Below are positions 1-64,000 of a stretch of 64,000 nucleotides of DNA, piece after piece; within the stretch, counting starts at the first letter, position 1, and every line of letters begins with the position of its first letter. Made by a program: the position numbers and the translations under genes. The stretch is from Blastococcus sp. PRF04-17 (lineage in GTDB: Bacteria; Actinomycetota; Actinomycetes; Mycobacteriales; Geodermatophilaceae): the NCBI RefSeq assembly GCF_023016265.1, contig NZ_CP095412.1, forward strand, positions 3,162,001-3,226,000, read 5' to 3'. Under the pieces are notes generated by a model, which was not told the origin of the DNA, made no database searches, and saw nothing but the letters and a program-made list of their open reading frames with translations.

Positions 1-489
1 CGCGTACTCCCGCGCGGTCAGGCCCGGCTCGAAACGCGCAGCCAGGGCGGGCGTACCGCGGAGTGCGGGGACGGCGGCGTAGGTCATCGTGATCGGGCAG
101 CCGTGGCCCATCTCGTTCTGCGTCCAGCCGAAGTACCCGACCGCCCGGCGCACGTGGGCGTGGGGGCCGGGATCGGTCCACGGGGCGCCGGCGAGGCCGT
201 GCTCGACCGACGTGCGCATCAGCTCGTGCCACGCCGGGTGGAACTCCACCTCCTCGATCCGGTGCCCGAACCTGTCGTGGGTGCGCAGCTTCGGCGGGTT
301 CTCGTCGGCCAGCCGGCCCCACTCCTGGGCCTGCTCGCCGCCGGCCAGCCGGCCGAGCTCCGCCAACGAGGCCAGGGCGGCCTCGTCGGCGTGCCGGACG
401 CAGGCCTCCGCGAGGACCGTGTCGCCGGCGATCGGGTCGTGGCCGATCAGCGGCGGGACCTGGTTGGTCACCTCGTGCGTGCCCGTCAT
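1..489 (-). CDS. AidB-like acyl-CoA dehydrogenase (N-terminal part; gene runs off the left edge)
   Basis: The reverse strand encodes 163 in-frame codons from an ATG at 489 to the window edge. The N-terminus reads TNQVPPLIGHDPIAGDTVL, and further on come DRFGHRIEEVEFHPAWHELM and NEMGHGCPITMTYAAVPAL. This layout is typical of the AidB / isovaleryl-CoA-dehydrogenase-like branch of the acyl-CoA dehydrogenase superfamily: N-terminal helical domain, then the start of the FAD-binding middle domain. AidB-type enzymes are flavoproteins linked to the alkylation response in E. coli; the actinobacterial substrate is not known. The catalytic C-terminal domain lies outside the window. Family assignment is firm, function is inferred. 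Confidence 0.85.
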   Translation of the reverse strand, partial: MTGTHEVTNQVPPLIGHDPIAGDTVLAEACVRHADEAALASLAELGRLAGGEQAQEWGRLADENPPKLRTHDRFGHRIEEVEFHPAWHELMRTSVEHGLAGAPWTDPGPHAHVRRAVGYFGWTQNEMGHGCPITMTYAAVPALRGTPALAARFEPGLTAREYA

Positions 490-724
490 GTCACGGACGG
501 TACGACCTCGCGGGTGCGCCGGAGACATCACCCGATCGAGTTCCATGGTCATCCGCCCGGGGAGGCGGCGGGATCCGGCGCTGAGCCGGGCCGTTTTTCG
601 TCACTGTCCGCAATGCCCCGATCGGGTGATGCGGTGTGACACGCCGCACAGCCTTTTTGTTCACTCACGTTTCGGTAGTCATGAGACGGATCCGTTCCTA
701 ACGTCCGCCGCCGTGGGGACCGTG
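490..724. promoter_or_regulatory. Divergent intergenic region with two small hairpins and a T-run
   Basis: This spacer separates the leftward acyl-CoA dehydrogenase gene from the rightward secreted-protein gene and must hold both promoters. Two inverted repeats are visible: CCCGATCGGG at 617-626, and GCGGTGT/ACGCCGC with a 3-nt loop at 631-647 (one G-T pair). The second is followed by a run of five T at 654-658, which resembles an intrinsic terminator lying inside the leader of the rightward gene. No confident -35/-10 pair was seen. A six-codon reading frame (ATG at 681, stop at 699-701) sits just upstream of the next gene; there is no evidence that it is translated. Confidence 0.4.
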
Positions 725-1882
725 GTGATCAGGGACGGCGGACAGCCGTGCCACACCCGCGCGTCCTGGCTCCCCCGCACCGTCGCAGCGCTCTTCCTGG
801 GCGCCGGCGTCTATGCCGGCATGGCGCTGGCCCTCGACTCCGCGGCGCACGCCGATGAGGCCGCCACGGCGAGCCAGAGTTCACCCGCAGCGTCGTCTTC
901 GGCGTCACCAGGGGGTTCGGGGGCCGGTACCACCACGTCCGGCAGCGATCCGGGCACCGCCTCGACGACGTCGACCACCGACGCGAGCAGCACCGCGAGC
1001 ACCTCGAGTTCGAGCACCACGAGTTCCAGCACCACGAGTTCCAGCACCACGAGCTCCAGCACCGGGACGGCCAGCACCGCGACGAGCGCGAGCTCGACCC
1101 CGGCTGCCGGCGACGCGCAGGGTCAGGCCGCTGCCTCCGGCGCGGAGGGCGCCGGCACGCCGGCCGACGACGGAGCAGCGACGGCCGACGGCACGACCGC
1201 GACGAGCAGCACGACGACGACCGCGACGAAGGTCGAGGACACGAAGGCCGAAACCACGCAGACCGCGACCACCGAGGTCGGAATCACGCAGGTCGGGAGC
1301 GCGCAGGTCGAGACCACCGACGGCACGTCGCAGTCGACCTGCGTCACGACGGTCGGCGGTGACCCCCAGGCGGCCGACGGGACGGTGTGCCAGCCCGTCG
1401 TGGCGGAGACCGCCCTCGTGGCCGCGCCGGTCAGCGCCACGGACCCGACCGTGCCGTGTGCCACGGCGGCTCCGGCGGCCACGACGGCCGTCACGGCCGT
1501 CACGGGAGGATCGCCGGCCGCAGGTACCTCCTCGCAGCAGTCGGGGGACGCCACGGTCGACCGGTCGTCCGACGTCGTGCAGGTCACCGGCGTCGAGCCG
1601 GCGCCGGCCAGCACGATCTCCGCCGCGGGCGCGCGGCACACGCAGTCCGACGACGCGCCGCCCACGGTCCCGGCGCCACCGACGACGAGCATCGCCGGTG
1701 GGTCCTCCGGTTGCGGCGGTCCGGGTCTCGGCCAGGGCTCTTCGAAGGGATCCGCCCCCGTCGGCGCCGCACTGGGCGACCCGGCCGACTTCTTCTTCGC
1801 ACCGAACGCCGCCGCGCGCACGGCCCAGGCGGCGGGGTCGGTGGTCACCACGACCGCCGACCCCGCGACCCGGCCGGACTGA
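725..1882 (+). CDS. Secreted Ser/Thr/Ala-rich low-complexity protein
   Basis: This gene encodes 385 residues from a GTG at 725, chosen because GGGGA lies 5 nt upstream; a GTG at 722 is also possible. The frame is open further upstream, but that part is antisense to the acyl-CoA dehydrogenase and has no start or ribosome site. The N-terminus is a signal peptide: a basic start, hydrophobic core TVAALFLGAGVYAGMALAL, and likely cleavage after DSAAHA. The mature protein is almost entirely Ser, Thr, Ala, Gly and Val, with no catalytic motif, no LAXTG signal and few Cys. A short 15-bp tandem repeat (about 1010-1063) encodes TTSSS units. It precedes the LAYTG surface genes in the same orientation and may be a glycosylated wall or matrix protein (inference). 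Specific function unknown. Confidence 0.6.
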   Translation: MIRDGGQPCHTRASWLPRTVAALFLGAGVYAGMALALDSAAHADEAATASQSSPAASSSASPGGSGAGTTTSGSDPGTASTTSTTDASSTASTSSSSTTSSSTTSSSTTSSSTGTASTATSASSTPAAGDAQGQAAASGAEGAGTPADDGAATADGTTATSSTTTTATKVEDTKAETTQTATTEVGITQVGSAQVETTDGTSQSTCVTTVGGDPQAADGTVCQPVVAETALVAAPVSATDPTVPCATAAPAATTAVTAVTGGSPAAGTSSQQSGDATVDRSSDVVQVTGVEPAPASTISAAGARHTQSDDAPPTVPAPPTTSIAGGSSGCGGPGLGQGSSKGSAPVGAALGDPADFFFAPNAAARTAQAAGSVVTTTADPATRPD

Positions 1883-1981
1883 CGCCGCCGCCGCTACAGC
1901 GGCCTGCGCCCGTCCCAGGGTGTGCCACGGGGGCACATCACGACTGGCTGCGCAGCCGCCCCGCTCACCACCCATTCACCA

Positions 1982-2017
1982 GCGCGTCATCTCACTTCTC
2001 AGGGCTCGATGACGCGC
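1982..2017 (+). promoter_or_regulatory. Leader hairpin, copy 1 (conserved-loop element)
   Basis: A perfect 10-bp stem (GCGCGTCATC paired with GATGACGCGC) encloses the 16-nt loop TCACTTCTCAGGGCTC. It ends 23 nt before the ATG of the first LAYTG repeat protein and is followed by an AAGGA ribosome site. The same loop recurs before the next two genes with different but still paired stems, which suggests a structured RNA leader or a protein-binding site. It lacks a T-run, so it does not look like a terminator. Confidence 0.7.
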
Positions 2018-2040
2018 CTCCAATCATAAGGACAGGAACG

Positions 2041-3174
2041 ATGAGACGAACCGTGAGAAACGGTCTCGCGATCGCCGGAATGGCCGGGGGCATGCTGTTC
2101 CTCGGCCAGGCGGTGGCCAGCGCCGACGAGCAGGCCGCCGGTGCCGAGTCCGGCACCGAGGTCATCCAGGAGTCGACCAGCACCTCGGGCGACGGTGCCG
2201 GCAACGCCAACTCCAGCAACAACGAGTCGTCGGCCAACAACTCCAACACCACGACGGTCGTGACCGACGTCGAGGGCGGCGACGGGGGCTCGAACTCCGC
2301 GTCGGTCAACACCGGCATCATCGAGGACGGCGGCATCAGCCGGACCTCCACCGAGTACGAGGAGCCCAACGGCGGCAGCGAGGTCGCCCTCGACCTCGAG
2401 ACCGGCGACGTCAAGGTCGTGCAGGAGGCCAACGGCGGCAACGTCAGCGGCAGCGGCAACGCGCACGTCTCCGGCGGCCCGAACCAGACCGCCACCGCCA
2501 CCGCCACCACCGCCGTGCACCAGACGGCGACCTCCGAGGGCGGCTCGCAGAACGGCAACTCCTCCGCCAGCTACATGGGCGGCGGCGACGGCGCCGGCAA
2601 CGCCAACTCCAGCAACAACGAGTCGTCGGCCAACAACTCCAACACCACGACGGTCGTGACCGACATCGAGGGCGGCGACGGCGGAAGCAACTGGGTCGAG
2701 ATCAACACCGGCCTGATCGGCGTCACCTTCAACTGCCCCGAGGGCTCCACCTGCTACTTCAACATCAAGACCGGTGACGTCTACGTGCACCAGGAGGCCA
2801 ACGGCGGCAACGTCACCAACAGCGGCAACGTCAGCATCGGTGACAAGGACGGCCACGGCCACGGCCCCAAGCCCGGCCCCAAGCCCGGCCCCAAGCCCGG
2901 CGACAAGCCCGGCGCCAAGCCCGGCGCCAAGCCCGGTGACAAGCCCGGTGACGGCCACGACTGCCCCAAGGAGACGGTGACTCCGCCCAAGAAGCCCATC
3001 GCTCCGACCTACCACGCCCCGAAGCACAGCTCCGCCCAGCCGAGCGGTCAGCTGGCCTACACCGGAGCCACCGGTGAGGACAGCTCCCTCGGCCTGACCC
3101 TGGGCCTGCTGGCCCTCGGCGCGGGCGGCGCACTCACCATGGCCGGCCGCCGCCGCGAGACGGCGACGGTCTGA
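2041..3174 (+). CDS. LAYTG-anchored Asn/Gly-rich repeat surface protein, copy 1
   Basis: A 377-residue exported protein. The signal peptide is residues 1-27 (MRRTVRNGLAIAGMAGGMLF, cleavage after AVASA). Two repeats of roughly 115-130 residues follow, from about 50 and 182. Each repeat has three parts: DGAGNANSSNNESSANNSNT, then a G-rich DGG.N..VNTG turn, then TGDVKV..EANGGNVSGSGN. A Lys-Pro-Gly spacer (GPKPGPKPGDKPG units) leads to the sorting signal: LAYTG at 338-342, a hydrophobic helix (LGLTLGLLALGAGGAL) and the tail GRRRE. LAXTG is the class E sortase motif, and such a sortase lies downstream at 6332. The periodic Asn/Ser/Thr/Gly pattern suggests a beta-solenoid or amyloid-like fold (inference). 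Nearest known analogues in role are the LAXTG-anchored long chaplins of Streptomyces, although sequence similarity to them is not evident. Confidence 0.75.
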   Translation: MRRTVRNGLAIAGMAGGMLFLGQAVASADEQAAGAESGTEVIQESTSTSGDGAGNANSSNNESSANNSNTTTVVTDVEGGDGGSNSASVNTGIIEDGGISRTSTEYEEPNGGSEVALDLETGDVKVVQEANGGNVSGSGNAHVSGGPNQTATATATTAVHQTATSEGGSQNGNSSASYMGGGDGAGNANSSNNESSANNSNTTTVVTDIEGGDGGSNWVEINTGLIGVTFNCPEGSTCYFNIKTGDVYVHQEANGGNVTNSGNVSIGDKDGHGHGPKPGPKPGPKPGDKPGAKPGAKPGDKPGDGHDCPKETVTPPKKPIAPTYHAPKHSSAQPSGQLAYTGATGEDSSLGLTLGLLALGAGGALTMAGRRRETATV

Positions 3175-3180
3175 ACCGTC

Positions 3181-3214
3181 GGTCCGCCGCCCGGACCACT
3201 CCGGGCGGCGGACC
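3181..3214 (+). terminator. Hairpin terminator after LAYTG gene copy 1
   Basis: A perfect 15-bp stem (GGTCCGCCGCCCGGA and its complement) with loop CCAC starts 7 nt after the stop codon. There is no T-run, as is common for actinobacterial terminators. The same structure follows the second copy and a degenerate one follows the third repeat gene. Confidence 0.75.
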
Positions 3215-3247
3215 GGCAGCCACATCGACCACATCACCCATTCACCA

Positions 3248-3283
3248 GCGTGTCGCCTCACTTCTCAGGGCTCGGCGGCACGC
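3248..3283 (+). promoter_or_regulatory. Leader hairpin, copy 2 (conserved-loop element)
   Basis: Stem GCGTGTCGCC pairs with GGCGGCACGC over 10 positions, one of them a T-G (U-G in RNA) pair, around the same 16-nt loop TCACTTCTCAGGGCTC. It ends 22 nt before the ATG at 3306. Compared with copy 1, several stem positions differ on both sides with pairing kept, while the loop is unchanged. The wobble pair favours an RNA structure over a DNA operator. Confidence 0.7.
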
Positions 3284-3305
3284 AACCGTTCCAGGGAGAA
3301 CAACG

Positions 3306-4469
3306 ATGAGACGAACCGTGAGAAACGGTCTCGCGATCGCCGGAATGGCCGGGGGCATGCTGTTCCTCGGCCAGGCGGTGGCCAGCGCCGACGAGCAGGC
3401 CGCCGGTGCCGAGTCCGGCACCGAGGTCATCCAGGAGTCGACCAGCACCTCGGGCGACGGTGCCGGCAACGCCAACTCCAGCAACAACGAGTCGTCGGCC
3501 AACAACTCCAACACCACGACGGTCGTGACCGACGTCGAGGGCGGCGACGGGGGCTCGAACTCCGCGTCGGTCAACACCGGCATCATCGAAGGCGGCCCGC
3601 AGGGTCAGCCGCTGCCGGAGCTGACCTCCACCGAGTACGAGGAGCCCAACGGCGGCAGCGAGGTCGCCCTCGACCTCGAGACCGGCGACGTCAAGGTCGT
3701 GCAGGAGGCCAACGGCGGCAACGTCAGCGGCAGCGGCAACGCGCACGTCTCCGGCGGCCCGAACCAGACCGCCACCGCCACCGCCACCACCGCCGTGCAC
3801 CAGACGGCGACCTCCGAGGGCGGCTCGCAGAACGGCAACTCCTCCGCCAGCTACATGGGCGGCGGCGACGGCGCCGGCAACGCCAACTCCAGCAACAACG
3901 AGTCGTCGGCCAACAACTCCAACAGCACGACGGTCGTGACCGACATCGAGGGCGGCGACGGCGGAAGCAACTGGGTCGAGATCAACACCGGCCTGATCGG
4001 CGTCACCTTCAACTGCCCCGAGGGCTCCACCTGCTACTTCAACATCAAGACCGGTGACGTCTACGTGCACCAGGAGGCCAACGGCGGCAACGTCACCAAC
4101 AGCGGCAACGTCAGCATCGGTGACAAGGACGGCCACGGCCACGGCCCCAAGCCCGGCCCCAAGCCCGGCCCCAAGCCCGGCGACAAGCCCGGCGCCAAGC
4201 CCGGTGACAAGCCCGGCGCCAAGCCCGGTGACGGCCACGACTGCCCCAAGGAGACGGTGACTCCGCCCAAGAAGCCCATCGCTCCGAGCTACCACGCTCC
4301 GACGTACCACGCGCCGAAGCACAGCTCCGCCCAGCCGAGCGGTCAGCTGGCCTACACCGGAGCCACCGGTGAGGACAGCTCCCTCGGCCTGACCCTGGGC
4401 CTGCTGGCCCTCGGCGCGGGCGGCGCGCTCACCATGGCCGGCCGCCGCCGCGAGACGGCGACGGTCTGA
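3306..4469 (+). CDS. LAYTG-anchored Asn/Gly-rich repeat surface protein, copy 2
   Basis: A 387-residue near-twin of the preceding gene: identical signal peptide, two Asn-rich repeats, KPG spacer and LAYTG sorting signal (348-352) with hydrophobic helix and basic tail. It differs by a longer insert after the first VNTGIIE (GGPQGQPLPEL in place of DGGISR), a rearranged KPG tract and an added YHAPT segment. The ribosome site is CAGGGAGAA upstream of the ATG. It has its own leader hairpin and its own terminator, so each gene is probably transcribed as a separate unit. It is expected to be exported by Sec and linked to peptidoglycan by the class E sortase encoded nearby. Fold and partner are not known. 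Confidence 0.75.
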   Translation: MRRTVRNGLAIAGMAGGMLFLGQAVASADEQAAGAESGTEVIQESTSTSGDGAGNANSSNNESSANNSNTTTVVTDVEGGDGGSNSASVNTGIIEGGPQGQPLPELTSTEYEEPNGGSEVALDLETGDVKVVQEANGGNVSGSGNAHVSGGPNQTATATATTAVHQTATSEGGSQNGNSSASYMGGGDGAGNANSSNNESSANNSNSTTVVTDIEGGDGGSNWVEINTGLIGVTFNCPEGSTCYFNIKTGDVYVHQEANGGNVTNSGNVSIGDKDGHGHGPKPGPKPGPKPGDKPGAKPGDKPGAKPGDGHDCPKETVTPPKKPIAPSYHAPTYHAPKHSSAQPSGQLAYTGATGEDSSLGLTLGLLALGAGGALTMAGRRRETATV

Positions 4470-4475
4470 ACCGTC

Positions 4476-4509
4476 GGTCCGCCGCCCGGACCACTCCGGG
4501 CGGCGGGCC
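4476..4509 (+). terminator. Hairpin terminator after LAYTG gene copy 2
   Basis: Stem GGTCCGCCGCCCGGA with its complement (one T-G pair), loop CCAC, beginning 7 nt after the stop codon. It is equivalent to the hairpin at 3181-3214. Confidence 0.7.
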
Positions 4510-4561
4510 GGCACCCGGTCGGGGAGACCGGCCCGGTATCCCCGGCGACCGCACCACCAGA

Positions 4562-4594
4562 GCGTCGCCTCACTTCTCAGGGCTCGGGCGACGC
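4562..4594 (+). promoter_or_regulatory. Leader hairpin, copy 3 (conserved-loop element)
   Basis: An 8-bp stem (GCGTCGCC with GGCGACGC) carries the loop TCACTTCTCAGGGCTC plus one extra G. It ends 22 nt before the ATG at 4617, the same spacing as the other two copies. The downstream gene is clearly diverged from the first two, so conservation of the loop here is not explained by the recent duplication. Confidence 0.7.
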
Positions 4595-4616
4595 ACAACC
4601 GTTCCAGGGGGAACAC

Positions 4617-6170
4617 ATGAAACGCACAGCGAGGAACGCTCTCGTCGTAGCCGGAATGGCAGGGGGGCTCTTCTTCCTCGGCCAAGCCGTTGCCGGCGCC
4701 GACGAGGGAGCGGGCAACGCCAACACGAGCAACAACGAGGCGTCGGCCACCAACTCCAACACCACGACGGTCACGACCAGCGTCGAGGGCGGCAGCGGCG
4801 GCACCAACTCCGCGGCGGTCAACACCGGAGCCATCGTCGGCGGCGGCGGCATCATGACGGCGCCGGCGAGCACCGCCTCGACCAGCTCCGCTCCTCCGCC
4901 CAACGGCGGAGGCGGTGGTGGGGTGGCCGTGAAGACGGGTGACGTCAAGGTCTCGCAGCAGGCCAACGGCGGCAGCGTGAGCGGCAGCGGCAACGTGCAC
5001 GTCTCCGGCGGCCCGAAGCAGACCGCCACCGCCACTGCGGACACCACGGTCCACCAGACCGCCGCGTCCAAGAACCACGGCGGCGGGGCGGGCAACGCCA
5101 ACACGAGCAACAACCAGGCGTCGGCCAGCAACACGAACACGACCACGGTCAGCACCGACGTCCGGGGCGGCAACGGCGGGGTCAACTCCGCCGCGGTCAA
5201 CACCGGCCTCATCCTCGATCTCGGCTTTGGTCGTGACCTCGCGGCCACGACCAGCGGCTCACCGGGACACGAGGGCGGCGGTGTCGAGGTGACGACAGGT
5301 GACGTCCACCTGAAGCAGCAGGCCAACGGCGGCGACGTCCACAACAGCGGCAACGTGTCGATCAAGGGCGGAGCGCACCAGACCGCCACGGCGCACGCCG
5401 ACACCGCCGTCCACCAGAAGGCCCGTTCGAAGGGCCACGGCGACGGGGCCTACAACCTCAACGTCAGCAACAACGAGGCCTCCGCCAGCAACTACAACTC
5501 GACGACGGTCACGACCTACGTCGCAGGAGGTGACGGCGGCTACAACAGCGCCGAGGTGAATACCGGGGCCATCATCTTCTTCGGCTTCTTCGGTCCGCTG
5601 GCGAGCAGCGGCGGGGAGTACGAGGAAGGCGGCTTCGTGGTGGAGACCGGTGACGTCTGGCTGAAGCAGCAGGCCAACGGCGGTGACGTCCACAACAGCG
5701 GCAACGTGTCGATCAAGGGCGGAGCGCACCAGACCGCCACGGCACACGCCACCACCACCGTCCACCAGAAGGCCCACTCGAAGGGCCACGGCGACGGGGC
5801 CTACAACCTCAACGTCAGCAACAACGAGGCCTCCGCCAGCAACTACAACTCGACGACGGTCACGACCTACGTCACGGGCGGCGACGGCGGCAGCAACGAG
5901 GCCTTCGTCAACACCGGCGCCATCATCTTCTTCGGCTTCTTCGCTCCGTTCAGCACCAGCGGTGCGGAGTACGAGGAAGGCGGCTTCGTGGTGGACACCG
6001 GTGACGTCTACGTGAAGCAGCAGGCCAACGGCGGCGACGTCCGCAACAGCGGCAACGTGTCGATCAAGGGCGGAGCGCACCAGACCGCCACGGCACACGC
6101 CACCACCACCGTCCACCAGAAGGCCCACTCGAAGGGCGTTCGCGGGGACTACTGCAAGAAGACCGTCTGA
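4617..6170 (+). CDS. Secreted four-repeat Asn/Gly-rich protein without sorting signal
   Basis: A 517-residue exported protein related to the two LAYTG proteins. The signal peptide MKRTARNALVVAGMAGGLFF ends near VAGA. Four repeats of about 118 residues follow (starts near 29, 156, 274 and 392). Each has GAGNANTSNNEAS or GAYNLNVSNNEASASNYNS, then a GDGG.NSA.VNTG turn, a variable insert, and TGDVYVKQQANGGDV.NSGN with SIKGGAHQTATAHA. Repeats 3 and 4 carry an unusual aromatic insert, AIIFFGFF. There is no LAXTG and no C-terminal membrane helix; the protein stops at GVRGDYCKKTV with a single Cys near the end. It may be released or may co-assemble with the anchored paralogues (inference). The ribosome site is CAGGGGGAA. 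Confidence 0.7.
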   Translation: MKRTARNALVVAGMAGGLFFLGQAVAGADEGAGNANTSNNEASATNSNTTTVTTSVEGGSGGTNSAAVNTGAIVGGGGIMTAPASTASTSSAPPPNGGGGGGVAVKTGDVKVSQQANGGSVSGSGNVHVSGGPKQTATATADTTVHQTAASKNHGGGAGNANTSNNQASASNTNTTTVSTDVRGGNGGVNSAAVNTGLILDLGFGRDLAATTSGSPGHEGGGVEVTTGDVHLKQQANGGDVHNSGNVSIKGGAHQTATAHADTAVHQKARSKGHGDGAYNLNVSNNEASASNYNSTTVTTYVAGGDGGYNSAEVNTGAIIFFGFFGPLASSGGEYEEGGFVVETGDVWLKQQANGGDVHNSGNVSIKGGAHQTATAHATTTVHQKAHSKGHGDGAYNLNVSNNEASASNYNSTTVTTYVTGGDGGSNEAFVNTGAIIFFGFFAPFSTSGAEYEEGGFVVDTGDVYVKQQANGGDVRNSGNVSIKGGAHQTATAHATTTVHQKAHSKGVRGDYCKKTV

Positions 6171-6176
6171 ACCACC

Positions 6177-6210
6177 GGCCCGCCGTCCGGACCACAGCGG
6201 GCGGCGGGCC
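6177..6210 (+). terminator. Imperfect hairpin terminator after the four-repeat protein
   Basis: GGCCCGCCGTCCGGA and AGCGGGCGGCGGGCC pair around loop CCAC, with a T-G pair and two mismatches next to the loop. It has the same position and shape as the two terminators upstream. Confidence 0.55.
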
Positions 6211-6331
6211 GGGCACCACCTGCGGGCCCCGTCTGCCGGGAAGCAGTCCCCGGCAGACGGGCGCTCGTCACCGTCGGAGGAAACCGACCGACCGATCCCG
6301 GACGCCGGGCACGCCGAACGACAGGGGAACC

Positions 6332-7204
6332 GTGAGCACCGCAGTGCACCCCGACACCACCCGCGCCGCCTCGTCGGACGGCGAGGAGCGGCCGGCTGCC
6401 CGGCGCACCGGGGATCTCGCCCGCACGCTCGCCCGCGGAGTGGGTCAGACGCTGCTCACGGTCGGGTTCGTCGTGCTGCTGTTCGTGGCGTACCAGTTGT
6501 GGTTCACCGACGTGCTCGCGGCCCGGGAGCAGCAGCAGCTCGCCGAGGAGATCCAGGAGCAGTGGGCCTCCGCGCCCACCGTCGAGCAGCCCGCGGCGCC
6601 GCCGGCGCCCGCCGCCGGGGCACCGACCCAGGCGCCCGCCGCGGCTCCGGAACCGGCGCCGCCGGCGATCGACGTCGCGGTCGGCCAGCCCTTCTCGATC
6701 CTGCACGTCCCCGCGCTGGGAGAGGAGTACGCGCGGGTCGTCGTCGAGGGCGTCTCCCAGGTCGAACTGGCTCAGGGACCGGGTCACTACATCGGCACGG
6801 CGATGCCCGGCGAACAGGGCAACTTCGCCGTCGCCGGCCACCGCGTCGGTCATGGCGCCCCGTTCCTCGACCTGGACACGCTGCGGCCAGGCGATCCCAT
6901 CGTGGTGGAGACCGAGGGGCACTGGTTCACCTACCGGGTGCTGGGCGACCCCACCACGGGCGACTTCTCCACCGATCCGAGCGGGATCCCGGGACGCCGG
7001 ATCGTGCATCCGACCGACGTGGCAGTCATCTCGCCGACCCCCGGCGGCACGGCCGACGAGCCGGCGAGCGGCGCCTACCTCACCCTGACGACCTGTCACC
7101 CCAAGTACTCGGCGCAGCAGCGGCTGATCATCCACGCGGCGCTCGACGGGGCGCCGTTGAGCAAGGCCACCGCCCCCGACGGACCGTCGGCGCTGAACGG
7201 CTGA
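6332..7204 (+). CDS. srtE: Class E sortase
   Basis: A 290-residue membrane-anchored transpeptidase. After a short cytoplasmic N-terminus there is one membrane helix (LLTVGFVVLLFVAYQLWF, about 46-63), a Pro/Ala-rich linker, and the sortase domain from about residue 110. The catalytic residues are visible: His170 in AVAGHRVGHGAPF, Cys255 in TLTTCHP and Arg264 in SAQQRLIIHA. The TLTTCHP signature and length fit class E, which cleaves LAXTG and joins the Thr to peptidoglycan. The two LAYTG proteins just upstream are obvious substrates. The GTG start at 6332 follows AGGGGAA. In Streptomyces and relatives srtE often sits near crgA and the pabA-like gene; here it is about 42 kb away, beside its substrates. 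Confidence 0.92.
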   Translation: MSTAVHPDTTRAASSDGEERPAARRTGDLARTLARGVGQTLLTVGFVVLLFVAYQLWFTDVLAAREQQQLAEEIQEQWASAPTVEQPAAPPAPAAGAPTQAPAAAPEPAPPAIDVAVGQPFSILHVPALGEEYARVVVEGVSQVELAQGPGHYIGTAMPGEQGNFAVAGHRVGHGAPFLDLDTLRPGDPIVVETEGHWFTYRVLGDPTTGDFSTDPSGIPGRRIVHPTDVAVISPTPGGTADEPASGAYLTLTTCHPKYSAQQRLIIHAALDGAPLSKATAPDGPSALNG

Positions 7205-7236
7205 CGGGGGCCGTACGACCGACCGGGAGGAAACTC

Positions 7237-7395
7237 GTGTACAGCTGGATCTGGCGGCATCTGCCCGGCCACCTGCCGGCCAAGGTCCTCAGCGCCCTGG
7301 TGCTGGTGCTGGCCGTCTCCGCACTGCTGCTCTTCGTCGTCTTCCCGCAGATCGAGCCGCTCCTGCCGTTCACGGAGGTCACCATCACGCCGTGA
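7237..7395 (+). CDS. Small membrane protein of the sortase E neighbourhood
   Basis: A 52-residue protein starting at GTG 7237 after the strong ribosome site GGGAGGA. It begins YSWIWRHLPGHLPAKVL, has one membrane helix (SALVLVLAVSALLLFVVF) and ends with a short outside segment, PQIEPLLPFTEVTITP. Small proteins with this W.WRHLP.....K start and the ...PLLPF ending are found beside class E sortases or crgA in many actinobacteria. Their function is unknown. It is 32 nt downstream of srtE and almost certainly co-transcribed with it. Confidence 0.75.
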   Translation: MYSWIWRHLPGHLPAKVLSALVLVLAVSALLLFVVFPQIEPLLPFTEVTITP

Positions 7396-7405
7396 GCCCG
7401 CGGGA

Positions 7406-8689
7406 TCAGGCCGGCGGCCCGCCCACCAGCACCGCACGGAGCAGGTGCATCGCCATCGTGACGGATCGTTCCCGCACGGTCGCCCGGTCCCCCGGCAGGC
7501 GCAGGTGCCTCGCCTCGCGTCCGTCCGGGCCGGAGACGCACACGTGCACGGTGCCGACCGGTTTCTCCGGCGTACCTCCGCCCGGACCGGCGACGCCGGT
7601 GATACCGACGCCGATGTCGGCGCCGAACCGCGCGCGGGCACCGTCGGCCAGGGCGGCGGCCACCTCGGAGCTCACCGCGCCGTGCCGCTCGAGCACCTCG
7701 CCAGGGACGTCGAGCAGCAGCTCCTTGGCGGAGTTGGCGTACGCCGTGATCCCGCCGAGCACCCACGCCGACGAGCCCGGCCGCTCGGTCAGCCGGGCCG
7801 CCAGCAGACCGCCGGTGCACGACTCGGCCGTCGCGACGGTCAGCTCCCGATCTGCGAAGCCCCGCGCCACGAGTTCGTCGAGGGTCGGGCCGGTCGAGAA
7901 GAGCGTCGAGCCGTAGACGTCGGCCAGCACGGCGCCGAACCGGTCATACGCGGTCTGCGCCTCGGGCGCGAACCGGGTGACGATCTCGAGTTCGCCGTCC
8001 CGCAGGCAGGTGGTGATCTCGAGGTCGGCCAGCTCCGCCTCGTGCTCCCGCATGGTCGCGGCCAGCTGCGCCTCGAGCGTGCCCCAGAGCCGCACCGTCT
8101 CCTGCCGCAGCTCCGTGCGGCCCGCGACGGCCGCCTGAGTCGCCGCGGCGGCCACGGCCGCCGGCCACATGCCCTGCAGCTCCCCGGGAGGGCCCGGCAG
8201 GACCACGACCGTCGGTCCGGACCGGCCCTCGGCCGGGGGGACGACCAGGCCGGGCGCCGTGCCCACCGGCTCCAGCACCGTGGCGCCTACGGGCACGTGC
8301 GCCTGCTTGCGGACGCCGGCCGCCGTCGCCGCCGGATCGGCACGCCAGCCGCGACGGGCCGTGAGCCGCTCGGCGATCTCGCCGATCCGCCCCTCGAGCT
8401 CGGGATCGAGGGCCGTGGGGCGCCCCTGGAACGCGGCCACGACCTCCGCCGTCAGGTCGTCGGCGGTGGGACCGAGCCCACCGGAGGTGATGATCAGGTC
8501 GACCCCGGTGCCGGCGAGGAAAACCAGTGCGGCCTGCAGGTCCTCCGGGCGGTCGCCCACGACGACGACGTGGCCGAGGTCGACGCCGAGCAGCCGCAGT
8601 CGCTCGGCCAGCCACGGGCCGTTGCGGTCGGCGACCCGCCCGGTGAGCACCTCGGTCCCGGTCACGACGATGCCGGCGCGCGTTCCCAC
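7406..8689 (-). CDS. cinA: CinA family nicotinamide-nucleotide amidohydrolase
   Basis: A 427-residue protein with the full CinA architecture. The N-terminal MoCF (molybdopterin-binding-like) domain starts [20 protein letters not shown] and contains [16 protein letters not shown]. The C-terminal amidase domain contains [20 protein letters not shown] and [20 protein letters not shown]. The family deamidates nicotinamide mononucleotide (pyridine nucleotide salvage); the N-terminal domain is associated with ADP-ribose pyrophosphatase activity in some members. The GTG start gives MGTRAG. It is convergent with the sortase gene pair, with only 10 nt between stop codons. Confidence 0.93.
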
Positions 8690-8824
8690 GCGGCCGACCC
8701 TAGGGCGGCGTCCGTCCGGTCACCCGTCGAGGGCGCGCCTCGACCGGCTCATCCGTCACCGCCGTTACGGTGCTGGGGCGATGAGGTCCGATCCGAGGGC
8801 CGCCGGAGCGCGCAAGGAGGACCC

Positions 8825-9631
8825 GTGAGCACGCCGTCCGAACCGGAGCCGCCCGTGGACACGGGACCGTCGCAGTCGTCCACCCGGGAGATTCCGGTCG
8901 TCAAGCCCACGACGGGTGCCACCGCGGTGCAGAGCCTGCCGCCGCACCCGGGCGCGACCACCCCGGCGCCGGTTCCGCCCGCGCCCGGGCCGATGGAGGC
9001 AGCGCAGCCCACCGGGCCGGTCGACTTCGTGCCGGGCTTGCCCGGGGTGGGCACCCCGCCACCCCCGCGCACCGCGGCGCACGCGACACCGCCGCCTCCC
9101 CAGCCGGCGCCTGCCCCGCAGCACGCACCTCCCGCCGCCGCACCTCCCGCTGCCGCACCTCCCGCTGCCGCCCAGGAGGCCTCCCCGGTCTGGCCGGACA
9201 CCCTGCTGGACGCGGACGAGGCGGCCACCGGACGCCGGCGCAAGGAGCGGACCCCGCGCGAGCGGACTCCGCAGGACCGTGCGGCGGTCCTCGGGCTGGG
9301 GTTGGTCGTGCTGAGCCTGGCGCTGCTCGAACTCGGCCTGATCGCGGGTTTCGGCGAGGACTCCTACTGGCGGACCGTTCCCCTCTGGTCCGGGTTCGCC
9401 ACCGTGTGCGTGCTCGTGGGCGTCCTCGTCTTCGCGGCCTTCTACCGGGGCGGCGACCGGGACCGGTCCGGGCCCGCCTGGCGGCTGGCCGCGGGCGGGC
9501 TCGTCGGCCTCGCCGTCTTCTGGCTGCTCGTCGTGCTGCCCGTCGTCGCCAGCGACCGGGGTTTCGTGCTCACCGCGTCACTCGCTGCGCTGGGCGGTGC
9601 CCTCTGGATCGGACCGCGCCGCAGGTCCTGA
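8825..9631 (+). CDS. Proline-rich N-terminus, four-helix membrane protein of unknown function
   Basis: A 268-residue protein from GTG 8825, chosen for the strong AAGGAGG upstream. Residues 1-120 are a disordered Pro/Ala-rich segment with PAAAPPAAAPPAAA repeats. A basic patch (GRRRKERTPRERTPQDR) follows, then about four membrane helices: VLGLGLVVLSLALLELGLI, the FATVCVLVGVLVFAAFY segment, LVGLAVFWLLVVLPVVA and LTASLAALGGALWIG. No enzyme motif is visible. It faces away from cinA, and the 135-bp gap holds both promoters. It is convergent with the phosphatase gene, whose stop codon lies 5 nt beyond this one. Not recognised. Confidence 0.6.
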   Translation: MSTPSEPEPPVDTGPSQSSTREIPVVKPTTGATAVQSLPPHPGATTPAPVPPAPGPMEAAQPTGPVDFVPGLPGVGTPPPPRTAAHATPPPPQPAPAPQHAPPAAAPPAAAPPAAAQEASPVWPDTLLDADEAATGRRRKERTPRERTPQDRAAVLGLGLVVLSLALLELGLIAGFGEDSYWRTVPLWSGFATVCVLVGVLVFAAFYRGGDRDRSGPAWRLAAGGLVGLAVFWLLVVLPVVASDRGFVLTASLAALGGALWIGPRRRS

Positions 9632-9636
9632 GCTGG

Positions 9637-11433
9637 TCAGCCCGCCGACCGCAGGGCCAGCAGCGCCACGTCGTCGTCCAGCGCCCGGGGCAGCACGGCG
9701 AGCAACCGGTCGCAGAGCTCGTCGAGAGGCACCTGCTGCATGCCGGCCAGCGCGTCGATCAGCCACGCGAGGCCGGCGTCGAGGGTCGCTCCCCGGCGCT
9801 CGATCAGCCCGTCGGTGTAGAGCAGCAGCGTCGCCCCCGCGGGCAGTGGCGTGGAGTGCTCCTCCCGCCGAGCGTCCGCTTCGACGCCGAGCAGCCGGTT
9901 CGGCTCCCGCTCCAGGAGCGTGACCGCGCCGTCGGACCCCAGCAGGAGCGGTGGCGGGTGGCCGGCGTTCGACCACCGCAGCAGGTGCCCGTCCGCGACC
10001 CGTCCAACCCGGGCCAGCACGGCGGTGGCGAGCGTGTCGACGGCGAGATCGCCGAGCGCGTGGTCCAGCGCGCTCAGCACGCGCGCGGGTGACTCCGGCT
10101 GGCTGTGCGCGACACCGCGCAGGACGTTGCGCACCTGCGCCATGGCCGCCGCCGCGTGGCGGTCGTGCCCGGAGACGTCGCCGATGACCAGCATCGTGCT
10201 GCCGTCGGCGACGAGGAACGCGTCGTACCAGTCACCGCCGACCTGGGCCTGCTCGGCCGCCGGCACGTAGCGCACGGCGATCTCGAGGTCAGCCAGCTCC
10301 GGCGGCTCGGTCAGCAGACTGCGCTGCAGCGCCTCGGCCATGCCACGCACCGCCGCGTTCGCCGCCTGCTCGGCCTGGCGGGTCTGGATGCGGTCGAGCA
10401 CCTGCGCGCACTGCGCGGCGAAGGCCTCGAGCAGCTCGACGTCCTGCGACGTGAAGGCCCGCCGCTGCGACCAGCCGACCGTGAGCGACCCCAGGACGCG
10501 GGCACCGGCCTGCAGGGGCAGCGCGACGCACGCCTCGGTACCGGTGGAGGCGAAGACGTCGGCGTTCTCCTTCGCGAACACGATGCCCGCCGCGCGGTCG
10601 GGCAGGACGACGGTGCGGCCGCTGCGGGCGGCCACGGTGGCCGGCAGCGGCGAGGTCAGGGGCAGGTCGCCGTACCGGCCCCGTCCCTGCGCGAAGCCAC
10701 CGGTGCGCACCAGCCGGAGCCCGTCGACGCCCTCGCGGACGCCCATCGCGGCCCCATGGGCCCCCAGTGCCTCCAGCCCGCCCTCGGTGATGATGCGGAC
10801 GAGGTCGTCGATGGTCTCGGCGGAGGCCAGGTCCAGCGCCACACCGGCCAGCGCCGCCAGCCGGCGGGCCGTCGCCACTTCCGCCTCGCGCGAGGCCGCC
10901 AGCTCCAGCGCGCGGGTGTGCAGGTCGGACTCGACCTCCAGCACGCGACGACGCCACTCGGCGTCGCGGCTGCCGTTCTCGCCTCCGGTGCGCTGGGCGA
11001 GGACGTAGTCGGTGATGTCCTCGGCCCGCTGGATGACGTAGCGGCGACCGCCGGTCGCGTCCAGCACGGGGATGCTGATCAGGCTCCAGAAGCGCTTGTC
11101 GAACCCGCCCCGGCCGTCGGGGATGTCGTACTCCTGCAGCTCCATGGTGTCGATGCGGCCCGTGCTCAGGGCGCGCTCGAAGCTGGCCCTGATCTTCCCC
11201 GCCCCGCCGTCGGGATCGGAGTCGTTCGGGTTGCCCGGGAAGGCCTCGAACACGGGGCGGCCGACGAGCTCCTCGAGGGAACGGCCGGTCGTGCGGAGGT
11301 AGGCGGGATTGGCGTCGGCGATGACCAGGTCGGGCGTCATCACCAGGTAGGGCGTCGGCATGGCCCGGAAGATCGCCGCGTAGTCGGTCGGGAGCGGCTC
11401 GCCGGACGACCGGTCGCCCGGCACCTCGCTCAC
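9637..11433 (-). CDS. PAS-GAF-PP2C (SpoIIE-type) serine phosphatase
   Basis: About 598 residues from a GTG at 11433 (VSEVPGDRSSGEPLPTDY). The frame stays open another 357 nt upstream, but that part overlaps the end of the kinase gene and has a different codon character. The PAS domain is near residues 15-130 (AMPTPYLVMTPDLVIADANP, then the VI.RAEDITDYV end). The GAF domain is near 200-350. The PPM/SpoIIE phosphatase domain is C-terminal (VGGDWYDAFLV, MLVIGDVSGHDRHAAAAMAQ, LLLYTDGLIERRGATLD). Such RsbU-type phosphatases usually dephosphorylate anti-sigma-factor antagonists in partner-switching stress pathways; none of those partners is adjacent. It lies downstream of two Ser/Thr kinases on the same strand, which suggests a signalling cluster. 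Confidence 0.85.
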   Translation of the reverse strand: MSEVPGDRSSGEPLPTDYAAIFRAMPTPYLVMTPDLVIADANPAYLRTTGRSLEELVGRPVFEAFPGNPNDSDPDGGAGKIRASFERALSTGRIDTMELQEYDIPDGRGGFDKRFWSLISIPVLDATGGRRYVIQRAEDITDYVLAQRTGGENGSRDAEWRRRVLEVESDLHTRALELAASREAEVATARRLAALAGVALDLASAETIDDLVRIITEGGLEALGAHGAAMGVREGVDGLRLVRTGGFAQGRGRYGDLPLTSPLPATVAARSGRTVVLPDRAAGIVFAKENADVFASTGTEACVALPLQAGARVLGSLTVGWSQRRAFTSQDVELLEAFAAQCAQVLDRIQTRQAEQAANAAVRGMAEALQRSLLTEPPELADLEIAVRYVPAAEQAQVGGDWYDAFLVADGSTMLVIGDVSGHDRHAAAAMAQVRNVLRGVAHSQPESPARVLSALDHALGDLAVDTLATAVLARVGRVADGHLLRWSNAGHPPPLLLGSDGAVTLLEREPNRLLGVEADARREEHSTPLPAGATLLLYTDGLIERRGATLDAGLAWLIDALAGMQQVPLDELCDRLLAVLPRALDDDVALLALRSAG

Positions 11434-11533
11434 GTCGTCGTCCGCCCGGCTGCTCGTGGTGGGACCCGGCAGTCCCGGGTCATCGCCGATACTGCCATGC
11501 CGCGGGGTCGCCGCTGCGGACGAGCCGCCCGGC

Positions 11534-12988
11534 TCAGGGGCCGTTCCCCCGACCCCTGCCGCCGCTGCCCTCGTCGCTCCCACCCCTGCCCTTCGCCCTG
11601 TCCTTCGCCGTGGCCTTCGCCGTGCCCTTCGCCGTGCCCTTCGCCTCGTCCTCCGCCGTGCCGCCGGCAGCCGTCTCCCCCGCCGGTCGCTCCGGCACGG
11701 CAGCGGCGACCTCCGTGGGGACCGACGCCGGGGCGGACGGCGGGGCGGGGACCGGCGGGGCGACGGCGTACGACACCGCGATGCGCTCACCCACGGCCAC
11801 GGCGCCGACCGGCGTGATGCCGGTGACGGTCCCCGGCGGGGAGCCGGCCGTCTCGACGGCGATCAGCTCGACCGCGAGGCCCAGCGCGGCGAGCGCCGCC
11901 TGGACCTCGCCGACGGGCCGGCCGACGTGGTCCCCCGCGGCGAGGAGGACCGCAGCCGGCGTCGTCGGGCCCGTCTCCGTCGCGACGGCCGGCGCAGCAG
12001 GAGGTGAGCCCAGGACGTGGGACGCCGCGACCGCGATCCCCGCCCCCGCGAGGAGGGCCAGGGCCGGGACGAGCAGCGGGCGGCGACGCACGGTCGCCGC
12101 CCGGCCGACGGCGGGCAGCAGGTGGGTGCCGCCGTCCCGGGGTGCGCGAGGCAGCATCCGGCCGGCCCGGACGTCGTCCACGGCGTCCCGGAACGCCGCG
12201 CCGTCGGGGAACCGTCGGGTCGGGTCCTTGACCAGGGCCCGCTCGATCAGCCGGCGGAGGTTCTCGGGAACGTCCGCCGGGAGCGGGCCGGGCACCTCGC
12301 GGAGCTGTCGCAGGGCGATCTGGACGGGGTTCTCCCCGTCGAAGGCGCGCCGACCGGCCAGGCACTCGTAGCCGATCAACCCGAGCGCGTAGACGTCGCT
12401 GGCCGAGGTCGCCTTGCCACCGGCCGCCTGCTCCGGTGAGAGGTAGTGCGCGGTGCCGACCACCTGCCCGGTCTTCGTCAACGGCACGCTGGACGCCGAC
12501 CAGGCGATGCCGAAGTCGGTGATCGTGACGACGCCGTCGACGCCGACCAGGACGTTGCCCGGCTTCACGTCGCGGTGCACCACGCCTGCCCGGTGAGCGG
12601 CGGCCAGCGCGGCGGCGGTCTGCCGCAGGACGTCCAGGGTGCGCTCGACGTCGAGCCGCCCCTCGCGGGCCAGCAGGTCCGACAGCGCCTCACCGTGGAC
12701 GAGTTCCATCACCAGGTAGGCGACCTCCTCCGGGCCGGCCGGCGCCTCGCCGTAGTCGTGCACCGTGGCGATGTTGCGGTGCGCGAGGACGGCGGCGTGC
12801 TGCGCCTCCGCCCGGAAGCGGGCGACGAACGTGGGATCGCCGGTGAACTCGCTGCGCAGCACCTTCACGGCGACCTCGCGGCTCAGCAGGACGTCCCGCG
12901 CCCGCCACACCTGCCCCATGCCACCGGTGGCCAGGAGCTCGCACAGTTCGTATCGGTTCCCGAGCAGGGCGGGCGCCGCTGCGGTCAT
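11534..12988 (-). CDS. Ser/Thr protein kinase with one PASTA-like domain and a Lys-rich tail
   Basis: A 484-residue membrane kinase starting at ATG 12988 (MTAAAPALLGNRYELCELL). The kinase domain covers about residues 10-270. It shows GGMGQVWRA (Gly loop), VAVKVL (catalytic Lys), HRDVKPGNVLVG (catalytic loop), ITDFGIA (DFG) and GTAHYLSPEQA (activation segment). A single membrane helix (LLVPALALLAGAGIAVAASH) leads to one PASTA-like extracellular domain (VGRPVGEVQAALAALGLAVE). The C-terminus is an unusual basic tract of KGTAKGTAKATAKDRAKGRG type. It sits downstream of a paralogous kinase (53-nt gap) and upstream of a SpoIIE-type phosphatase. PASTA domains bind peptidoglycan fragments or lipid II, so it is probably a cell-wall sensor. 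Confidence 0.88.
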   Translation of the reverse strand: MTAAAPALLGNRYELCELLATGGMGQVWRARDVLLSREVAVKVLRSEFTGDPTFVARFRAEAQHAAVLAHRNIATVHDYGEAPAGPEEVAYLVMELVHGEALSDLLAREGRLDVERTLDVLRQTAAALAAAHRAGVVHRDVKPGNVLVGVDGVVTITDFGIAWSASSVPLTKTGQVVGTAHYLSPEQAAGGKATSASDVYALGLIGYECLAGRRAFDGENPVQIALRQLREVPGPLPADVPENLRRLIERALVKDPTRRFPDGAAFRDAVDDVRAGRMLPRAPRDGGTHLLPAVGRAATVRRRPLLVPALALLAGAGIAVAASHVLGSPPAAPAVATETGPTTPAAVLLAAGDHVGRPVGEVQAALAALGLAVELIAVETAGSPPGTVTGITPVGAVAVGERIAVSYAVAPPVPAPPSAPASVPTEVAAAVPERPAGETAAGGTAEDEAKGTAKGTAKATAKDRAKGRGGSDEGSGGRGRGNGP

Positions 12989-13040
12989 GGGACGAAGCGT
13001 CCCCCGACGGCAGGGAGCATCCCTCCCGAGAGCGGGGGTG

Positions 13041-14660
13041 TCACCCGGTCGCGGTGTCGGACGTCGCCGGGGCCGACGACGTCCCCGCGCTCGTCGACGG
13101 AGCCGGCGTCGTGGTGGTCGGGGACTCGGTGGCTGGCTCGCTCGGCGTGCTGGTCTCCGGCGCCTGTGTCTCGGAGTCGGTCGGCGTGGCGGGCAGCGTC
13201 TCCTCGGCCGCGCCGTCGGTGGGCTGCGCCGCCCCGTCGTCGGCGGCTCCCTCGGTCGGCCCACCGGCACTGTCCTCGGTCGGGCCGCCGCCGGTCGTGG
13301 CCGACCCGCCGACGGCCGCACCGGTCACCCCCGCGCCACCGGAGGAACCCTCGCCGCCGCCCTCGACGCCGCTCGGCCCGATGGCGTAGGTGACCACGAC
13401 GGTGTCGCCGGGCGACAGCGGCTCGCCGTCGGGCTCCACGGCCGTGACCCTGTCCGGAACGGCGTCGGCACGGCGTTCCGAGCGGAGTTCGACGTCCAGC
13501 CCCAGGGCCGTCAGCCGCTCCGCGACCTCCCCGACCGGGTCGCCGACGAAGTCCGCGGCGTCGAGCACGATGGAACCTGCGTCCCGCTGCTCGGCGGCAT
13601 TGGCCGGCGCACCGGGGGACGAGTCGGTGAGCGCCTGGACCAGCGCCACGGCGATGCCGGCTCCGGCGAGCAACCCGAGCAGCGGCAGCAGGACCATGGC
13701 GATCCGCCCGCGGCGCGGGTCCCGCGGAGGGCGGCTGACCGCACGGGTGTCCGCGGCATCGGTGCGCGGCGGGGGAACCACCGCGGCGGGGACGGCGCGG
13801 GTGGTGGCGGCCGGCAGTGGTCGACCGGCCCGGATGGCATCGATGGCCGCGACGAAGGCGTCGCCGTCGGCGTAGCGCTCGTCGGCGTCCTTGACCAGCG
13901 CCCGGCAGATCAGCTCGCGCACGTCCTCGGGCAGTTCACCGGGCAGCGGCTCGGGCTCCTGCCGGACCTGCATGAGCGCGATGGTGACGGGGTTGTCGCC
14001 CTCGAAGGCGGGGCGCCCCACGAGGCACTCGTAGCCGATCAGACCCAGGGCGTAGACATCACTGGCCGGCGTGGCCGGGCGTCCCTCGGCCTGCTCCGGG
14101 GAGAGGTACTGAGGCGTTCCGATGACCTGACCGGTCCGGGTGAGCGCGACGCTCCTGGCCGAGTGGGCGATACCGAAGTCGGTGATCTTGACACTGCCGT
14201 CGGGACGGACCAGGACGTTGCCCGGCTTCACGTCGCGGTGCACCATGCCCGCCCGGTGCGCCTCGCCGAGGGCGAAGGCGGTCTGCCGCAGCAGCGAGAG
14301 CGTGGTCTCGGTGGACAGCGCACCCTCGCGCGCGAGCAGCGCGGACAGGGGTTCACCGTCCACGAGCTCCATGACGAGATAGGCGAGGGTCTCCCCCGTG
14401 CCGTCCTGGGCGATCTCCTCGCCGTAGTCGAAGACGGCGGCGATGTTGGGGTGGCTCAGCGATGCGGCGTGCTGGGCCTCGGCCCGGAAGCGGGCGAGGA
14501 ACGTCGGGTCACCGGTGTACTCGCTGCGAAGGACCTTGACGGCGACCGGGCGGTGCAGGGCGATGTCATGTCCCTGCCAGACCTGGCCCATGCCGCCGGA
14601 GGCGATCAGCTGGTGCAGTTCGTAGCGGTCGCCCAGGCACCGTCGTCCTGGTTCCACCAC
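13041..14660 (-). CDS. Ser/Thr protein kinase with one PASTA-like domain and a Thr/Ser-rich tail
   Basis: A 539-residue kinase from tandem GTG codons at 14660. The kinase domain is residues ~10-270: ASGGMGQVWQG, VAVKVLRSEYTGDPTFLARF, HRDVKPGNVLV, ITDFGIAHSARSVALT and GTPQYLSPEQA. The membrane helix is near 315-335 (IAMVLLPLLGLLAGAGIAVA). One PASTA-like domain follows (FVGDPVGEVAERLTALGLDV, ending VVVTYAIGPSG), then a long Thr/Pro/Glu-rich, wall-spanning tail. It closely resembles the next kinase downstream, so the pair probably arose by duplication. The shared GDP(S/T)F(L/V)ARFR.EA motif also links them to the PknA-type kinase at 44.9 kb. Confidence 0.9.
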   Translation of the reverse strand: MVEPGRRCLGDRYELHQLIASGGMGQVWQGHDIALHRPVAVKVLRSEYTGDPTFLARFRAEAQHAASLSHPNIAAVFDYGEEIAQDGTGETLAYLVMELVDGEPLSALLAREGALSTETTLSLLRQTAFALGEAHRAGMVHRDVKPGNVLVRPDGSVKITDFGIAHSARSVALTRTGQVIGTPQYLSPEQAEGRPATPASDVYALGLIGYECLVGRPAFEGDNPVTIALMQVRQEPEPLPGELPEDVRELICRALVKDADERYADGDAFVAAIDAIRAGRPLPAATTRAVPAAVVPPPRTDAADTRAVSRPPRDPRRGRIAMVLLPLLGLLAGAGIAVALVQALTDSSPGAPANAAEQRDAGSIVLDAADFVGDPVGEVAERLTALGLDVELRSERRADAVPDRVTAVEPDGEPLSPGDTVVVTYAIGPSGVEGGGEGSSGGAGVTGAAVGGSATTGGGPTEDSAGGPTEGAADDGAAQPTDGAAEETLPATPTDSETQAPETSTPSEPATESPTTTTPAPSTSAGTSSAPATSDTATG

Positions 14661-14944
14661 GGTGGGTCACTCCTCGAATCTCCGGTCGGCAGGCTGTGGG
14701 CCGCCTCGTCGCCGCCCAGGGGCGTCCGTCGGGCCCCCGTGCTCCGTGTCCATTTGCGGCCGCCGCTACACATGCCGGCGGTCCGCGTGCCGCCGACGGG
14801 CGACAGGAGCCGCCGGCCGTGCGGCACCACTCCGGCGTGGCGGCTGCGATACGTGGTGGATCGGTCACAGCCACGGCGCATGCAGCGCGCTCCCGACGCC
14901 ATGACAGGGTTGCCTCCAGGACCGACCCGAGAGGCAGGACGACG

Positions 14945-15730
14945 ATGTCCGACGCAACGAGCACAGTGACCCGGGAGGACGCCGACGACGTCGCCACGCT
15001 CACGCTGCGACGGCCCGGGTTGTCGCACGCGACGCGCGGCGACCTGCTCGCCGCCGTGCAGGCGATCGCCGACGACGAGAACGTGCGCGCGGTGCTGCTG
15101 ACCGGTACGGGGCGGGCCTTCTGCGTGGGACAGGACCTCGCCGAGCACGTGGAGTCGCTGCGCGGTGACGCCGCCCGCTCCCTCTCGGTGGTGGAGGACG
15201 AGTACAACCCGCTGGTGCTGGCGTTGGCCGCACTGCGGGTGCCGGTGGTGGTCGGCATCAACGGCGCCTGCGCGGGGGCCGGACTGGGCATCGCACTGGC
15301 CGGCGACCTGCGGGTCGCGGCGGCCGGCGCCAAGTTCACCACGGCGTTCACCGGCATCGGGCTGTCCAGCGACTCGGCGCTGGCGGCCCGGCTGGTGCAC
15401 ACCGTCGGTGCCTCACGGGCGGCTCAGCTCCTGCTGCTGCCCGAGCCCTTCCCGGCCGAGAAGGCCGAGGAGTGGGGTCTGGTCCACCGTGTCGTTCCGC
15501 CCGAGCAGGTCCACGCGGAGGCGTTCGCTCTGGCCAGCCGGCTGGCGCACGGGCCGACGGCCGCCTATCGGGCGGTCAAGACGGTGCTGGCCACCGCCGC
15601 CACGGACACGCTCGAGGAGACCTTGGCCCTCGAGGCCCGGCTGCAGACGGAGCTCGGGCAGACCGCGGACCACACCGAGGCGGTCGAGGCGTTCCTGGCC
15701 AAGCGGGCACCGGAGTTCACCGGCCGCTGA
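14945..15730 (+). CDS. Enoyl-CoA hydratase/isomerase (PaaG-like)
   Basis: A 261-residue crotonase-fold protein from ATG 14945. The oxyanion-hole signatures are GTGRAFCVGQDLAEH and INGACAGAGLGIALAGDLRV. The stretch FTGIGLSSDSALAARL carries an Asp (SSD) where PaaG-type isomerases have their single acidic catalytic residue; classical hydratases have Glu there. The C-terminal TAAYRAVKTVLATA and EAVEAFLAKRAPEF are typical of the family. Likely role: hydration or double-bond isomerisation of an acyl-CoA in fatty acid or phenylacetate breakdown; the substrate cannot be told. It is monocistronic and divergent from the kinase gene, with a 284-bp gap that holds both promoters but no motif I recognise. 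Confidence 0.88.
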   Translation: MSDATSTVTREDADDVATLTLRRPGLSHATRGDLLAAVQAIADDENVRAVLLTGTGRAFCVGQDLAEHVESLRGDAARSLSVVEDEYNPLVLALAALRVPVVVGINGACAGAGLGIALAGDLRVAAAGAKFTTAFTGIGLSSDSALAARLVHTVGASRAAQLLLLPEPFPAEKAEEWGLVHRVVPPEQVHAEAFALASRLAHGPTAAYRAVKTVLATAATDTLEETLALEARLQTELGQTADHTEAVEAFLAKRAPEFTGR

Positions 15731-15810
15731 GGCAGGCGCGCCGACCGTGACGTGTGCACCTGCCGTCGGGGCGAGCTCCCCCACCCGGCGACAGGGCGTC
15801 TGGGGTACCG

Positions 15811-16041
15811 CTAGCGCGACAGGACGGTGCAGGCAGGGCAGACGTCGCGGGCGGCGACCGGCCACGCCTGGTCCGTCGAGACGCGGGCCAGCGACCCGCA
15901 GAGCGTCAGCTCGCAGGCGCCGTCCACCTCGGCCGGCGGCCGGTGCATCTCGACGGCGTGCCACATGGCCGCGGTCGGGCCGTGGGCACGGCTGCGGGCG
16001 GCGACGACGGTGGCGGTGGTGGGCAGCGTCTGCACGGTCAT
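15811..16041 (-). CDS. Small Cys-containing hypothetical protein
   Basis: A 76-residue protein starting MTVQTLPTTATVVAARSRA. It has conserved-looking cysteines: C-E-L-T-L-C near the middle and CPAC in DVCPACTVLSR near the end. This gives a possible Zn- or Fe-S-binding pattern of two Cys pairs. Codon use is typical of genes in this genome (GC-rich third positions on this strand). It faces left, divergent from the MBL hydrolase, and stops 80 nt from the enoyl-CoA hydratase. Not recognised beyond resemblance to small actinobacterial CxxC proteins. Confidence 0.5.
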   Translation of the reverse strand: MTVQTLPTTATVVAARSRAHGPTAAMWHAVEMHRPPAEVDGACELTLCGSLARVSTDQAWPVAARDVCPACTVLSR

Positions 16042-16157
16042 GTGCAGGCATTCGGCAGGACGCCGCCCGGGTGTTACGGGCCGAGGCGACGGCCTCCCCG
16101 GACGGGGGATCCCGGCCAGCGGAGCACCGCCGGCCGGCGCCGGGCAGGATGCCTGCC

Positions 16158-16796
16158 ATGGAGCTGACCAAGCACGGGCACGCGTGCGTCGTCCTCAGCG
16201 ACGGAGAGCGAAGGCTCGTCATCGACCCGGGTGCGTTCACCGAGCCGGCCGCGCTGGACGCCGCGACGGCGGTGCTGATCACCCACGAGCATCCCGACCA
16301 CTTCGTGCCGGACCGGATCCGGGCAGCGCTCGAGGCCGATCCGGCGCTCCAGGTGTGGACCAACAAGTCCGTGGCGGCCCAGCTGGAGGGGCTGGGCGGG
16401 CGGGTGCACGTGGTGGGCGACGGCGACGCGGTATCGGTCGCGGGCTTCGACGTCACGGTGCACGGGGAGCTGCACGCGGAGATCCACCCCGACGTCCCGC
16501 GGATCGCCAACATCGGGTTCCTGGTGGGCGGCCAGGTATTCCACCCCGGCGACGCCCTGACCGTCCCGGAGGAGCCGGTCGCGACGCTGCTGCTGCCGGT
16601 CCACGCCCCGTGGTCGCGGGCGGCCGACGTCATCGACTACGTGCGGGCGGTGCAGGCCGACCAGGCCTTCGCCGTCCACGACGGACTGCTCAGCGACACG
16701 GGCCTCAACGTCCTCGGCGGTCTGCTGGGCGAGCGCGGACCGGGCACACCCACGCCCTACAGCCGGCTGGCCCCGGGGGACTCGGTCGAGCTCTGA
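16158..16796 (+). CDS. MBL-fold metal-dependent hydrolase
   Basis: A 212-residue metallo-beta-lactamase-fold protein starting MELTKHGHACVVL. AGGA 8 nt upstream supports ATG 16158; an in-frame ATG at 16149 is possible. Metal ligands are visible in ITHEHPDHFVPDRI (HxHxDH motif), GELHAEIHPD, and the C-terminal FHPGDALT and LLPVHAPW. Its short length and the lack of lactamase loops fit the UlaG/YtkL-like group of cytoplasmic hydrolases. The substrate is unknown. Confidence 0.82.
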   Translation: MELTKHGHACVVLSDGERRLVIDPGAFTEPAALDAATAVLITHEHPDHFVPDRIRAALEADPALQVWTNKSVAAQLEGLGGRVHVVGDGDAVSVAGFDVTVHGELHAEIHPDVPRIANIGFLVGGQVFHPGDALTVPEEPVATLLLPVHAPWSRAADVIDYVRAVQADQAFAVHDGLLSDTGLNVLGGLLGERGPGTPTPYSRLAPGDSVEL

Positions 16797-16838
16797 GCCG
16801 CTCGCGGCTCGGGGCGCACCGGGTCCCCCGGGCCGGGA

Positions 16839-17117
16839 TCAGCGGACCGCGCGGTTGCCGCGGCCCGACAGGCCCTCGGCGACGCCCACCAGCAGGAACG
16901 CGGCGACGACGGCGATGATGAAGCCGAGCACGTTGAGCTCGAAGATGCCGGTCTCGTCGTTGAAGAGGCTGCCGATCAGGCCACCGATGATCGCGCCGAC
17001 GATGCCGAGCCCGACGGTCGCGAGCATGCTCATGTGCTGCTTACCGGGGCGCAGTACCCGCGCCAGCACGCCGATGACGGCGCCGATGAGGATCAGCCCC
17101 AGGATCTGAATGATCAC
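16839..17117 (-). CDS. GlsB/YeaQ/YmgE-family stress membrane protein
   Basis: A 92-residue hydrophobic protein with three predicted membrane helices: IIQILGLILIGAVIGVLA, MLATVGLGIVGAIIGGLIGS and LNVLGFIIAVVAAFLLVGVA. Gly-rich G..GA..GG packing motifs and RVLRPGKQ after the first helix are typical of the transglycosylase-associated (YeaQ/GlsB) family, small envelope-stress proteins of unclear mechanism. The C-terminus is basic (RGNRAVR). Confidence 0.88.
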   Translation of the reverse strand: MIIQILGLILIGAVIGVLARVLRPGKQHMSMLATVGLGIVGAIIGGLIGSLFNDETGIFELNVLGFIIAVVAAFLLVGVAEGLSGRGNRAVR

Positions 17118-17239
17118 TGCATTCTCCTTCGTCAGTCCGGCGCAGCCCCCGTCCCGGCACTCGCCGGGCGCCGCACCGGTGCACGACGAACCTCCGTACC
17201 CCCCGGACGATCATCGAAGCACCGTTCCCCCTATCGGGG

Positions 17240-17707
17240 TCACCCGCCGGCGCGGGCCAGGTGCGCCGGCACCTTCTCCAGCTCGGCGTCCACCGTGCGC
17301 TGCACCAACCTGCGCAGCGCCACCCGCTGCAGCCGGCGGAGCATCCGGCCACCCGTGGTGGGCTCGTGGGTGATGGTCATGGTCACCCGCGTCCCCCCTC
17401 CGGCCGTGTCGGCGAGCTCGATACGGGTCGTCCACACCTCCGGCGTCAGCTCCAGCCGGGTGGCGACCACGCGCGGCGGGGCCCAGTCGACGATCTCGCC
17501 CCGTGGTGCGCCTGCCTTCGGCGCCGCCCCGTCGAGCCGGCCGGGAGCGCAGACGAACGTCGTCCCGACGCCCGGGGACGCCCCGGCGGCCACGACGTAG
17601 GAGACGTCGCAGACCGAGCAGTAGGGCTCGAGGACGGCGAGGGCCCGCCAGACCTCCGCCCGCGGCTGGGGGACCTCGCGCACGCCGGTCGCCGTGGTCG
17701 TGCTCAT
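17240..17707 (-). CDS. SRPBCC (START-like) family protein
   Basis: A 155-residue protein of the SRPBCC ligand-binding fold. The N-terminus VREVPQPRAEVWRALAVLEP is the usual first strand and helix. ...ELTPEVWTTRIELADTAGGGTRVTMTITHEP gives the central strands, and a long C-terminal helix ends it. The ATG at 17707 shares one base with the stop codon of the GntR gene (TGATG), so the two are translationally coupled and probably work together. Members bind hydrophobic ligands or lipids; the ligand is unknown. Confidence 0.75.
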   Translation of the reverse strand: MSTTTATGVREVPQPRAEVWRALAVLEPYCSVCDVSYVVAAGASPGVGTTFVCAPGRLDGAAPKAGAPRGEIVDWAPPRVVATRLELTPEVWTTRIELADTAGGGTRVTMTITHEPTTGGRMLRRLQRVALRRLVQRTVDAELEKVPAHLARAGG

Positions 17708-18447
17708 CAGCGGCCGGTCACCGAGACCTCGAACTCGACCTGGCTGACGTCGGGCCGCAGCCGGGAGAAGCTGTGCACGAGCGGGTGCCCGCTGCTGTCC
17801 CGGACCGTCGTGCGGACGACGAGCAGGGGTGACCCGGCCACCACCCGCAGCAGGTCCGCCTCGTCGGGAGCCGCCGTGCCGACGTCGACGACGATCCGGG
17901 CGGTGGCGAGATCGGCCTGGTACTCCCGCCGCAGGAAGTCGTAGAGGGAACCCTCGCTGAAGTCGGCCTCGACCGCACCGGCGTACCGATCGGCGGGCAG
18001 GAAGCTGTGCGCGACGTGGTTCGGCTCGCCGTCCAGGCTGCGCAGGCGCTCGAGCTCGACGACGTCCGCCGCACCGTCGAGGGAGAGCTCGGCGGCCACG
18101 GTCGACGGCGCGGGCACGATCCGCTGGGTGAGCACCTTCGTGCCCACCTGCGCACCCTGCTCGCTCATCACCGAGCTGAACCCGGCGATGCGGTGCACGA
18201 AGCTCTCGCGGTACTCGTGCCGGATCGCCGGCCGTGTCACGTAGGTGCCGCGGCCCTGCTCGCGGACGAGGTGCCCGTCGGCGACCAGCCCGTCGACGGC
18301 CCGCCGCAGGGTGATCCGGCTGACCCCGTACTCAGCGCAGAGCACCGGCTCGGGCGGCAGCAGGGTGTGCTCGGGCAGCGCGGCGACCCGGCGCCGGAGG
18401 TGCTCGCGGACCGACAGGTACTTCGGACCGGTTACGGGGCTCACCAC
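17707..18447 (-). CDS. GntR-family transcriptional regulator (HutC/UTRA type)
   Basis: About 246 residues from a GTG at 18447 or 18444; a TTG at 18471 would add 8. The N-terminal winged helix-turn-helix contains YLSVREHLRRRVAAL, LLPPEPVLCAEYGVSRITLR and LVADGHLVREQGRGTYVTRP. The C-terminal UTRA ligand domain holds HSFLPADRYAGAVEADFSEG and LLVVRTTVRDSSGHPLVHSF. HutC/UTRA regulators usually repress and are released by a sugar phosphate, amino-sugar or similar ligand. The gene is divergent from pfkA, and the 155-bp gap contains ACGTCATGACGT-type palindromes that may be its operators. It is coupled to the SRPBCC gene downstream. Confidence 0.88.
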   Translation of the reverse strand: MVSPVTGPKYLSVREHLRRRVAALPEHTLLPPEPVLCAEYGVSRITLRRAVDGLVADGHLVREQGRGTYVTRPAIRHEYRESFVHRIAGFSSVMSEQGAQVGTKVLTQRIVPAPSTVAAELSLDGAADVVELERLRSLDGEPNHVAHSFLPADRYAGAVEADFSEGSLYDFLRREYQADLATARIVVDVGTAAPDEADLLRVVAGSPLLVVRTTVRDSSGHPLVHSFSRLRPDVSQVEFEVSVTGR

Positions 18448-18478
18448 GTGGCCAAAGGTACTGGAGGGCAAGACGTCT

Positions 18479-18570
18479 GGACGTCATGTCGTATGGGACG
18501 TCACGTGCGGTACGTCGCATCCGCGGCAACACGGCTCGCGCGCGGGAAACATCAGGACGTCATGACGTAT
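18479..18570. promoter_or_regulatory. Candidate GntR operator pair between gntR and pfkA
   Basis: Two near-identical 17-bp sites lie between the divergent genes: GGACGTCATGTCGTATG (18479-18495) and GGACGTCATGACGTATG (18555-18571). The second contains the perfect 12-bp palindrome ACGTCATGACGT (18557-18568); the first has one mismatch in it. Further ACGTC/GACGT elements (AGACGTCT at 18471, GACGTCACGTG near 18497) surround them. The copies start 76 bp apart, about seven helical turns. The right-hand copy is 34 bp from the pfkA start codon, where a repressor would block transcription. Confidence 0.6.
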
Positions 18571-18602
18571 GGTCGGGTTTCGTCCATCTAGGGAGCCACT
18601 CC

Positions 18603-19631
18603 GTGCGCATCGGTGTCCTCACCGGCGGGGGCGACTGCCCCGGCCTCAACGCCGTCATTCGCTCCGTCGTCCGCACCGCCACCAACCACTACGGCAGCGA
18701 GGTGCTGGGCTTCCGCGACGGCTGGCGCGGCCTCCTGGAGGACCGGACGACGCCGCTCGACGTCGCCGCCGTCGACGGCCTGCTGACCCGCGGCGGCACG
18801 ACGTTGGGCTCGGCCCGTGTCGCCCCCGAGCGGCTCGACGCGGGCATCGCCCAGATGAAGGGCGTCCTGGCCCGGCACGGCGTCGACGTCCTGATCCCGA
18901 TCGGCGGCGAGGGCACGCTCACCGCCGCGCACCTGCTCTCGGAGGCCGGCGTCCCCGTCGTCGGCATCCCGAAGACGATCGACAACGACATCGACGAGAC
19001 CGACCTGACCTTCGGGTTCGACACCGCGGTCAGCATCGCCACGGAGATGATCGACCGGCTGCACACCACCGCCGAGTCGCACCAGCGGGTCCTGCTGGTC
19101 GAGGTGATGGGCCGGCACGCCGGCTGGATCGCGCTGCACGCGGGCCTGGCCTCGGGCGCGCACATCACCCTCGTCCCAGAGCAGCCGTTCGACGTCGACG
19201 AGGTGTGTCGCCTGGTCACCGCCCGGTTCGACCGGGGCGACTCCCACGTGATCGGCGTCGTCGCCGAGGGCGCCACCCCACTGCCGGGCACCATGCCGCT
19301 GCGCGACGGCGGCGTCGACGAGTTCGGCCACCGCCGCTTCACCGGGGTGGCCCAGCAGCTCGGCGAGGAGCTGGAGCGGCGCACCGGCAAGGAGGTGCGC
19401 ACCACGGTCCTCGGTCACGTCCAGCGCGGCGGCACGCCGACGTCGTTCGACCGCGTCCTCGCCACCCGGTTCGGCCTGCACGCCACGGTCGCCGCGCACG
19501 AGGGCGACCACGGCCGGATGGTCGCCCTGCGGGGCACCGACATCGAGCTCGTCCCGCTGGCCAAGGCGGTCGCCCGGTTGAAGACCGTGACGCGCTCCCG
19601 GCTCGCCGAGACCCACGCCTTCACCGGCTGA
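18603..19631 (+). CDS. pfkA: 6-phosphofructokinase (ATP-dependent type predicted)
   Basis: A 342-residue phosphofructokinase from GTG 18603 (RIGVLTGGGDCPGLNAVIRS). Catalytic and binding motifs: PIGGEGTLTAAHLL, PKTIDNDIDETDLTFGFDT (catalytic TIDND), EVMGRHAGWIALHAG and GHVQRGGTPTSFDR. Gly follows the acidic residue in GGEG, where PPi-dependent enzymes have Asp, which favours ATP as donor. The Lys in PKTIDND is shared with PPi enzymes, a combination usual in actinobacterial group III PFKs. It catalyses fructose-6-phosphate to fructose-1,6-bisphosphate in glycolysis. Candidate GntR sites in its promoter suggest sugar-linked regulation. Confidence 0.93.
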   Translation: MRIGVLTGGGDCPGLNAVIRSVVRTATNHYGSEVLGFRDGWRGLLEDRTTPLDVAAVDGLLTRGGTTLGSARVAPERLDAGIAQMKGVLARHGVDVLIPIGGEGTLTAAHLLSEAGVPVVGIPKTIDNDIDETDLTFGFDTAVSIATEMIDRLHTTAESHQRVLLVEVMGRHAGWIALHAGLASGAHITLVPEQPFDVDEVCRLVTARFDRGDSHVIGVVAEGATPLPGTMPLRDGGVDEFGHRRFTGVAQQLGEELERRTGKEVRTTVLGHVQRGGTPTSFDRVLATRFGLHATVAAHEGDHGRMVALRGTDIELVPLAKAVARLKTVTRSRLAETHAFTG

Positions 19632-19689
19632 GCCGACACCCATGACCACCGGTGCAGCGGATCGGCCCGTTCCGGCGCAGGATCGTCCC

Positions 19690-20271
19690 GTGGCGACCGA
19701 ATCGGGGGACTGGCGCAGCAGGCGTTTCGAGGCGACCCACCAACGGCTCTACGACGTCGCGCTCGCGTTGTTCGGCGAGCACGGCTTCGACAGGGTGAGC
19801 GTCGGCCAGATCGCGAAGGGTGCCGGCGTCTCGGTGCCGACCTTCTACGCCCACTTCGCGTCGAAGGAGCACCTGATCATGCAGGTGCCGGTGACCGGCG
19901 AGTTCGCGGCACTGCTCGCCGAGGAGCCGCCGGCCCAGCCGCTGCCGGACCGCTTCCGCAGGGCCCTGCACCGCTGGATCGCCCAGTGGCCGCCTCGAGC
20001 CTGGGACGACGCCCTGATCCGCTGGCGGATCATCGCTGCAACCCCCGCCCTCCGCACCCGCGCGGCGGAGTTCGAGCGGACCAGCGGTGACGTCATCGCC
20101 GACGCGATCCCCACGGAGCCGGGTGCCCGACTGTCCCCCGGTGACTCGGTGGCGCTGCTGGCGTACATGTCCGCGTACACCGCAGCCCTGCTCGCCTGGG
20201 CGGACGGCGGCGGCACGCGGAAGCTCGAGGAGATCGTCGACGAGGCGTTCGACGCGCTCGAGCGGCGCTGA
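19690..20271 (+). CDS. TetR-family transcriptional regulator, first of a tandem pair
   Basis: About 193 residues from GTG 19690, chosen because AGGA lies 7 nt upstream and the paralogue's start aligns there; ATG 19642 would add 16 residues. The HTH domain reads QRLYDVALALFGEHGFDRVS, then QIAKGAGVSVPTFYAHFASK (recognition helix SVPTFYAHF). The C-terminal ligand domain has RWRIIAATPALRTRAAEFER. It is strongly similar to the next gene, a local duplication. Its target is unknown. Confidence 0.85.
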   Translation: MATESGDWRSRRFEATHQRLYDVALALFGEHGFDRVSVGQIAKGAGVSVPTFYAHFASKEHLIMQVPVTGEFAALLAEEPPAQPLPDRFRRALHRWIAQWPPRAWDDALIRWRIIAATPALRTRAAEFERTSGDVIADAIPTEPGARLSPGDSVALLAYMSAYTAALLAWADGGGTRKLEEIVDEAFDALERR

Positions 20272-20406
20272 CCCGCCGCGCCGGGACCTTGGGCCCGGAT
20301 GATCGGCGAAACGCCGGGTAGGCCAGGCATGATGCCGGCTGCCACCGCCCGGGACCGCGGGTGTGGCGCCGCCGGTGACGGCCGCACGGGGACGGAGGAT
20401 CGGCGC

Positions 20407-20985
20407 GTGACCGGATCGGGGGACTGGCGCAGCCGGCGGTGGGAGTCGACCCATCAGCGGATCTACGACGTCGCACTCGCGCTGTTCGAGGAACACGGCT
20501 TCGACCAGGTGAGCATCGGCCAGATCGCCGCGGGCGCGGGCGTGTCGGTGCCGACCTTCTACGCGCACTACCCGTCGAAGGAACACCTGGTCATGCAGCT
20601 GCCGAGCGGGGACGACGTCGCGGCACTGTTGAGCACGCAGCCCGCCGACCTGCCGATCGGGCAGCGCATGCGGCACGCCGTGTCGTCGTTCTTCGCCCAG
20701 TGGGACATGACGGCGCAACTGGCGCGGTGGCGCATCATCGCCACCACCCCGTCACTGCGCCGGCGGGCGGCGGAGTTCGAGCGGGCGACCGCCGCGCTGG
20801 TCGTCGACGCGCTGCCGAGGCCGTCCGGCGCGCCTGCCGGTCCGAGCGACGCGATCGTCATCAACGCCTACCTCGCGGCGTTCACCGCCGGCGTGCTGGT
20901 CTGGGCGGACTCCGACGGCGAGAAGGAGATCGGGGCGGCCGTCGAGGAGGCGTTCGAGGCGCTCGAGGCCCTGCGACGCCGATGA
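20407..20985 (+). CDS. TetR-family transcriptional regulator, second of a tandem pair
   Basis: A 192-residue regulator from GTG 20407, preceded by GGAGGA at a 7-nt spacing; the frame is open further upstream without a better ribosome site. The HTH reads QRIYDVALALFEEHGFDQVS and QIAAGAGVSVPTFYAHYPSK. The C-terminal domain RWRIIATTPSLRRRAAEFER matches its neighbour. The two DNA-binding helices are nearly identical, so the pair may share operators or form heterodimers (inference). Confidence 0.85.
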   Translation: MTGSGDWRSRRWESTHQRIYDVALALFEEHGFDQVSIGQIAAGAGVSVPTFYAHYPSKEHLVMQLPSGDDVAALLSTQPADLPIGQRMRHAVSSFFAQWDMTAQLARWRIIATTPSLRRRAAEFERATAALVVDALPRPSGAPAGPSDAIVINAYLAAFTAGVLVWADSDGEKEIGAAVEEAFEALEALRRR

Positions 20986-20991
20986 TCCGGT

Positions 20992-22221
20992 TCAGGGGGC
21001 GCGCAGCTCCACGACGCTGACCTCCGGACGGGCGCCCACCCGCATCGCCGGTCCCCAGTAGCCGGCGCCGGTCGTCACGTACAGCTGGGTGTCCCCGTGC
21101 CGGGAGAGCCCCTCGACCGCGGGCTGGTCCAGCCGGATCGCGTAGTCGAACGGCCACAGCTGTCCGCCGTGGGTGTGACCGGACAGCTGCAGCCCGACCC
21201 CGGCCGCCCGCGCCTGGTCGATCATCCACGGCTGGTGGGCGAGCAGGACGACGGGCGTGGCGTCGTCCTGGCCGTCGAGCGCCTTGGCGATGTCGGCCCC
21301 GTGCCCGGGGACCCCGGACCGCTCCGCGGTGCGGTCGTCGACCCCGGCGAGGTCGAACGAGGCGGAGCCACGCCGGATCGCCACGCGCTCGTTGCGCAGG
21401 ACGTCGATGCCGAGGGTGGGCAGGTGCCGCATCCACTCCTGCGTGTCCACGAAGTACTCGTGGTTGCCGGTGACGAAGAAGACGCCCTGCTCGCTGACGA
21501 GGTCGGCGAGCGGAGCCGCCTCCTCGCGCAGCTCGGAGACACTGCCGTCCACGAGGTCGCCGACGATCGCCACGACGTCCGGACGCTGCTCGTTGACCAG
21601 CTCCACCAGCCGTTCGAAGCGCCGGCCGCCGTAGGTGGCCGACAGGTGGGCGTCGGAGAAGGTGACGATCCGCAGCCCGTCGAGGGCAGGGTCGAGCCCC
21701 GCGAGCGTCACGGGGATCCGCCGGACCACCGGTGGGGAGTTCGCGAAGTAGGCGCCCGTCCCGGCGGTCCCGAGGGCGACGGCGCCCGCCGTGACGGCGA
21801 GGCCCCGGGCGAGGAAGAGCCGCCGCGACGGATCCGGCACGGAGCCCGGGGACCCGACCCCCGCCGTCGTCCCCGGCGCACCGCTGCGCACCGGCTGCGG
21901 TGCCGTCCTGCCGAGCCAGAACCGGCCCGCGAGACGGATGGGCTCCAGCGCCAGCAGGGCCAGGAAGGCGTAGAAGGCGATCCCGAGCCAGCTGAAGGCG
22001 AGCCAGTCGACGGGCGCCGCCACATCCAGCGGCAGCGTGCGGCGCAGCGCGACCGCCAGCACCGGCAGCAGCATCAGGGCGACCGTCAGCCAGGTCAGCC
22101 GTCGGCGGGCGCGCCCGGGGCGCGTGGTGCTGCGGACCAGCCGGAACCACAGGTAGCTGTGCAGCAGGAACATCGCGAGCAGGACGACGGTCCCGAAACC
22201 CAGCAGACCGATCAGGGACAC
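20992..22221 (-). CDS. Membrane-anchored metallophosphoesterase
   Basis: A 409-residue protein (GTG start). The N-terminus has three membrane helices (LLGFGTVVLLAMFLLHSYLW, LTWLTVALMLLPVLAVAL, LGIAFYAFLALLALEPI). A linker and a Tat-like segment (SRRLFLARGLAVTAGAVALG) lead to the calcineurin-like phosphoesterase domain from about residue 180. All metal-binding motifs are present: FSDAHLSATYGG, VGDLVDG, VTGNHEYF, LLAHQPWM and LSGHTHGGQLWP. The architecture matches the YkuE/YaeI-like group acting outside the membrane on phospholipid-type substrates; the exact substrate is unknown. Convergent with the second TetR gene (6-nt gap). Confidence 0.9.
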   Translation of the reverse strand: MSLIGLLGFGTVVLLAMFLLHSYLWFRLVRSTTRPGRARRRLTWLTVALMLLPVLAVALRRTLPLDVAAPVDWLAFSWLGIAFYAFLALLALEPIRLAGRFWLGRTAPQPVRSGAPGTTAGVGSPGSVPDPSRRLFLARGLAVTAGAVALGTAGTGAYFANSPPVVRRIPVTLAGLDPALDGLRIVTFSDAHLSATYGGRRFERLVELVNEQRPDVVAIVGDLVDGSVSELREEAAPLADLVSEQGVFFVTGNHEYFVDTQEWMRHLPTLGIDVLRNERVAIRRGSASFDLAGVDDRTAERSGVPGHGADIAKALDGQDDATPVVLLAHQPWMIDQARAAGVGLQLSGHTHGGQLWPFDYAIRLDQPAVEGLSRHGDTQLYVTTGAGYWGPAMRVGARPEVSVVELRAP

Positions 22222-22281
22222 CCGTACCGCCGTCCGCCGTCCGCTGCCACGCCCCCACTGTCCCAGGCGCGGCCGGGGCGG

Positions 22282-23814
22282 CTATCCCGACGCGCGCTCC
22301 AGGGCCTTGCGCAGGCGCGGCTCCTTCTCCCAGAACCTGCGTTCGGCCGCCTCGGCGCGAGCCTGCTCGAGCGCGTGCAGGCGGCCGTAGGCGAAGGCGT
22401 TCTCCCTTGCTGCGAAGGCGGCCAGCCCCAGCCGCCGGCACTGCTCGCGGGTGACCACCGTGTCCTGCAGCGCGCCGAGCAGCTTCTGCATGCGCTTGGC
22501 CGGGCGCAGCAACGGCGCCACTGCTTCCAACCCGGCGCCGCCGGCCTCGGCCGCGTAGCGGACCCGCTTGGCCGCCTTGCGGACGGCGTGCAGCGCCTCC
22601 AGGCGGTCGTCGTCGGACGCCCGTTCCGCGCTCTCGAGGTGCCGTCGCAGCCGCCGCACGGTCCGGCGCACCGCCTTGCGGAGCACCGGTCCGGCGGCGT
22701 CGGTGCCGCGCACCGTCAGCGGCGGGTCGCCGAGCAGGTCGTGCAGCGAGTCCAGCAGTGCGACGTAGCGGTGGTCCTCCACCGTGGCGAGGGCGGCGTC
22801 GAGACCGGCCCGCATCGCCTGGAGATCCGCCTGCTGGATCCGCGCGGCCACCGGCCCCGGCACCAGCTCCGGCGGCTCGGCGGCCAGCAGCTCCCGCAGG
22901 TGGGCCAGCGCCACCTCGTCGTCCCGCGCGCCGGAGAGCTCCGCGCCGAGCCAGGCCAGCTCCTCGCGGATCGGCCGGGTGGCGTCACGGTCCAGGACGT
23001 CGCGGAACGCGGCCAGGCTGCTGCGCAGCCGGCGAGCGGCGATCCGCATCTGGTGCACGGCGTCGGGTTGCTCGGTGCGGAGCAGGATGTCGGCCTGCTG
23101 GAGTGCGGCGACCTGCTCGCGGAGGGCGCCGACCACGAATGCGCCGGCTGTCGGCCCGCCCTTCTTCCCCTTCTTCGCCGTCCCGGGCGGCGCCTCGTCC
23201 GGCAGCCGTGCGGCGAGCACCCGTCCGGCCTTGGAGGCCGACGCCGACGGGCGGGCGCCGGCGTCCTCCAGGCACTGTGCCACCGCGGCCAGGAGGTCCT
23301 CGTCGCCGGAGACGAGCTCCACCTCCACCTCCCGCCAGGCCTGCACCCCGGCGGGCCGGTCGGTGCCGGCGCCGAACGCCGTGGCCGTCACGGTGTCGTC
23401 GGCCACCTCGGCCAGCACCCGGCCGGCCGCGTCCCGGAGGACCGTGACCACCCGGCGCGTGCGCAGGCTCGCCACCCGCACCGTCTTCTCGCCGCGGAGC
23501 AGCCCCGCCACCGGCGCGAGGAAGCCCTTCGGCGGGTTCTTGACCGCCCGGCCCAGCGGCGCGTGCAGCTCGCGCCGTGCCGACCCCGCGGGCAGCTTCA
23601 GGTGCCAGCCCGCGTCGGTGCCGCCGGTGCGCCGGCGTAGGGTGACCCGCCCGCGCAGGAGCCGCAGGTCGACGGTGTCGTGGTAGGTGGCCTCGAGGTC
23701 GTGCTCGACCGGCGGGTCGACGGCGGCGACCTCCGGCAGGTGGTCGAACGACGGCAGCGCGAACGGCTCGTCGACGTCGAACTTGCGCTCGATCTCCAGC
23801 TGCCCGGTGGCCAC
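22282..23814 (-). CDS. CYTH and CHAD domain protein
   Basis: A 510-residue two-domain protein. The N-terminal CYTH domain (about 5-200) starts with the signature QLEIERKFDVD (ExExK) and has the alternating charged strands of the triphosphate tunnel fold (RLLRGRVTLRRRTGGTDAGW). The C-terminal CHAD domain (about 225-500) is helical with repeated basic faces (HQMRIAARRLRSSLAAFRDV, LHAVRKAAKRVRYAAEAGG). CYTH enzymes hydrolyse tripolyphosphate or thiamine triphosphate; CHAD domains bind polyphosphate granules. The fusion is common in actinobacteria. Confidence 0.93.
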   Translation of the reverse strand: MATGQLEIERKFDVDEPFALPSFDHLPEVAAVDPPVEHDLEATYHDTVDLRLLRGRVTLRRRTGGTDAGWHLKLPAGSARRELHAPLGRAVKNPPKGFLAPVAGLLRGEKTVRVASLRTRRVVTVLRDAAGRVLAEVADDTVTATAFGAGTDRPAGVQAWREVEVELVSGDEDLLAAVAQCLEDAGARPSASASKAGRVLAARLPDEAPPGTAKKGKKGGPTAGAFVVGALREQVAALQQADILLRTEQPDAVHQMRIAARRLRSSLAAFRDVLDRDATRPIREELAWLGAELSGARDDEVALAHLRELLAAEPPELVPGPVAARIQQADLQAMRAGLDAALATVEDHRYVALLDSLHDLLGDPPLTVRGTDAAGPVLRKAVRRTVRRLRRHLESAERASDDDRLEALHAVRKAAKRVRYAAEAGGAGLEAVAPLLRPAKRMQKLLGALQDTVVTREQCRRLGLAAFAARENAFAYGRLHALEQARAEAAERRFWEKEPRLRKALERASG

Positions 23815-23870
23815 CCTGCGAACCTAGGCGGGGACTCCGGCGCGCACCACGGGATGGCTACGGTGGCCCG

Positions 23871-24839
23871 GTGGGCGACCCGCGACGACGCCGACGCCGC
23901 GGCGCGCTCGCCGTCGCGGCGCCGTGGGCGCTCTGGGCCGCGCTCCGCGCCGCCGGCGCCGAACGCGGCTTCCCGCTGGTGCCCGCGATCTCCTTCACGC
24001 CGTACGCGGCCCTGAGCGCCGTGCTGCCGCTCGCGGTCGCGCGATGGGCCCGCTCGCCGGCCGCTGCCGCGGTGTCGGTGGGCGCCGGTGCGGTGCTGGC
24101 CGGCGCGGTCCTGGTCCGCTCGCGGCCGTCGGCGCCCGCGGCGCCGGGAGCCGGGCCGCGGGTGCGCGTCGCCTCGGTGAGCCTGCGCAAGGGCCTGGTG
24201 CTCCCGGGGCCGGTGCTGGACCTGGTGCGCCGCCACGACGTCGACGTCCTCTCGGTCCAGGAGCTGACGCCGGAGGCGGAGCGGGCGCTGGTCGCCGACG
24301 GCATCGGCAAGCTGCTCCCCGAGGCGCACGTCATCCCCGCGCGGCCGGGCACCGTGCCGTCGGCGTCGGGAGCGGTGTGGACGCGCCTGCCGGTGCTCGC
24401 CCGCAGCGCGACGCCGGGCACCTTCGAGCAGCCGACGGTCCGTCTGGCGGTGGACGGGGCGCCGGACCTCGAGGTCACCGCGGTGCACACGGAACCGCCG
24501 GCGACCTCGCCGGGCGCCGTCCGCCGCTGGAACTCCGACCTCGCGGCCCTGCCCGCACCGGAGGACGGCGTCCTGCGCGTCCTCGCCGGCGACTTCAACG
24601 CCACGCTGGACCACGCCGCCCTGCGGACCGTGCTGCGGACGGGCTACGTCGACGCCGCCCGCCAGGTGGGTCGCGCGCTGGCCTGGACCTGGCGTCCGCT
24701 GCGGCTGCGGTTCCCGCGGCTGGCGCTCGACCACGTGCTCCTCGACCCGCGGATCGCCGTCGCGACCGTCGAGCTGGTGCCGCTGGAGGGCAGCGACCAC
24801 CGTGCCCTCGTGGCGCACCTCGTCCTCCCCGCCCGCTGA
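23871..24839 (+). CDS. Endonuclease/exonuclease/phosphatase-family membrane protein
   Basis: A 322-residue protein from GTG 23871. The N-terminus has two or three hydrophobic helices (ALAVAAPWALWAALRAAG, PLVPAISFTPYAALSAVLPL, AAAAVSVGAGAVLAGAVLV) before a DNase I-like domain (100-320). Family motifs: VLSVQELTPEAERAL (catalytic Glu), VHTEPPATSPGAVRRWNSDL, LAGDFNATLDHAAL (Asp/Asn) and EGSDHRALVAHL (Asp-His). It is probably an extracytoplasmic phosphodiesterase or nuclease; similar actinobacterial proteins have no defined substrate. Divergent from the CYTH-CHAD gene with only 56 bp between starts. Confidence 0.85.
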   Translation: MGDPRRRRRRGALAVAAPWALWAALRAAGAERGFPLVPAISFTPYAALSAVLPLAVARWARSPAAAAVSVGAGAVLAGAVLVRSRPSAPAAPGAGPRVRVASVSLRKGLVLPGPVLDLVRRHDVDVLSVQELTPEAERALVADGIGKLLPEAHVIPARPGTVPSASGAVWTRLPVLARSATPGTFEQPTVRLAVDGAPDLEVTAVHTEPPATSPGAVRRWNSDLAALPAPEDGVLRVLAGDFNATLDHAALRTVLRTGYVDAARQVGRALAWTWRPLRLRFPRLALDHVLLDPRIAVATVELVPLEGSDHRALVAHLVLPAR

Positions 24840-24930
24840 GCCCGCGCGATGTTCACCGGGCCGTCCGGCTGGGCACGCTTCGTGCGAGCAGGCGCCGCAG
24901 GAGCGCGCCGCGGGGAAGGGGAGCAGACCC

Positions 24931-25764
24931 ATGCTGAGCGAGCGAGAGGTGTCGACCTCGATCGGCACCACCGCGTACGGCACCGACGGCGACAAGCTCG
25001 GCACCGTCGAGCACTTCTACCTCGACGACCGCACCGGCGCCCCCACCTGGGTCGCGGTGACCACGGGGCTGTTCGGCACGCGCACCTCGATCGCCCCGGC
25101 ATCGGAGGCCGTCCTCGACGAGGGCGGTCTGCGGGTCCCGGTCACCGCGGAGGCGGTCAAGACCGCGCCGCACCTGACCGGGGACCACCTGACCCCCGAC
25201 GAGGAGGCGGAGCTGCGCCGCCACTACGGAATCGGGCAGCTCGGTACGGCACCGACGCAGGCCATCGACGTACCGGCCGACGTCCCCCCGCCGCCACCTC
25301 GGGAGACCGACGGCGCGATGACCCGCAGCGAGGAACGGGTCGTCGTCGGCACCGAGCGGGTCGCCGCCACCCGCGCCCGGGTGGTCAAGTACGTCGTCAC
25401 CGAGGACGTGCAGATCACCGTGCCGATCCGGCGCGAGGAGATCCGGATCGAACACGTCCCGCTCGACGCGCCGGACGTCCCCGGCGAGTCGCTGACGGAC
25501 GGCCCGGAGGCGGTCGCCGGCACCGGGACGACGGCAGCGGCGGCCCTGCCCGGCGAGATCATCCTGCACACCGAGCGCCCGGTCGTGTCGGTGGAGGTCG
25601 TGCCCGTGGAACGCGTCCGGCTGCGCACGGAGATCGTCGAGGGCCAGGAGACGATCACAGAGCAGGTGCAGCGCGAGGAGATCGCGGTCGACCAGCACGC
25701 CTCGCCCCGCCCGGCCGGGGCACCGGGCTCAGCCGACGCGGTCGGACCCGGCCGCTCTCAGTAG
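24931..25764 (+). CDS. PRC-barrel and DUF2382 (YsnF/AvaK) stress protein
   Basis: A 277-residue protein from ATG 24931, with GAAGGGGAGC upstream. The PRC-barrel is residues ~10-85 (TAYGTDGDKLGTVEHFYLDD, PTWVAVTTGLFGTRTSIAPA). After a linker, the DUF2382 domain (about 130-260) has the characteristic Arg/Glu-Val pattern (SEERVVVGTERVAATRARVV, ITVPIRREEIRIE, ERVRLRTEIVEGQETITEQV). Such proteins are common in desiccation- and radiation-tolerant actinobacteria and are described as general-stress proteins. Function unknown. Its 3' end overlaps the convergent gene by 36 nt. Confidence 0.9.
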   Translation: MLSEREVSTSIGTTAYGTDGDKLGTVEHFYLDDRTGAPTWVAVTTGLFGTRTSIAPASEAVLDEGGLRVPVTAEAVKTAPHLTGDHLTPDEEAELRRHYGIGQLGTAPTQAIDVPADVPPPPPRETDGAMTRSEERVVVGTERVAATRARVVKYVVTEDVQITVPIRREEIRIEHVPLDAPDVPGESLTDGPEAVAGTGTTAAAALPGEIILHTERPVVSVEVVPVERVRLRTEIVEGQETITEQVQREEIAVDQHASPRPAGAPGSADAVGPGRSQ

Positions 25765-26409
25765 CTCCTCGACGGTCGGGTCGACGAGCACCCGCCCGTC
25801 GGGGGCGACGACCACGGGCCGCTGGTCGTCGACGGCCTCGATCTCGGCCAGCATGGCGCGGGCCGACTCGTTCTGGGCCGGGTCGAGCCACTGGTGGGCG
25901 ATGCCTCGCTCGGTCAGCAGCCGCTGCAGTTCGACGCTGGCCGGCCAGTCGCGGTCGCCGACCACCCGGAGCCCGGTCGCCCGGCCGATGAGCATGGCCC
26001 GGCGCAGGAGGAACGCGCGCATGATGAGGTCGGCGAGCTCGCGGTCGGCGGCCATCACCTCGCGCAGCCGGGCCACCGACAGGGTGGCGACGGCGCCCGG
26101 AGCGGCGGCGATCACCGACCGGACGGCGCGCTGGCCGGCGAGCATGTTGAGCCCGCCCAGGAAGCGGCCCGGGCCGAAGACGGAGACCACGCGGGGCTCG
26201 TCGGCGTCGCCGTCCTCGACGACGGCGACCGTGCCCTCCAGGACGACGACGAAGTCCCACTCGGAGGCACCGCCCTGCACCAGCACGTCACCGGAGCGGG
26301 TGGTCCGCCGGCGGCCGGCACGGCGGAGGACGGCGAGCTGCCGGTCGGTCAGCCGCGGAGAGGCGCCGTACTCGTCGGGCGTCTCCTCGAGGCCGGCGAC
26401 GGCAGGCAT
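25729..26409 (-). CDS. Cyclic-nucleotide-binding domain plus glutaredoxin-like domain protein
   Basis: A 226-residue protein from ATG 26409. The cNMP-binding (Crp-like) domain is residues 20-135 (TTRSGDVLVQGGASEWDFVV, VSVFGPGRFLGGLNMLAGQR). A glutaredoxin/thioredoxin-like module follows (GLRVVGDRDWPASVELQRLL, ERGIAHQWLDP, RPVVVAPDGRVLVDPTVEEL) with no CxxC. In many actinobacteria this exact pair is the N-terminal half of a ~550-residue fusion with a thioredoxin-reductase-like FAD domain. Here the protein stops before that domain, and the DNA beyond is the convergent PRC gene. It overlaps the end of nhaA by 61 nt. Confidence 0.8.
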   Translation of the reverse strand: MPAVAGLEETPDEYGASPRLTDRQLAVLRRAGRRRTTRSGDVLVQGGASEWDFVVVLEGTVAVVEDGDADEPRVVSVFGPGRFLGGLNMLAGQRAVRSVIAAAPGAVATLSVARLREVMAADRELADLIMRAFLLRRAMLIGRATGLRVVGDRDWPASVELQRLLTERGIAHQWLDPAQNESARAMLAEIEAVDDQRPVVVAPDGRVLVDPTVEELLRAAGSDRVG

Positions 26410-28339
26410 CCGTGCCGGGGGGAGACCGGGGCGACGGGGCGCACGTCGGGGACGGCCGGCACCGGAACGGGTGGCTGCTGGCCGGGCCCACCGCGGGGAT
26501 CCGTGCGCAGCAGGGCCGCAGCGAGCGCGTCGGTGGAGGTCAGCCCTTCGTGGCGCTCGCCGTTGACGAAGAAGGTCGGCGTCCCCCGTACGCCGCTGGC
26601 CTCGGCGGAGACGACGTCGTCGCGGACCCGCTGCGCGTGGGTGCCGTCGCCGAGTTCGCGGGCGAAGCGCTCGAGGTCGAGGCCGAGCACGGCGGCGTGG
26701 TTGAGCAGGTCGGCGCCCTCGAGCTCGTCCTGGTGGGCGAACAGCCGGTCGTGCATCGCCCAGAAGGCACCCTGGGCGCCGGCGGCCTCCACCGCCTCGG
26801 CGGCGAGCTGCGCGTTCGGATGCACCTCGGTCAGCGGCAGGTGCCGGAAGACGTAGCGGAGCTCGTCCCCGAACCGGGCGCGCAACTCGGCCACCACACC
26901 TGTCGCCCGGCCGCAGAACGGGCACTCCATGTCGCCGTACTCGACCAGCGTGAGCGGCGCATCGACCGGCCCGCGGAGGTGATCGACCTCCGGGTCGACG
27001 TCGGGTTCGAGCCGGGAGGGCCGCGGTGCTGCCGATCCCCGACGGGTGAGCACGCGGAAGAACAGCGCGCCGATGGCGGCGGAGACGAGCGCGGCGCTCA
27101 GGATGCCGACGGTGGCCTCCTCGCGGAGCGCCGGGTCGTCGAACGCCAGATCGGTGACGAACAGGGAGACGGTGAACCCCAGTCCCATCAGCGCCGCGCC
27201 GCTCCAGACGTGGCCCAGCCCGATGCCCGGCGGGAGGGTGCCGAACTTCAGCCGGACGGCGAGGGCGGAGGCCAGGCCCACGCCGAGCAGCTTGCCGAGC
27301 ACGAGCCCGACGAAGACGCCGATGGTCACCGGAGAGGTCAGCGCCCGGTCGACGAGGTCGCCGTCGATCCGGACACCGGCGTTGGCCAGCGCGAAGACCG
27401 GTACGACGAGGTAGGTGCTCCACGGGACCAGGACGGCGCCGATCCGCTCGTTGGGCGAGACGGCGCGCTCCACCGAGAGCTTCGCCTGGCGGGCCAGCGC
27501 CGGATCCGGGGACTGGCGGAACGCCCGCGTGAGCGACCCGGCGCGCTCGACCTCCGCGCGGCGTGGCGGATAGGCGCTGACCAGCAGCCCCAGGACGACC
27601 CCGCCGATCGTGGCGTGCACCCCGGACTCGTGCATCGCGACCCACATCACCGCGCCGACCGCGAAGTACGCCGCCCGCGCCACACCTGCATCCGGGAGAG
27701 CCCGATGAAGGCGAGCACGCAGAGGCCGGCGATGCCGAGCGGGACGAGGTCGATCTCGTCGGAGTAGAAGATCGCGATGGCACTGAGGGCACCGATGTCG
27801 TCGACGACCGACAGGGAGAGCAGGAAGACCCGCAACTGCATCGGGGTGTGCCGGCCGAAGAGCGCCAGCGCCCCGAGCACGAACGCGGTGTCGGTCGCCA
27901 TGGGGATGCCCCAGCCGACCGCTCCCGGGCCACCTGCGTTGATCGCGAGGTAGACCAGCGCGGGCACGACCAGCCCGGCCAGTGCGGCGAGGGCCGGGAC
28001 GGTCAGCCGGCTGCGCTGCACGAGCTCGCCCATGGAGAGCTCCCGGCGGACCTCCATGCCGATCAGGAAGAAGAAGAACACCATCAGGCCGTCGTTGACC
28101 CAGTGCTGCAGGTCCATGGCGATCTCGACGTCGCCGAACCGCAGGGCCGCCTCGGTGTGCCACAGGCGCTCGTAGCTCGCACCCCAGGGCGAGTTGGCCC
28201 AGGCCAGCGCGACCACGGTGGCGGCGACCAGCAGTCCGGCGCCGGCCACGCCGGTGCGCACGAGCCGCCGGACCGGGGCGGAGAGCTGGGCGGCCAGGTG
28301 GGCGGAGCCGGTCCGGGTCGCCGCGGAGGTCGCGCTCAC
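26349..28339 (-). CDS. nhaA: Na+/H+ antiporter NhaA fused to a DsbA-like thioredoxin domain (apparent frameshift near 27675)
   Basis: The first 225 codons from GTG 28339 encode the NhaA N-terminal half (DLQHWVNDGLMVFFFFLIGM, VGWGIPMATDTAFVLGALAL, LLSLSVVDDIGALSAIAIFY, with the paired Asp residues). At about 27671-27683 the frame shifts by one missing base, inside CGCGGGCGGCG after MQVW. Reading continues AAYFAVGAVMWVAMHESGVH to the NhaA end, then a fused DsbA-like domain with LVEYGDMECPFCGRATGV (CPFC active site) and RGTPTFFVNGERHEG. NhaA exchanges Na+ for H+; the NhaA-DsbA fusion is known in actinobacteria. The shift may be a sequencing error. The last ~50 residues are Pro/Arg-rich and overlap the next gene. 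Confidence 0.85.
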
Positions 28340-28512
28340 CGGCGGGGCGCCGGCGGGCAGGTCATGGTGCGAACGCTAACGGGCGGGTCACGCTGCGGGA
28401 ACCCCGGAACGGTGCCCGCTCTTCCCCGTGCAGCGGCCGCCCGCGACTGTTCGGTCATCCACCCCATTCGGCGCGGATGAGGTGGAGGAGCGCACGGTCA
28501 CCCGTGCCGCGA

Positions 28513-29274
28513 TCAGGCGCGGCGGTCGGGCAGAAAGCGCAGGCGGTCGCGGGTGGCCTGCACCTCGGCGGGGTCGACGTCGGCGATGACCAGCGTCTCG
28601 GTGCCCGCCGCGGTGGCCAGCAACTCGCCGAGCGGGCTGACGATCCGGCTGTCGCCCGAGTGCTCCGTGCCGTCGCCGGCGGTGCCCACCCGGTTGCAGC
28701 CGACCACGTAGGCCTGGTTCTCGATCGCCCGCGCCTCGAGCAGGGTGCGCCAGTGGTGCCGGCGCGGGCTGGGCCAGTTGGCCGGCACCAGATAGACGTC
28801 GGTCTCGAGCGCGGCCTGCCAGAACACGTCGGCGAAGCGCAGGTCGTAGCAGATGAACGGGGTGATCCGCAGGTCGCCGATCGCCACGGTCACCGGCTTC
28901 TCCCCCGCCCGGAACCGCTCGTGCTCGCCGGCATGGGTGAACGGGTGCAGCTTCCGGTAGCGGTGCGTGCTGCCGTCCGGCCCGGCCAGCACGAAGGAGT
29001 TGTAGGGGAGGTCGCCGTCGTCGGCGATCTCCGGGCACGTGCCGCCCATCCACACGCCGTGCTCGGCGGCCCGGTCGGCGAGGAACCGGGCCGAGGGCCC
29101 GCCCTCCGGCTCGCCGATGCCGGGCGTCATCGAGAAGCCGGTGGAGAACGTCTCGGTGAGCAGCACCAGCTCGGCTCCCGCGCCCACCGCTCGCGCGACC
29201 TGCGGCGCCAGCCGCTCGAAGTTGGCGTCCCGGTCCTCCCAGACGATGTCGTGCTGCACCGCCGCGATCCTCAT
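28513..29274 (-). CDS. Nitrilase-superfamily amidase (omega-amidase-like)
   Basis: A 253-residue carbon-nitrogen hydrolase starting MRIAAVQHDIVWEDRDANFE. The Glu-Lys-Cys triad is visible: Glu in LVLLTETFSTGFSM, Lys in HRYRKLHPFT, Cys in ITPFICYDLRFADVFW. The sequence fits the YafV/omega-amidase branch, which hydrolyses alpha-ketoglutaramate or alpha-ketosuccinamate to the keto acid and ammonia. Its ATG overlaps the stop of the aminotransferase gene by 4 nt (ATGA). A glutamine transaminase plus omega-amidase pair is a known route that makes such transaminations irreversible, for example in methionine salvage. Confidence 0.88.
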   Translation of the reverse strand: MRIAAVQHDIVWEDRDANFERLAPQVARAVGAGAELVLLTETFSTGFSMTPGIGEPEGGPSARFLADRAAEHGVWMGGTCPEIADDGDLPYNSFVLAGPDGSTHRYRKLHPFTHAGEHERFRAGEKPVTVAIGDLRITPFICYDLRFADVFWQAALETDVYLVPANWPSPRRHHWRTLLEARAIENQAYVVGCNRVGTAGDGTEHSGDSRIVSPLGELLATAAGTETLVIADVDPAEVQATRDRLRFLPDRRA

Positions 29275-30458
29275 GACAGCCTCCTCAAACGCTCGACGGC
29301 CTCGGCGAGCACATCGTCGCCCTTGCAGAAGGCGAAGCGGACCAGGTGCCGGCCCAGCACCGCGTGCGCGGGGTCGTAGAACACCACGGTCGGGATGCCG
29401 ACGACCCCGGCCCGTTCGGGCAGCGCGCGGCAGAACGCCAGCCCGTCGCCGTCGGGCTGCAGCGGGCGGACGTCGACGGTCGCGAAGTAGGTGGCCTCGG
29501 GGCTGATCACCGGCAGGCCGGCGTCCCGCAGCCCGGCGACCAGCACGTCGCGGCGGTACTCGAGGTCACCGGCCGCCTGGGCGAAGTAGGCGTCCGGCAG
29601 GCCGAGGCCCGCGGCCACGGCGGGCTGGAACGGCCCGGCGTTGACGTAGGTCAGGAACTGCTTGGCCGTCCGGACGGCGGTCACCAGCGGCGCGGGCCCG
29701 CAGATCCAGCCGACCTTCCAGCCGGTGACGTTGAAGGTCTTGCCGGCGCTGCTGATCACCAGCGTCCGCTCGCGCATGCCGGGCAGGTTCGCGATCGACA
29801 CGTGCCGGGCGCTCCCGAAGACCAGGTGCTCGTAGACCTCGTCGGTGAGGACGAGCAGGTCGTCGTCGATCGCGTGCCCGGCCAGCAGCCGCAGTTCCTC
29901 CTCGGTGAACACCTTGCCCGTGGGGTTGTGCGGGGTGTTGAGCAGGAGCAACTTGGTGCGGGGCGTGATCGCCGCCCGGAGTTCGGCCGGGTCGAAGGTC
30001 CACCGGTCGGAGCCGGCAGCGGGCGGCCGGAGGGGTACCGGCCGGGGCACGCCGCCGGCCATCGCGATGCCCGCGGCGTAGCAGTCGTACATCGGCTCGA
30101 AGAGCACGACCTCGTCGCCGGTGTCGAGCAGCGCGAGCAGCGCACCGGAGATCGCCTCCGTCGCGCCGGCGGTCACCAGCACCTCGGTATCCGGGTCGTA
30201 CGCGAGCCCGCGGAACCGCTGCTGGTGGGCCGCGACCGCCGCACGCAGCTCCGGGACCCCGGGACCGGGCGGGTACTGGTCGGCGGCCGTGCCGATCGCG
30301 GCTCGGGCCACCTCCAGCACCTCCGGCGGTCCCGGGTAGTCGGGGAAGCCCTGACCGAGGTTCACCGACCCGGTGGCCACCGCACGGGCGCTCATCTCGG
30401 CGAACACCGTCGTCCCGAAGCCCTGCAGGCGGGCCGACAGATACGGCACGCGGGTCAT
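29271..30458 (-). CDS. PLP-dependent class I/II aminotransferase (methionine/glutamine transaminase-like)
   Basis: A 395-residue fold-type I aminotransferase. Motifs: GQGFPDYPGPPEVLE near the N-terminus, VTAGATEAISGALLALLDTG, NTPHNPTGKVFTEEEL, DEVYEHLVFG (PLP-binding Asp/Tyr), the Schiff-base Lys in SSAGKTFNVTGWKVGW, and the C-terminal Arg in VRFAFCKGDD. The closest pattern is the YbdL/KAT/glutamine transaminase K group. It is sandwiched with 4-nt overlaps between the RNB gene upstream and the omega-amidase gene downstream, so all three are co-translated. With the amidase it probably forms a glutamine-dependent transamination module. Confidence 0.9.
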   Translation of the reverse strand: MTRVPYLSARLQGFGTTVFAEMSARAVATGSVNLGQGFPDYPGPPEVLEVARAAIGTAADQYPPGPGVPELRAAVAAHQQRFRGLAYDPDTEVLVTAGATEAISGALLALLDTGDEVVLFEPMYDCYAAGIAMAGGVPRPVPLRPPAAGSDRWTFDPAELRAAITPRTKLLLLNTPHNPTGKVFTEEELRLLAGHAIDDDLLVLTDEVYEHLVFGSARHVSIANLPGMRERTLVISSAGKTFNVTGWKVGWICGPAPLVTAVRTAKQFLTYVNAGPFQPAVAAGLGLPDAYFAQAAGDLEYRRDVLVAGLRDAGLPVISPEATYFATVDVRPLQPDGDGLAFCRALPERAGVVGIPTVVFYDPAHAVLGRHLVRFAFCKGDDVLAEAVERLRRLS

Positions 30459-31942
30459 GCCACTCCCTCCGTCGTGAACCGGACCACCCGGCCGGCGACG
30501 TCCGCCTCCTGGAGCCGCACCCGCACCCGGGTGCCCGGGCGCAGCCCCTCGCCGGTGCAGCGACCGCGGATCGCCGGTCCGTCGAGCACCACGGTCCCGC
30601 GGCCGTCCTCGGCGTCGACGACCACCGCGGAGAACGTCTCCCCCACCCGGTCGCGCAGCAGCCAGGCCTCCGTGGCGTCGACGACGGCGCGTTCCACCTC
30701 ACGGGTGCGCCGGTCCGAGGCCGACATCAGTCCCGGCAGCTCGGGCAAGGCCGCACGCAGCTCGGCAGCCGGCTCGCGACCGGCGGCCAGGGCCAGGCAG
30801 ACCTCCGTGCCGAACCGGTCGACGAGCCGGCGCAGCGGCGCGGTCACGTGCGCGTAGGGGGCCGCCACCCCGCTGTGCACCGGCTGCTCCGGTGGTGCGC
30901 CGTCGAACGGCGTGTAGGCCGCCCCCCGCAGCAGCGTCACCGCCTCCTCGAGGAACGCGACATGACCGGGGCGGCTAGGGTCCAGCGACGCGATCACCGC
31001 TCCAGGGCCGGCGTCCGCGGGCCAGTCCACGCCGAGCGCCGGCGCGAGCAGCCGCAGCCGGGCGACGTCCTCGGGGCGGGCGGGCGGCAGTGTGCGGAGC
31101 AGGCCGACTCCCCCGTCGAGCATCAGCGCGGCCGCACAGCGGCCGGTGAGCAGCGAGATCTGCGCGTTCCAGCCCTCGACCGGCAGATCGCCGCGCAGGG
31201 CGAGCGTCCAGCCTCCGCCGGGCACCGCGACCACGTCCTGGTCGGGGGTGCCGAGCTCGATGGCGCCGCGCTCGAGGGCGCGCTCCTGCAGCAACCGCCC
31301 GATCTCCGGCAGCAGGGCCAGCGGCTCGGGCAGGTCTCCGGCGTCGGCCTGCGCCTGGACGGCGGGATAGTCCAGCTGGGCACGACTGCGCACGCGTGCC
31401 CGCCGCAGGTCGACCCGGACCGGCTCGCCGTCGGCGTCGAGGTCGACGGTCCAGAGGACGGCGGGCCGCAGCTCCCCTGCCAGCAGGCTGGCGGCGCCCT
31501 CGCTGAGCACGGGCGGGTGCAGCGGGGTGCGGCGGTCGGGGCTGTAGAGCGTCTGCCCGCGGCGGCGGGCCTCCGCGTCGATGGCCCCGCCCAGCCCGAC
31601 GAAGGCCCCCACGTCGGCGATCGCGTAGCTCACCCGGTAACCGTCGCCGGTCGCGGCCAGGTGGACGGCCTGGTCGAGGTCCCGGCTGCCGACCGGGTCG
31701 AGGGTGACGAGGGGGACGTCGGTCGCGTCCAGCTCGGGCAGCGGCGGCTCCGCGGCCCGCCGTCCCGCCTCCTCGACCACCTCGGGCGGGAACGCGTCGG
31801 GGACGGCGAACTCCAGCCGGATCGCGGCGAAGTCCGGCCCGTCCCCGGCCGCGGCGGGCCAGTGGGGGAGGCGCAGCGGCGCTACCGGCGGGACGACCAC
31901 GGGCGCCAGCCTCTCAGAGCGGCCCGACTCCCGCGGTTCCAC
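30455..31942 (-). CDS. RNB-domain ribonuclease (RNase II/R family)
   Basis: About 495 residues. The RNB catalytic core is clear: VTLDPVGSRDLDQAVHLAAT (metal-binding Asp cluster), YRVSYAIADVGAFVGLGGAI, TLYSPDRRTPLHPPVLSEGA, and the later HVTAPLRRLVDRFG. Cold-shock and S1 domains are reduced or absent compared with RNase R, as usual for the short actinobacterial forms. It should degrade single-stranded RNA 3' to 5'. The GTG at 31942 lies inside a parS palindrome; a GTG at 31900 with AGAGG upstream is an alternative start. First gene of the overlapping operon with the aminotransferase and amidase. Confidence 0.85.
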   Translation of the reverse strand: MEPRESGRSERLAPVVVPPVAPLRLPHWPAAAGDGPDFAAIRLEFAVPDAFPPEVVEEAGRRAAEPPLPELDATDVPLVTLDPVGSRDLDQAVHLAATGDGYRVSYAIADVGAFVGLGGAIDAEARRRGQTLYSPDRRTPLHPPVLSEGAASLLAGELRPAVLWTVDLDADGEPVRVDLRRARVRSRAQLDYPAVQAQADAGDLPEPLALLPEIGRLLQERALERGAIELGTPDQDVVAVPGGGWTLALRGDLPVEGWNAQISLLTGRCAAALMLDGGVGLLRTLPPARPEDVARLRLLAPALGVDWPADAGPGAVIASLDPSRPGHVAFLEEAVTLLRGAAYTPFDGAPPEQPVHSGVAAPYAHVTAPLRRLVDRFGTEVCLALAAGREPAAELRAALPELPGLMSASDRRTREVERAVVDATEAWLLRDRVGETFSAVVVDAEDGRGTVVLDGPAIRGRCTGEGLRPGTRVRVRLQEADVAGRVVRFTTEGVA

Positions 31943-31950
31943 GTGGAACC
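31935..31950. other. parS-like ParB-binding site (1)
   Basis: The perfect palindrome GGTTCCACGTGGAACC contains GTTCCACGTGGAAC, which matches well-known bacterial parS sequences (centromere sites bound by ParB/Spo0J). parS sites cluster near oriC; gyrA, gyrB and dciA in this window place the origin just beyond the right edge. It overlaps the annotated RNB start codon. Confidence 0.75.
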
Positions 31951-31956
31951 TGCCGG

Positions 31957-32172
31957 TCAGCCGATGCGCACGTCCTCCATGCCGTCGACCGAGACGACGT
32001 CGCCGCGCCGGAGCTGGCGTCCCCGCCGGTCCTCGGGCTCGCCGTTGACCCGCACGCCGCCGGCGACGAGCACGTCCTTCACCTGGGCGCCGGTGGGCAC
32101 GGCGTCGACCAGCTTCAGCAGCTGTCCGAGCCGGATGCTGTCCTCGCCGGGGCGGATCTCGACGGTGCGCAC
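31957..32172 (-). CDS. S4-domain RNA-binding protein
   Basis: A 71-residue protein from GTG 32172 (RTVEIRPGEDSIRLGQLLKL). The S4 fold pattern is complete: IRLGQLLKLVDAVPTGAQVK, VLVAGGVRVNGEPEDRRGRQ and LRRGDVVSVDG. This small stand-alone S4 family (YaaA/RlbA-like) binds structured RNA, in some species the 23S rRNA. It lies 16 nt downstream of the MOSC gene and is probably co-transcribed with it. Confidence 0.88.
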   Translation of the reverse strand: MRTVEIRPGEDSIRLGQLLKLVDAVPTGAQVKDVLVAGGVRVNGEPEDRRGRQLRRGDVVSVDGMEDVRIG

Positions 32173-32188
32173 GGGCTCCAGTCTCGCC

Positions 32189-32917
32189 TCAGACCGGCTC
32201 GAGCACGTCACCGGTGCGCACGGTTCCGGCCTCCCGCACCAGCGCGGCCACGGCGAGCTCGCCGTCCCGCTCGCGGTGGATGGTCTTCAGCACCGACGTG
32301 TCCCGCCCGATCCCGCCCGGCTGCGGACGGGTGACCATGACGCAGCGGGGGATCGGCACGTTGACGTCGAGCACCGCCTCGCCGAGGCGCACGCGGCGGC
32401 CCACCAGGTCGGCGTCCGACCCGCCGTCGAGGACGACGTTGGCGCGGAACCGGCGCCGGTCCCAGTCGCCCAGGGAGCCGGTTGTGACCAGGGACACGCG
32501 GCCGTCGGCGTTGTCGTGGAAGGCGCCCGCCGCGCCCTGCCAGTCGTGCCAGCGGGCCGTCGCGCCGGCGGCCTCGGCCAGGTCGTCGTCGGGGCTCTCG
32601 TAGCGGGGACGGACGAAGGGGTCGCCCGCCGGGCGGAGGGTCACCCGCCGGCCGAGCCAGGCGGAGATCCGGTCGTCATCACCGGTCACGGTGCCGTCGG
32701 GCAGGACGACGTCGACGTCGCCGCCGCCCGGCCGCAGCCGCGCTGTGGCGAAGAGGAGTTCGGGCACCCGGCGGGCGGTCAGCCCGTAGCCGGTGTCGAC
32801 GTCGAACAGTGCCCACTGCCGGTCGCCGGTAACGCCCTCGGGCCCGAGCTCGGCCTCCGCCAGCCGCTCCCCCTGCAGCGACTTCACCGGGTACCGCCAC
32901 AGCTCGAGGACGCGCAC
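32189..32917 (-). CDS. MOSC-domain protein (molybdenum cofactor-binding type)
   Basis: A 242-residue protein with an N-terminal MOSC beta-barrel (VLELWRYPVKSLQGERLAEA, VTGDRQWALFDVDTGYGLTA) and the C-terminal MOSC domain (RRRFRANVVLDGG, LGEAVLDVNVPIPRCVMVTR, with the conserved Cys). This resembles the YcbX/mARC family, which binds molybdenum cofactor through that Cys and reduces N-hydroxylated compounds. No electron-transfer ferredoxin domain is fused. The substrate is unknown. Confidence 0.88.
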   Translation of the reverse strand: MRVLELWRYPVKSLQGERLAEAELGPEGVTGDRQWALFDVDTGYGLTARRVPELLFATARLRPGGGDVDVVLPDGTVTGDDDRISAWLGRRVTLRPAGDPFVRPRYESPDDDLAEAAGATARWHDWQGAAGAFHDNADGRVSLVTTGSLGDWDRRRFRANVVLDGGSDADLVGRRVRLGEAVLDVNVPIPRCVMVTRPQPGGIGRDTSVLKTIHRERDGELAVAALVREAGTVRTGDVLEPV

Positions 32918-32932
32918 CGGCCCACCTCACCA

Positions 32933-32967
32933 CACCGCCCCGGCGGGATGACCCGGCCGGGGCGGTG
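32933..32967. terminator. Hairpin terminator between the membrane-partner gene and the MOSC gene
   Basis: CACCGCCCCGGC pairs perfectly with GCCGGGGCGGTG over 12 bp around an 11-nt loop. It lies 37 nt beyond the stop codon of the leftward ECF-partner gene and just upstream of the MOSC start. Confidence 0.75.
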
Positions 32968-32969
32968 GC

Positions 32970-33022
32970 GGTGGGTCAGGGGCGATGGGTCAGGGGCGGT
33001 GGGTCAGGGGTGGTAGGTCACC
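32970..33022. repeat. 14-bp tandem repeat covering a stop codon
   Basis: The unit GGTGGGTCAGGGGC (with GATGGG and GGGGT variants) is repeated about 3.7 times. The copy at 32998-33011 contains the stop codon of the leftward gene ending at 33004; two more copies lie beyond it and duplicate the CCCTGACCC stop context. Confidence 0.8.
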
Positions 33023-34077
33023 GCCTCGGCGAACTCGACCACCTGTTCCTGGGTGAAGGCGTCCGGCACCTGGAGCTCGTACACCGTGCCGTCCTCGAAC
33101 TGCGCCTGGAGGAACCACTGCTGCATGGACTCGCCGTCCACGACGTAGCCTGAATCGGTCAGCACCAGGTGCGCCGGCCGGCCGTGGACCGTCACGGGGA
33201 TCACCGAGCCGGTCGGTCCCATCAGCCGGCCGAGCAGCTGCTCCGGGGGAACGACGTCCTCCGGCAGGGGCACCTGCACGGTGATCGTCTGCTGCTCGAA
33301 GGAGTCGTTCACCAGCGTGAGGACGCGCCCCATCTTGAAGAACTGCACCGACCACCCCTGCGGGGCCAGCTCCGCCGTGAGCGTCGCCCGCCGGGGACGG
33401 TCGACCAGCGAGTCGGCGACCTCCTGCAGCTCGTCGGCGTCCGCGTAGTCGCCGTGGCCGAGGATCGACACCCACTGGTCGTCCTGGCGTTCCCAACTGA
33501 GCCACGCGAAACGCCTGGTCGCAATCCTCGCGCAGCCCATGTCGTCGTCCTCGACGCACCACTCGCGCTCGTAGGTCACGATCTCGGCGTCGTCGTCGCC
33601 GAGGGAGATCTCGTCGACGTGGAGCACCTCATAGCCCGGGGCTGCGTCGTCGGGGCCGTTGCCCTCGGGCTCGTCCTCGCCGACGTAGATCGTGAAGCCG
33701 TTCTCGCGGGACGGGTCGTCGTACGCAGCGATGGTCGCGCCGTCGCCGCTCCCGTCGAACGCGGGCCGCAGGCCCGCGGGCTCCGGGTCGAGCGACAGGG
33801 GGAAGGTCGGCGTGTGGAAGTCGACCAGCGTGACGCTGTCTGCCGGCCTCCCGGGGCCGTCGGGTGCCGCGATCACGACCGCAGCCGCCCAGGAGGCGGC
33901 GACGGCGACCACGCCGATCCCGATGCGCCAGCGCACCTTCCGGCTGGGCATCCGCGACCGGCGCGGCCGGGCGCCGTCGATCTCGGCGAGCAGGGCGGCG
34001 CGCGCGGCGTTGCGGGCGTCGGCGGTCAGGGCCGGACCTTCGGGGCCGGCCTCGCGCAGCAGGTGGACGGTGTTCAT
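33004..34077 (-). CDS. ECF-sigma-associated membrane protein (CU044_5270-like)
   Basis: A 357-residue protein from ATG 34077, overlapping the sigma factor stop by 4 nt. The N-terminus MNTVHLLREAGPEGPALTAD and ARNAARAALLAEIDG resembles the CU044_5270-type partner proteins found after ECF sigma genes. One membrane helix follows (IGIGVVAVAASWAAAVVIA, about 50-70). The large extracytoplasmic part is acidic and has no recognised domain (LVDFHTPTFPLSLDPEPAG, FTIYVGEDEPEGNG, WLSWERQDDQWVSILGHGDY). It probably senses an envelope signal and controls the sigma factor (inference). The C-terminus ends within a 14-bp tandem repeat. Confidence 0.7.
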   Translation of the reverse strand: MNTVHLLREAGPEGPALTADARNAARAALLAEIDGARPRRSRMPSRKVRWRIGIGVVAVAASWAAAVVIAAPDGPGRPADSVTLVDFHTPTFPLSLDPEPAGLRPAFDGSGDGATIAAYDDPSRENGFTIYVGEDEPEGNGPDDAAPGYEVLHVDEISLGDDDAEIVTYEREWCVEDDDMGCARIATRRFAWLSWERQDDQWVSILGHGDYADADELQEVADSLVDRPRRATLTAELAPQGWSVQFFKMGRVLTLVNDSFEQQTITVQVPLPEDVVPPEQLLGRLMGPTGSVIPVTVHGRPAHLVLTDSGYVVDGESMQQWFLQAQFEDGTVYELQVPDAFTQEQVVEFAEAVTYHP

Positions 34078-34696
34078 CGGGTCTCCTCCAGGGAGCCGAG
34101 GGCGGCACGGGTCAGGCGGCGCGCCCGGTTGAGGCGGGAGCGGACGGTGCCCACGGGGATGTCGAGGACGGCGGCCATCTCCTCGTAGCCGAGCTGGCCC
34201 CAGGCGACGAGCAGCAGGACGTCGCGGTCGCGCTCCTTGAGGCTGGCCAGCGCCGCGGCGAGCGGGCCGCGCAGCGCGGCGGCGTCCACGCGGGCGTGGA
34301 TCTCCTCGGAGCCGGCCGGCAGCGCCGGCTCGGCGCCGCCCTTGCCAGTGCCCGGTAGCGCCGCCGCTCGCTGCGGCCGTGGCCGTGCACGACGTTCGTG
34401 GCGATGCCGAGCAGCCACGGGCGCACCTCGACGTGCTCGGGGCGATAGGCCGCACGACGCCGGAAGGCGATCAGGAACGTCTCGCTGAGCAGGTCGTCGG
34501 CCAGCTCTCCGACGCGGCGGCCCAGGTACCGGTGCACGGTCGCGGCGTGCCGGTCGAAGAGGGCGGCGAAGACCTCGGGCTCGGCGACCGACCGCGCGAT
34601 CAGCTCACCGTCCGACGGCGCAGTGTTCGGCAGCGCGCGCAGCCGGGGTGGTTCGGGTGGCGGGTCCACCGCCACCCGGACTGGCGTACTGCTCAC
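34074..34696 (-). CDS. ECF-type RNA polymerase sigma factor (apparent frameshift near 34345)
   Basis: The sigma-70 region 2 is in one frame (LIARSVAEPEVFAALFDRHA, DDLLSETFLIAFRRRAAY, VRPWLLGIATNVVHGHGRSE). Region 4 is in another (LKERDRDVLLLVAWGQLGYE, MAAVLDIPVGTVRSRLNRAR). The switch happens at about 34340-34350 in GCAAGGGCGGCG and is explained by one missing base. Joined, it is a normal ~205-residue ECF sigma factor. The start GTG at 34696 is tentative; the frame is open to 34741. It is translationally coupled to the membrane partner protein downstream. Confidence 0.8.
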
Positions 34697-34880
34697 GACA
34701 CGTGATGATGCGGCCGCGGAAGGTGAAGTCGTCACACCCACTCATGTCCGGTGCGGCGGATCGGGTTCACGCGCCGCTGGGCGGCTTGCTCCGGTGTTGC
34801 GACGGCGGCGCCTGTGGACGACGCGAGTTCATCAACAGGTCTCTTGACCTGCGGTTTTCGTCAGACTCCAGGCCTATTGT

Positions 34881-34896
34881 TCGCACAAGTGTTCGA
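34881..34896. promoter_or_regulatory. LexA/SOS-box-like site upstream of the HNH gene
   Basis: TCGCACAAGTGTTCGA matches the actinobacterial SOS box TCGAAC-N4-GTTCGA at all but one position (C for A). It ends 30 bp before the ATG of the DUF222/HNH gene. Members of the equivalent 13E12 family in Mycobacterium tuberculosis are LexA-controlled, so the placement makes sense. Confidence 0.6.
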
Positions 34897-34926
34897 TACG
34901 AGGGCGATCCAGGGAGGAGGTGGACG

Positions 34927-36158
34927 ATGTCGTCGTGGGCCTCGGTGCTCGACCAGCTCGCCGCCCTCGATCCCGCCGAGTTCGACCCGGACAGCCTCTC
35001 CGACGAACAGGTGCGCGAGGTGATCCCACGGACCCAACTCGCGATCAACCGCCTCTCGGCGCTCATGACTCGCGCCGTTGCTGCCGGGGAGGCCCGTCAG
35101 GTGCACACCGGTGACGGCATGGTCTCCATGAAGACGTGGCTGACCGGGCACTGCCGGGTCTCCGGCCGCGAAGCCGTCGGCCTGGTGCGCGCCGGCCGAC
35201 GGCTGCGGCAGCTACCGGAGCTGGCGGCCGCGTACGCCGAGGGGGCGGTCACCCGGGCACACGTCGACGCGGTCACGACGGCGGTGACGCCGGCCCGGGT
35301 CGCGAAGGCCGCCGAGGCGGGCATCGACCTCGCGGAGACCGACGAGATCCTCGCCGATGCCGCCCGCGCGCTGCTGCCCGAGGAGACGGCCCAAGCCGTG
35401 CGCCGCTGGGTGCACGGCATCGATCCGACGGTGACCTCGACGACGACGCCGGCCTGCGTCGTGTCTTCCGGATGGCCCGCTCGTCCGGCGGCCGCGTCTA
35501 CACCTCCGGCCACCTCGACCCCGTGGGCGCCGAGACCGTGCACGCCGCACTGGAAGCGGTGATGAACGGCTACCGCCCTGCCGGCGACCACCGCAGTCAC
35601 GCGGAGCGGATGGGCGACGCGTTGGTCGAGCTCTGCCGTCAGTCGTTGAACGCCGGCCGGCTGCCCGAAGTCCGAGGCCAGAGCCCCCACGTCCGCGTCG
35701 CCATCGATCTCCTGGCGCTCTGCGCCCACCGTGGCACGCCCGGCTTCGGCGAACTGCCGTTCGCCGGACCGATCTCCGCGGAAACTGCCCGACGGATCGC
35801 CTGCGACGCCGGCGTCTCCCGCATCATCGTCGGCCCGAACAGCCTTCCTCTCGACGTCGGCCGGGAGCAGCGCCTGTTCCCCGTCGGCATCCGTCGCGCC
35901 ATCGAGCAACGCGACAGGCACTGCGTCTTCGCGGGGTGCACGGCCCCGCCGGCCTGGTGCGACGTCCATCATGTCGATCACTGGGCATGGGGCGGGGAGA
36001 CCTCCTGCGAGACCGGCGCCCTGGTCTGCGAACACCACCACACCGCGGTCCACGAGGGCGGCTTCCGGGTCGTCCGCGAAGCAGGCACCGCCGCCTGGCA
36101 CACCTACCGCCCCGACGGCAGCGAGGTCACCGTCCGGGTGAGAGGTCCGGCCCCGTAG
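34927..36158 (+). CDS. DUF222/HNH endonuclease-family protein, 13E12-like (apparent frameshift near 35435)
   Basis: From ATG 34927 (ribosome site AGGGAGGAGG) the DUF222 part reads WASVLDQLAALDPAEFDPDS, LMTRAVAAGEARQVHTGDG and SGREAVGLVRAGRRLRQLPE. At about 35430-35440 one base appears to be missing. The next frame continues LDDDAGLRRVFRMARSSGGR to the C-terminal HNH domain: QRDRHCVFAGCTAPPAWCDV, HHVDHWAWGG and LVCEHHHTAVHEGGFRVV. The joined protein is about 410 residues, normal for the family. These proteins are abundant in actinobacteria, often as mobile or repeated elements, and carry an HNH nuclease motif; their biological role is not established. The 3' end overlaps the convergent GNAT gene by 32 nt. 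Confidence 0.82.
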
Positions 36159-36606
36159 CCCGTTCGAAGAACAGGGAGTGCTCGGCGTCGGGATCGCCGA
36201 GGTACGCACCGAACGCCTCGATCGGCCGGTAGCCCGCGCCGCTGCAGAGGGCGATCGCCTCGGGCTGCAACGGGTCGGTCTCGCGCCGCAGGGTGGTCCA
36301 GCCGCGCTCGGCAGCCGCCCGCTCGAGGCCGCCCAGCACGAGCTTGGACAGGCCCCGGCCGCGCGCCGAGGGTTGCCACGTACATGCGCTTCACCTCGGC
36401 GGCGTCGCCCCCCAGATGGCGGAGGGCACCGCAGCCCAGCGGCGTCCCGTCGTCCTCGCGGACACCAGGACGACGCTGACGTCGGCGGCCGACGGCTTCC
36501 TGCCCGGCTCGTCCTCGCCGCCGTAGCGGGCGCGGATATCGCCCTGCTGGTCGGCGGCCAGCCGCTGGACGTCGGGGTCGTCCCAGGGCGCCGCCTCGAT
36601 CCTCAC
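36127..36606 (-). pseudogene. GNAT-family acetyltransferase with two apparent frameshifts
   Basis: Three frames must be joined: VRIEAAPWDDPDVQRLAADQ from GTG 36606; then REDDGTPLGCGALRHLGG and AAEVKRMYVA after a missing base near 36487; then RGRGLSKLVLGGLERAAAER, with ETDPLQPEAIALCSGAGYRP, after an extra base near 36372. Together they form a normal ~160-residue GNAT domain with the acetyl-CoA-binding R-G-x-G-L signature. Either two sequencing errors or real decay. The substrate is unknown. Confidence 0.7.
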
Positions 36607-36679
36607 GCGGTCGTCCTCGTGCCCGGGAGCTCGGAGACCGCGGGGTACCGTCGCCGTACCGCCGATTCGAAGGGGAACC

Positions 36680-37843
36680 GTGCCGGTCGACCGCGAACTG
36701 CCCACGCCCGAGGCGCACGACCTCCTGGCGCTGACCCGCGACCTGGCCGACGCCGAGCTCGCGCCGAAGGCGGCCGAGTACGAGCGCGAGGAGCGCTTCC
36801 CTCGCGAGGTGTTCCGGGTCCTCGGGGACGCCGGCCTGCTCGGCCTGCCCTTCGGTGAGGACGTGGGCGGCGGCGGCCAGCCATACGAGGTCTACCTCCA
36901 GGTCGTCGAGGAGCTCGCGGCCCGCTGGGCGAGCGTCGCGCTCGGGGTCAGCGTGCACACCCTCGCCTGCTTCCCCATCGACCGGTTCGGCACCGAGGAG
37001 CAGCGGCGCGACCTGCTGCCCGACATGGTCGGCGGGCAACTGCTGGGCGCCTACTGCCTCTCGGAGGCGCACGCCGGCTCCGATCCGGCCGCCATGCGGG
37101 CGGCGGCCAAGACCTCCGACGGAGGCTGGTTGGCCAACGGCGAGAAGGCCTGGGTGACCCACGGCGGGCACGCCGACTTCTACTCGACCTTCCTGCGCAC
37201 CCCGGACGACGGCGAGCGCGGGATCTCCTGCTTCCACCTGTCCCCGGACCTGCCGGGGCTGGCCGCCGCCCGGCCGGAGGAGAAGATGGGCCTCACCGGG
37301 TCGACGACCGCCGCGATCCGGCTGGACGACGTCCCGGTGCCCGCCGACCGGCTCGTGGGCGAGCGCGGCCGGGGACTCTCGATCGCCCTCGGCGCGCTCG
37401 ACTCCGGGCGGCTCGGGGTCAGTGCGGTCGCCGTGGGCCTGGCCCAGTCGGCGCTCGACGTCGCCGTCCGGTACGCCACCGAGCGCGAGGCGTTCGGCCG
37501 GCGCATCGTCGACCACCAGGGCGTGGCCTTCCTGCTCGCCGACATGGCCGCCGCGGTGGAGTCCGCCCGCGCGACCTACCTGGTCGCCGCCCGCCGCAAG
37601 GACGCCGGCAAGGAATACTCGCGGCAGGCCAGCATCGCCAAGCTGGTGGCGACCGACGCGGCGATGAAGGTCACGACCGACGCCGTCCAGGTGCTCGGCG
37701 GCGCCGGATACACCCGGGAGTTCCCCGTCGAGCGCTACATGCGCGAGGCCAAGGTCATGCAGATCTTCGAGGGCACCAATCAGATCCAGCGGATGGTCAT
37801 CGGCAAGTCGCTGGCCCGTGAGGCGGCACCCGCCGCGGGCTGA
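36680..37843 (+). CDS. Acyl-CoA dehydrogenase
   Basis: A 387-residue flavoenzyme from GTG 36680 (ribosome site GAAGGGGAA). The standard three-domain layout is present: an N-terminal helical domain (LLALTRDLADAELAPKAAEY), the middle FAD-binding domain (GAYCLSEAHAGSDPAAMRAA, GLTGSTTAAIRLDDVPVPAD) and the C-terminal domain (GRLGVSAVAVGLAQSALDVA, VQVLGGAGYTREFPVERYMR). The catalytic Glu is in MQIFEGTNQIQRMVIGKSLA. It introduces a trans-2 double bond into acyl-CoA in fatty acid or branched-chain amino acid breakdown. No partner genes are adjacent. Confidence 0.93.
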   Translation: MPVDRELPTPEAHDLLALTRDLADAELAPKAAEYEREERFPREVFRVLGDAGLLGLPFGEDVGGGGQPYEVYLQVVEELAARWASVALGVSVHTLACFPIDRFGTEEQRRDLLPDMVGGQLLGAYCLSEAHAGSDPAAMRAAAKTSDGGWLANGEKAWVTHGGHADFYSTFLRTPDDGERGISCFHLSPDLPGLAAARPEEKMGLTGSTTAAIRLDDVPVPADRLVGERGRGLSIALGALDSGRLGVSAVAVGLAQSALDVAVRYATEREAFGRRIVDHQGVAFLLADMAAAVESARATYLVAARRKDAGKEYSRQASIAKLVATDAAMKVTTDAVQVLGGAGYTREFPVERYMREAKVMQIFEGTNQIQRMVIGKSLAREAAPAAG

Positions 37844-37882
37844 CCCGGCCGACCTGTCGGTGCCCGGGTGGAGCATCCCGGC

Positions 37883-38362
37883 ATGGCCACCTTCACCGAG
37901 GTCGAGGCAGACGAGCCGGAGTTCGCCGCGCGGGTGCGGGCGGCCTTCGACGCCCGGGAGCACAAGATCCTCGCCACGCTGCGCCCCGACGGAGCACCCC
38001 GGGCCAGCGGCATCACGATGCAGTTCGTCGCGGGCGAGCCGTGGCTGGCCGGCATGCCCCGGTCGGTCAAGTTCGCCGACCTGCGCCGGGACGGCCGGTT
38101 CGCGCTGCACAGCAGCAGCGCCGACTCCGACGCGTTCATCGCCGACGCGAAGCTGTCCGGCCTCGCCGTCGAGGTGACCGACCCGGCCGAGCGGGCCGCG
38201 TTCGCCACGGCCGCGGGGGTGCCGAGCGGGTCGGGCGGGTTCGAGCTGTTCCGCGTGGAGCTGGACCAGGTCGTGCTCGTCCACCTCGACGAGGGGAGGA
38301 CCGCGCTCGTCATCGACTCCTGGCGGCCGGGCCGTGGCCTCACGAGCGCGCGGCGGACCTAG
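37883..38362 (+). CDS. Pyridoxamine 5'-phosphate oxidase-fold protein
   Basis: A 159-residue split-barrel protein from ATG 37883. FDAREHKILATLRPDGAPRA opens the barrel; KFADLRRDGRFALHSSSAD and ELFRVELDQVVLVHLDEGRT continue it. This is the PNPOx-like or F420-dependent fold used by small flavin or deazaflavin oxidoreductases. No residue identifies the cofactor with certainty. It follows the acyl-CoA dehydrogenase by 39 nt and may be co-transcribed. Confidence 0.78.
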   Translation: MATFTEVEADEPEFAARVRAAFDAREHKILATLRPDGAPRASGITMQFVAGEPWLAGMPRSVKFADLRRDGRFALHSSSADSDAFIADAKLSGLAVEVTDPAERAAFATAAGVPSGSGGFELFRVELDQVVLVHLDEGRTALVIDSWRPGRGLTSARRT

Positions 38363-38478
38363 GGGTCCACCGGTCGACGGACACGCGCTGGACCGGTCGG
38401 CGGAACCGCCCCCGGATCGCTGGACGACCGCCTGCGCCGCGACCCACACTGGGATCCACCACCTCGAGGAGGAGCCCG

Positions 38479-38946
38479 ATGCCCGAGCCGCACCTGCGCG
38501 CCGCCGATGCCGACCGGGCGGCGGTGGCCGAGGCGCTCGGCGCGCACATGTCCGCCGGGCGGCTGACCCTCGAGGAGTACGACGAGCGCCTGGCCCGGGC
38601 GTACTCCGCCAAGACCTACGGCGAGCTCGCCGAGCTGACCGCCGACCTGCCGAATGCCCCCCGCCACCGCCCGCCGACACGCACCGAGCAGTCCGCACCC
38701 GCCCTGCCGGCGTCCGCGTCCGCGCAGCAGGGTCCGTGGGGGTGGGACGACCGGCACTCCTGGCGGGCGTGGGCGAGCACCGCCGTGATCGTGCTGGTCA
38801 TCTGGGCCGCGACGTCGCTGGCCAACTGGGAGCTGCTGTACTTCTGGCCCGTGTGGGTCATCGGCCCGTGGGGTGCTGTCCTGCTGGCGCGGACGATCAC
38901 CAGCGCCCGTGAGGGCGGCGACGGGCACCGCCGGCTGAGCAGCTGA
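38479..38946 (+). CDS. DUF1707 protein with a two-helix membrane domain
   Basis: A 155-residue protein from ATG 38479 with ribosome site GAGGAGGAG. The DUF1707 (SHOCT-like) N-terminus is LRAADADRAAVAEALGAHMS, then GRLTLEEYDERLARAYSAKT and ELTADLP. A linker leads to two membrane helices (WASTAVIVLVIWAATSLANW, LLYFWPVWVIGPWGAVLLA). The fold is common in actinobacteria and its function is unknown. Confidence 0.85.
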   Translation: MPEPHLRAADADRAAVAEALGAHMSAGRLTLEEYDERLARAYSAKTYGELAELTADLPNAPRHRPPTRTEQSAPALPASASAQQGPWGWDDRHSWRAWASTAVIVLVIWAATSLANWELLYFWPVWVIGPWGAVLLARTITSAREGGDGHRRLSS

Positions 38947-38966
38947 GCTGCCGCGGTCGAACTGGG

Positions 38967-39048
38967 TGGGCAAGGGGGAGTTGAACCCCCACGTCCTTTC
39001 GGACACACGGACCTGAACCGTGCGCGTCTGCCATTCCGCCACTTGCCC
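38967..39048 (-). tRNA. tRNA-Leu (anticodon CAG)
   Basis: The reverse strand folds into a type II tRNA. The acceptor GGGCAAG pairs with CTTGCCC; the D-arm is GCGGAATGGCAGACGC. The anticodon stem-loop ACGGTTCAGGTCCGT shows CAG. A long variable arm (TGTCCGAAAGGACG) and T-arm (GGGGGTTCAACTCCCCC) follow, and the discriminator is A. The long variable arm is typical of tRNA-Leu. Confidence 0.95.
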
Positions 39049-39250
39049 TGGCGAGCGACGACACTAGCAGCCGGAGACCGCGGCACGGGTGGGGGGTCGG
39101 CCACCCGGGGTGGGCGTCGAACGCCCCCGTCGCAGGTCCTCGCGGGTGCTTCTCCACTTACTGGCGAGTTCCTGGTCGGTCCACGGTGCGCGGCCCGGCT
39201 ACGATCATCGGTGGCAGATCGGGACGTCCGACCAACGCAAGGGAGCGACT

Positions 39251-40092
39251 GTGGGTGTGCTGCAGCGCTTCGAGCGGCGGCTCGAGGGCATGGTCGGCCT
39301 CGCCTTCGCCCGCATCTTCAAGGGCAAGGTGCACCCGGCCGAGATCGCGAAGGCGCTCACCCGCGAGGCCGACGAGCAGCGCTCGGTGCTGGGCGAGGGC
39401 CGGGTGCTGGCGCCCAACGTCTACGTCGTCACCCTCGGCCGCACCGACTTCGAGCACCTGGGGCAGTGGTCGGACCAGCTCGCCGGCGAGCTCGCGGACA
39501 TGGTCACCGAGCACATCGACGACGAGGGCTACCAGATCTTCGACAAGGTGACGGTTCGTCTGGAGCGTGACCTCGACCTGCCCACCGGCGTCTTCGAGGT
39601 CAGCTCGCACGTCGCCGACCCCGCCCGTCCGCCCTCGCGCGACGACCTTGCCTCCGCCCAGATCGCGGCTCCCCCGCAGGTCGTCCCGCCGGCGACCGGC
39701 CAGCACCCCCCGCTGCCTCCACTCCCCCGCTGCGCGGCCGCGTCGCCACGGACACCGGCAAGCAGGGCCCGTCGATCGTCGGGCGCGCCGGCTCCCGGCC
39801 GGGCATGACGCACGTCCTGGTGGTCGACGGCCCGGGCACCCGCCACGAGCTGTCCACCGGTCGCAACGTCATCGGCCGCGGCACCGAGGCCGACATCCGG
39901 CTGCCCGACACCGGCGTCAGCCGCAAGCACGTCGACGTCATCCTCGACAACGGGACGGCGACGGTGGTCGACCTCGGCTCGACCAACGGCACCCTGGTCA
40001 ACGGCCGCCGGGTCAGCCGGCAGGCGCTGGTCGACGGCGACGTCATCCGCATCGGCCACTCCGTGCTGGTCTACCGGCAGGACGGCGCGTGA
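39251..40092 (+). CDS. fhaA: FhaA: DUF3662/FHA-domain protein (apparent frameshift near 39718)
   Basis: From GTG 39251 the N-terminal DUF3662 domain reads VLQRFERRLEGMVGLAFARI, then FKGKVHPAEIAKALTREADE. A Pro-rich linker shows one missing base at about 39715-39722. The next frame runs LRGRVATDTGKQGPSIVGRA and then the FHA domain (HELSTGRNVIGRGTEADIRL, GVSRKHVDVI, DLGSTNGTLVNGRRV). In mycobacteria FhaA binds phosphorylated MviN/FhaA partners in peptidoglycan synthesis under PknB control. It heads the fha-pstP-rodA-pbpA-pknA-pknB operon. Confidence 0.88.
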
Positions 40093-40099
40093 GGGCGCT

Positions 40100-40564
40100 G
40101 TGACCCCCGAGATCGTCCTGCAGATCTTCCGCTTCGGCTTCCTGCTGCTCCTGTGGCTGTTCATCTTCGCGGCGTTCCGGGTGGTGCGGGCGGACCTGTT
40201 CGGCGGTCGGGCCGGCCGGGTGGCCTCGGTGCCGCCGCGAGCCGCCCCGGCGGGCAAGAAGCGCGGCGGTCGCGGCCCGAAGACACTGGTGGTCACCGCC
40301 GGCCCGCTGACCGGCACGAAGATCACCCTCGGCGACCAGCCGATCCTGATCGGCCGGGCCGACGACTCCACCCTGGTGCTCACCGACGACTTCGCGAGCT
40401 CGCGGCACGCGCGCCTGACCAACCGAGGGGGCCAGTGGTACGTCGAGGATCTCGGGTCCACCAACGGCACCTACCTCGACCAGCAGCGCGTGCAGGGCCC
40501 TCTCCTGGTCAACCCGGGCCAGCCGATCCGCATCGGGCAGACTGCTCTGGAGCTGCGCACGTGA
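40100..40564 (+). CDS. fhaB: FhaB/FipA-type membrane FHA-domain protein
   Basis: A 154-residue protein from GTG 40100, 7 nt after fhaA. One N-terminal membrane helix (FRFGFLLLLWLFIFAAFRVV) leads to a basic linker (AGKKRGGRGP) and an FHA domain with the phosphothreonine-binding residues: ILIGRADDSTLVLTDDFASS, RHARL and DLGSTNGTYLD. The mycobacterial counterpart (FipA) is a PknA/PknB substrate connecting kinase signalling to FtsZ and division. Confidence 0.93.
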   Translation: MTPEIVLQIFRFGFLLLLWLFIFAAFRVVRADLFGGRAGRVASVPPRAAPAGKKRGGRGPKTLVVTAGPLTGTKITLGDQPILIGRADDSTLVLTDDFASSRHARLTNRGGQWYVEDLGSTNGTYLDQQRVQGPLLVNPGQPIRIGQTALELRT

Positions 40565-40637
40565 GCGAGCGTGCCGGCACGACGATGAGCAGAGCAGACG
40601 GGCGCACGCGCCCCCCGAGCGCCGGCGAGGTGGACCG

Positions 40638-42044
40638 ATGAGCCTCGTGCTGCGCTACGCCGCACGCTCGGACCGCGGGCTGATCCGCGGCAACAACCAG
40701 GACTCCGTCTACGCTGGTCCCCGTCTGCTCGCCGTCGCCGACGGCATGGGCGGCCACGCCGCCGGCGACGTCGCGAGCAAGGTGGTCATCGCCGCCCTCG
40801 AGCACCTGGACGACGACGCGCCGTCCGGGGACATGCTGCAGGCCCTGCGCCAGGCGGTCTTCGAGGGCAGCGAGCACCTGCGCGAGGTCATCCGCGAGTC
40901 CCCGCAGCTCGAAGGCATGGGGACGACGCTCACGGCGATCCTGTTCGCCGGCGGCCGGCTCGCCCTCTGCCACGTCGGCGACTCCCGCGCCTACCTGATG
41001 CGCGACGGGCAGCTGTCCCAGATCACCCACGACGACACGTTCGTCCAGACGCTGATCGACGACGGGCGGATCACGGCCGAGGAGGCCAACAGCCACCCGC
41101 AGCGCTCCCTGCTCCTGCGCGCCCTCAACGGCCAGGAGGTCGAGCCGGACCTGTCGATGCGCGAGGCGCGCGCCGGCGACCGCTACCTGCTCTGCTCCGA
41201 CGGTCTCTCCGGCGTGGTCAGCGAGGAGACCCTCGCGGACGCGCTGAAGGACCCGGACCCCGAGTCGACCGCGGACCGGCTGATCGAGCTGGCGCTGCGC
41301 AGCGGCGGCCCCGACAACGTGACGGTCATCGTCGCCGACGTCATCGAGGACACCGGCGGCCGCGGCCGGGTGGACCCGGTCGTCGACGGGGCCGCCGGCG
41401 ACAGCGTCGGGCAGCGGGAGGTCGACGCCCGGTCCGCCGCCGGCCGGGCCGCGCTGGCCGACCCACCGGCGGCTCCGCCGCCGACACCCACACCGTCGAC
41501 GGGCGGCGGCCCCTCCGCCCGCCGCCGCCCGATGCGACTCCTCCTGGTGGCGGTGATCGCTCTCCTCGTCCTGGTCGCGGGCGCGGTCGGTTCGTACTTC
41601 TGGGCGCTCCAGCACTGGTTCGTGGGCGTCGACGGCAGCGGCGAGACCGAGCACGTCGCGGTCTTCCGCGGCCTGAACGTCTCGATCGTCGGGTTCGAGT
41701 TCTTCGAGGTCGACGAGGACACCGGCCTGCCGGTCGCCGACCTGGAGCCCCAGGCCCGCAACCGGGTCCGCGGCGGCATCACGGCGGACGACTCCGCGGA
41801 CGCCGACCGCATCATCGCGGCCCTGCGCGAGCAGCGGCTGCCGGAATGCCCCACCGAGGACGACGCCGCGACGACGTCGGCACCGTCGAGCCCCACGGCC
41901 GGCACCACCGGCTCGGGACCCGCACCCGGTGGAGCGGCGACCGAGCCCTCGGCGCCCGCGGCCGCCACGACCACCGCTCCCACCACCTCGGCCCGGACGT
42001 CGGAGTCGCCCGAGCCGGGGACGGACTGCCGGAGCGCCGACTAG
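40638..42044 (+). CDS. pstP: PstP: membrane PP2C-type Ser/Thr phosphatase
   Basis: A 468-residue phosphatase. The PP2C domain (1-240) has GNNQDSVYAGPRLLAVADGM, GGHAAGDVAS, CHVGDSRAYLMRDG, CSDGLSGVVSEE and GGPDNVTVIVAD, with all metal-binding Asp residues. A linker is followed by one membrane helix (LLLVAVIALLVLVAGAVGSY, about 300-320) and an extracytoplasmic part ending in a Thr/Pro/Ser-rich tail. It should dephosphorylate the Ser/Thr kinases and FHA proteins of this operon. Confidence 0.93.
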   Translation: MSLVLRYAARSDRGLIRGNNQDSVYAGPRLLAVADGMGGHAAGDVASKVVIAALEHLDDDAPSGDMLQALRQAVFEGSEHLREVIRESPQLEGMGTTLTAILFAGGRLALCHVGDSRAYLMRDGQLSQITHDDTFVQTLIDDGRITAEEANSHPQRSLLLRALNGQEVEPDLSMREARAGDRYLLCSDGLSGVVSEETLADALKDPDPESTADRLIELALRSGGPDNVTVIVADVIEDTGGRGRVDPVVDGAAGDSVGQREVDARSAAGRAALADPPAAPPPTPTPSTGGGPSARRRPMRLLLVAVIALLVLVAGAVGSYFWALQHWFVGVDGSGETEHVAVFRGLNVSIVGFEFFEVDEDTGLPVADLEPQARNRVRGGITADDSADADRIIAALREQRLPECPTEDDAATTSAPSSPTAGTTGSGPAPGGAATEPSAPAAATTTAPTTSARTSESPEPGTDCRSAD

Positions 42045-42084
42045 TGAGCGCCGCAGGCACGGGTTCCCCACCGGAGGTGTGTTG

Positions 42085-43497
42085 ATGACCTCCCCCGCCA
42101 CCGACCCCCGGGCCGCCGCGGCCGGGAGCGCCCCGCCGAAGCGGCGCGGCACGGAGGCGGCCCTGCTCGCGTTCGCCGTGCTGATCACCGTCGTCGCCCA
42201 GTGCATCGTCGACCTGACCATCACCGGGTCCCTGCGCCCGGAGATGGCCGGGTTCAGCGCGTGGATCACCGCCCTGTGGATCGTCGCGCACCTCGTCGTC
42301 CGCAGGTGGGCGCCCTACGCCGACCCGCTGCTGCTGCCCTCGGTCGCCCTGCTCGTGGGGCTCGGGCTCACGCTCATCCACCGCCTCGACCTCGCCGCCG
42401 AGCAGGTCGAGAGCACGATCACCCGCGAGGACGCCCCCGTCCAGCTGATCTGGGCCACCCTCGGGGTCGCGCTGTTCGTGGCGCTGCTCGTCGTCGTCCG
42501 CGACCACCGGACGCTGTCCCGCTACGCCTACACCCTCGCGCTGGCCGGGCTGGCGCTGCTGGCGATCCCCGCCGTCCTGCCGGCCTCCATGTCGGAGGTG
42601 AACGGAGCCAAGATCTGGATCCGCGTCGCCGGCTTCTCCATCCAGCCCGGTGAGTTCGCCAAGATCTGCCTGATCGTCTTCTTCGCCGCCTACCTGGTCG
42701 ACAAGCGCGACGTCCTGGCACTGGCCAGCCGCCGCGTCGCGGGGCTGGAGCTGCCCCGCGGCCGGGACCTGGGGCCGGTCCTCGTCGCCTGGCTGCTGTC
42801 GATCCTCGTGCTGGTCTTCGAGCGCGACCTGGGCAGTTCGCTGCTGCTCTTCGGCATCTTCGTGGTGATGCTCTACATCGCCACCGAGAGATCCAGCTGG
42901 TTGCTCATCGGCGTCGGACTGTTCGCCGGCGGTGCGCTGATCGCCTACCAGATCTTCGGCCACGTCCAGGCCCGCGTGGACACCTGGCTCGACCCCTTCG
43001 CCTACCGCGACGGTGCGGGCTACCAGCTGGTCCAGTCGCTGTTCGGGCTGGGCACCGGCGGCATCTTCGGCGCCGGCCTCGGCGGCGGCCGGCCGGACCA
43101 GGTGCCCGTCGCCAAGAGCGACTTCATCGCCTCGGCGGTCGGCGAGGAGCTCGGCCTGTTCGGGCTCGTCGCGGTGATCGTGATCTACCTGATCCTGGTC
43201 GAGCGCGGGCTGCGCACCTCGCTGATCGTCCGCGACGCCTTCGGCAAGCTGCTGGCCGCCGGTCTGGCGTTCTCCGTGGCCTGGCAGGTCTTCGTCGTCC
43301 TCGGCGGGGTGACCGGCCTGCTGCCGCTCACCGGCCTGACGACGCCGTTCCTGGCCTACGGCGGGTCGTCGCTGGTCGCCAATTTCGTCCTGGTCGCGCT
43401 GCTCGTGCGGATCAGCGACGCCGCCCGCCGGCCGGCCACCCCGCACGCCGCACCCCCGCGCCTCGGCGACGCGCCCACCGAGGTGGTGCAGCCGTGA
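42085..43497 (+). CDS. rodA: RodA/FtsW-family peptidoglycan glycosyltransferase (SEDS)
   Basis: A 470-residue polytopic protein from ATG 42085, with GGAGG 7 nt upstream. At least ten membrane helices are visible. SEDS signatures: GAKIWIRVAGFSIQPGEFAK, FERDLGSSLLLFGIFVVMLY, AKSDFIASAVGEELGLFGLV and the PLTGLTTPFLAYGGSSLVAN ending. It polymerises lipid II together with its cognate class B PBP, encoded next with a 4-nt overlap (GTGA). Confidence 0.95.
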   Translation: MTSPATDPRAAAAGSAPPKRRGTEAALLAFAVLITVVAQCIVDLTITGSLRPEMAGFSAWITALWIVAHLVVRRWAPYADPLLLPSVALLVGLGLTLIHRLDLAAEQVESTITREDAPVQLIWATLGVALFVALLVVVRDHRTLSRYAYTLALAGLALLAIPAVLPASMSEVNGAKIWIRVAGFSIQPGEFAKICLIVFFAAYLVDKRDVLALASRRVAGLELPRGRDLGPVLVAWLLSILVLVFERDLGSSLLLFGIFVVMLYIATERSSWLLIGVGLFAGGALIAYQIFGHVQARVDTWLDPFAYRDGAGYQLVQSLFGLGTGGIFGAGLGGGRPDQVPVAKSDFIASAVGEELGLFGLVAVIVIYLILVERGLRTSLIVRDAFGKLLAAGLAFSVAWQVFVVLGGVTGLLPLTGLTTPFLAYGGSSLVANFVLVALLVRISDAARRPATPHAAPPRLGDAPTEVVQP

Positions 43498-44935
43498 ACG
43501 CCCCGCTGCGCCGCGTCTCGATCAGCGTGCTGGTCCTGTTCACGCTCCTGATCATCAACGTGAACTACATCCAGGTCGTCCGCTCCGACGAGTTGCGCAG
43601 CGACCGCGGCAACACCCGCGTGCTGGCCGCCGAGTACGACCGGGAGCGTGGCTCGATCATCGTCGCCGGGGAGCCGATCGCGCTGTCGGTGCCCACCGAG
43701 GGCGGCTGAAGTACCTGCGCCAGTACCCGCAGGGAGGGCTGTACGCGGCGGTCACCGGGTACTACTCGCTGATCTACAACAACTGGGGCCTCGAGCGCGC
43801 CGAGAACGACATCCTCTCGGGGGAGGACCCGCGCCTGGCCTTCCGCCGGCTCGCGGACATGTTCACCGGCCGGGATCCCGCCGGCGGCGACGTCGTCCTG
43901 ACGCTGCACCCGGGGACCCAGGCCGCGGCGATGGCCCGTCTCGAGGGCCTGGTCGGCGGCGTGGTCGCCCTCGACCCCTCGACGGGCGCGGTGCTGGCCC
44001 TGGCCAGCACCCCCACGTACGACCCGGCGCAGCTCTCCAGCCACGACCCCCAGGCGATCCGCGACTACGCCGCGCAGCTCGACGCGGCCGACCCCGACCC
44101 GCGACGCAACCAGGCGATCACCGAGATCTACCCGCCGGGATCGGTGTTCAAGGTCATCGTCTCGGCGGCCGCCCTGCAGGAGGGCTACACGCCGGAGACG
44201 GTGATCCCGGCCCCGGACGTCTTCACGCTCCCGAACAGCAGCCGCGCGCTGAACAACTTCAACAACTCCAGCTGCAGCCCCACCGGGCAGCAGCCGCTGA
44301 TCGACTCGCTGACCATCTCCTGCAACACCGCGTTCGCGATGCTGGGCATCGAGCTCGGCGAGGACAAGATCCGGGAGACCGCCGCCGCGTTCGGCATCGA
44401 CGACGAGCCGATCGAGATCCCCCTCCGGGTGTCCGGCAGCACCGTGGGGGAGATCGAGGACGACGCCGCGCTCGGGCAGACGTCGATCGGTCAGCGCGAC
44501 GTGCGCCTGACGACGCTGCACGCCGCGATGATCGCCTCCGCGGTGGCGAACGACGGCAGCCTGATGACGCCCTACCTGGTCGACCAGGTGCGTGCACCCG
44601 ACCTCTCGGTCATCGACCAGACCGACCCCGACGAGCTGAGCCGGGCGGTGACCCCGGAGATCGCGAACCAGCTCACCGAGATGATGCTCAGCGTCGTCCA
44701 GAACGGCTCGGGCCGGGCCGCGCGGATCGACGGCGTCGAGGTGGCCGGCAAGACCGGCACCGCGCAGACCCCCGACCAGCCCGACCACAACTGGTTCATC
44801 GGATTCGCCCCGGCCGACGACCCGCAGATCGCCGTCGCCGTCTTCGTGCGCAACGGCGGCGGTACCGGCGGCGACGTCTCCGCCCCGATCGCCCGCGAGG
44901 TGATGGAGGCCTACCTGGGCGGGCGGAGCGACTGA
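43494..44935 (+). CDS. pbpA: PbpA: class B penicillin-binding protein (apparent frameshift near 43708)
   Basis: The first frame (GTG 43494) encodes the N-terminal helix (ISVLVLFTLLIINVNYIQVV) and runs to ALSVPTEGG, then a TGA. One missing base there (GGCGGC-TGAAG) restores LKYLRQYPQGGLYAAVTGYY and the rest. The transpeptidase motifs are SVFK (in YPPGSVFKVIVSAA), SCN (in SLTISCNTAFAML) and KTGTAQ. As the partner of RodA it cross-links septal or polar peptidoglycan. The stop overlaps pknA by one base (TGATG). Because the gene is usually essential, sequencing error is the likely cause of the shift. Confidence 0.9.
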
Positions 44936-46635
44936 TGGCGCTGTCCATCGGCAGCCTGCTCGCCGACCGCTACGAGATCACCGCCCCCATCGCGACCGGC
45001 GGCATGGGTGAGGTGTGGCAGGCGCGCGACCGGGTGCTGGACCGGGTGGTCGCGGCGAAGGTGCTCAAGAGCGAGTACACCGGCGACCCGAGCTTCCTCG
45101 CCCGCTTCCGCAACGAGGCCCGCCACACCGCGGCGCTGTCCCACCAGAACATCGCCTCGGTCTACGACTACGGCGAGACCACCGACGACACGGGCACCCA
45201 GCAGCTGGCCTTCCTGGTCATGGAGTACGTCGAGGGCCAGCCGCTGGTCACGATCCTGCACGACGAGGGCGCCCTGCCGGTCGACTGGACGCTGCACGTG
45301 CTCAGCCAGTCCGCCGACGGGCTGTCCGCGGCGCACAAGGCGGGGGTGGTGCACCGCGACATCAAGCCGGGCAACCTCATCGTCCGTCCCGACGGCGTGG
45401 TGAAGCTGACCGACTTCGGTATCGCCCAGGCCCGCGACGCCGCACCGCTCACGCGTACCGGCATGGTCGTCGGGACGGCGCAGTACCTCTCGCCGGAGCA
45501 GGCGCAGGGCATGGAGGTCACCGCGGCCTCCGACGTCTACTCCCTCGGCGTCGTCGCCTTCGAGTGCCTCTCCGGCGCGCGCCCCTTCGACGGCGCCTCG
45601 CAGGTGGCGATCGCCCTGGCCCACATCAACCGGCCGCCGCCGCCGCTGCCCGCGCACGTGCCGCCGGCGGTACGGCTGCTGGTGGAGCGGGCGCTGGCCA
45701 AGGACCCCGGCGACCGCTTCCCGGACGGCGGAGCGTTCGCCGAGGCGATCCGGCGGGTGGCGTCCGGGGGGACCCTCGCCCCGGCGCCGGTCGCCGGCCC
45801 GGTCACCACACCCACCGGTGCCGTCGCGGCCGCCGCCCTGGCCAACTCGGCCACCCAGGTCCTCTCCGTCACCGGCCCCACCGCCGTCGTCCCCCCGGCC
45901 ACCGGTCCGGCCACCGGGCCGGCCGGTCCCATGCCACCCCTCCAGGCGCCCCCCGAGGACGACGACCGGTGGCCCGACCCCGACGACGAGTCGCAGCCGG
46001 ATCGCCGGCGACGGTGGGCTTGGGTGGCCGCCGCGCTGCTGCTCGTGCTCCTGCTGGGCGGTGGCGCGATGTGGCTGCTCGGCCAGGGCGACCGGGGCCC
46101 CGGCGACAGCACGGCCACGAATCCGACCGTGAGCTCGAACGTGAGCGGCATCGTGGTCGATCCGGCGGCCTACATCGGCGAGCCGGCCGGCGACGTCGAG
46201 GCGGAACTGACCGGCCTGGGCCTGACGGTCGTGCGGCAGCCGGCCGACGAGGGCCAGCTGGCCGGCGCGGGCATGGCGCTCGACGCGGGCGACGTCGCCG
46301 ACCTCGCGCCGACCGGCTCGGTCCCGCCGGACTCCACGATCACGCTCTACGTCGCCGAGGCGGCCTACGTCCCGGGCGGGACCGAGCCCACCGACGAGCA
46401 GCCGACCCAGACCACCGCGGCGACGACGACCACGCCCCCGCCCTCCTCGACCAGCCCGTCGACCTCCTCGACCAGCAGCACCTCCACCACCACGACGACC
46501 ACCACGGCGACCACCACGACCCTGCCGGCGGAGCCGCCCTGCAGCCCACCGGCCGATTGCGACGGCGACGGCCTGCCGGACGAGGCGCCAGCGGACGGCG
46601 ACGCTGGTGCGGCTGATCCGGGTGGGGCCGGGTGA
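44935..46635 (+). CDS. pknA: PknA-like Ser/Thr protein kinase with PASTA-like domain
   Basis: A 566-residue kinase from ATG 44935. Kinase motifs: ATGGMGEVWQARD, VVAAKVLKSEYTGDPSFLAR, HRDIKPGNLIV, LTDFGIAQARDAAPLT and GTAQYLSPEQA. A Pro/Ala-rich juxtamembrane region precedes one membrane helix (WAWVAAALLLVLLLGGGAMW). Unlike mycobacterial PknA it has a PASTA-like extracellular domain (YIGEPAGDVEAELTGLGLTV) and a Thr-rich tail ending in CSPPADCDGDGLPDEAPADG, a short Asp-rich, Ca-loop-like motif. Position in the operon supports the name; the gene is closely related to the two kinases at 11.5-14.7 kb. Confidence 0.9.
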   Translation: MALSIGSLLADRYEITAPIATGGMGEVWQARDRVLDRVVAAKVLKSEYTGDPSFLARFRNEARHTAALSHQNIASVYDYGETTDDTGTQQLAFLVMEYVEGQPLVTILHDEGALPVDWTLHVLSQSADGLSAAHKAGVVHRDIKPGNLIVRPDGVVKLTDFGIAQARDAAPLTRTGMVVGTAQYLSPEQAQGMEVTAASDVYSLGVVAFECLSGARPFDGASQVAIALAHINRPPPPLPAHVPPAVRLLVERALAKDPGDRFPDGGAFAEAIRRVASGGTLAPAPVAGPVTTPTGAVAAAALANSATQVLSVTGPTAVVPPATGPATGPAGPMPPLQAPPEDDDRWPDPDDESQPDRRRRWAWVAAALLLVLLLGGGAMWLLGQGDRGPGDSTATNPTVSSNVSGIVVDPAAYIGEPAGDVEAELTGLGLTVVRQPADEGQLAGAGMALDAGDVADLAPTGSVPPDSTITLYVAEAAYVPGGTEPTDEQPTQTTAATTTTPPPSSTSPSTSSTSSTSTTTTTTTATTTTLPAEPPCSPPADCDGDGLPDEAPADGDAGAADPGGAG

Positions 46636-46792
46636 GCGCCGCCCACCGCGCCGTCCCGGGATCGGCGCGCGCAGCGGATAGGCTCGCCGTCGGCTCCCTG
46701 CCCGCAGCAGCCGCGTCGCCGGACGTGGTCGCCGCTCGCTCGTCGAGGCCCTCGCCCGGACGATGCACCGCTCCGCCCGAGAGGACCTTGGA

Positions 46793-48714
46793 ATGACCAT
46801 GCCGCAGGTGCTCGGTGAGCGCTACGAGATCGGCGGGGTCCTCGGTCGCGGCGGCATGGCCGAGGTGCACCGGGGGCGCGATCTGCGCCTCGGGCGCGAG
46901 GTGGCCGTCAAGGTGCTGCGCCAGGACCTCGCCCGCGACCCTTCCTTCCAGGTCCGCTTCCGCCGCGAGGCCCAGGCGTCGGCGTCGCTGAACCACCCGG
47001 CGATCGTGGCGGTGTACGACACCGGCGAGGACCGCACGACCACCGGCGCGACCCCGTACATCGTCATGGAGTACGTCGAGGGCGAGACGTTGCGTGACGT
47101 GCTGCGCCGCGAGGGCCGCCTCGAGCCGCAGCGGGCCATGAGCCTGGCCGCCGACATCTGCGGCGCCCTGGACTTCAGCCACCGCAACGGCATCGTGCAC
47201 CGCGACGTGAAGCCCGGGAACGTGATGATCACGCCCCAGGGCACGGTCAAGGTCATGGACTTCGGCATCGCGCGCGCCGTGTCCGACTCCGCGGCGACGA
47301 TGACCTCGACGGCCGCCGTCATCGGCACCGCCCAGTACCTCTCCCCCGAACAGGCGCGTGGCGAGAGCGTCGACGCGCGGTCGGACGTCTACTCGATGGG
47401 CTGTCTGCTCTACGAGCTGGTCACCGGCGCGCCCCCGTTCACCGGCGACTCGCCCGTCTCGGTCGCGTACCAGCACGTGCGCGAGGACCCGCGGCTGCCG
47501 TCGTCGATCAATCCGCAGATCCCGCCGGAGCTCGACGCCATCCTGCTCAAGGCGATGAGCAAGAACCCGGCGAACCGCTACCAGTCGGCGCAGGAGATGC
47601 GCAACGACCTGCTCCGGGCGCTGGCCGGGCAGCGGGTCGAGGCGACGCCGGTGATGAACGACGCCGAGAAGACCGCCATCATCGGCGGTCCCGTCGCCGC
47701 CGCGTACGGCCGCTACGGCGGCCGCGACGACGCCGACGACCGCTGGGACGCCGAGGACGAGGAGGCGGCCAAGCGCCGCAAGCGCAAGATCATCGCGATC
47801 GTCGCGGTGGTCGCGGCGTTGCTGGTCGCGGGCATCGTCGCCATCGCGCTGGCCATGCGAGGGGACGACGCCCCCACCGACACGGTCGCCTCGGTCTCCG
47901 TGCCTCCGCTGGTGAACCTGACCCTGGAGCAGGCCCGGCAGGAGATCACCGACGCCGGGCTGGTGGTCGGCACGATCACCCCGCAGACCGTCACGGACCC
48001 GAACCAGGTGGACCGGGTCCTCAGCAGCGACCCGGCCGGAGGCGCGGAGGTCCCCGAGGGCACCGAGGTGGCACTCACCGTCGGAGCCGCACCGGACACG
48101 GTCGGCGTGCCGAACGTGGTCGGCCTCGACGAGACCCGCGCCCGCAACGCCCTGGACCAGGCCGGCTTCGGCAACCTCACCATCGACCGGGTCGACTCGA
48201 CCGCGCCCGCGGGCGAGGTGCTCGAGGTCGACCCGGCCGAGGGCTCGCAGGTGCCGGTGAACACCCCCATCACGCTGACCGTCTCCGACGGCGACGCCGC
48301 CGTCCCGGACGTGGCGGGGGCGACCCAGGCCGCGGCCACGGACACCCTGCGCGCGGCCGGTTTCACGAACGTCGTACCCGAGCAGGTGGAGGCCGAGCAG
48401 CCGGCGGGAACGGTGATCGGCACGAGTCCCGCCGCGGGCACGCAGGCCTCCGCCGGCACGGCCATCAGCCTGCGGGTGTCCAGTGGTCCGGCCCAGCCCG
48501 CGCAGGGGGCGATGCCCAACGTGCGAGGGCTCTCCCCGGAACGGGCTGAGATCGAACTCCGGAACGCTCGCTTCACGGGTCCGATCCAGACGGTCGACGG
48601 CGACGTGAACGATCCCCGCGTGGGCGAGGGGCAGGTCATCAGCACCGAGCCCCCGCCGGGAGCACCCAGCCCCTGAACACGCCGATCACCCTGGTGCTGA
48701 ACCCGCCGGCCTGA
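46793..48714 (+). CDS. pknB: PknB: PASTA-domain Ser/Thr protein kinase (apparent frameshift at the extreme 3' end)
   Basis: From ATG 46793 (GAGG 8 nt upstream). Kinase motifs: GRGGMAEVHRGRDLRLGREV, VAVKVL, HRDVKPGNVMIT, VMDFGIARAVSDSAATMTST (activation-loop Thr) and GTAQYLSPEQARG. The membrane helix is IIAIVAVVAALLVAGIVAIA, then four PASTA repeats (VPPLVNLTLEQARQEITDAG, VPNVVGLDETRARNALDQAG, VPDVAGATQAAATDTLRAAG, MPNVRGLSPERAEIELRNAR). The uncorrected frame stops at 48676 within repeat 4; one missing base near 48655-48672 restores NTPITLVLNPPA and a stop at 48714. PknB is the master cell-wall growth kinase; PASTA repeats bind muropeptides or lipid II. Confidence 0.93.
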
Positions 48715-48720
48715 GAAAGG

Positions 48721-48741
48721 GGCCCCTGCCCCGCAGGGGCC
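48721..48741. terminator. Bidirectional hairpin terminator between pknB and the glutamine amidotransferase gene
   Basis: GGCCCCTGC and GCAGGGGCC form a perfect 9-bp stem with a CCC loop. It fills the gap between the convergent stop codons. Confidence 0.8.
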
Positions 48742-49401
48742 TCAGGCGGTGGCGGACGAGAGGCGCGCGGCTGCGGCGGTCGCCGACTCGACCAGAGCCG
48801 GGTCCGGCGCCAGGCCGCACTCGGCCAACCAGGTGGCCAGCATCCGGTGCCCGCCCTCGGTGAGCACCGACTCGGGGTGGAACTGGACCCCCTCGATCGG
48901 CAGCTCGCGGTGCCGCAGCGCCATCACGATTCCGGACGGCGTGGTGCCGGTGACCTCGAGCTCGTCGGGCACGGTGGCCGGGTCCACGGCCAGCGAGTGG
49001 TACCGGGTGGCGGTGAACGGCGACGGCAGGCCGGCGAGGACGCCGTCGCCCGAGTGGACCACCTGGCTGGTCTTGCCGTGCAGCAGCTCGGGCGCCCGGA
49101 CGACGACGGCGCCGAACGCCTCCGCGATCGCCTGGTGCCCCAGACACACCCCCAACACCGGCGTGCCGGCCTCTGCCGCGGCGCGGACCATGGGCACGGT
49201 GACACCCGCGTCCGACGGCGTGCCCGGGCCGGGGGAGAGCAGCACGCCGGCGAGGTCGAGATCGGCCAGCTCGTCGACGGTCACCGCGTCGTTGCGCCGC
49301 ACGATGCAGCGGACGCCGAGCTGGCCCAGGTACTGCACGAGGTTGTAGACGAAGCTGTCGAAGTTGTCGACGACCAGCACGGCGCGCTCGGGAGAGGTCA
49401 T
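48742..49401 (-). CDS. Anthranilate/aminodeoxychorismate synthase glutamine amidotransferase component (PabA/TrpG-like)
   Basis: A 219-residue class I glutamine amidotransferase from ATG 49401. VVDNFDSFVYNLVQYLGQLG is the classic N-terminus. The Cys nucleophile is in VLGVCLGHQAIAEAFGA, and the His-Glu pair is in GVQFHPESVLTEGG. It supplies ammonia to aminodeoxychorismate or anthranilate synthase (folate or tryptophan). The equivalent gene lies beside pknB in most actinobacteria and is probably for p-aminobenzoate. Confidence 0.93.
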   Translation of the reverse strand: MTSPERAVLVVDNFDSFVYNLVQYLGQLGVRCIVRRNDAVTVDELADLDLAGVLLSPGPGTPSDAGVTVPMVRAAAEAGTPVLGVCLGHQAIAEAFGAVVVRAPELLHGKTSQVVHSGDGVLAGLPSPFTATRYHSLAVDPATVPDELEVTGTTPSGIVMALRHRELPIEGVQFHPESVLTEGGHRMLATWLAECGLAPDPALVESATAAAARLSSATA

Positions 49402-49445
49402 CGTCGGCGAGCTCCCTCTCGGTCGTGCGGTCGTGCGCGGGCGCC

Positions 49446-50219
49446 TCAGCCGGCGCGGGCGTACCTCAGGTCCAGGACGCCATCGTAGGCGGGCAGGGTC
49501 ACCGAGCTGCGCTCGCGGATCTGGAAGGTGAGCCCGAATGCTTCGACCGCCTGCTGGAAGACACCCACCTGGGGTGATTCCGCGAGCTTGGCCCGCACCT
49601 CGGCGGGGTCGGCGACCGCCGTGATGACGAAGGGCGGTGAGTAGGTGCGGCCCTGCAGCAGCAGTGTGTTGCCCACGCACCGGACGGCACTGGTGGCGAT
49701 CAGCCGCTGGTCCATCACCGCCACGCCCTCGGCGCCGGCCGCCCACACGGCGTTGACGACCGCCTGCACGTCGGACTGGTGGATGACGACGTCGTCGGGC
49801 CGCGCGCCGGCCGGCAGGCTCCCGTCCGGCCGCATGGGTGCGTCGTCCAGCGTGATCTCCAGCCCGGCACCCGTGACCGGCACGAGTGCGGCGGCCGGTG
49901 CCCCCGCCTTGCCGGCGTCCTGCGCCGCGGCCACCTCCGTGTTGCTGCCGGCCACCCGCTCGGTGAGCCGGTCGGCCGACGCCTGGAGCTCGGCGAGCAG
50001 TTCGCTCTGCCGCGCGATGACGGAGTTCCGCTGGTCGATCAGCTCCGAGAGCTCGGTGACCTCACCGGCCCGCAGGTCGGTCCCCTGCGCGGTGCGACCG
50101 GAGGTGGCGAACAGCAGGCCGGCCGAGAGCGCGACCACCGGCACCAGCGCACCCCAGGCGGACAGGCGCCGCCCGCCCCAGGAACGGCGCAGGCGTGACG
50201 GGAGGGCGGGGCGGGGCAC
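49446..50219 (-). CDS. DUF881 family protein
   Basis: A 257-residue protein with one N-terminal membrane helix (LSAWGALVPVVALSAGLLFA). A coiled-coil-like region follows (VTELSELIDQRNSVIARQSE, LLAELQASADRLTERV), then the DUF881 domain (LEITLDDAPMRPDG, DDVVIHQSDVQAVVNAVWAA, AVMDQRLIATSAVRCVGNTL, FVITAVADP). DUF881 proteins sit next to crgA and FtsZ-ring genes in actinobacteria and are thought to act at the cell envelope or division site. Divergent from crgA. Confidence 0.9.
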   Translation of the reverse strand: MPRPALPSRLRRSWGGRRLSAWGALVPVVALSAGLLFATSGRTAQGTDLRAGEVTELSELIDQRNSVIARQSELLAELQASADRLTERVAGSNTEVAAAQDAGKAGAPAAALVPVTGAGLEITLDDAPMRPDGSLPAGARPDDVVIHQSDVQAVVNAVWAAGAEGVAVMDQRLIATSAVRCVGNTLLLQGRTYSPPFVITAVADPAEVRAKLAESPQVGVFQQAVEAFGLTFQIRERSSVTLPAYDGVLDLRYARAG

Positions 50220-50389
50220 GAGCTCTCCTCCTCGTTCTCCCAGGGGTCCTGGGGGCGGCTGGGGCGCCGCGATCGACCCGGAGGGCGGTCACCGGCACGT
50301 GGCGGCGGCACCGTCTTCCCCTCGCAGCTTAGGCTGGGACCAGTTCCGGTCGGGGACGACGACCCCGGCCGCCGGAAGGGAGTTCCGCG

Positions 50390-50662
50390 GTGCCCAAGTC
50401 CAAGGTGCGCAAGAAGTCGGCCTACACGCCCCCGGAGGGCGCGCTGCAGAGCCGCTCGGGTCAGGCGCGGGCGGTCGAGCCCAGCCCCCGTTGGTACGCA
50501 CCCCTGATGGTCACCCTCATGCTGATCGGTCTGCTGTGGATCGTCGTCTACTACGTGGCCGGCGACCGCATCCCGTTCATGGTGTCGCTGGGGGCCTGGA
50601 ACTTCGCGATCGGCTTCGGCGCGATGGTGGCCGGCCTCATCATGTCGATGCGCTGGCGCTGA
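50390..50662 (+). CDS. crgA: CrgA cell division protein
   Basis: A 90-residue protein from GTG 50390 (GGAAGGGAG upstream). The N-terminus is basic (PKSKVRKKSAYTPP). Two membrane helices follow: YAPLMVTLMLIGLLWIVVYY and WNFAIGFGAMVAGLIMSMRW, with the invariant GAWNFAIGFG. CrgA coordinates FtsZ-ring function and peptidoglycan synthesis at the septum. Confidence 0.96.
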   Translation: MPKSKVRKKSAYTPPEGALQSRSGQARAVEPSPRWYAPLMVTLMLIGLLWIVVYYVAGDRIPFMVSLGAWNFAIGFGAMVAGLIMSMRWR

Positions 50663-50684
50663 CCCGCTCCGTTCGGCCCCCGGA

Positions 50685-50711
50685 GGCCCCCGCCCTACCA
50701 GGGCGGGGGCC
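50685..50711 (+). terminator. crgA terminator
   Basis: GGCCCCCGCCCT pairs perfectly with AGGGCGGGGGCC (12 bp, 3-nt loop ACC). It starts 23 nt after the crgA stop codon. Confidence 0.85.
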
Positions 50712-51103
50712 TTCCTCGTGCAGGGGGCCCGCACCCAGGACGCTGTGCACAGAACGACGCTTCATCCACAGGTCGACATGGCGCTCCGCCCCCAGGGTTG
50801 TCCACCGAATGTGGAGAGACGGAACGAGCCCGAACCGTGCTGACCTGCACGTTCGGCACCGGTGTGGCGGGTGTGACGGCATGACCACCCCAGTAACTAC
50901 ACCCGTGTGAGTCTGTCCCCAGCTGTGTACCCAGCTGTGGACGTGTCGACATGGCGGGAACCGGGGTGTGGTCACCGTCGGGTGCGTCCGAGGCGCTCCT
51001 ACCCGACTGACCTGCGATTACACGTGTGTCGGTGACGCTGTGGAACCGGACTGCGACGGATCGGTCGGTCACGTTCCACAACCGGTGCTGGCAGGCTGGA
51101 GCC
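50712..51103. other. Non-coding region with DnaA-box-like motifs
   Basis: This 392-bp stretch has no convincing gene and is less G/C-biased than its surroundings. It contains TCATCCACA (50762-50770) and TTGTCCACC (50798-50806), each one mismatch from a DnaA box, and TGTGGACGT (50936-50944), two mismatches on the other strand. TCGACATGGCG is repeated directly, each time just after one of the box-like motifs (near 50773 and 50947). It must also hold the promoter of the PH-domain gene. Confidence 0.4.
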
Positions 51104-51514
51104 GTGCAGTGGTCACCTCGTTCGGGTGAGACCGTCGCCCTGCTGGCGCTGGGGCTCGGCCTGGCGTCGTCGCTCGTCTTCCTCGATGCCGCGGGACGCG
51201 TGCTGGTGGGGGCGGGCGCGCTGCTGCTCTTCCTCGTGGCCGGCCGTGACCTGATCGCCCGTCCCCGGCTGTCGGCAGGCCCAGACGGCGTCGACGTGCG
51301 CACGCTGACCGGCGGGCGGCACCTGCCGTGGCGGGGCCTGCAGGTCGAGGTCCGCGAGGTCCGCCGGTTCGGGGTCCGGGGTCGCACCCTCGAGTTGGAC
51401 ACCGCCCACGGACCCGAGGACGACGGGGTGCTGGTCGTGCTCGGCCGGCGGGACCTGGGCGCGGACCCCGCGGACGTCGCCCGCGCGCTCCGTGCGATGG
51501 ATCCGGCCGGCTAG
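51104..51514 (+). CDS. PH-domain-containing small membrane protein
   Basis: A 136-residue protein from GTG 51104 (QWSPRSGETVALLALGLGLA); the frame is open to 51026 but without a ribosome site. Two hydrophobic helices (VALLALGLGLASSLVFL, GRVLVGAGALLLFLVAG) are followed by a bacterial PH-like domain (LSAGPDGVDVRTLTGGRHLP, WRGLQVEVREVRRFG, LELDTAHGPEDDGVLVVLGR). This is the usual neighbour of crgA and the rhomboid gene in actinobacteria. Function unknown. Confidence 0.8.
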   Translation: MQWSPRSGETVALLALGLGLASSLVFLDAAGRVLVGAGALLLFLVAGRDLIARPRLSAGPDGVDVRTLTGGRHLPWRGLQVEVREVRRFGVRGRTLELDTAHGPEDDGVLVVLGRRDLGADPADVARALRAMDPAG

Positions 51515-52371
51515 AGGTTCAGGACGGCGACGGTCGGCACGGCGAGTGCCGCCGTCAGGAGCAGCACGGCCAGCGCCGCCATCGCGACGAGCTGCAGCGC
51601 CGACCGACGGCGGGTGAGCAACAGGACAGCCGCGACCAGCACGCCGGCGACGAGGCCGCCGAGGTGGCCGAGCAACGAGACACCGGGCAGGAAGCTGATG
51701 GCCACGTTCAGGACCAGGAGCGTGAGCAGACCGCGCAGGTCCTGCCGGTGGAAGAGCAGCAGGACCGCGAGGCCGCCCAGCAGGCCGTAGATGGCCGTCG
51801 ACGCGCCCGCGACCGTCTGGTTGGGCACACCGAACAACTGGATCGCCGCCGCGCCGCCCAGCGCGGACAGCAGGTAGAGCGCGAGGAACCGCAGGCGCCC
51901 CAGCTGCCGCTCGAGCTCCGAGCCGAAGATGAGCAGCCCGAGCATGTTCATGAGCAGGTGCACCGGGCCGATGTGCAGGAAGGCCGCGGTGAACACCCGC
52001 CACCACTCGCCCAGGAAGTACACGCCGGCCGGCCACTGGGCCAGTGCCGCGAAGACCGGGCTGTCGTAGTTCTCGACGGCCGAGCTGCCCACGGTCACGG
52101 CCGAGACCGCCGTGACGAGGAACATCGCCACGTTGAGGGCGATGAGGGTGAGGGTGACCTGGCCCCACCGGCGCCCCGCCGCCTGCAGTCCGCTGGGGCG
52201 CCGGACGGGACGGACGGAGGCGTTGCCCTCCCGCACGCACTCGGGGCACTGGAACCCGACGGAGGCCGGGATCATGCATTCCGGGCAGACCAGCCGATCG
52301 CAGCGGACGCAGCGGATCCCGGTCGGCCGGTCGGGGTGCCGGTAGCAGCAGAAGGACCCCGTCCTCCCCAC
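51511..52371 (-). CDS. Rhomboid-family intramembrane serine protease
   Basis: About 286 residues from GTG 52371. A Cys/His-rich N-terminal zinc ribbon (CCYRHPDRPTGIRCVRCDRL, VCPECMIPASVGFQCPECVR) precedes a six-helix rhomboid core. The catalytic Ser is in QTVAGASTAIYGLLGGLAVL (GASTAIYG) and the His in LGHLGGLVAG; HLLMNMLGLLIFGSELER is the conserved second-helix motif. It cleaves membrane helices; the substrate is unknown. Its stop overlaps the PH-domain gene by 4 nt. Confidence 0.92.
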   Translation of the reverse strand: MGRTGSFCCYRHPDRPTGIRCVRCDRLVCPECMIPASVGFQCPECVREGNASVRPVRRPSGLQAAGRRWGQVTLTLIALNVAMFLVTAVSAVTVGSSAVENYDSPVFAALAQWPAGVYFLGEWWRVFTAAFLHIGPVHLLMNMLGLLIFGSELERQLGRLRFLALYLLSALGGAAAIQLFGVPNQTVAGASTAIYGLLGGLAVLLLFHRQDLRGLLTLLVLNVAISFLPGVSLLGHLGGLVAGVLVAAVLLLTRRRSALQLVAMAALAVLLLTAALAVPTVAVLNL

Positions 52372-52424
52372 CCCCCGCTCGCTGGGGGCGGGATCCTGGA
52401 CGGGGCCTTCGCCGGCGTTCTCCG

Positions 52425-52958
52425 TCAGCTGCGCTGCACCTCGACGGACTCGATCACGACGTCCTCGACCGGGCGGTCGTTGCGGCCGGTCGCGACCTTG
52501 GAGATGCGGTCGACGACATCGCGGCCGGCCTGGTCGGCGACCTCGCCGAAGATGGTGTGGCGGCGGTTCAGGTGCGGCGTCGGGCCGACCGTGATGAAGA
52601 ACTGGGACCCGTTGGTGCCCGGACCGGCGTTGGCCATGGCCAGGAGGTAGGGCCGATCGAACCCCAGCTCCGGGTGGAACTCGTCGCCGAACTGGTAGCC
52701 CGGACCGCCGAAGCCCTGGCCGAGCGGGTCGCCGCCCTGGATCATGAAGCCGTCGATGATCCGGTGGAAGATCGTCCCGTCGTAGAGCGGGTCGGTGGTC
52801 TTCTCGCGGGTCGCCGGATGAGTCCACTCGCGGCGGCCCTCGGCGAGGTCGGCGAAGTTGGCCACCGTCTTGGGCGCGTGGTCCGGGAACAGGTCGACGG
52901 TGATGTCGCCGTGGTTGGTGTGCAGCACCGCGCGGCGGGCGGGAGTCGATTCGGTCAC
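52425..52958 (-). CDS. ppiA: Cyclophilin-type peptidyl-prolyl cis-trans isomerase
   Basis: A 177-residue cytoplasmic cyclophilin from GTG 52958 (TESTPARRAVLHTNHGDITV). The active-site signatures are FHRIIDGFMIQGGDPLGQGF, MANAGPGTNGSQFFITVGPT and HTIFGEVADQAGRDVVDRIS. It catalyses proline isomerisation during folding. The position between the rhomboid gene and the tRNAs matches other actinobacteria. Confidence 0.95.
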   Translation of the reverse strand: MTESTPARRAVLHTNHGDITVDLFPDHAPKTVANFADLAEGRREWTHPATREKTTDPLYDGTIFHRIIDGFMIQGGDPLGQGFGGPGYQFGDEFHPELGFDRPYLLAMANAGPGTNGSQFFITVGPTPHLNRRHTIFGEVADQAGRDVVDRISKVATGRNDRPVEDVVIESVEVQRS

Positions 52959-53047
52959 GGCTCCACTCTCCCACCCCTTGGCCGACCGCGGCCGGGTGGT
53001 CCCGATCCGGGGACGCGCAGGGACGCCCACCACGACCCTCGCGCGTG

Positions 53048-53379
53048 GTGAACGGCCCATCTGCCCACGTCCCACGTCCCACGTCCCAGGTCGAGCTCTA
53101 CGCGCTGATCGGCCAGGCGACCCGGGCCGCCGGTCTGACGTTCCGCCAGCGCGGGATCCTCGTCACCGCCTCGGCGTCGGCCATCGCCGATCCGCACTGC
53201 GGACTCGGCTGGGGTGGCCGGCTGGCCGGCTGGCCCAGCGCCACGGGTCCGGACGACGTCCAGGCGCTGCGCATCGCCGTCTCCACGGTGAACGACGCGT
53301 GGGGCCGGCCTCGACGACCAGCTGCGCGCCGCGGCGCCCGGCAGCGGTCCTGGCGGCCCTCCCGCGCGGCCGGAGATAG
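53048..53379 (+). pseudogene. Possible carboxymuconolactone decarboxylase/AhpD-like remnant, frameshifted
   Basis: From GTG 53048 the frame reads VELYALIGQATRAAGLTFRQ, then ILVTASASAIADPHCGLGWG and GRLAGW, which resembles the C-terminal half of CMD/AhpD-like proteins (D-x-x-C...WG.RLA). It then appears to shift near 53303 (to AGLDDQLRAAAP) and again near 53340 (to AAVLAALPRGRR and a stop at 53379). The N-terminal CxxC half is missing. A run of CCCACGT repeats precedes it. Low confidence. Confidence 0.35.
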
Positions 53380-53410
53380 GCCGGCCGGCCGGCTGCTGCG
53401 GCCCGATGGG

Positions 53411-53483
53411 TGGAGACGAGGGGAATCGAACCCCTAACCCCCGCCTTGCAAAGGCGGTGCTCTGCCAATTGAGCTACGTCCCC
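53411..53483 (-). tRNA. tRNA-Ala (anticodon TGC)
   Basis: The reverse strand gives a complete 73-nt cloverleaf. The acceptor GGGGACG pairs with CGTCTCC (one G-T pair). Then come D-arm AGCTCAATTGGCAGAGC, anticodon stem-loop CCGCCTTTGCAAGGCGG with TGC, and T-arm AGGGGTTCGATTCCCCT; the discriminator is A. CCA is not encoded in full. Confidence 0.96.
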
Positions 53484-53543
53484 TGGATGCGGTCCCCTGG
53501 ATGCGGTCCCCTGGATGCGGTCCCCTGGATGCGGTCCCCTGGA
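53478..53543. repeat. 14-bp tandem repeat at the 5' end of tRNA-Ala
   Basis: The unit GTCCCCTGGATGCG occurs four times in exact tandem plus a partial fifth. The copy at 53478 contains the first six bases of the tRNA (GGGGAC on the transcribed strand), so each upstream copy duplicates the tRNA 5' end in the precursor leader. Confidence 0.9.
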
Positions 53544-53553
53544 GGGTTTCGCC

Positions 53554-53697
53554 TCAGCGGGTGGTCGGGTTGCTCACCGCGCCCGGGCCGCGGGTCGCCT
53601 CGTGCCAGAGGTCGGCTTCGGCCCTGCCGCCGGCGCGCTTGCGCACGGCCGCCAGGGCCCCGGCTGCGACTGCGGCGAGCGCCAGCTTCTTCAGCAC
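53554..53697 (-). CDS. DLW-39 family small protein
   Basis: A 47-residue protein from GTG 53697 with a GAGGAGG ribosome site upstream. It starts MLKKLALAAVAAGALAAVRK (one membrane helix), followed by the family motif AEADLWHEAT. These tiny actinobacterial proteins lie between the tRNA-Ile/Ala genes near gyrA. Function unknown. Confidence 0.85.
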   Translation of the reverse strand: MLKKLALAAVAAGALAAVRKRAGGRAEADLWHEATRGPGAVSNPTTR

Positions 53698-53745
53698 GCG
53701 GAGTACCTCCTCGACAGCTGGGCGCCGACGGCTCCGGCACACGGG

Positions 53746-53819
53746 TGGGCCTGGGAGGACTTGAACCTCCGGCCTCATCCTTATCAGGGATGCGCTCTAA
53801 CCGCCTGAGCTACAGGCCC
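53746..53819 (-). tRNA. tRNA-Ile (anticodon GAT)
   Basis: A 74-nt cloverleaf on the reverse strand. The acceptor GGGCCTG pairs with CAGGCCC. Then come D-arm AGCTCAGGCGGTTAGAGC, anticodon stem-loop CATCCCTGATAAGGATG with GAT, and T-arm CGGAGGTTCAAGTCCTC; the discriminator is A. It lies downstream of gyrA-DUF3566, as in other actinobacteria. Confidence 0.96.
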
Positions 53820-53910
53820 GTGAACCTCGGAAAGCCTACCTGGTGCTTGTCGGCCCCCTGCAGGGCCCCACACGAGCCTGCGAGTGGTGGGGGGAAGGGG
53901 GTCTCCTCCG

Positions 53911-54612
53911 TCAGTCGCGCTCGGAGAGCGTGAGCTCCAGCCCGCCCACCAGGTCGGAGCAGAGGTTGTAGATGAACGTCCCGACCGTGCACAGCGCGGT
54001 GAGCAGGACGATGTTGATGGCGCCGATGACGGCGGCCCCGCCGAACACGACACCCGGCGTCACCACGTCACCGGTCACCTCGTTGCCCGAGGCGCTGCCG
54101 AGCTGGCCGAAGAGGTCGTTGAGGGTGTCGAACACGCCGAGAGCGCTCAGCACCCCGTACAGCACGCCGACCGCGACCATCCAGATGAAGAACAGCGCGA
54201 TCGACAGGACCAGCGAGATCTTCAGCGCCGACCAGGTGTCGATGTGCCGCAGTTGCAGCCGCGCCCGTCGGGGGCCGCGGCCGGTCGTCCTGGCCGACCC
54301 GCGCCGACCACGGTTCTTCTCGGTGCCGTCGGGGGCCGCGGCCGCCTGAGCCGTTGACGTCTCGGCGACGAACGATCCACCCGACGGCGGGACGGCGGGG
54401 GCGCCGGCGGCGGACGGCGGCACCGGGGAACCTGACGCGGGCGGCACGGTCGCCGGGCCGGTCTGGGCGGCCCGCTGGCTGCCGGTAGTCGGGATCGCCT
54501 GGGTGGAGGAGGCCGACGGCGAACCGGCCGCCGACTCGGGCGTCGACTCCGCCGGGGCGGGATCGCCGACGCGCGCTCCGGTACGCACCGAACTCGGCGT
54601 CCGGTCGCTCAT
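53911..54612 (-). CDS. DUF3566 transmembrane protein
   Basis: A 233-residue protein. Residues 1-115 are a disordered Pro/Ala/Ser/Thr-rich segment ending in a basic patch (KNRGRRGSARTTGRGPRRAR). The DUF3566 domain (RLQLRHIDTWSALKISLVLS) has two membrane helices (ALFFIWMVAVGVLYGVLSAL, VIGAINIVLLTALCTVGTFI). It is the conserved downstream neighbour of gyrA in actinobacteria. Function unknown. Confidence 0.93.
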   Translation of the reverse strand: MSDRTPSSVRTGARVGDPAPAESTPESAAGSPSASSTQAIPTTGSQRAAQTGPATVPPASGSPVPPSAAGAPAVPPSGGSFVAETSTAQAAAAPDGTEKNRGRRGSARTTGRGPRRARLQLRHIDTWSALKISLVLSIALFFIWMVAVGVLYGVLSALGVFDTLNDLFGQLGSASGNEVTGDVVTPGVVFGGAAVIGAINIVLLTALCTVGTFIYNLCSDLVGGLELTLSERD

Positions 54613-54728
54613 GCCAGTCTCCCGTTCCCCTGCGGCGTGACCCGCTCCGTCGATCGTGTCGGACGTCGTCCTGCAGCCATCATCGTCGGCTCCGTCAACT
54701 CCTGACGGGACCGCCGCCTGTCGTAACC

Positions 54729-57197
54729 CTAGGCGTCGGGCTCGTCATTGTCCGTCGTCCGGGCGATCGCCACGATCGACACGTCCTCGGGCAAGTTCAT
54801 GAGCTTGACACCCATGGTGGCGCGGTCCTTGTTGTGCCGCACCCCGTTGACCGGCGTCCGGATCACCCCACCGCCGGACGTGATGGCGTACAGCTCGTCG
54901 CCGAGCGTGACCGCCAGGGCCCCCACGAGCGCTCCCTTGCGCGCCTTGGGGTCGGCGGTGAGCACGCCCTTGCCTCCCCGGCCCTGGTTCGGGTAGTTCT
55001 CGATGCCGGTGCGCTTGGCGTAGCCCCGCTCGGTAGCGACGAGCACGTCGACGCCCTCCTGGACGACGATCATCGACAGGAGCCGGTCGTCCCCGGTCAG
55101 CGAGATGCCGCGCACGCCCTCGGTCGCCCGGCCCATCGGCCGCAGCGCGGTGTCGTCGGCCTTGAACCGGATCGACATCGCCCGACGCGTGACCAGCAGC
55201 AGGTCGGAGTCGTCGTCGATCAGCGCGGCACCGACCAGCTCGTCCCCGTCGCGCAGGTTGATCGCGATGACGCCACCCTGGCGCGGGGAGTCGAAGTCTC
55301 CCAGCCGCGTCTTCTTGACCTGACCCTTGGCGGTGGCCAGGACCAGGTACGGGGCGACCGCGTAGTCCTTGATCTGCATGACCTGGGCGATCTTCTCGTC
55401 CGGCTGGAAGGCCAGGATGTTCGCGACGTGCTGGCCGCGCGCGGTGCGGTTGGCCTCGGGCAGCTCGTAGGCCTTGGACCGGTAGACCCGGCCCTTGTTC
55501 GTGAAGAACAGGATCCAGTCGTGGGTGGAGCCCACGAAGAAGTGATCGACGATGTCGTCCTGCTTGAGCTGGGCACCCATCACGCCCTTGCCGCCGCGGC
55601 GCTGCGAGCGGTAGAGGTCGCTCTTCGTCCGCTTGGCGTACCCGGTGCGGGTGATGGTGACGACGACCTCCTCCTCCGCGATGAGGTCCTCCATCGAGAC
55701 GTCGCCCTCGCTGGCGACGAACTGGGTACGGCGGTCGTCGCCGTACTTCTCGACGATCTCGGCCAGCTCGTCGTGGATGATCTGCCGCTGGCGCTGGGGC
55801 GACTCGAGGATCGCCTGCAGGTCGGCGATGCGGGCCTCGATCTCGGCCAGCTCGTCGAGGATCCGCTGGCGCTCGAGGGCCGCGAGCCGACGCAGCTGCA
55901 TGTCCAGGATGTGCGTCGCCTGGATCTCGTCGACGTCCAGGAGCTCCATCAGGCCGCCGCGTGCGGCGTCGGCCGACTCGCTGCCCCGGATGAGGGCGAT
56001 GACGGCGTCGAGCTGGTCGAGGGCCTTGGCCAGCCCCCGCAGGATGTGCGCGCGCTCCTCGGCCTTGCGCAGCCGGAAACGGGTCCGGCGCTGGATGACG
56101 TCGATCTGGTGGTTGACGTAGAGCCGGACGAGCTCGTCGAGCCGCAGCGTCCGGGGCACCCCGTCGACGATGGACAGCATGTTGCAGCCGAACGTCGTCT
56201 GCAGCTGGGTGTGCTTGTACAGGTTGTTCAGGACGACCTTGGCCACCGCGTCGCGGCGCAGCGTGATGACCAGGCGCCGGCCGACCCGGTCGCTGGACTC
56301 GTCGGCGATCTCGCTGATGCCCTGGAGGCGCCCCTCCTTGACCGCCTCGGCGATCGCCTCGGCGAGGTTGTCGGGGTTGACCTGGTAGGGCAGTTCGGTG
56401 ACGACGAGCTGGACGCGACCGCGGGAGTCCTCCTCCACGGTGACGACGGCGCGCATGCGCACCGAGCCGCGACCGGTCCGGTAGGCGTCCTCGATGCCGT
56501 CGCGCCCGACGATCAGGCCGTGGGTCGGGAAGTCGGGGCCCTTGATCCGCTCCATGCAGGCGGTGAGGGCCTCCTCGGGCTCGGCGTCCGGGTGCTCGAG
56601 CATCCAGAAGACCGCGGCCGCGACCTCGCGGAGGTTGTGCGGCGGCATGTTGGTCGCCATGCCGACCGCGATGCCGGCGGAGCCGTTGATCAGCAGATTG
56701 GGGATCCGCCCGGGGAGGACCAGCGGCTCGGTGTTCTTGCCGTCGTAGTTGGGCTGGAAGTCGACGGTCTCCTCGTCGATGTTGGCCAGCATCTCCATGG
56801 CCAGCGGGGTCAGCCGCGCCTCGGTGTAGCGCATGGCGGCAGCCGGATCGTTGCCCGGCGAGCCGAAATTCCCCTGCCCGTCGATGAGCGGGTAGCGCAT
56901 CGCCCACGGCTGGGCCAACCGCACGAGGGCGTCGTAGATCGCCGAGTCGCCGTGCGGGTGGTAGTTACCCATGACCTCACCGACGACGCGCGCGCACTTG
57001 ACGTAGCTGCGGTCGGGACGGAAGCCCTGGTCGTACATCGCGTAGAGCACGCGGCGGTGCACCGGCTTGAGGCCGTCGCGGACCTCGGGCAGGGCCCGGC
57101 CGACGATGACCGACATCGCGTAGTCGATGTAGCTGCGCTGCATCTCCTGCTGGAGGTCGACCGGCTCGACGCGGTCGCGGCTAGGAGTTTCGGTCAC
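54729..57197 (-). CDS. gyrA: DNA gyrase subunit A
   Basis: An 822-residue type IIA topoisomerase subunit. The N-terminal breakage-reunion domain has [20 protein letters not shown], the quinolone region [20 protein letters not shown] and the catalytic Tyr in [20 protein letters not shown]. The coiled-coil and the C-terminal beta-pinwheel ([12 protein letters not shown], the GyrA box variant; [20 protein letters not shown]) are complete. Ser (not Ala, as in M. tuberculosis) precedes AIYD in the quinolone region. Together with GyrB it introduces negative supercoils. It lies 59 nt downstream of gyrB. Confidence 0.98.
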
Positions 57198-57256
57198 GGT
57201 TCAGATCTCCACGGTTCAGTGCAGTGCGGGGGTCGGCGCAGCGGATCGAGGACGCG

Positions 57257-59377
<2,121 letters not shown>

Positions 59378-59543
59378 TCAGCCGGTTGCTGGCGGTTTCT
59401 GCTGTCCAGGATACCGGGTGCACTGACAGGAAAGCCGCCGTCCACGCCCTGACGTCGTGTCTGCGCCACTTCCGGCTCGCTCGCCACCACCGGTGCTGCC
59501 CCAGGCGCTGACACGCCGTCCTCGACGGGCTGGCCGGGGTGCC

Positions 59544-60968
59544 CTAGTTGCGCGGGCCGGAAGGCTTCTCGCCAGCGAGGTGCCCGGGGTCGAAGTCGGG
59601 CACCCGCGCGCCGGTCCGCCGGTTCAGCAGGACCGTCACCAACCACAGGGCGATGCCGATCGCGAGCAGCACCCCGGCGATGCGGTACTGCTCCGCGGGC
59701 CGGCCTGCCCAGGGAGTGGCAAGGAACGCACAGGCGACCGCGCCCACGGCGGGCAGCACGGTCGGCGTCCGGAAGTGGTCCTCGTCGACCCGGTCGCGGC
59801 GGAGCACCAGGACGGCCACGTTGACGACGGTGAAGACGATCAGGAGGAGGAGGGCGGTGGTGCCGCCGAGCGCAGGGACGGCGCCGACGAAGGTGATCAG
59901 GCCGAACGCCAGCGCGGTGGTGAAGAGGATCGCGGGGATCGGGGTGCGTCGGCCGCGGTGCACCCGGCCCAGGAGCGGCGGCAGCACCCGCAGCTGGGCG
60001 AGGCCGTAGACCAGCCGGCTGGCCATGAGCATGTTGATGAGCGCCGTGTTGGCGACGGCGAACATCGTGATGACACCGAAGAGCCCGATCGGGAAGCCCG
60101 GGGCACCGGCTTCGACCACCTGCAGCAGCGGGGTCTCGCCCTCGCTGAGCCGGTCGGCCGGCACCAGCGCGATCGCGGAGATCGACACCAGCACGTAGAT
60201 GAGGCCGGTGAGGCCGAGGCCGAGCAGCAGGATCTTCGGGAACGTCCGACGCGGGTCCTTGGTCTCCTCGGCCATGTTCACGGAGTCCTCGAAGCCGACC
60301 ATCGCGAAGAAGGCCAGACCGGTCGCGGCGATCACCGCCGTGATCACCGATCTGTCGCCGGTGTCGAACTCGGTGACCCGCGAGAAGTCGCCGCCGCCGA
60401 CGCCGAGCGCCCAGGCCCCCACGCCGATGACGATCAGCAGCCCGGAGAGCTCGACGCACGTGAGGACGACGTTGGCCTTGACGCTCTCGCCCACGCCGCG
60501 CACGTTGACCAGCGCGACCAGGCTCATGAAGCCCAGGCCCAGCAGCGTGATGCCGATGCCGTCGGTGACGCCGAGGTCGAAGACCTTCGCGGCGTTGGCG
60601 CTGAACGCGCGGGCGGCCGTCGACGCCGACGTGATGCCGGAGCTCATCACCGCGAAGGCGACGATTAAGGTCAGGACGTGCACCCCGAAGGCCTTGTGCG
60701 TGTAGAGCGCGGCGCCGGCCGCCTGGGGGTACTTGGTGACCAGCTCGAGGTAGCTGAACGCGGTGATGAGCGCGACCAGGAAGGCGACGAGGAACGGCAG
60801 CCACACCACGCCGCCCACCTCGGCGGCGACCGTGCCGGTCAGCGCGTAGATGCCGGTGCCGAGGACGTCACCGACGATGAACAGCAGGAGCAGCCCCGGG
60901 CCCATGACCCGCTTGAGGCTGGGCTGCCCTCCGGTGGTCTCCTCGCCGGTGGCACGCACGTTCGACAT
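59544..60968 (-). CDS. APC-family amino acid permease
   Basis: A 474-residue transporter from ATG 60968 (GGGAGACC upstream). Twelve or so membrane helices are visible. APC signatures: LLLLFIVGDVLGTGIYALTG (substrate and Na site), AFAVMSSGITSASTAARAFS, LAFFAMVGFEDSVNMAEETK and DPRRTFPKILLLGLGLTGLI. It imports amino acids; the substrate is unspecified. The 241 bp between it and gyrB hold the gyrB promoter region but no gene I can support. Confidence 0.9.
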   Translation of the reverse strand: MSNVRATGEETTGGQPSLKRVMGPGLLLLFIVGDVLGTGIYALTGTVAAEVGGVVWLPFLVAFLVALITAFSYLELVTKYPQAAGAALYTHKAFGVHVLTLIVAFAVMSSGITSASTAARAFSANAAKVFDLGVTDGIGITLLGLGFMSLVALVNVRGVGESVKANVVLTCVELSGLLIVIGVGAWALGVGGGDFSRVTEFDTGDRSVITAVIAATGLAFFAMVGFEDSVNMAEETKDPRRTFPKILLLGLGLTGLIYVLVSISAIALVPADRLSEGETPLLQVVEAGAPGFPIGLFGVITMFAVANTALINMLMASRLVYGLAQLRVLPPLLGRVHRGRRTPIPAILFTTALAFGLITFVGAVPALGGTTALLLLIVFTVVNVAVLVLRRDRVDEDHFRTPTVLPAVGAVACAFLATPWAGRPAEQYRIAGVLLAIGIALWLVTVLLNRRTGARVPDFDPGHLAGEKPSGPRN

Positions 60969-61081
60969 CCGGTCTCCCGCTCGACTGAAGAAGCCGCCAC
61001 TGCCGGGCACGCCGATGGTGCTGGCTGCCCCGTGTCCGCGCGACCCGAGCGTGGGAGGCCGAGGAGCCCGAGACTGGTGCC

Positions 61082-62637
61082 ATGCCCGAGACCGGCGCCT
61101 CCCTGACCTGCCTCGTCACCGGGGCGACGGGCTACATCGGGGGCCGGCTGGTGCCCGAGCTGCTGGCGGCCGGCCACCGGGTGCGCGTGATGACCCGCTC
61201 GCCCGAACGGATCCGCGACCACCCGTGGGCGGGGGAGGTGGAGGTCGTCCGGGCCGACGCGGGGGACGCCGGGCAGGTCGCCGCCGCGTGCGCCGGCACC
61301 GACGTCGTCTACTACCTGGTCCACGCGCTCGGCTCCGGACCCGCGTTCGAGGAGACCGACCGGAGGACGGCGCGGGTGATGGCTCGGGCGGTGCGCGAGG
61401 CCGGCGTCGGCCGGCTGGTGTACCTCGGCGCCCTGGAACCCGAGGGGGAGGAGCTCTCACCGCACCTGCGCTCGCGCACCGAGGTGGCGGAGATCCTGCT
61501 CGGGTCCGGGGTGCCCACGGCGGTGCTGCGCGCCGCCGTCGTCCTCGGTTCTGGCTCCGCGTCGTTCGAGATGCTGCGCTACCTCACCGAGCGGCTGCCG
61601 GTGATGGTCACCCCCGCTGGGTGCAGAGCCGGATCCAGCCGATCGCCGTCCGGGACGTGCTGCGCTACCTGGTCGGCTGCGCGACGTTGCCGGCGTCGGT
61701 GCACCGCTGCTTCGACGTCGGCGGGCCGGACGTCATGAACTACGCGGACATGATGCAGCGGTATGCGGTCGTGGCCGGGCTGCCACGGCGCCGGATCCTG
61801 CCCGTCCCGCTCTTCAGCCCGAGTCTGTCCAGCCACTGGGTGGGACTGGTGACACCGGTGCCCGCCGGCATCGCCCGGCCGCTGGTCGAGTCGCTGCGCA
61901 ACACGGTCGTCTGCCGCGAGCACGACATCGCCGCCTACGTGCCCGACCCACCCGAAGGTCTGCTCGGGTTCGACCGCGCGGTGCAGCTGGCCCTGCAACG
62001 GGTCAAGGACCGCGCCGTGGCCACCCGATGGGCGTCGGCGTCGGTCCCCGGGGCTCCGTCCGACCCGCTGCCCACCGACCCGGACTGGGCAGGCGGCAGC
62101 CTCTACGTCGACGAGCGGACCCGCCGCGCGGCCGCGTCACCGGAGTCCCTGTGGCGGGTCGTCGAGGGCATCGGCGGGGATGCCGGCTGGTACTCGTTCC
62201 CGCTGGCGTGGCGGGTGCGCGGATGGCTCGACCGGCTGGTGGGCGGCGTGGGCCTGCGGCGCGGCCGGCGCGATCCGCACACGCTCTACGTGGGCGACGC
62301 ACTGGACTTCTGGCGGGTCGAGGAGGTCGAGCCCGGCCGGCTCCTCCGGCTGCGGGCCGAGATGCGGCTGCCCGGCCTGGCCTGGCTCGAGTTCCACGTG
62401 GAACACGACGACTCCGCGGACGGGAGACCGGGCACGCTGCTGCGCCAGCGGGCCACCTTCGCGCCGCGCGGGCTGGCCGGCCACCTCTACTGGTGGGCGG
62501 TGGCTGCCTTCCACGGCTTCGTCTTCGGCGGCATGGTCCGCGGCATGGCGCGGGCCGCTGAACGAGTGCACGCCTCGCCCGGGACGGCGTCCTCCCTCAC
62601 GGCAGAGGGTCCTCCCACACCGCCCACGCCCAGGTAG
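61082..62637 (+). CDS. NAD(P)-binding SDR-like protein with DUF2867 domain (apparent frameshift near 61615)
   Basis: The first frame has an extended SDR/NmrA-like Rossmann fold (LTCLVTGATGYIGGRLVPEL, VVYYLVHALGSGPAFEETDR, GRLVYLGALEPEGEELSPHL). At CACCCCCGCTGG (about 61608-61622) one C is missing. The next frame continues WVQSRIQPIAVRDVLRYLVG and HRCFDVGGPDVMNYADMMQR, then a C-terminal DUF2867 domain (SPESLWRVVEGIGGDAGWYS, DALDFWRVEEVEPGRLLRLR, GMVRGMARAAERV). The joined length (~518) is normal for this fusion. Function unknown. A parS-like palindrome lies inside the coding sequence. Confidence 0.82.
62391..62404. other. parS-like ParB-binding site (2)
   Basis: The perfect 14-bp palindrome GTTCCACGTGGAAC, identical to the core of the site at 31936-31949, lies within the DUF2867 coding sequence, where it encodes FHVEH. 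Its identity despite the coding context supports selection for ParB binding. Confidence 0.75.
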
Positions 62638-62642
62638 GACGC

Positions 62643-62669
62643 GCCATGATCAGGTCACCTGATCATGGC
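62643..62669. repeat. Perfect 27-nt palindrome
   Basis: GCCATGATCAGGT, a single C, then its exact complement. It lies 5 nt after the stop codon of the DUF2867 gene, with no T-run. Possible roles: bidirectional terminator, operator or dispersed repeat element. Confidence 0.8.
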
Positions 62670-62838
62670 CACCACGCCGGAGGTCACCGGTGCGCCGGCG
62701 GTCGTACTCGGCGACGATCAGCCGAAGCAGCCGGTCGACCTGCGAGGTCCGCGTCGTGAGGACGACGCCTTCGGCCGTGCGCTGCAGCAGGTACTCCTGA
62801 CATCCGTCGCCGCGGAGCCGGTCAGCGCCGCGCCCGGT
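62650..62838 (-). other. Coding-like stretch without a usable start codon, downstream of the hypothetical gene
   Basis: Directly after the stop at 62839, the same reading frame runs 62 more codons to a TGA at 62650-62652 inside the palindrome. It has GC-rich third positions and reads DGCQEYLLQRTAEGVVLTTR, then TSQVDRLLRLIVAEYDRRRT. No ATG, GTG or TTG is in position to start it. It may be readthrough, a gene with a rare start, or a remnant. Confidence 0.35.
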
Positions 62839-63816
62839 TCACAGACCGGCGGCGAGGGCACCGACGATCGCGGTCAGCAGCCGGGCATGGTGCTCCAGCA
62901 GCTGCGGCCGGTGGCCGTCCGGACGGACGGCGCAGACGTGACCGGACGCGGTCCAGAACTCGTCGCCGTCGTCGGTGCCGAGCAGCAGGCCGTGCACCGC
63001 GGGGTCCTGGGCCAGCCGGCGCGCCTGCGGCGAGTCCTCCGCGGCCAGCAGCATCCACCGGGCGTCGAACCCCTCGTCGCCGCTCGGGACGGGGACCAGG
63101 CCGCCGGTGCGATGCTTCCAGAACCGGGCCGGGGACAGCCGCAGGCCGGGAACGGAGCCCAGCAGCGGCGCCGCGGTCACGGCGTACTTCGGGACCAGGC
63201 CACGGCCGAGCGGATAGGCGATGTCGAAGGCGACCAGCTCCAGCGAGCCCGCCCGTCCCCGCAGCACGCTCGCCGCGCGGGCCTCCTTGCCCGGGCGCAC
63301 GGGTGCCGAGGCGATCAGCTCGGCGAGGCCGGCGTCCTCGGGTCCGGTGCCGTCGGACACGGTCCAACCGTGCTGGAGGGCCCAGCTCTGCGCGCCGAGC
63401 GGGTCGGTCTCCGGAGTGAACGCCCGTGCCATCTCGGGGTCCCGGTTCCGCCGCGAGCCGAACAGGCCGCCACGTGCCGGTTCCGCCGGGGCGGTCGTGC
63501 CCGGCCCGGTCGCCGGGGGCGCCCAGGACGGCTCCCCGCCGGCCGCCGGCCCGCGAACCGGTGGCTCGCTCCGCGGTGGCCCGTCGTAGGGCTCGTCGTC
63601 CCGCTGCGGTGTCGCCGCCGGCAGGTCCCAGCCGGCGGGCCGCCATGCCTCCGACGAGAGGTCCTCGTCGCGCGGCCGCTTCCTGCGGTCGGCGAAGTTC
63701 GGCTCGTCCGAGGTCTGGTCGTCACGGCCCTGGTCGTCGCCGGCGAGGTGTGCCGGCTCCTGCCAGCCGCTGCCCTCCCATGGCTCGCGGTCGTCCGGGT
63801 TCCGTGGGGTGGTCAT
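62839..63816 (-). CDS. Hypothetical protein with disordered N-terminus and a conserved-looking C-terminal domain
   Basis: A 325-residue protein from ATG 63816 (AGAGGG upstream). Residues 1-130 are hydrophilic and Pro/Glu/Arg-rich. The C-terminal ~190 residues look globular: PLGAQSWALQHGWTVSDGTG, ASVLRGRAGSLELVAFDIAY, KYAVTAAPLLGSVPGLRLSP and DEGFDARWMLLAAEDSPQAR. No signal peptide or membrane helix. It lies just after dciA, in the origin region. Not recognised. Confidence 0.7.
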   Translation of the reverse strand: MTTPRNPDDREPWEGSGWQEPAHLAGDDQGRDDQTSDEPNFADRRKRPRDEDLSSEAWRPAGWDLPAATPQRDDEPYDGPPRSEPPVRGPAAGGEPSWAPPATGPGTTAPAEPARGGLFGSRRNRDPEMARAFTPETDPLGAQSWALQHGWTVSDGTGPEDAGLAELIASAPVRPGKEARAASVLRGRAGSLELVAFDIAYPLGRGLVPKYAVTAAPLLGSVPGLRLSPARFWKHRTGGLVPVPSGDEGFDARWMLLAAEDSPQARRLAQDPAVHGLLLGTDDGDEFWTASGHVCAVRPDGHRPQLLEHHARLLTAIVGALAAGL

Positions 63817-63826
63817 CGCTGCCCTC

Positions 63827-64000
63827 TCATCCGTACGTGTCCCGTGGCCCTCGTCCGCGCACGGAGCGCGGACCCTTCTTCCAGGACGGGGCCGTCGGAC
63901 CGACAACGCGCAACCGGGTCACCACGTCCCCGCCGACGTGCGCGCGCAGCTTGCCCAGCAGGGTCGGCGCGAGCAGCCGGAGCTGCGTGGCCCAGGCGGT
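63827..64000 (-). CDS. dciA: DciA-like (DUF721) protein, C-terminal part; gene runs off the right edge
   Basis: The last 57 codons and the stop of a leftward gene: [20 protein letters not shown], then [20 protein letters not shown]. This is the conserved C-terminal KH-like DUF721 motif ([13 protein letters not shown]). DciA is the ancestral loader of the replicative helicase; its gene normally lies between recF and gyrB, next to dnaA and oriC. The stop is 11 nt before the start of the hypothetical gene. Confidence 0.88.

Follow-up and report, generated by a model that had tools for sequence, protein, structure and literature searches.

The window analysed here, a stretch of 64,000 nucleotides from Blastococcus sp. 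PRF04-17 (Geodermatophilaceae), carries near its start three surface-protein genes followed by a sortase gene. Each of the three is preceded by a leader hairpin, which we call H2, and the first also by another hairpin, H1, and a conserved block. The features, all on the + strand, are as follows.

1920..1941, +: H1, a conserved hairpin, GTGTGCC-ACGGG-GGCACATCAC, before the first gene only (pattern search, RNAalifold consensus)
1946..1964, +: conserved block GGCTGCGCAGCCGCCCCGC after H1 (alignment A5)
1982..2017, +: leader hairpin H2 copy 1, arms GCGCGTCATC/GATGACGCGC, loop TCACTTCTCAGGGCTC (sequence, orthologues, covariation)
2028..2032, +: Shine-Dalgarno-like AAGGA of gene 1, outside H2 (sequence)
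2041..3174, +: surface-protein gene 1, with signal peptide MRRTVRNGLAIAGMAGG..., Asn/Gly-rich repeats and a LAYTG anchor
3181..3214, +: strong GC hairpin between genes 1 and 2, terminator-like, without a T run (sequence)
3248..3283, +: H2 copy 2, arms GCGTGTCGCC/GGCGGCACGC, loop as in copy 1 (sequence, covariation)
3294-3300, +: Shine-Dalgarno-like site of copy 2 (sequence)
3306..4469, +: surface-protein gene 2, a near copy of gene 1, with a LAYTG anchor
4476-4509, +: twin of the GC hairpin between genes 1 and 2 (sequence)
4562..4594, +: H2 copy 3, arms GCGTCGCC/GGCGACGC, loop of copy 1 plus one G (sequence, covariation)
about 4606-4612, +: Shine-Dalgarno-like site of copy 3 (sequence)
4617..6170, +: surface-protein gene 3, diverged, with the same signal peptide family and no LAYTG at its end
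6332..7204, +: sortase gene, downstream of the surface genes (PF04203, E 5.8e-30)

The surface proteins are secreted and Asn/Gly-rich and have a common signal peptide, and all those read to the end, gene 3 excepted, carry a C-terminal LAYTG or LAFTG anchor. A Pfam search assigned the gene 1 product to no family, and gene 3 is diverged, at 60-63% identity where it matches. Among named genomes, from which records of the window's own genome may be missing, a scan with the signal-peptide alignment found 27 loci: 26 are titled Blastococcus, Klenkia or Modestobacter and the last is titled Bacillus sp. AZ43, a record marked unverified. Alignment A1 matched 33 of the 112 genomes of the bacterial family at E 0.01, a few of them weakly. 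The surface proteins that carry H2 leaders are fast-changing. The GC hairpin at 3181..3214 was absent from the output of a scan for hairpins with T runs.

The sequence-only reading of this DNA had proposed three covarying hairpins with an invariant 16-nt loop. Their coordinates, their arms and the U-G pair in copy 2 are as it described, and the hairpins lie 23, 22 and 22 nt before the respective ATG. The identity of the loops needs a small correction: all three copies share the 16-mer, but copy 3 has an extra G, giving 17 nt between arms of 8 bp. Three exact copies of the 16-mer lie in the window, where 0.44 matches are expected at up to three mismatches and only 2 of 100 window shuffles reach three such matches. 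In the whole genome (4,585,415 bases), the three H2 copies are the only sites within two mismatches. Folded alone, copies 1 to 3 are unusually stable (z -4.5, -3.5 and -3.0; 0, 1 and 3 of 200 shuffles as stable); folded with their flanks they are only mildly unusual (z -1.8, -2.2 and -1.3).

The same reading had argued that the divergence of gene 3 speaks against shared recent ancestry. Gene 3 is indeed diverged, but its leader is not independent: leaders 2 and 3 have most of the 22-nt linker in common, and leaders 1 and 2 the upstream CACCCATTCACCAGCG, so the three leaders do share ancestry. Other species provide the stronger evidence. The loop class of the window, which we call class A, was found at the same position in five of them (G008, with three genes, and G004, G003, G006 and G014), the G014 hairpin being cut inside the loop by a contig end. 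The core CACTTCTCAGGGC is exact in seven of the nine complete hairpins, from five species, while the arms vary; the two other cores have one T fewer (G008 copy 3) and one T more (G006).

Covariation was counted on eight distinct class A hairpins, with the identical copies 1 and 2 of G008 taken once and G014 omitted. All but one cell were paired (98.7%). Three pairs showed change on both sides, a number reached by 15 of 500 shuffles, and six cells did so, against 1.7 in shuffles and with none of the 500 as high. When the alignment was slid to other registers, no two-sided change appeared at any of them; the number of further pair types was not above that of shuffles (473 of 500). Adding class BC, described below, gave 16 of the 22 hand-delimited hairpins (four class D hairpins and two repeats left out), with 99.3% of cells paired, 11 two-sided cells against 3.2 in shuffles, and four two-sided pairs against 1.7, as high in 1.8% of shuffles; this joint count presumes that the inner pairs of both classes are homologous. 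Related sequences inflate such counts, and by our reading no more than four to five of the two-sided events are independent, the saxobsidens stem of class BC included. RNAalifold, run on 12 chosen leaders, recovered H2 unprompted, with a small covariation term (-0.51). The proposal of a structured leader element is supported: the stem is re-paired, the loop is conserved by class, and the hairpin is tied to surface-protein genes.

What did not hold up is the expectation of a widespread motif. A covariance model of the hairpin, R1, gave nine strong hits in five of 112 family genomes, every one at the orthologous locus and before surface genes, with E 7e-6 or better; the next best match had E 0.0025. 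At E 1 or better, 57 of the 112 genomes gave some match, and the CTTCTCAGGG loop was in none of the nine weak loci inspected. Over 397 genomes of the order, R1 returned nothing new of comparable strength: six strong hits, from the genome of the window and from G008, the remaining class A genomes presumably not having been drawn. The exact 16-mer was present in one of 116 genomes, that of the window. At two mismatches the loop matched 46 times in 70 genomes against 36 for a reversed control, so most of these matches are chance; matches such as those on G008:C11 and G001:C86 were discarded on inspection and those before the gene family kept. Because the strong hits are confined to the locus, the nine weak loci inspected lack the loop and the 397 genomes add nothing strong, class A is, as far as these searches indicate, a one-locus element of some Blastococcus species and not a regulon. 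Confinement of this kind had been held against a functional RNA if it came without further covariation; the confinement is there, but so is covariation beyond the window copies, with pair 8 G-C in G003 and pair 6 U-G in G006.

The motif had not been recognised as a known RNA class, and this agrees with Rfam: at the gathering cut-offs the window yielded two tRNAs only, and twelve related loci (57,914 bases) gave no match at gathering score. A lax scan returned nine sub-threshold matches (mir-341, Twister-P5 and others), far below their cut-offs and set aside.

Leaders of this gene family in other species often carry a hairpin at about the same position, with a different loop. Forty-three leaders were taken from the loci collected, after three hits without a start codon had been dropped; one was too short, leaving 42 scored. 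Loop classes were sorted by eye, and some leaders fit none. Class BC, with TCMTACCC, comprises tunisiensis, haudaquaticus, two saxobsidens strains, atacamensis, TF02A-35, TBT05-19, gene 2 of litoris and G012. Class D, with a nearly invariant ATCCATGGCYCYG, comprises aurantiacus, massiliensis, aggregatus, DSM 44205 and gene 1 of litoris, its hairpin lying 40-55 nt upstream of the start codon in the four measured. Most Klenkia leaders have GTGCG-CAACGA-CGCAC, where the stem scan favours other pairings, and the Modestobacter-type G063 has GCGCG-ATGA-CGCGC. The loop therefore differs between species and also between adjacent paralogues within one genome: Blastococcus litoris (G013) has class D before one surface gene and class BC before the next.

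Stems of at least 8 pairs that end 19-26 nt before the start codon were found in 16 of the 42 leaders. The corresponding share is 5.1% among 5,000 segments drawn at random from the window and 1.5% among 274 of comparable composition. Without the position, the leaders differ little: the proportion with a stem of at least 6 pairs is 71% for leaders and 80% for random segments, with at least 7 pairs 52% and 51%, and with at least 8 pairs 40% and 26%, shuffled leaders reaching 3%. In twelve of the 42, no stem in the stretch scanned is longer than 5 pairs. The leaders are set apart by hairpin position and composition only, not by pair number. The window has a GC content of 73%, and long stems are common in it.

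Mean pairwise identity was compared within each class. Across the eight class A hairpins it is 0.87 in the loop, 0.80 in the arms, 0.69 in the linker, 0.72 in the upstream 30 nt and 0.84 in the first 45 nt of the gene; for four of the five class D hairpins the same figures are 0.86, 0.75, 0.62, 0.63 and 0.86. Since the coding starts are about equally conserved, the loops of classes A and D are exceptional only in comparison with their noncoding flanks. In class BC (eight of nine: loop 0.67, arms 0.84, linker 0.72, upstream 0.72, gene 0.83), it is the arms, not the whole loop, that are better kept.

H1 follows a different pattern. Its general form is GTGTGCC-ACGGGG-GGCACATCAC; the window copy is one G shorter, a form that occurs once in its genome. 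The pattern was found at 23 sites in 21 of the 112 family genomes, 21 of them before surface genes by coordinates and two in coding sequence, and the regular expression matched 26 of the 43 leaders, missing the variant of G008 and G004. Neither H1 nor the block is present before window copies 2 and 3. In 12 aligned first-gene leaders, H1 and the block are nearly invariant and the H1 pairs fully so, which makes covariation uninformative there. Elsewhere one U-A pair is C-G in massiliensis and TF02A-30 and U-G in aggregatus and DSM 44205, an exchange compatible with either an RNA stem or a DNA palindrome. Instead of forming H1, its G run could pair with the CCCC of the block.

Several routes by which the H2 loop might act were looked at directly. 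A pseudoknot of the loop with the Shine-Dalgarno site or linker is not supported: over 22 leaders the loop-linker duplex had a mean energy of -6.40, against -6.25 for permuted partners (34% of permutations as good), so that a loop's own linker is no better than those of other leaders, and about -6.34 against -5.81 for shuffled loops (11.5% as good; G008 copy 1 taken with the copy 2 linker). Pairing of the loop with early codons (TTCTCA with TGAGAA) was set aside by eye, as the same codons stand under other loops and those of G003 differ. Short coding frames, from an ATG in some class A 3' arms or in the class D loop, were dropped likewise by eye, their frame to the gene not being kept and window copies 2 and 3 having no such ATG. 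A complementary small RNA was negative at a 12-nt exact match: a 12-mer complementary to most of the loop matched ten times in 16 genomes of the genus, seven times as loops and three times with unrelated flanks, and in the genome of the window the exact 12-nt complement occurs only as the three loops. An (A/G)GG(A/G) site lies in the 21-55 nt after the hairpin in 21 of the 22 hand-delimited leaders, L132 having none; in these 21 the Shine-Dalgarno-like site is predicted to be not fully open (mean unpaired 0.03-0.65).

These results bear on the suggestion that a ligand- or protein-binding leader co-regulates the surface coat. As the loop varies from species to species and even from one paralogue to its neighbour, a single ligand or regulator common to all is disfavoured. 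Of the features of a metabolite riboswitch, one helix is seen and the loop-linker pseudoknot is not supported. At strong scores class A does not stand before several unlinked genes in its own genome or in the 112 family genomes. A single stem of 8 to 11 pairs with one loop is also smaller than most known riboswitches.

H2 appears to be a genuine element of local gene control, not described before, and not a many-target riboswitch. Comparison establishes, at the level of predicted structure, its position, its class-conserved loop, the two-sided changes in its stem and the confinement of class A to the locus. We suggest, with about an even chance of being right, that H2 acts in cis, as an RNA hairpin in the leader of every surface-protein cistron, with a role in stability or translation and a class-specific loop that is perhaps read. 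Since H2 is repeated before each cistron and H1 is not, H2 is most likely local to each message and would act in the mRNA, cistron by cistron. It may shield the 5' end, whether a primary end or one processed in the unstructured C/A-rich stretch upstream, and may hold open the ribosome-entry stretch before the start codon; the message of an abundant coat protein would then be stable and efficiently translated. The loops in Blastococcus would have taken on class-specific sequences, probably read by an RNA-binding protein and less likely by a small RNA. A sigma-70 scan found no promoter, and transcription could therefore start after H2, as had been considered.

A role in structure alone leaves the loops of classes A and D unexplained. 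H2 might instead serve chiefly for recognition, with translation or decay switched by a protein or small RNA that acts in trans and binds the loop. The constancy of CACTTCTCAGGGC under changing arms argues for this, as does the like behaviour of the second class, ATCCATGGCYCYG, in other species; we nevertheless consider it possible and somewhat unlikely, given that the loop has no further site in its own genome, that its 12-mer complement recovers only loops or unrelated flanks, and that the loops of Klenkia and G063 are, by eye, tiny. A bolder version, which we hold to be distinctly unlikely, makes the loops exchangeable address tags: one scaffold, one position and one coat-gene family, with exclusive loops (CACTTCTCAGGGC, TCMTACCC, ATCCATGGCYCYG or tiny), each with its own RNA-binding partner. 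If so, exchange of loops would place paralogous coat genes under different control, and a single operon of B. litoris would hold two addresses. Should the loops be read at all, their reader would be an actinobacterial RNA-binding factor that has so far escaped recognition.

The remaining explanations fare worse than an RNA hairpin local to each message. H2 could be a DNA palindrome, the operator of a dimeric regulator, and no RNA element; the arms GCGCGTC/GACGCGC are similar across many species, and class BC comes nearer to an operator pattern. An operator would conserve its half-sites around a free spacer, however, whereas classes A and D show varying arms around a fixed centre. Arms that differ inside a single genome yet stay complementary are the reverse of the usual operator, and class D and Klenkia have different arms again, leaving this explanation with little probability. 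We think equally little of an attenuator made of H1, the GCCGCCCC block and H2 that controls whether transcription of the Ser/Thr-rich gene continues into the surface operon. The near invariance of H1 and the block in first-gene leaders, and the alternative pairing of the block with the G run, are in keeping with it, but copies 2 and 3 carry H2 without H1 or block, no T run follows H2 in the window, and the invariant H1 pairs allow no covariation test. Common descent with recent gene conversion and no function, to which the pairwise-shared flanks of the three leaders and the near identity of genes 1 and 2 would point, is highly improbable in view of the two-sided changes in other species, the class A and D loops better kept than their flanks, and a hairpin position common across the family.

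The local leader hairpin that we favour can be set beside three known kinds of element. PreQ1-like hairpin riboswitches hide the Shine-Dalgarno site in a pseudoknot. H2 resembles them as a hairpin with a pyrimidine-rich loop shortly upstream of a purine-rich site; unlike theirs, its loop-linker pairing is no better than permuted. The mraW motif has a fixed loop. Together with msiK (RF01747), mraW (RF01746) belongs to the small cis-regulatory candidates of actinobacteria (PMC2864571). H2 is likewise a small actinobacterial leader RNA candidate, but it stands before other genes and neither the window nor the 12 related loci matched these families at gathering score; mraW and msiK were also unmatched in a lax scan of 1900-4700. 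In narrow literature searches we found no RNA control of surface-coat genes in this soil and rock actinobacterial family, and, at the level of titles and the beginnings of abstracts, no description of the H2 element.

The third kind of element is the ompA type, a stabilising stem-loop in the 5' leader. Stem-loops that protect mRNA are established, and the leaders of recA (Acinetobacter) and vacA (Helicobacter) are named among them (PMC7509114). As in these, H2 is a single leader stem-loop that lies outside the Shine-Dalgarno site and belongs to a surface or abundant protein, with stability as the proposed principle; unlike these, its loop is conserved by class and it is repeated before each cistron of an array. 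The likeness is proposed from sequence, with the placement at the 5' end and an effect on half-life both putative. H2 is small, exactly bounded and open to mutational tests, and its loop classes form a natural series in front of a single gene family. That a leader hairpin can protect and space the start of a message is a known principle, and the simplest fit would make H2 a new instance of it.

Among the aligned leaders, conservation is stronger for H1, a further hairpin found before the first genes only, than for H2, the leader hairpin that ends shortly before each surface-protein gene. The elements concerned lie in the window as follows.

1920-1941, H1, the second hairpin, before the first genes
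1946-1964, conserved block GGCTGCGCAGCCGCCCCGC
3181-3214, strong GC hairpin without a T run, between surface genes
4476-4509, strong GC hairpin without a T run, between surface genes

H1 precedes the first genes in Blastococcus, Klenkia and the family genome G063, which shares its numbered genus with a Modestobacter MAG; the ACGGGG-type loop of H1 is fixed. The block after it is almost invariant, with GTGCAGCCGCCCC replacing GGCTGCGCAGCCGCCCCGC in many relatives, and it could pair with the G run of H1. In one H2 loop class of the relatives, class D (leaders L114, L110, L053, L132 and L127), the loop contains a self-complementary CCATGG, itself including an ATG, that could allow loop-loop dimers or open a short frame.

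Genes 1 and 2 are almost identical over most of their length, despite a different unit order in their Lys-Pro-Gly repeat tracts (window ~2864-2951 and ~4144-4231, respectively). Both carry the C-terminal LAYTG anchor, which is absent from gene 3 (4617-6170); the latter shares the family's signal peptide and ends in GDYCKKTV.

The GC hairpins between the surface genes are possible terminators or 3´ end protectors. A different hairpin, near the locus centre on the minus strand, is shared by L144, L146 and L147 (three genomes of one genus), with GGCGCGTCGTCGC as one arm and GCGACGGCGCGCC or GCGACGACGCGCC as the other. It directly follows the stop codon of a Lys-rich frame and is probably a terminator.
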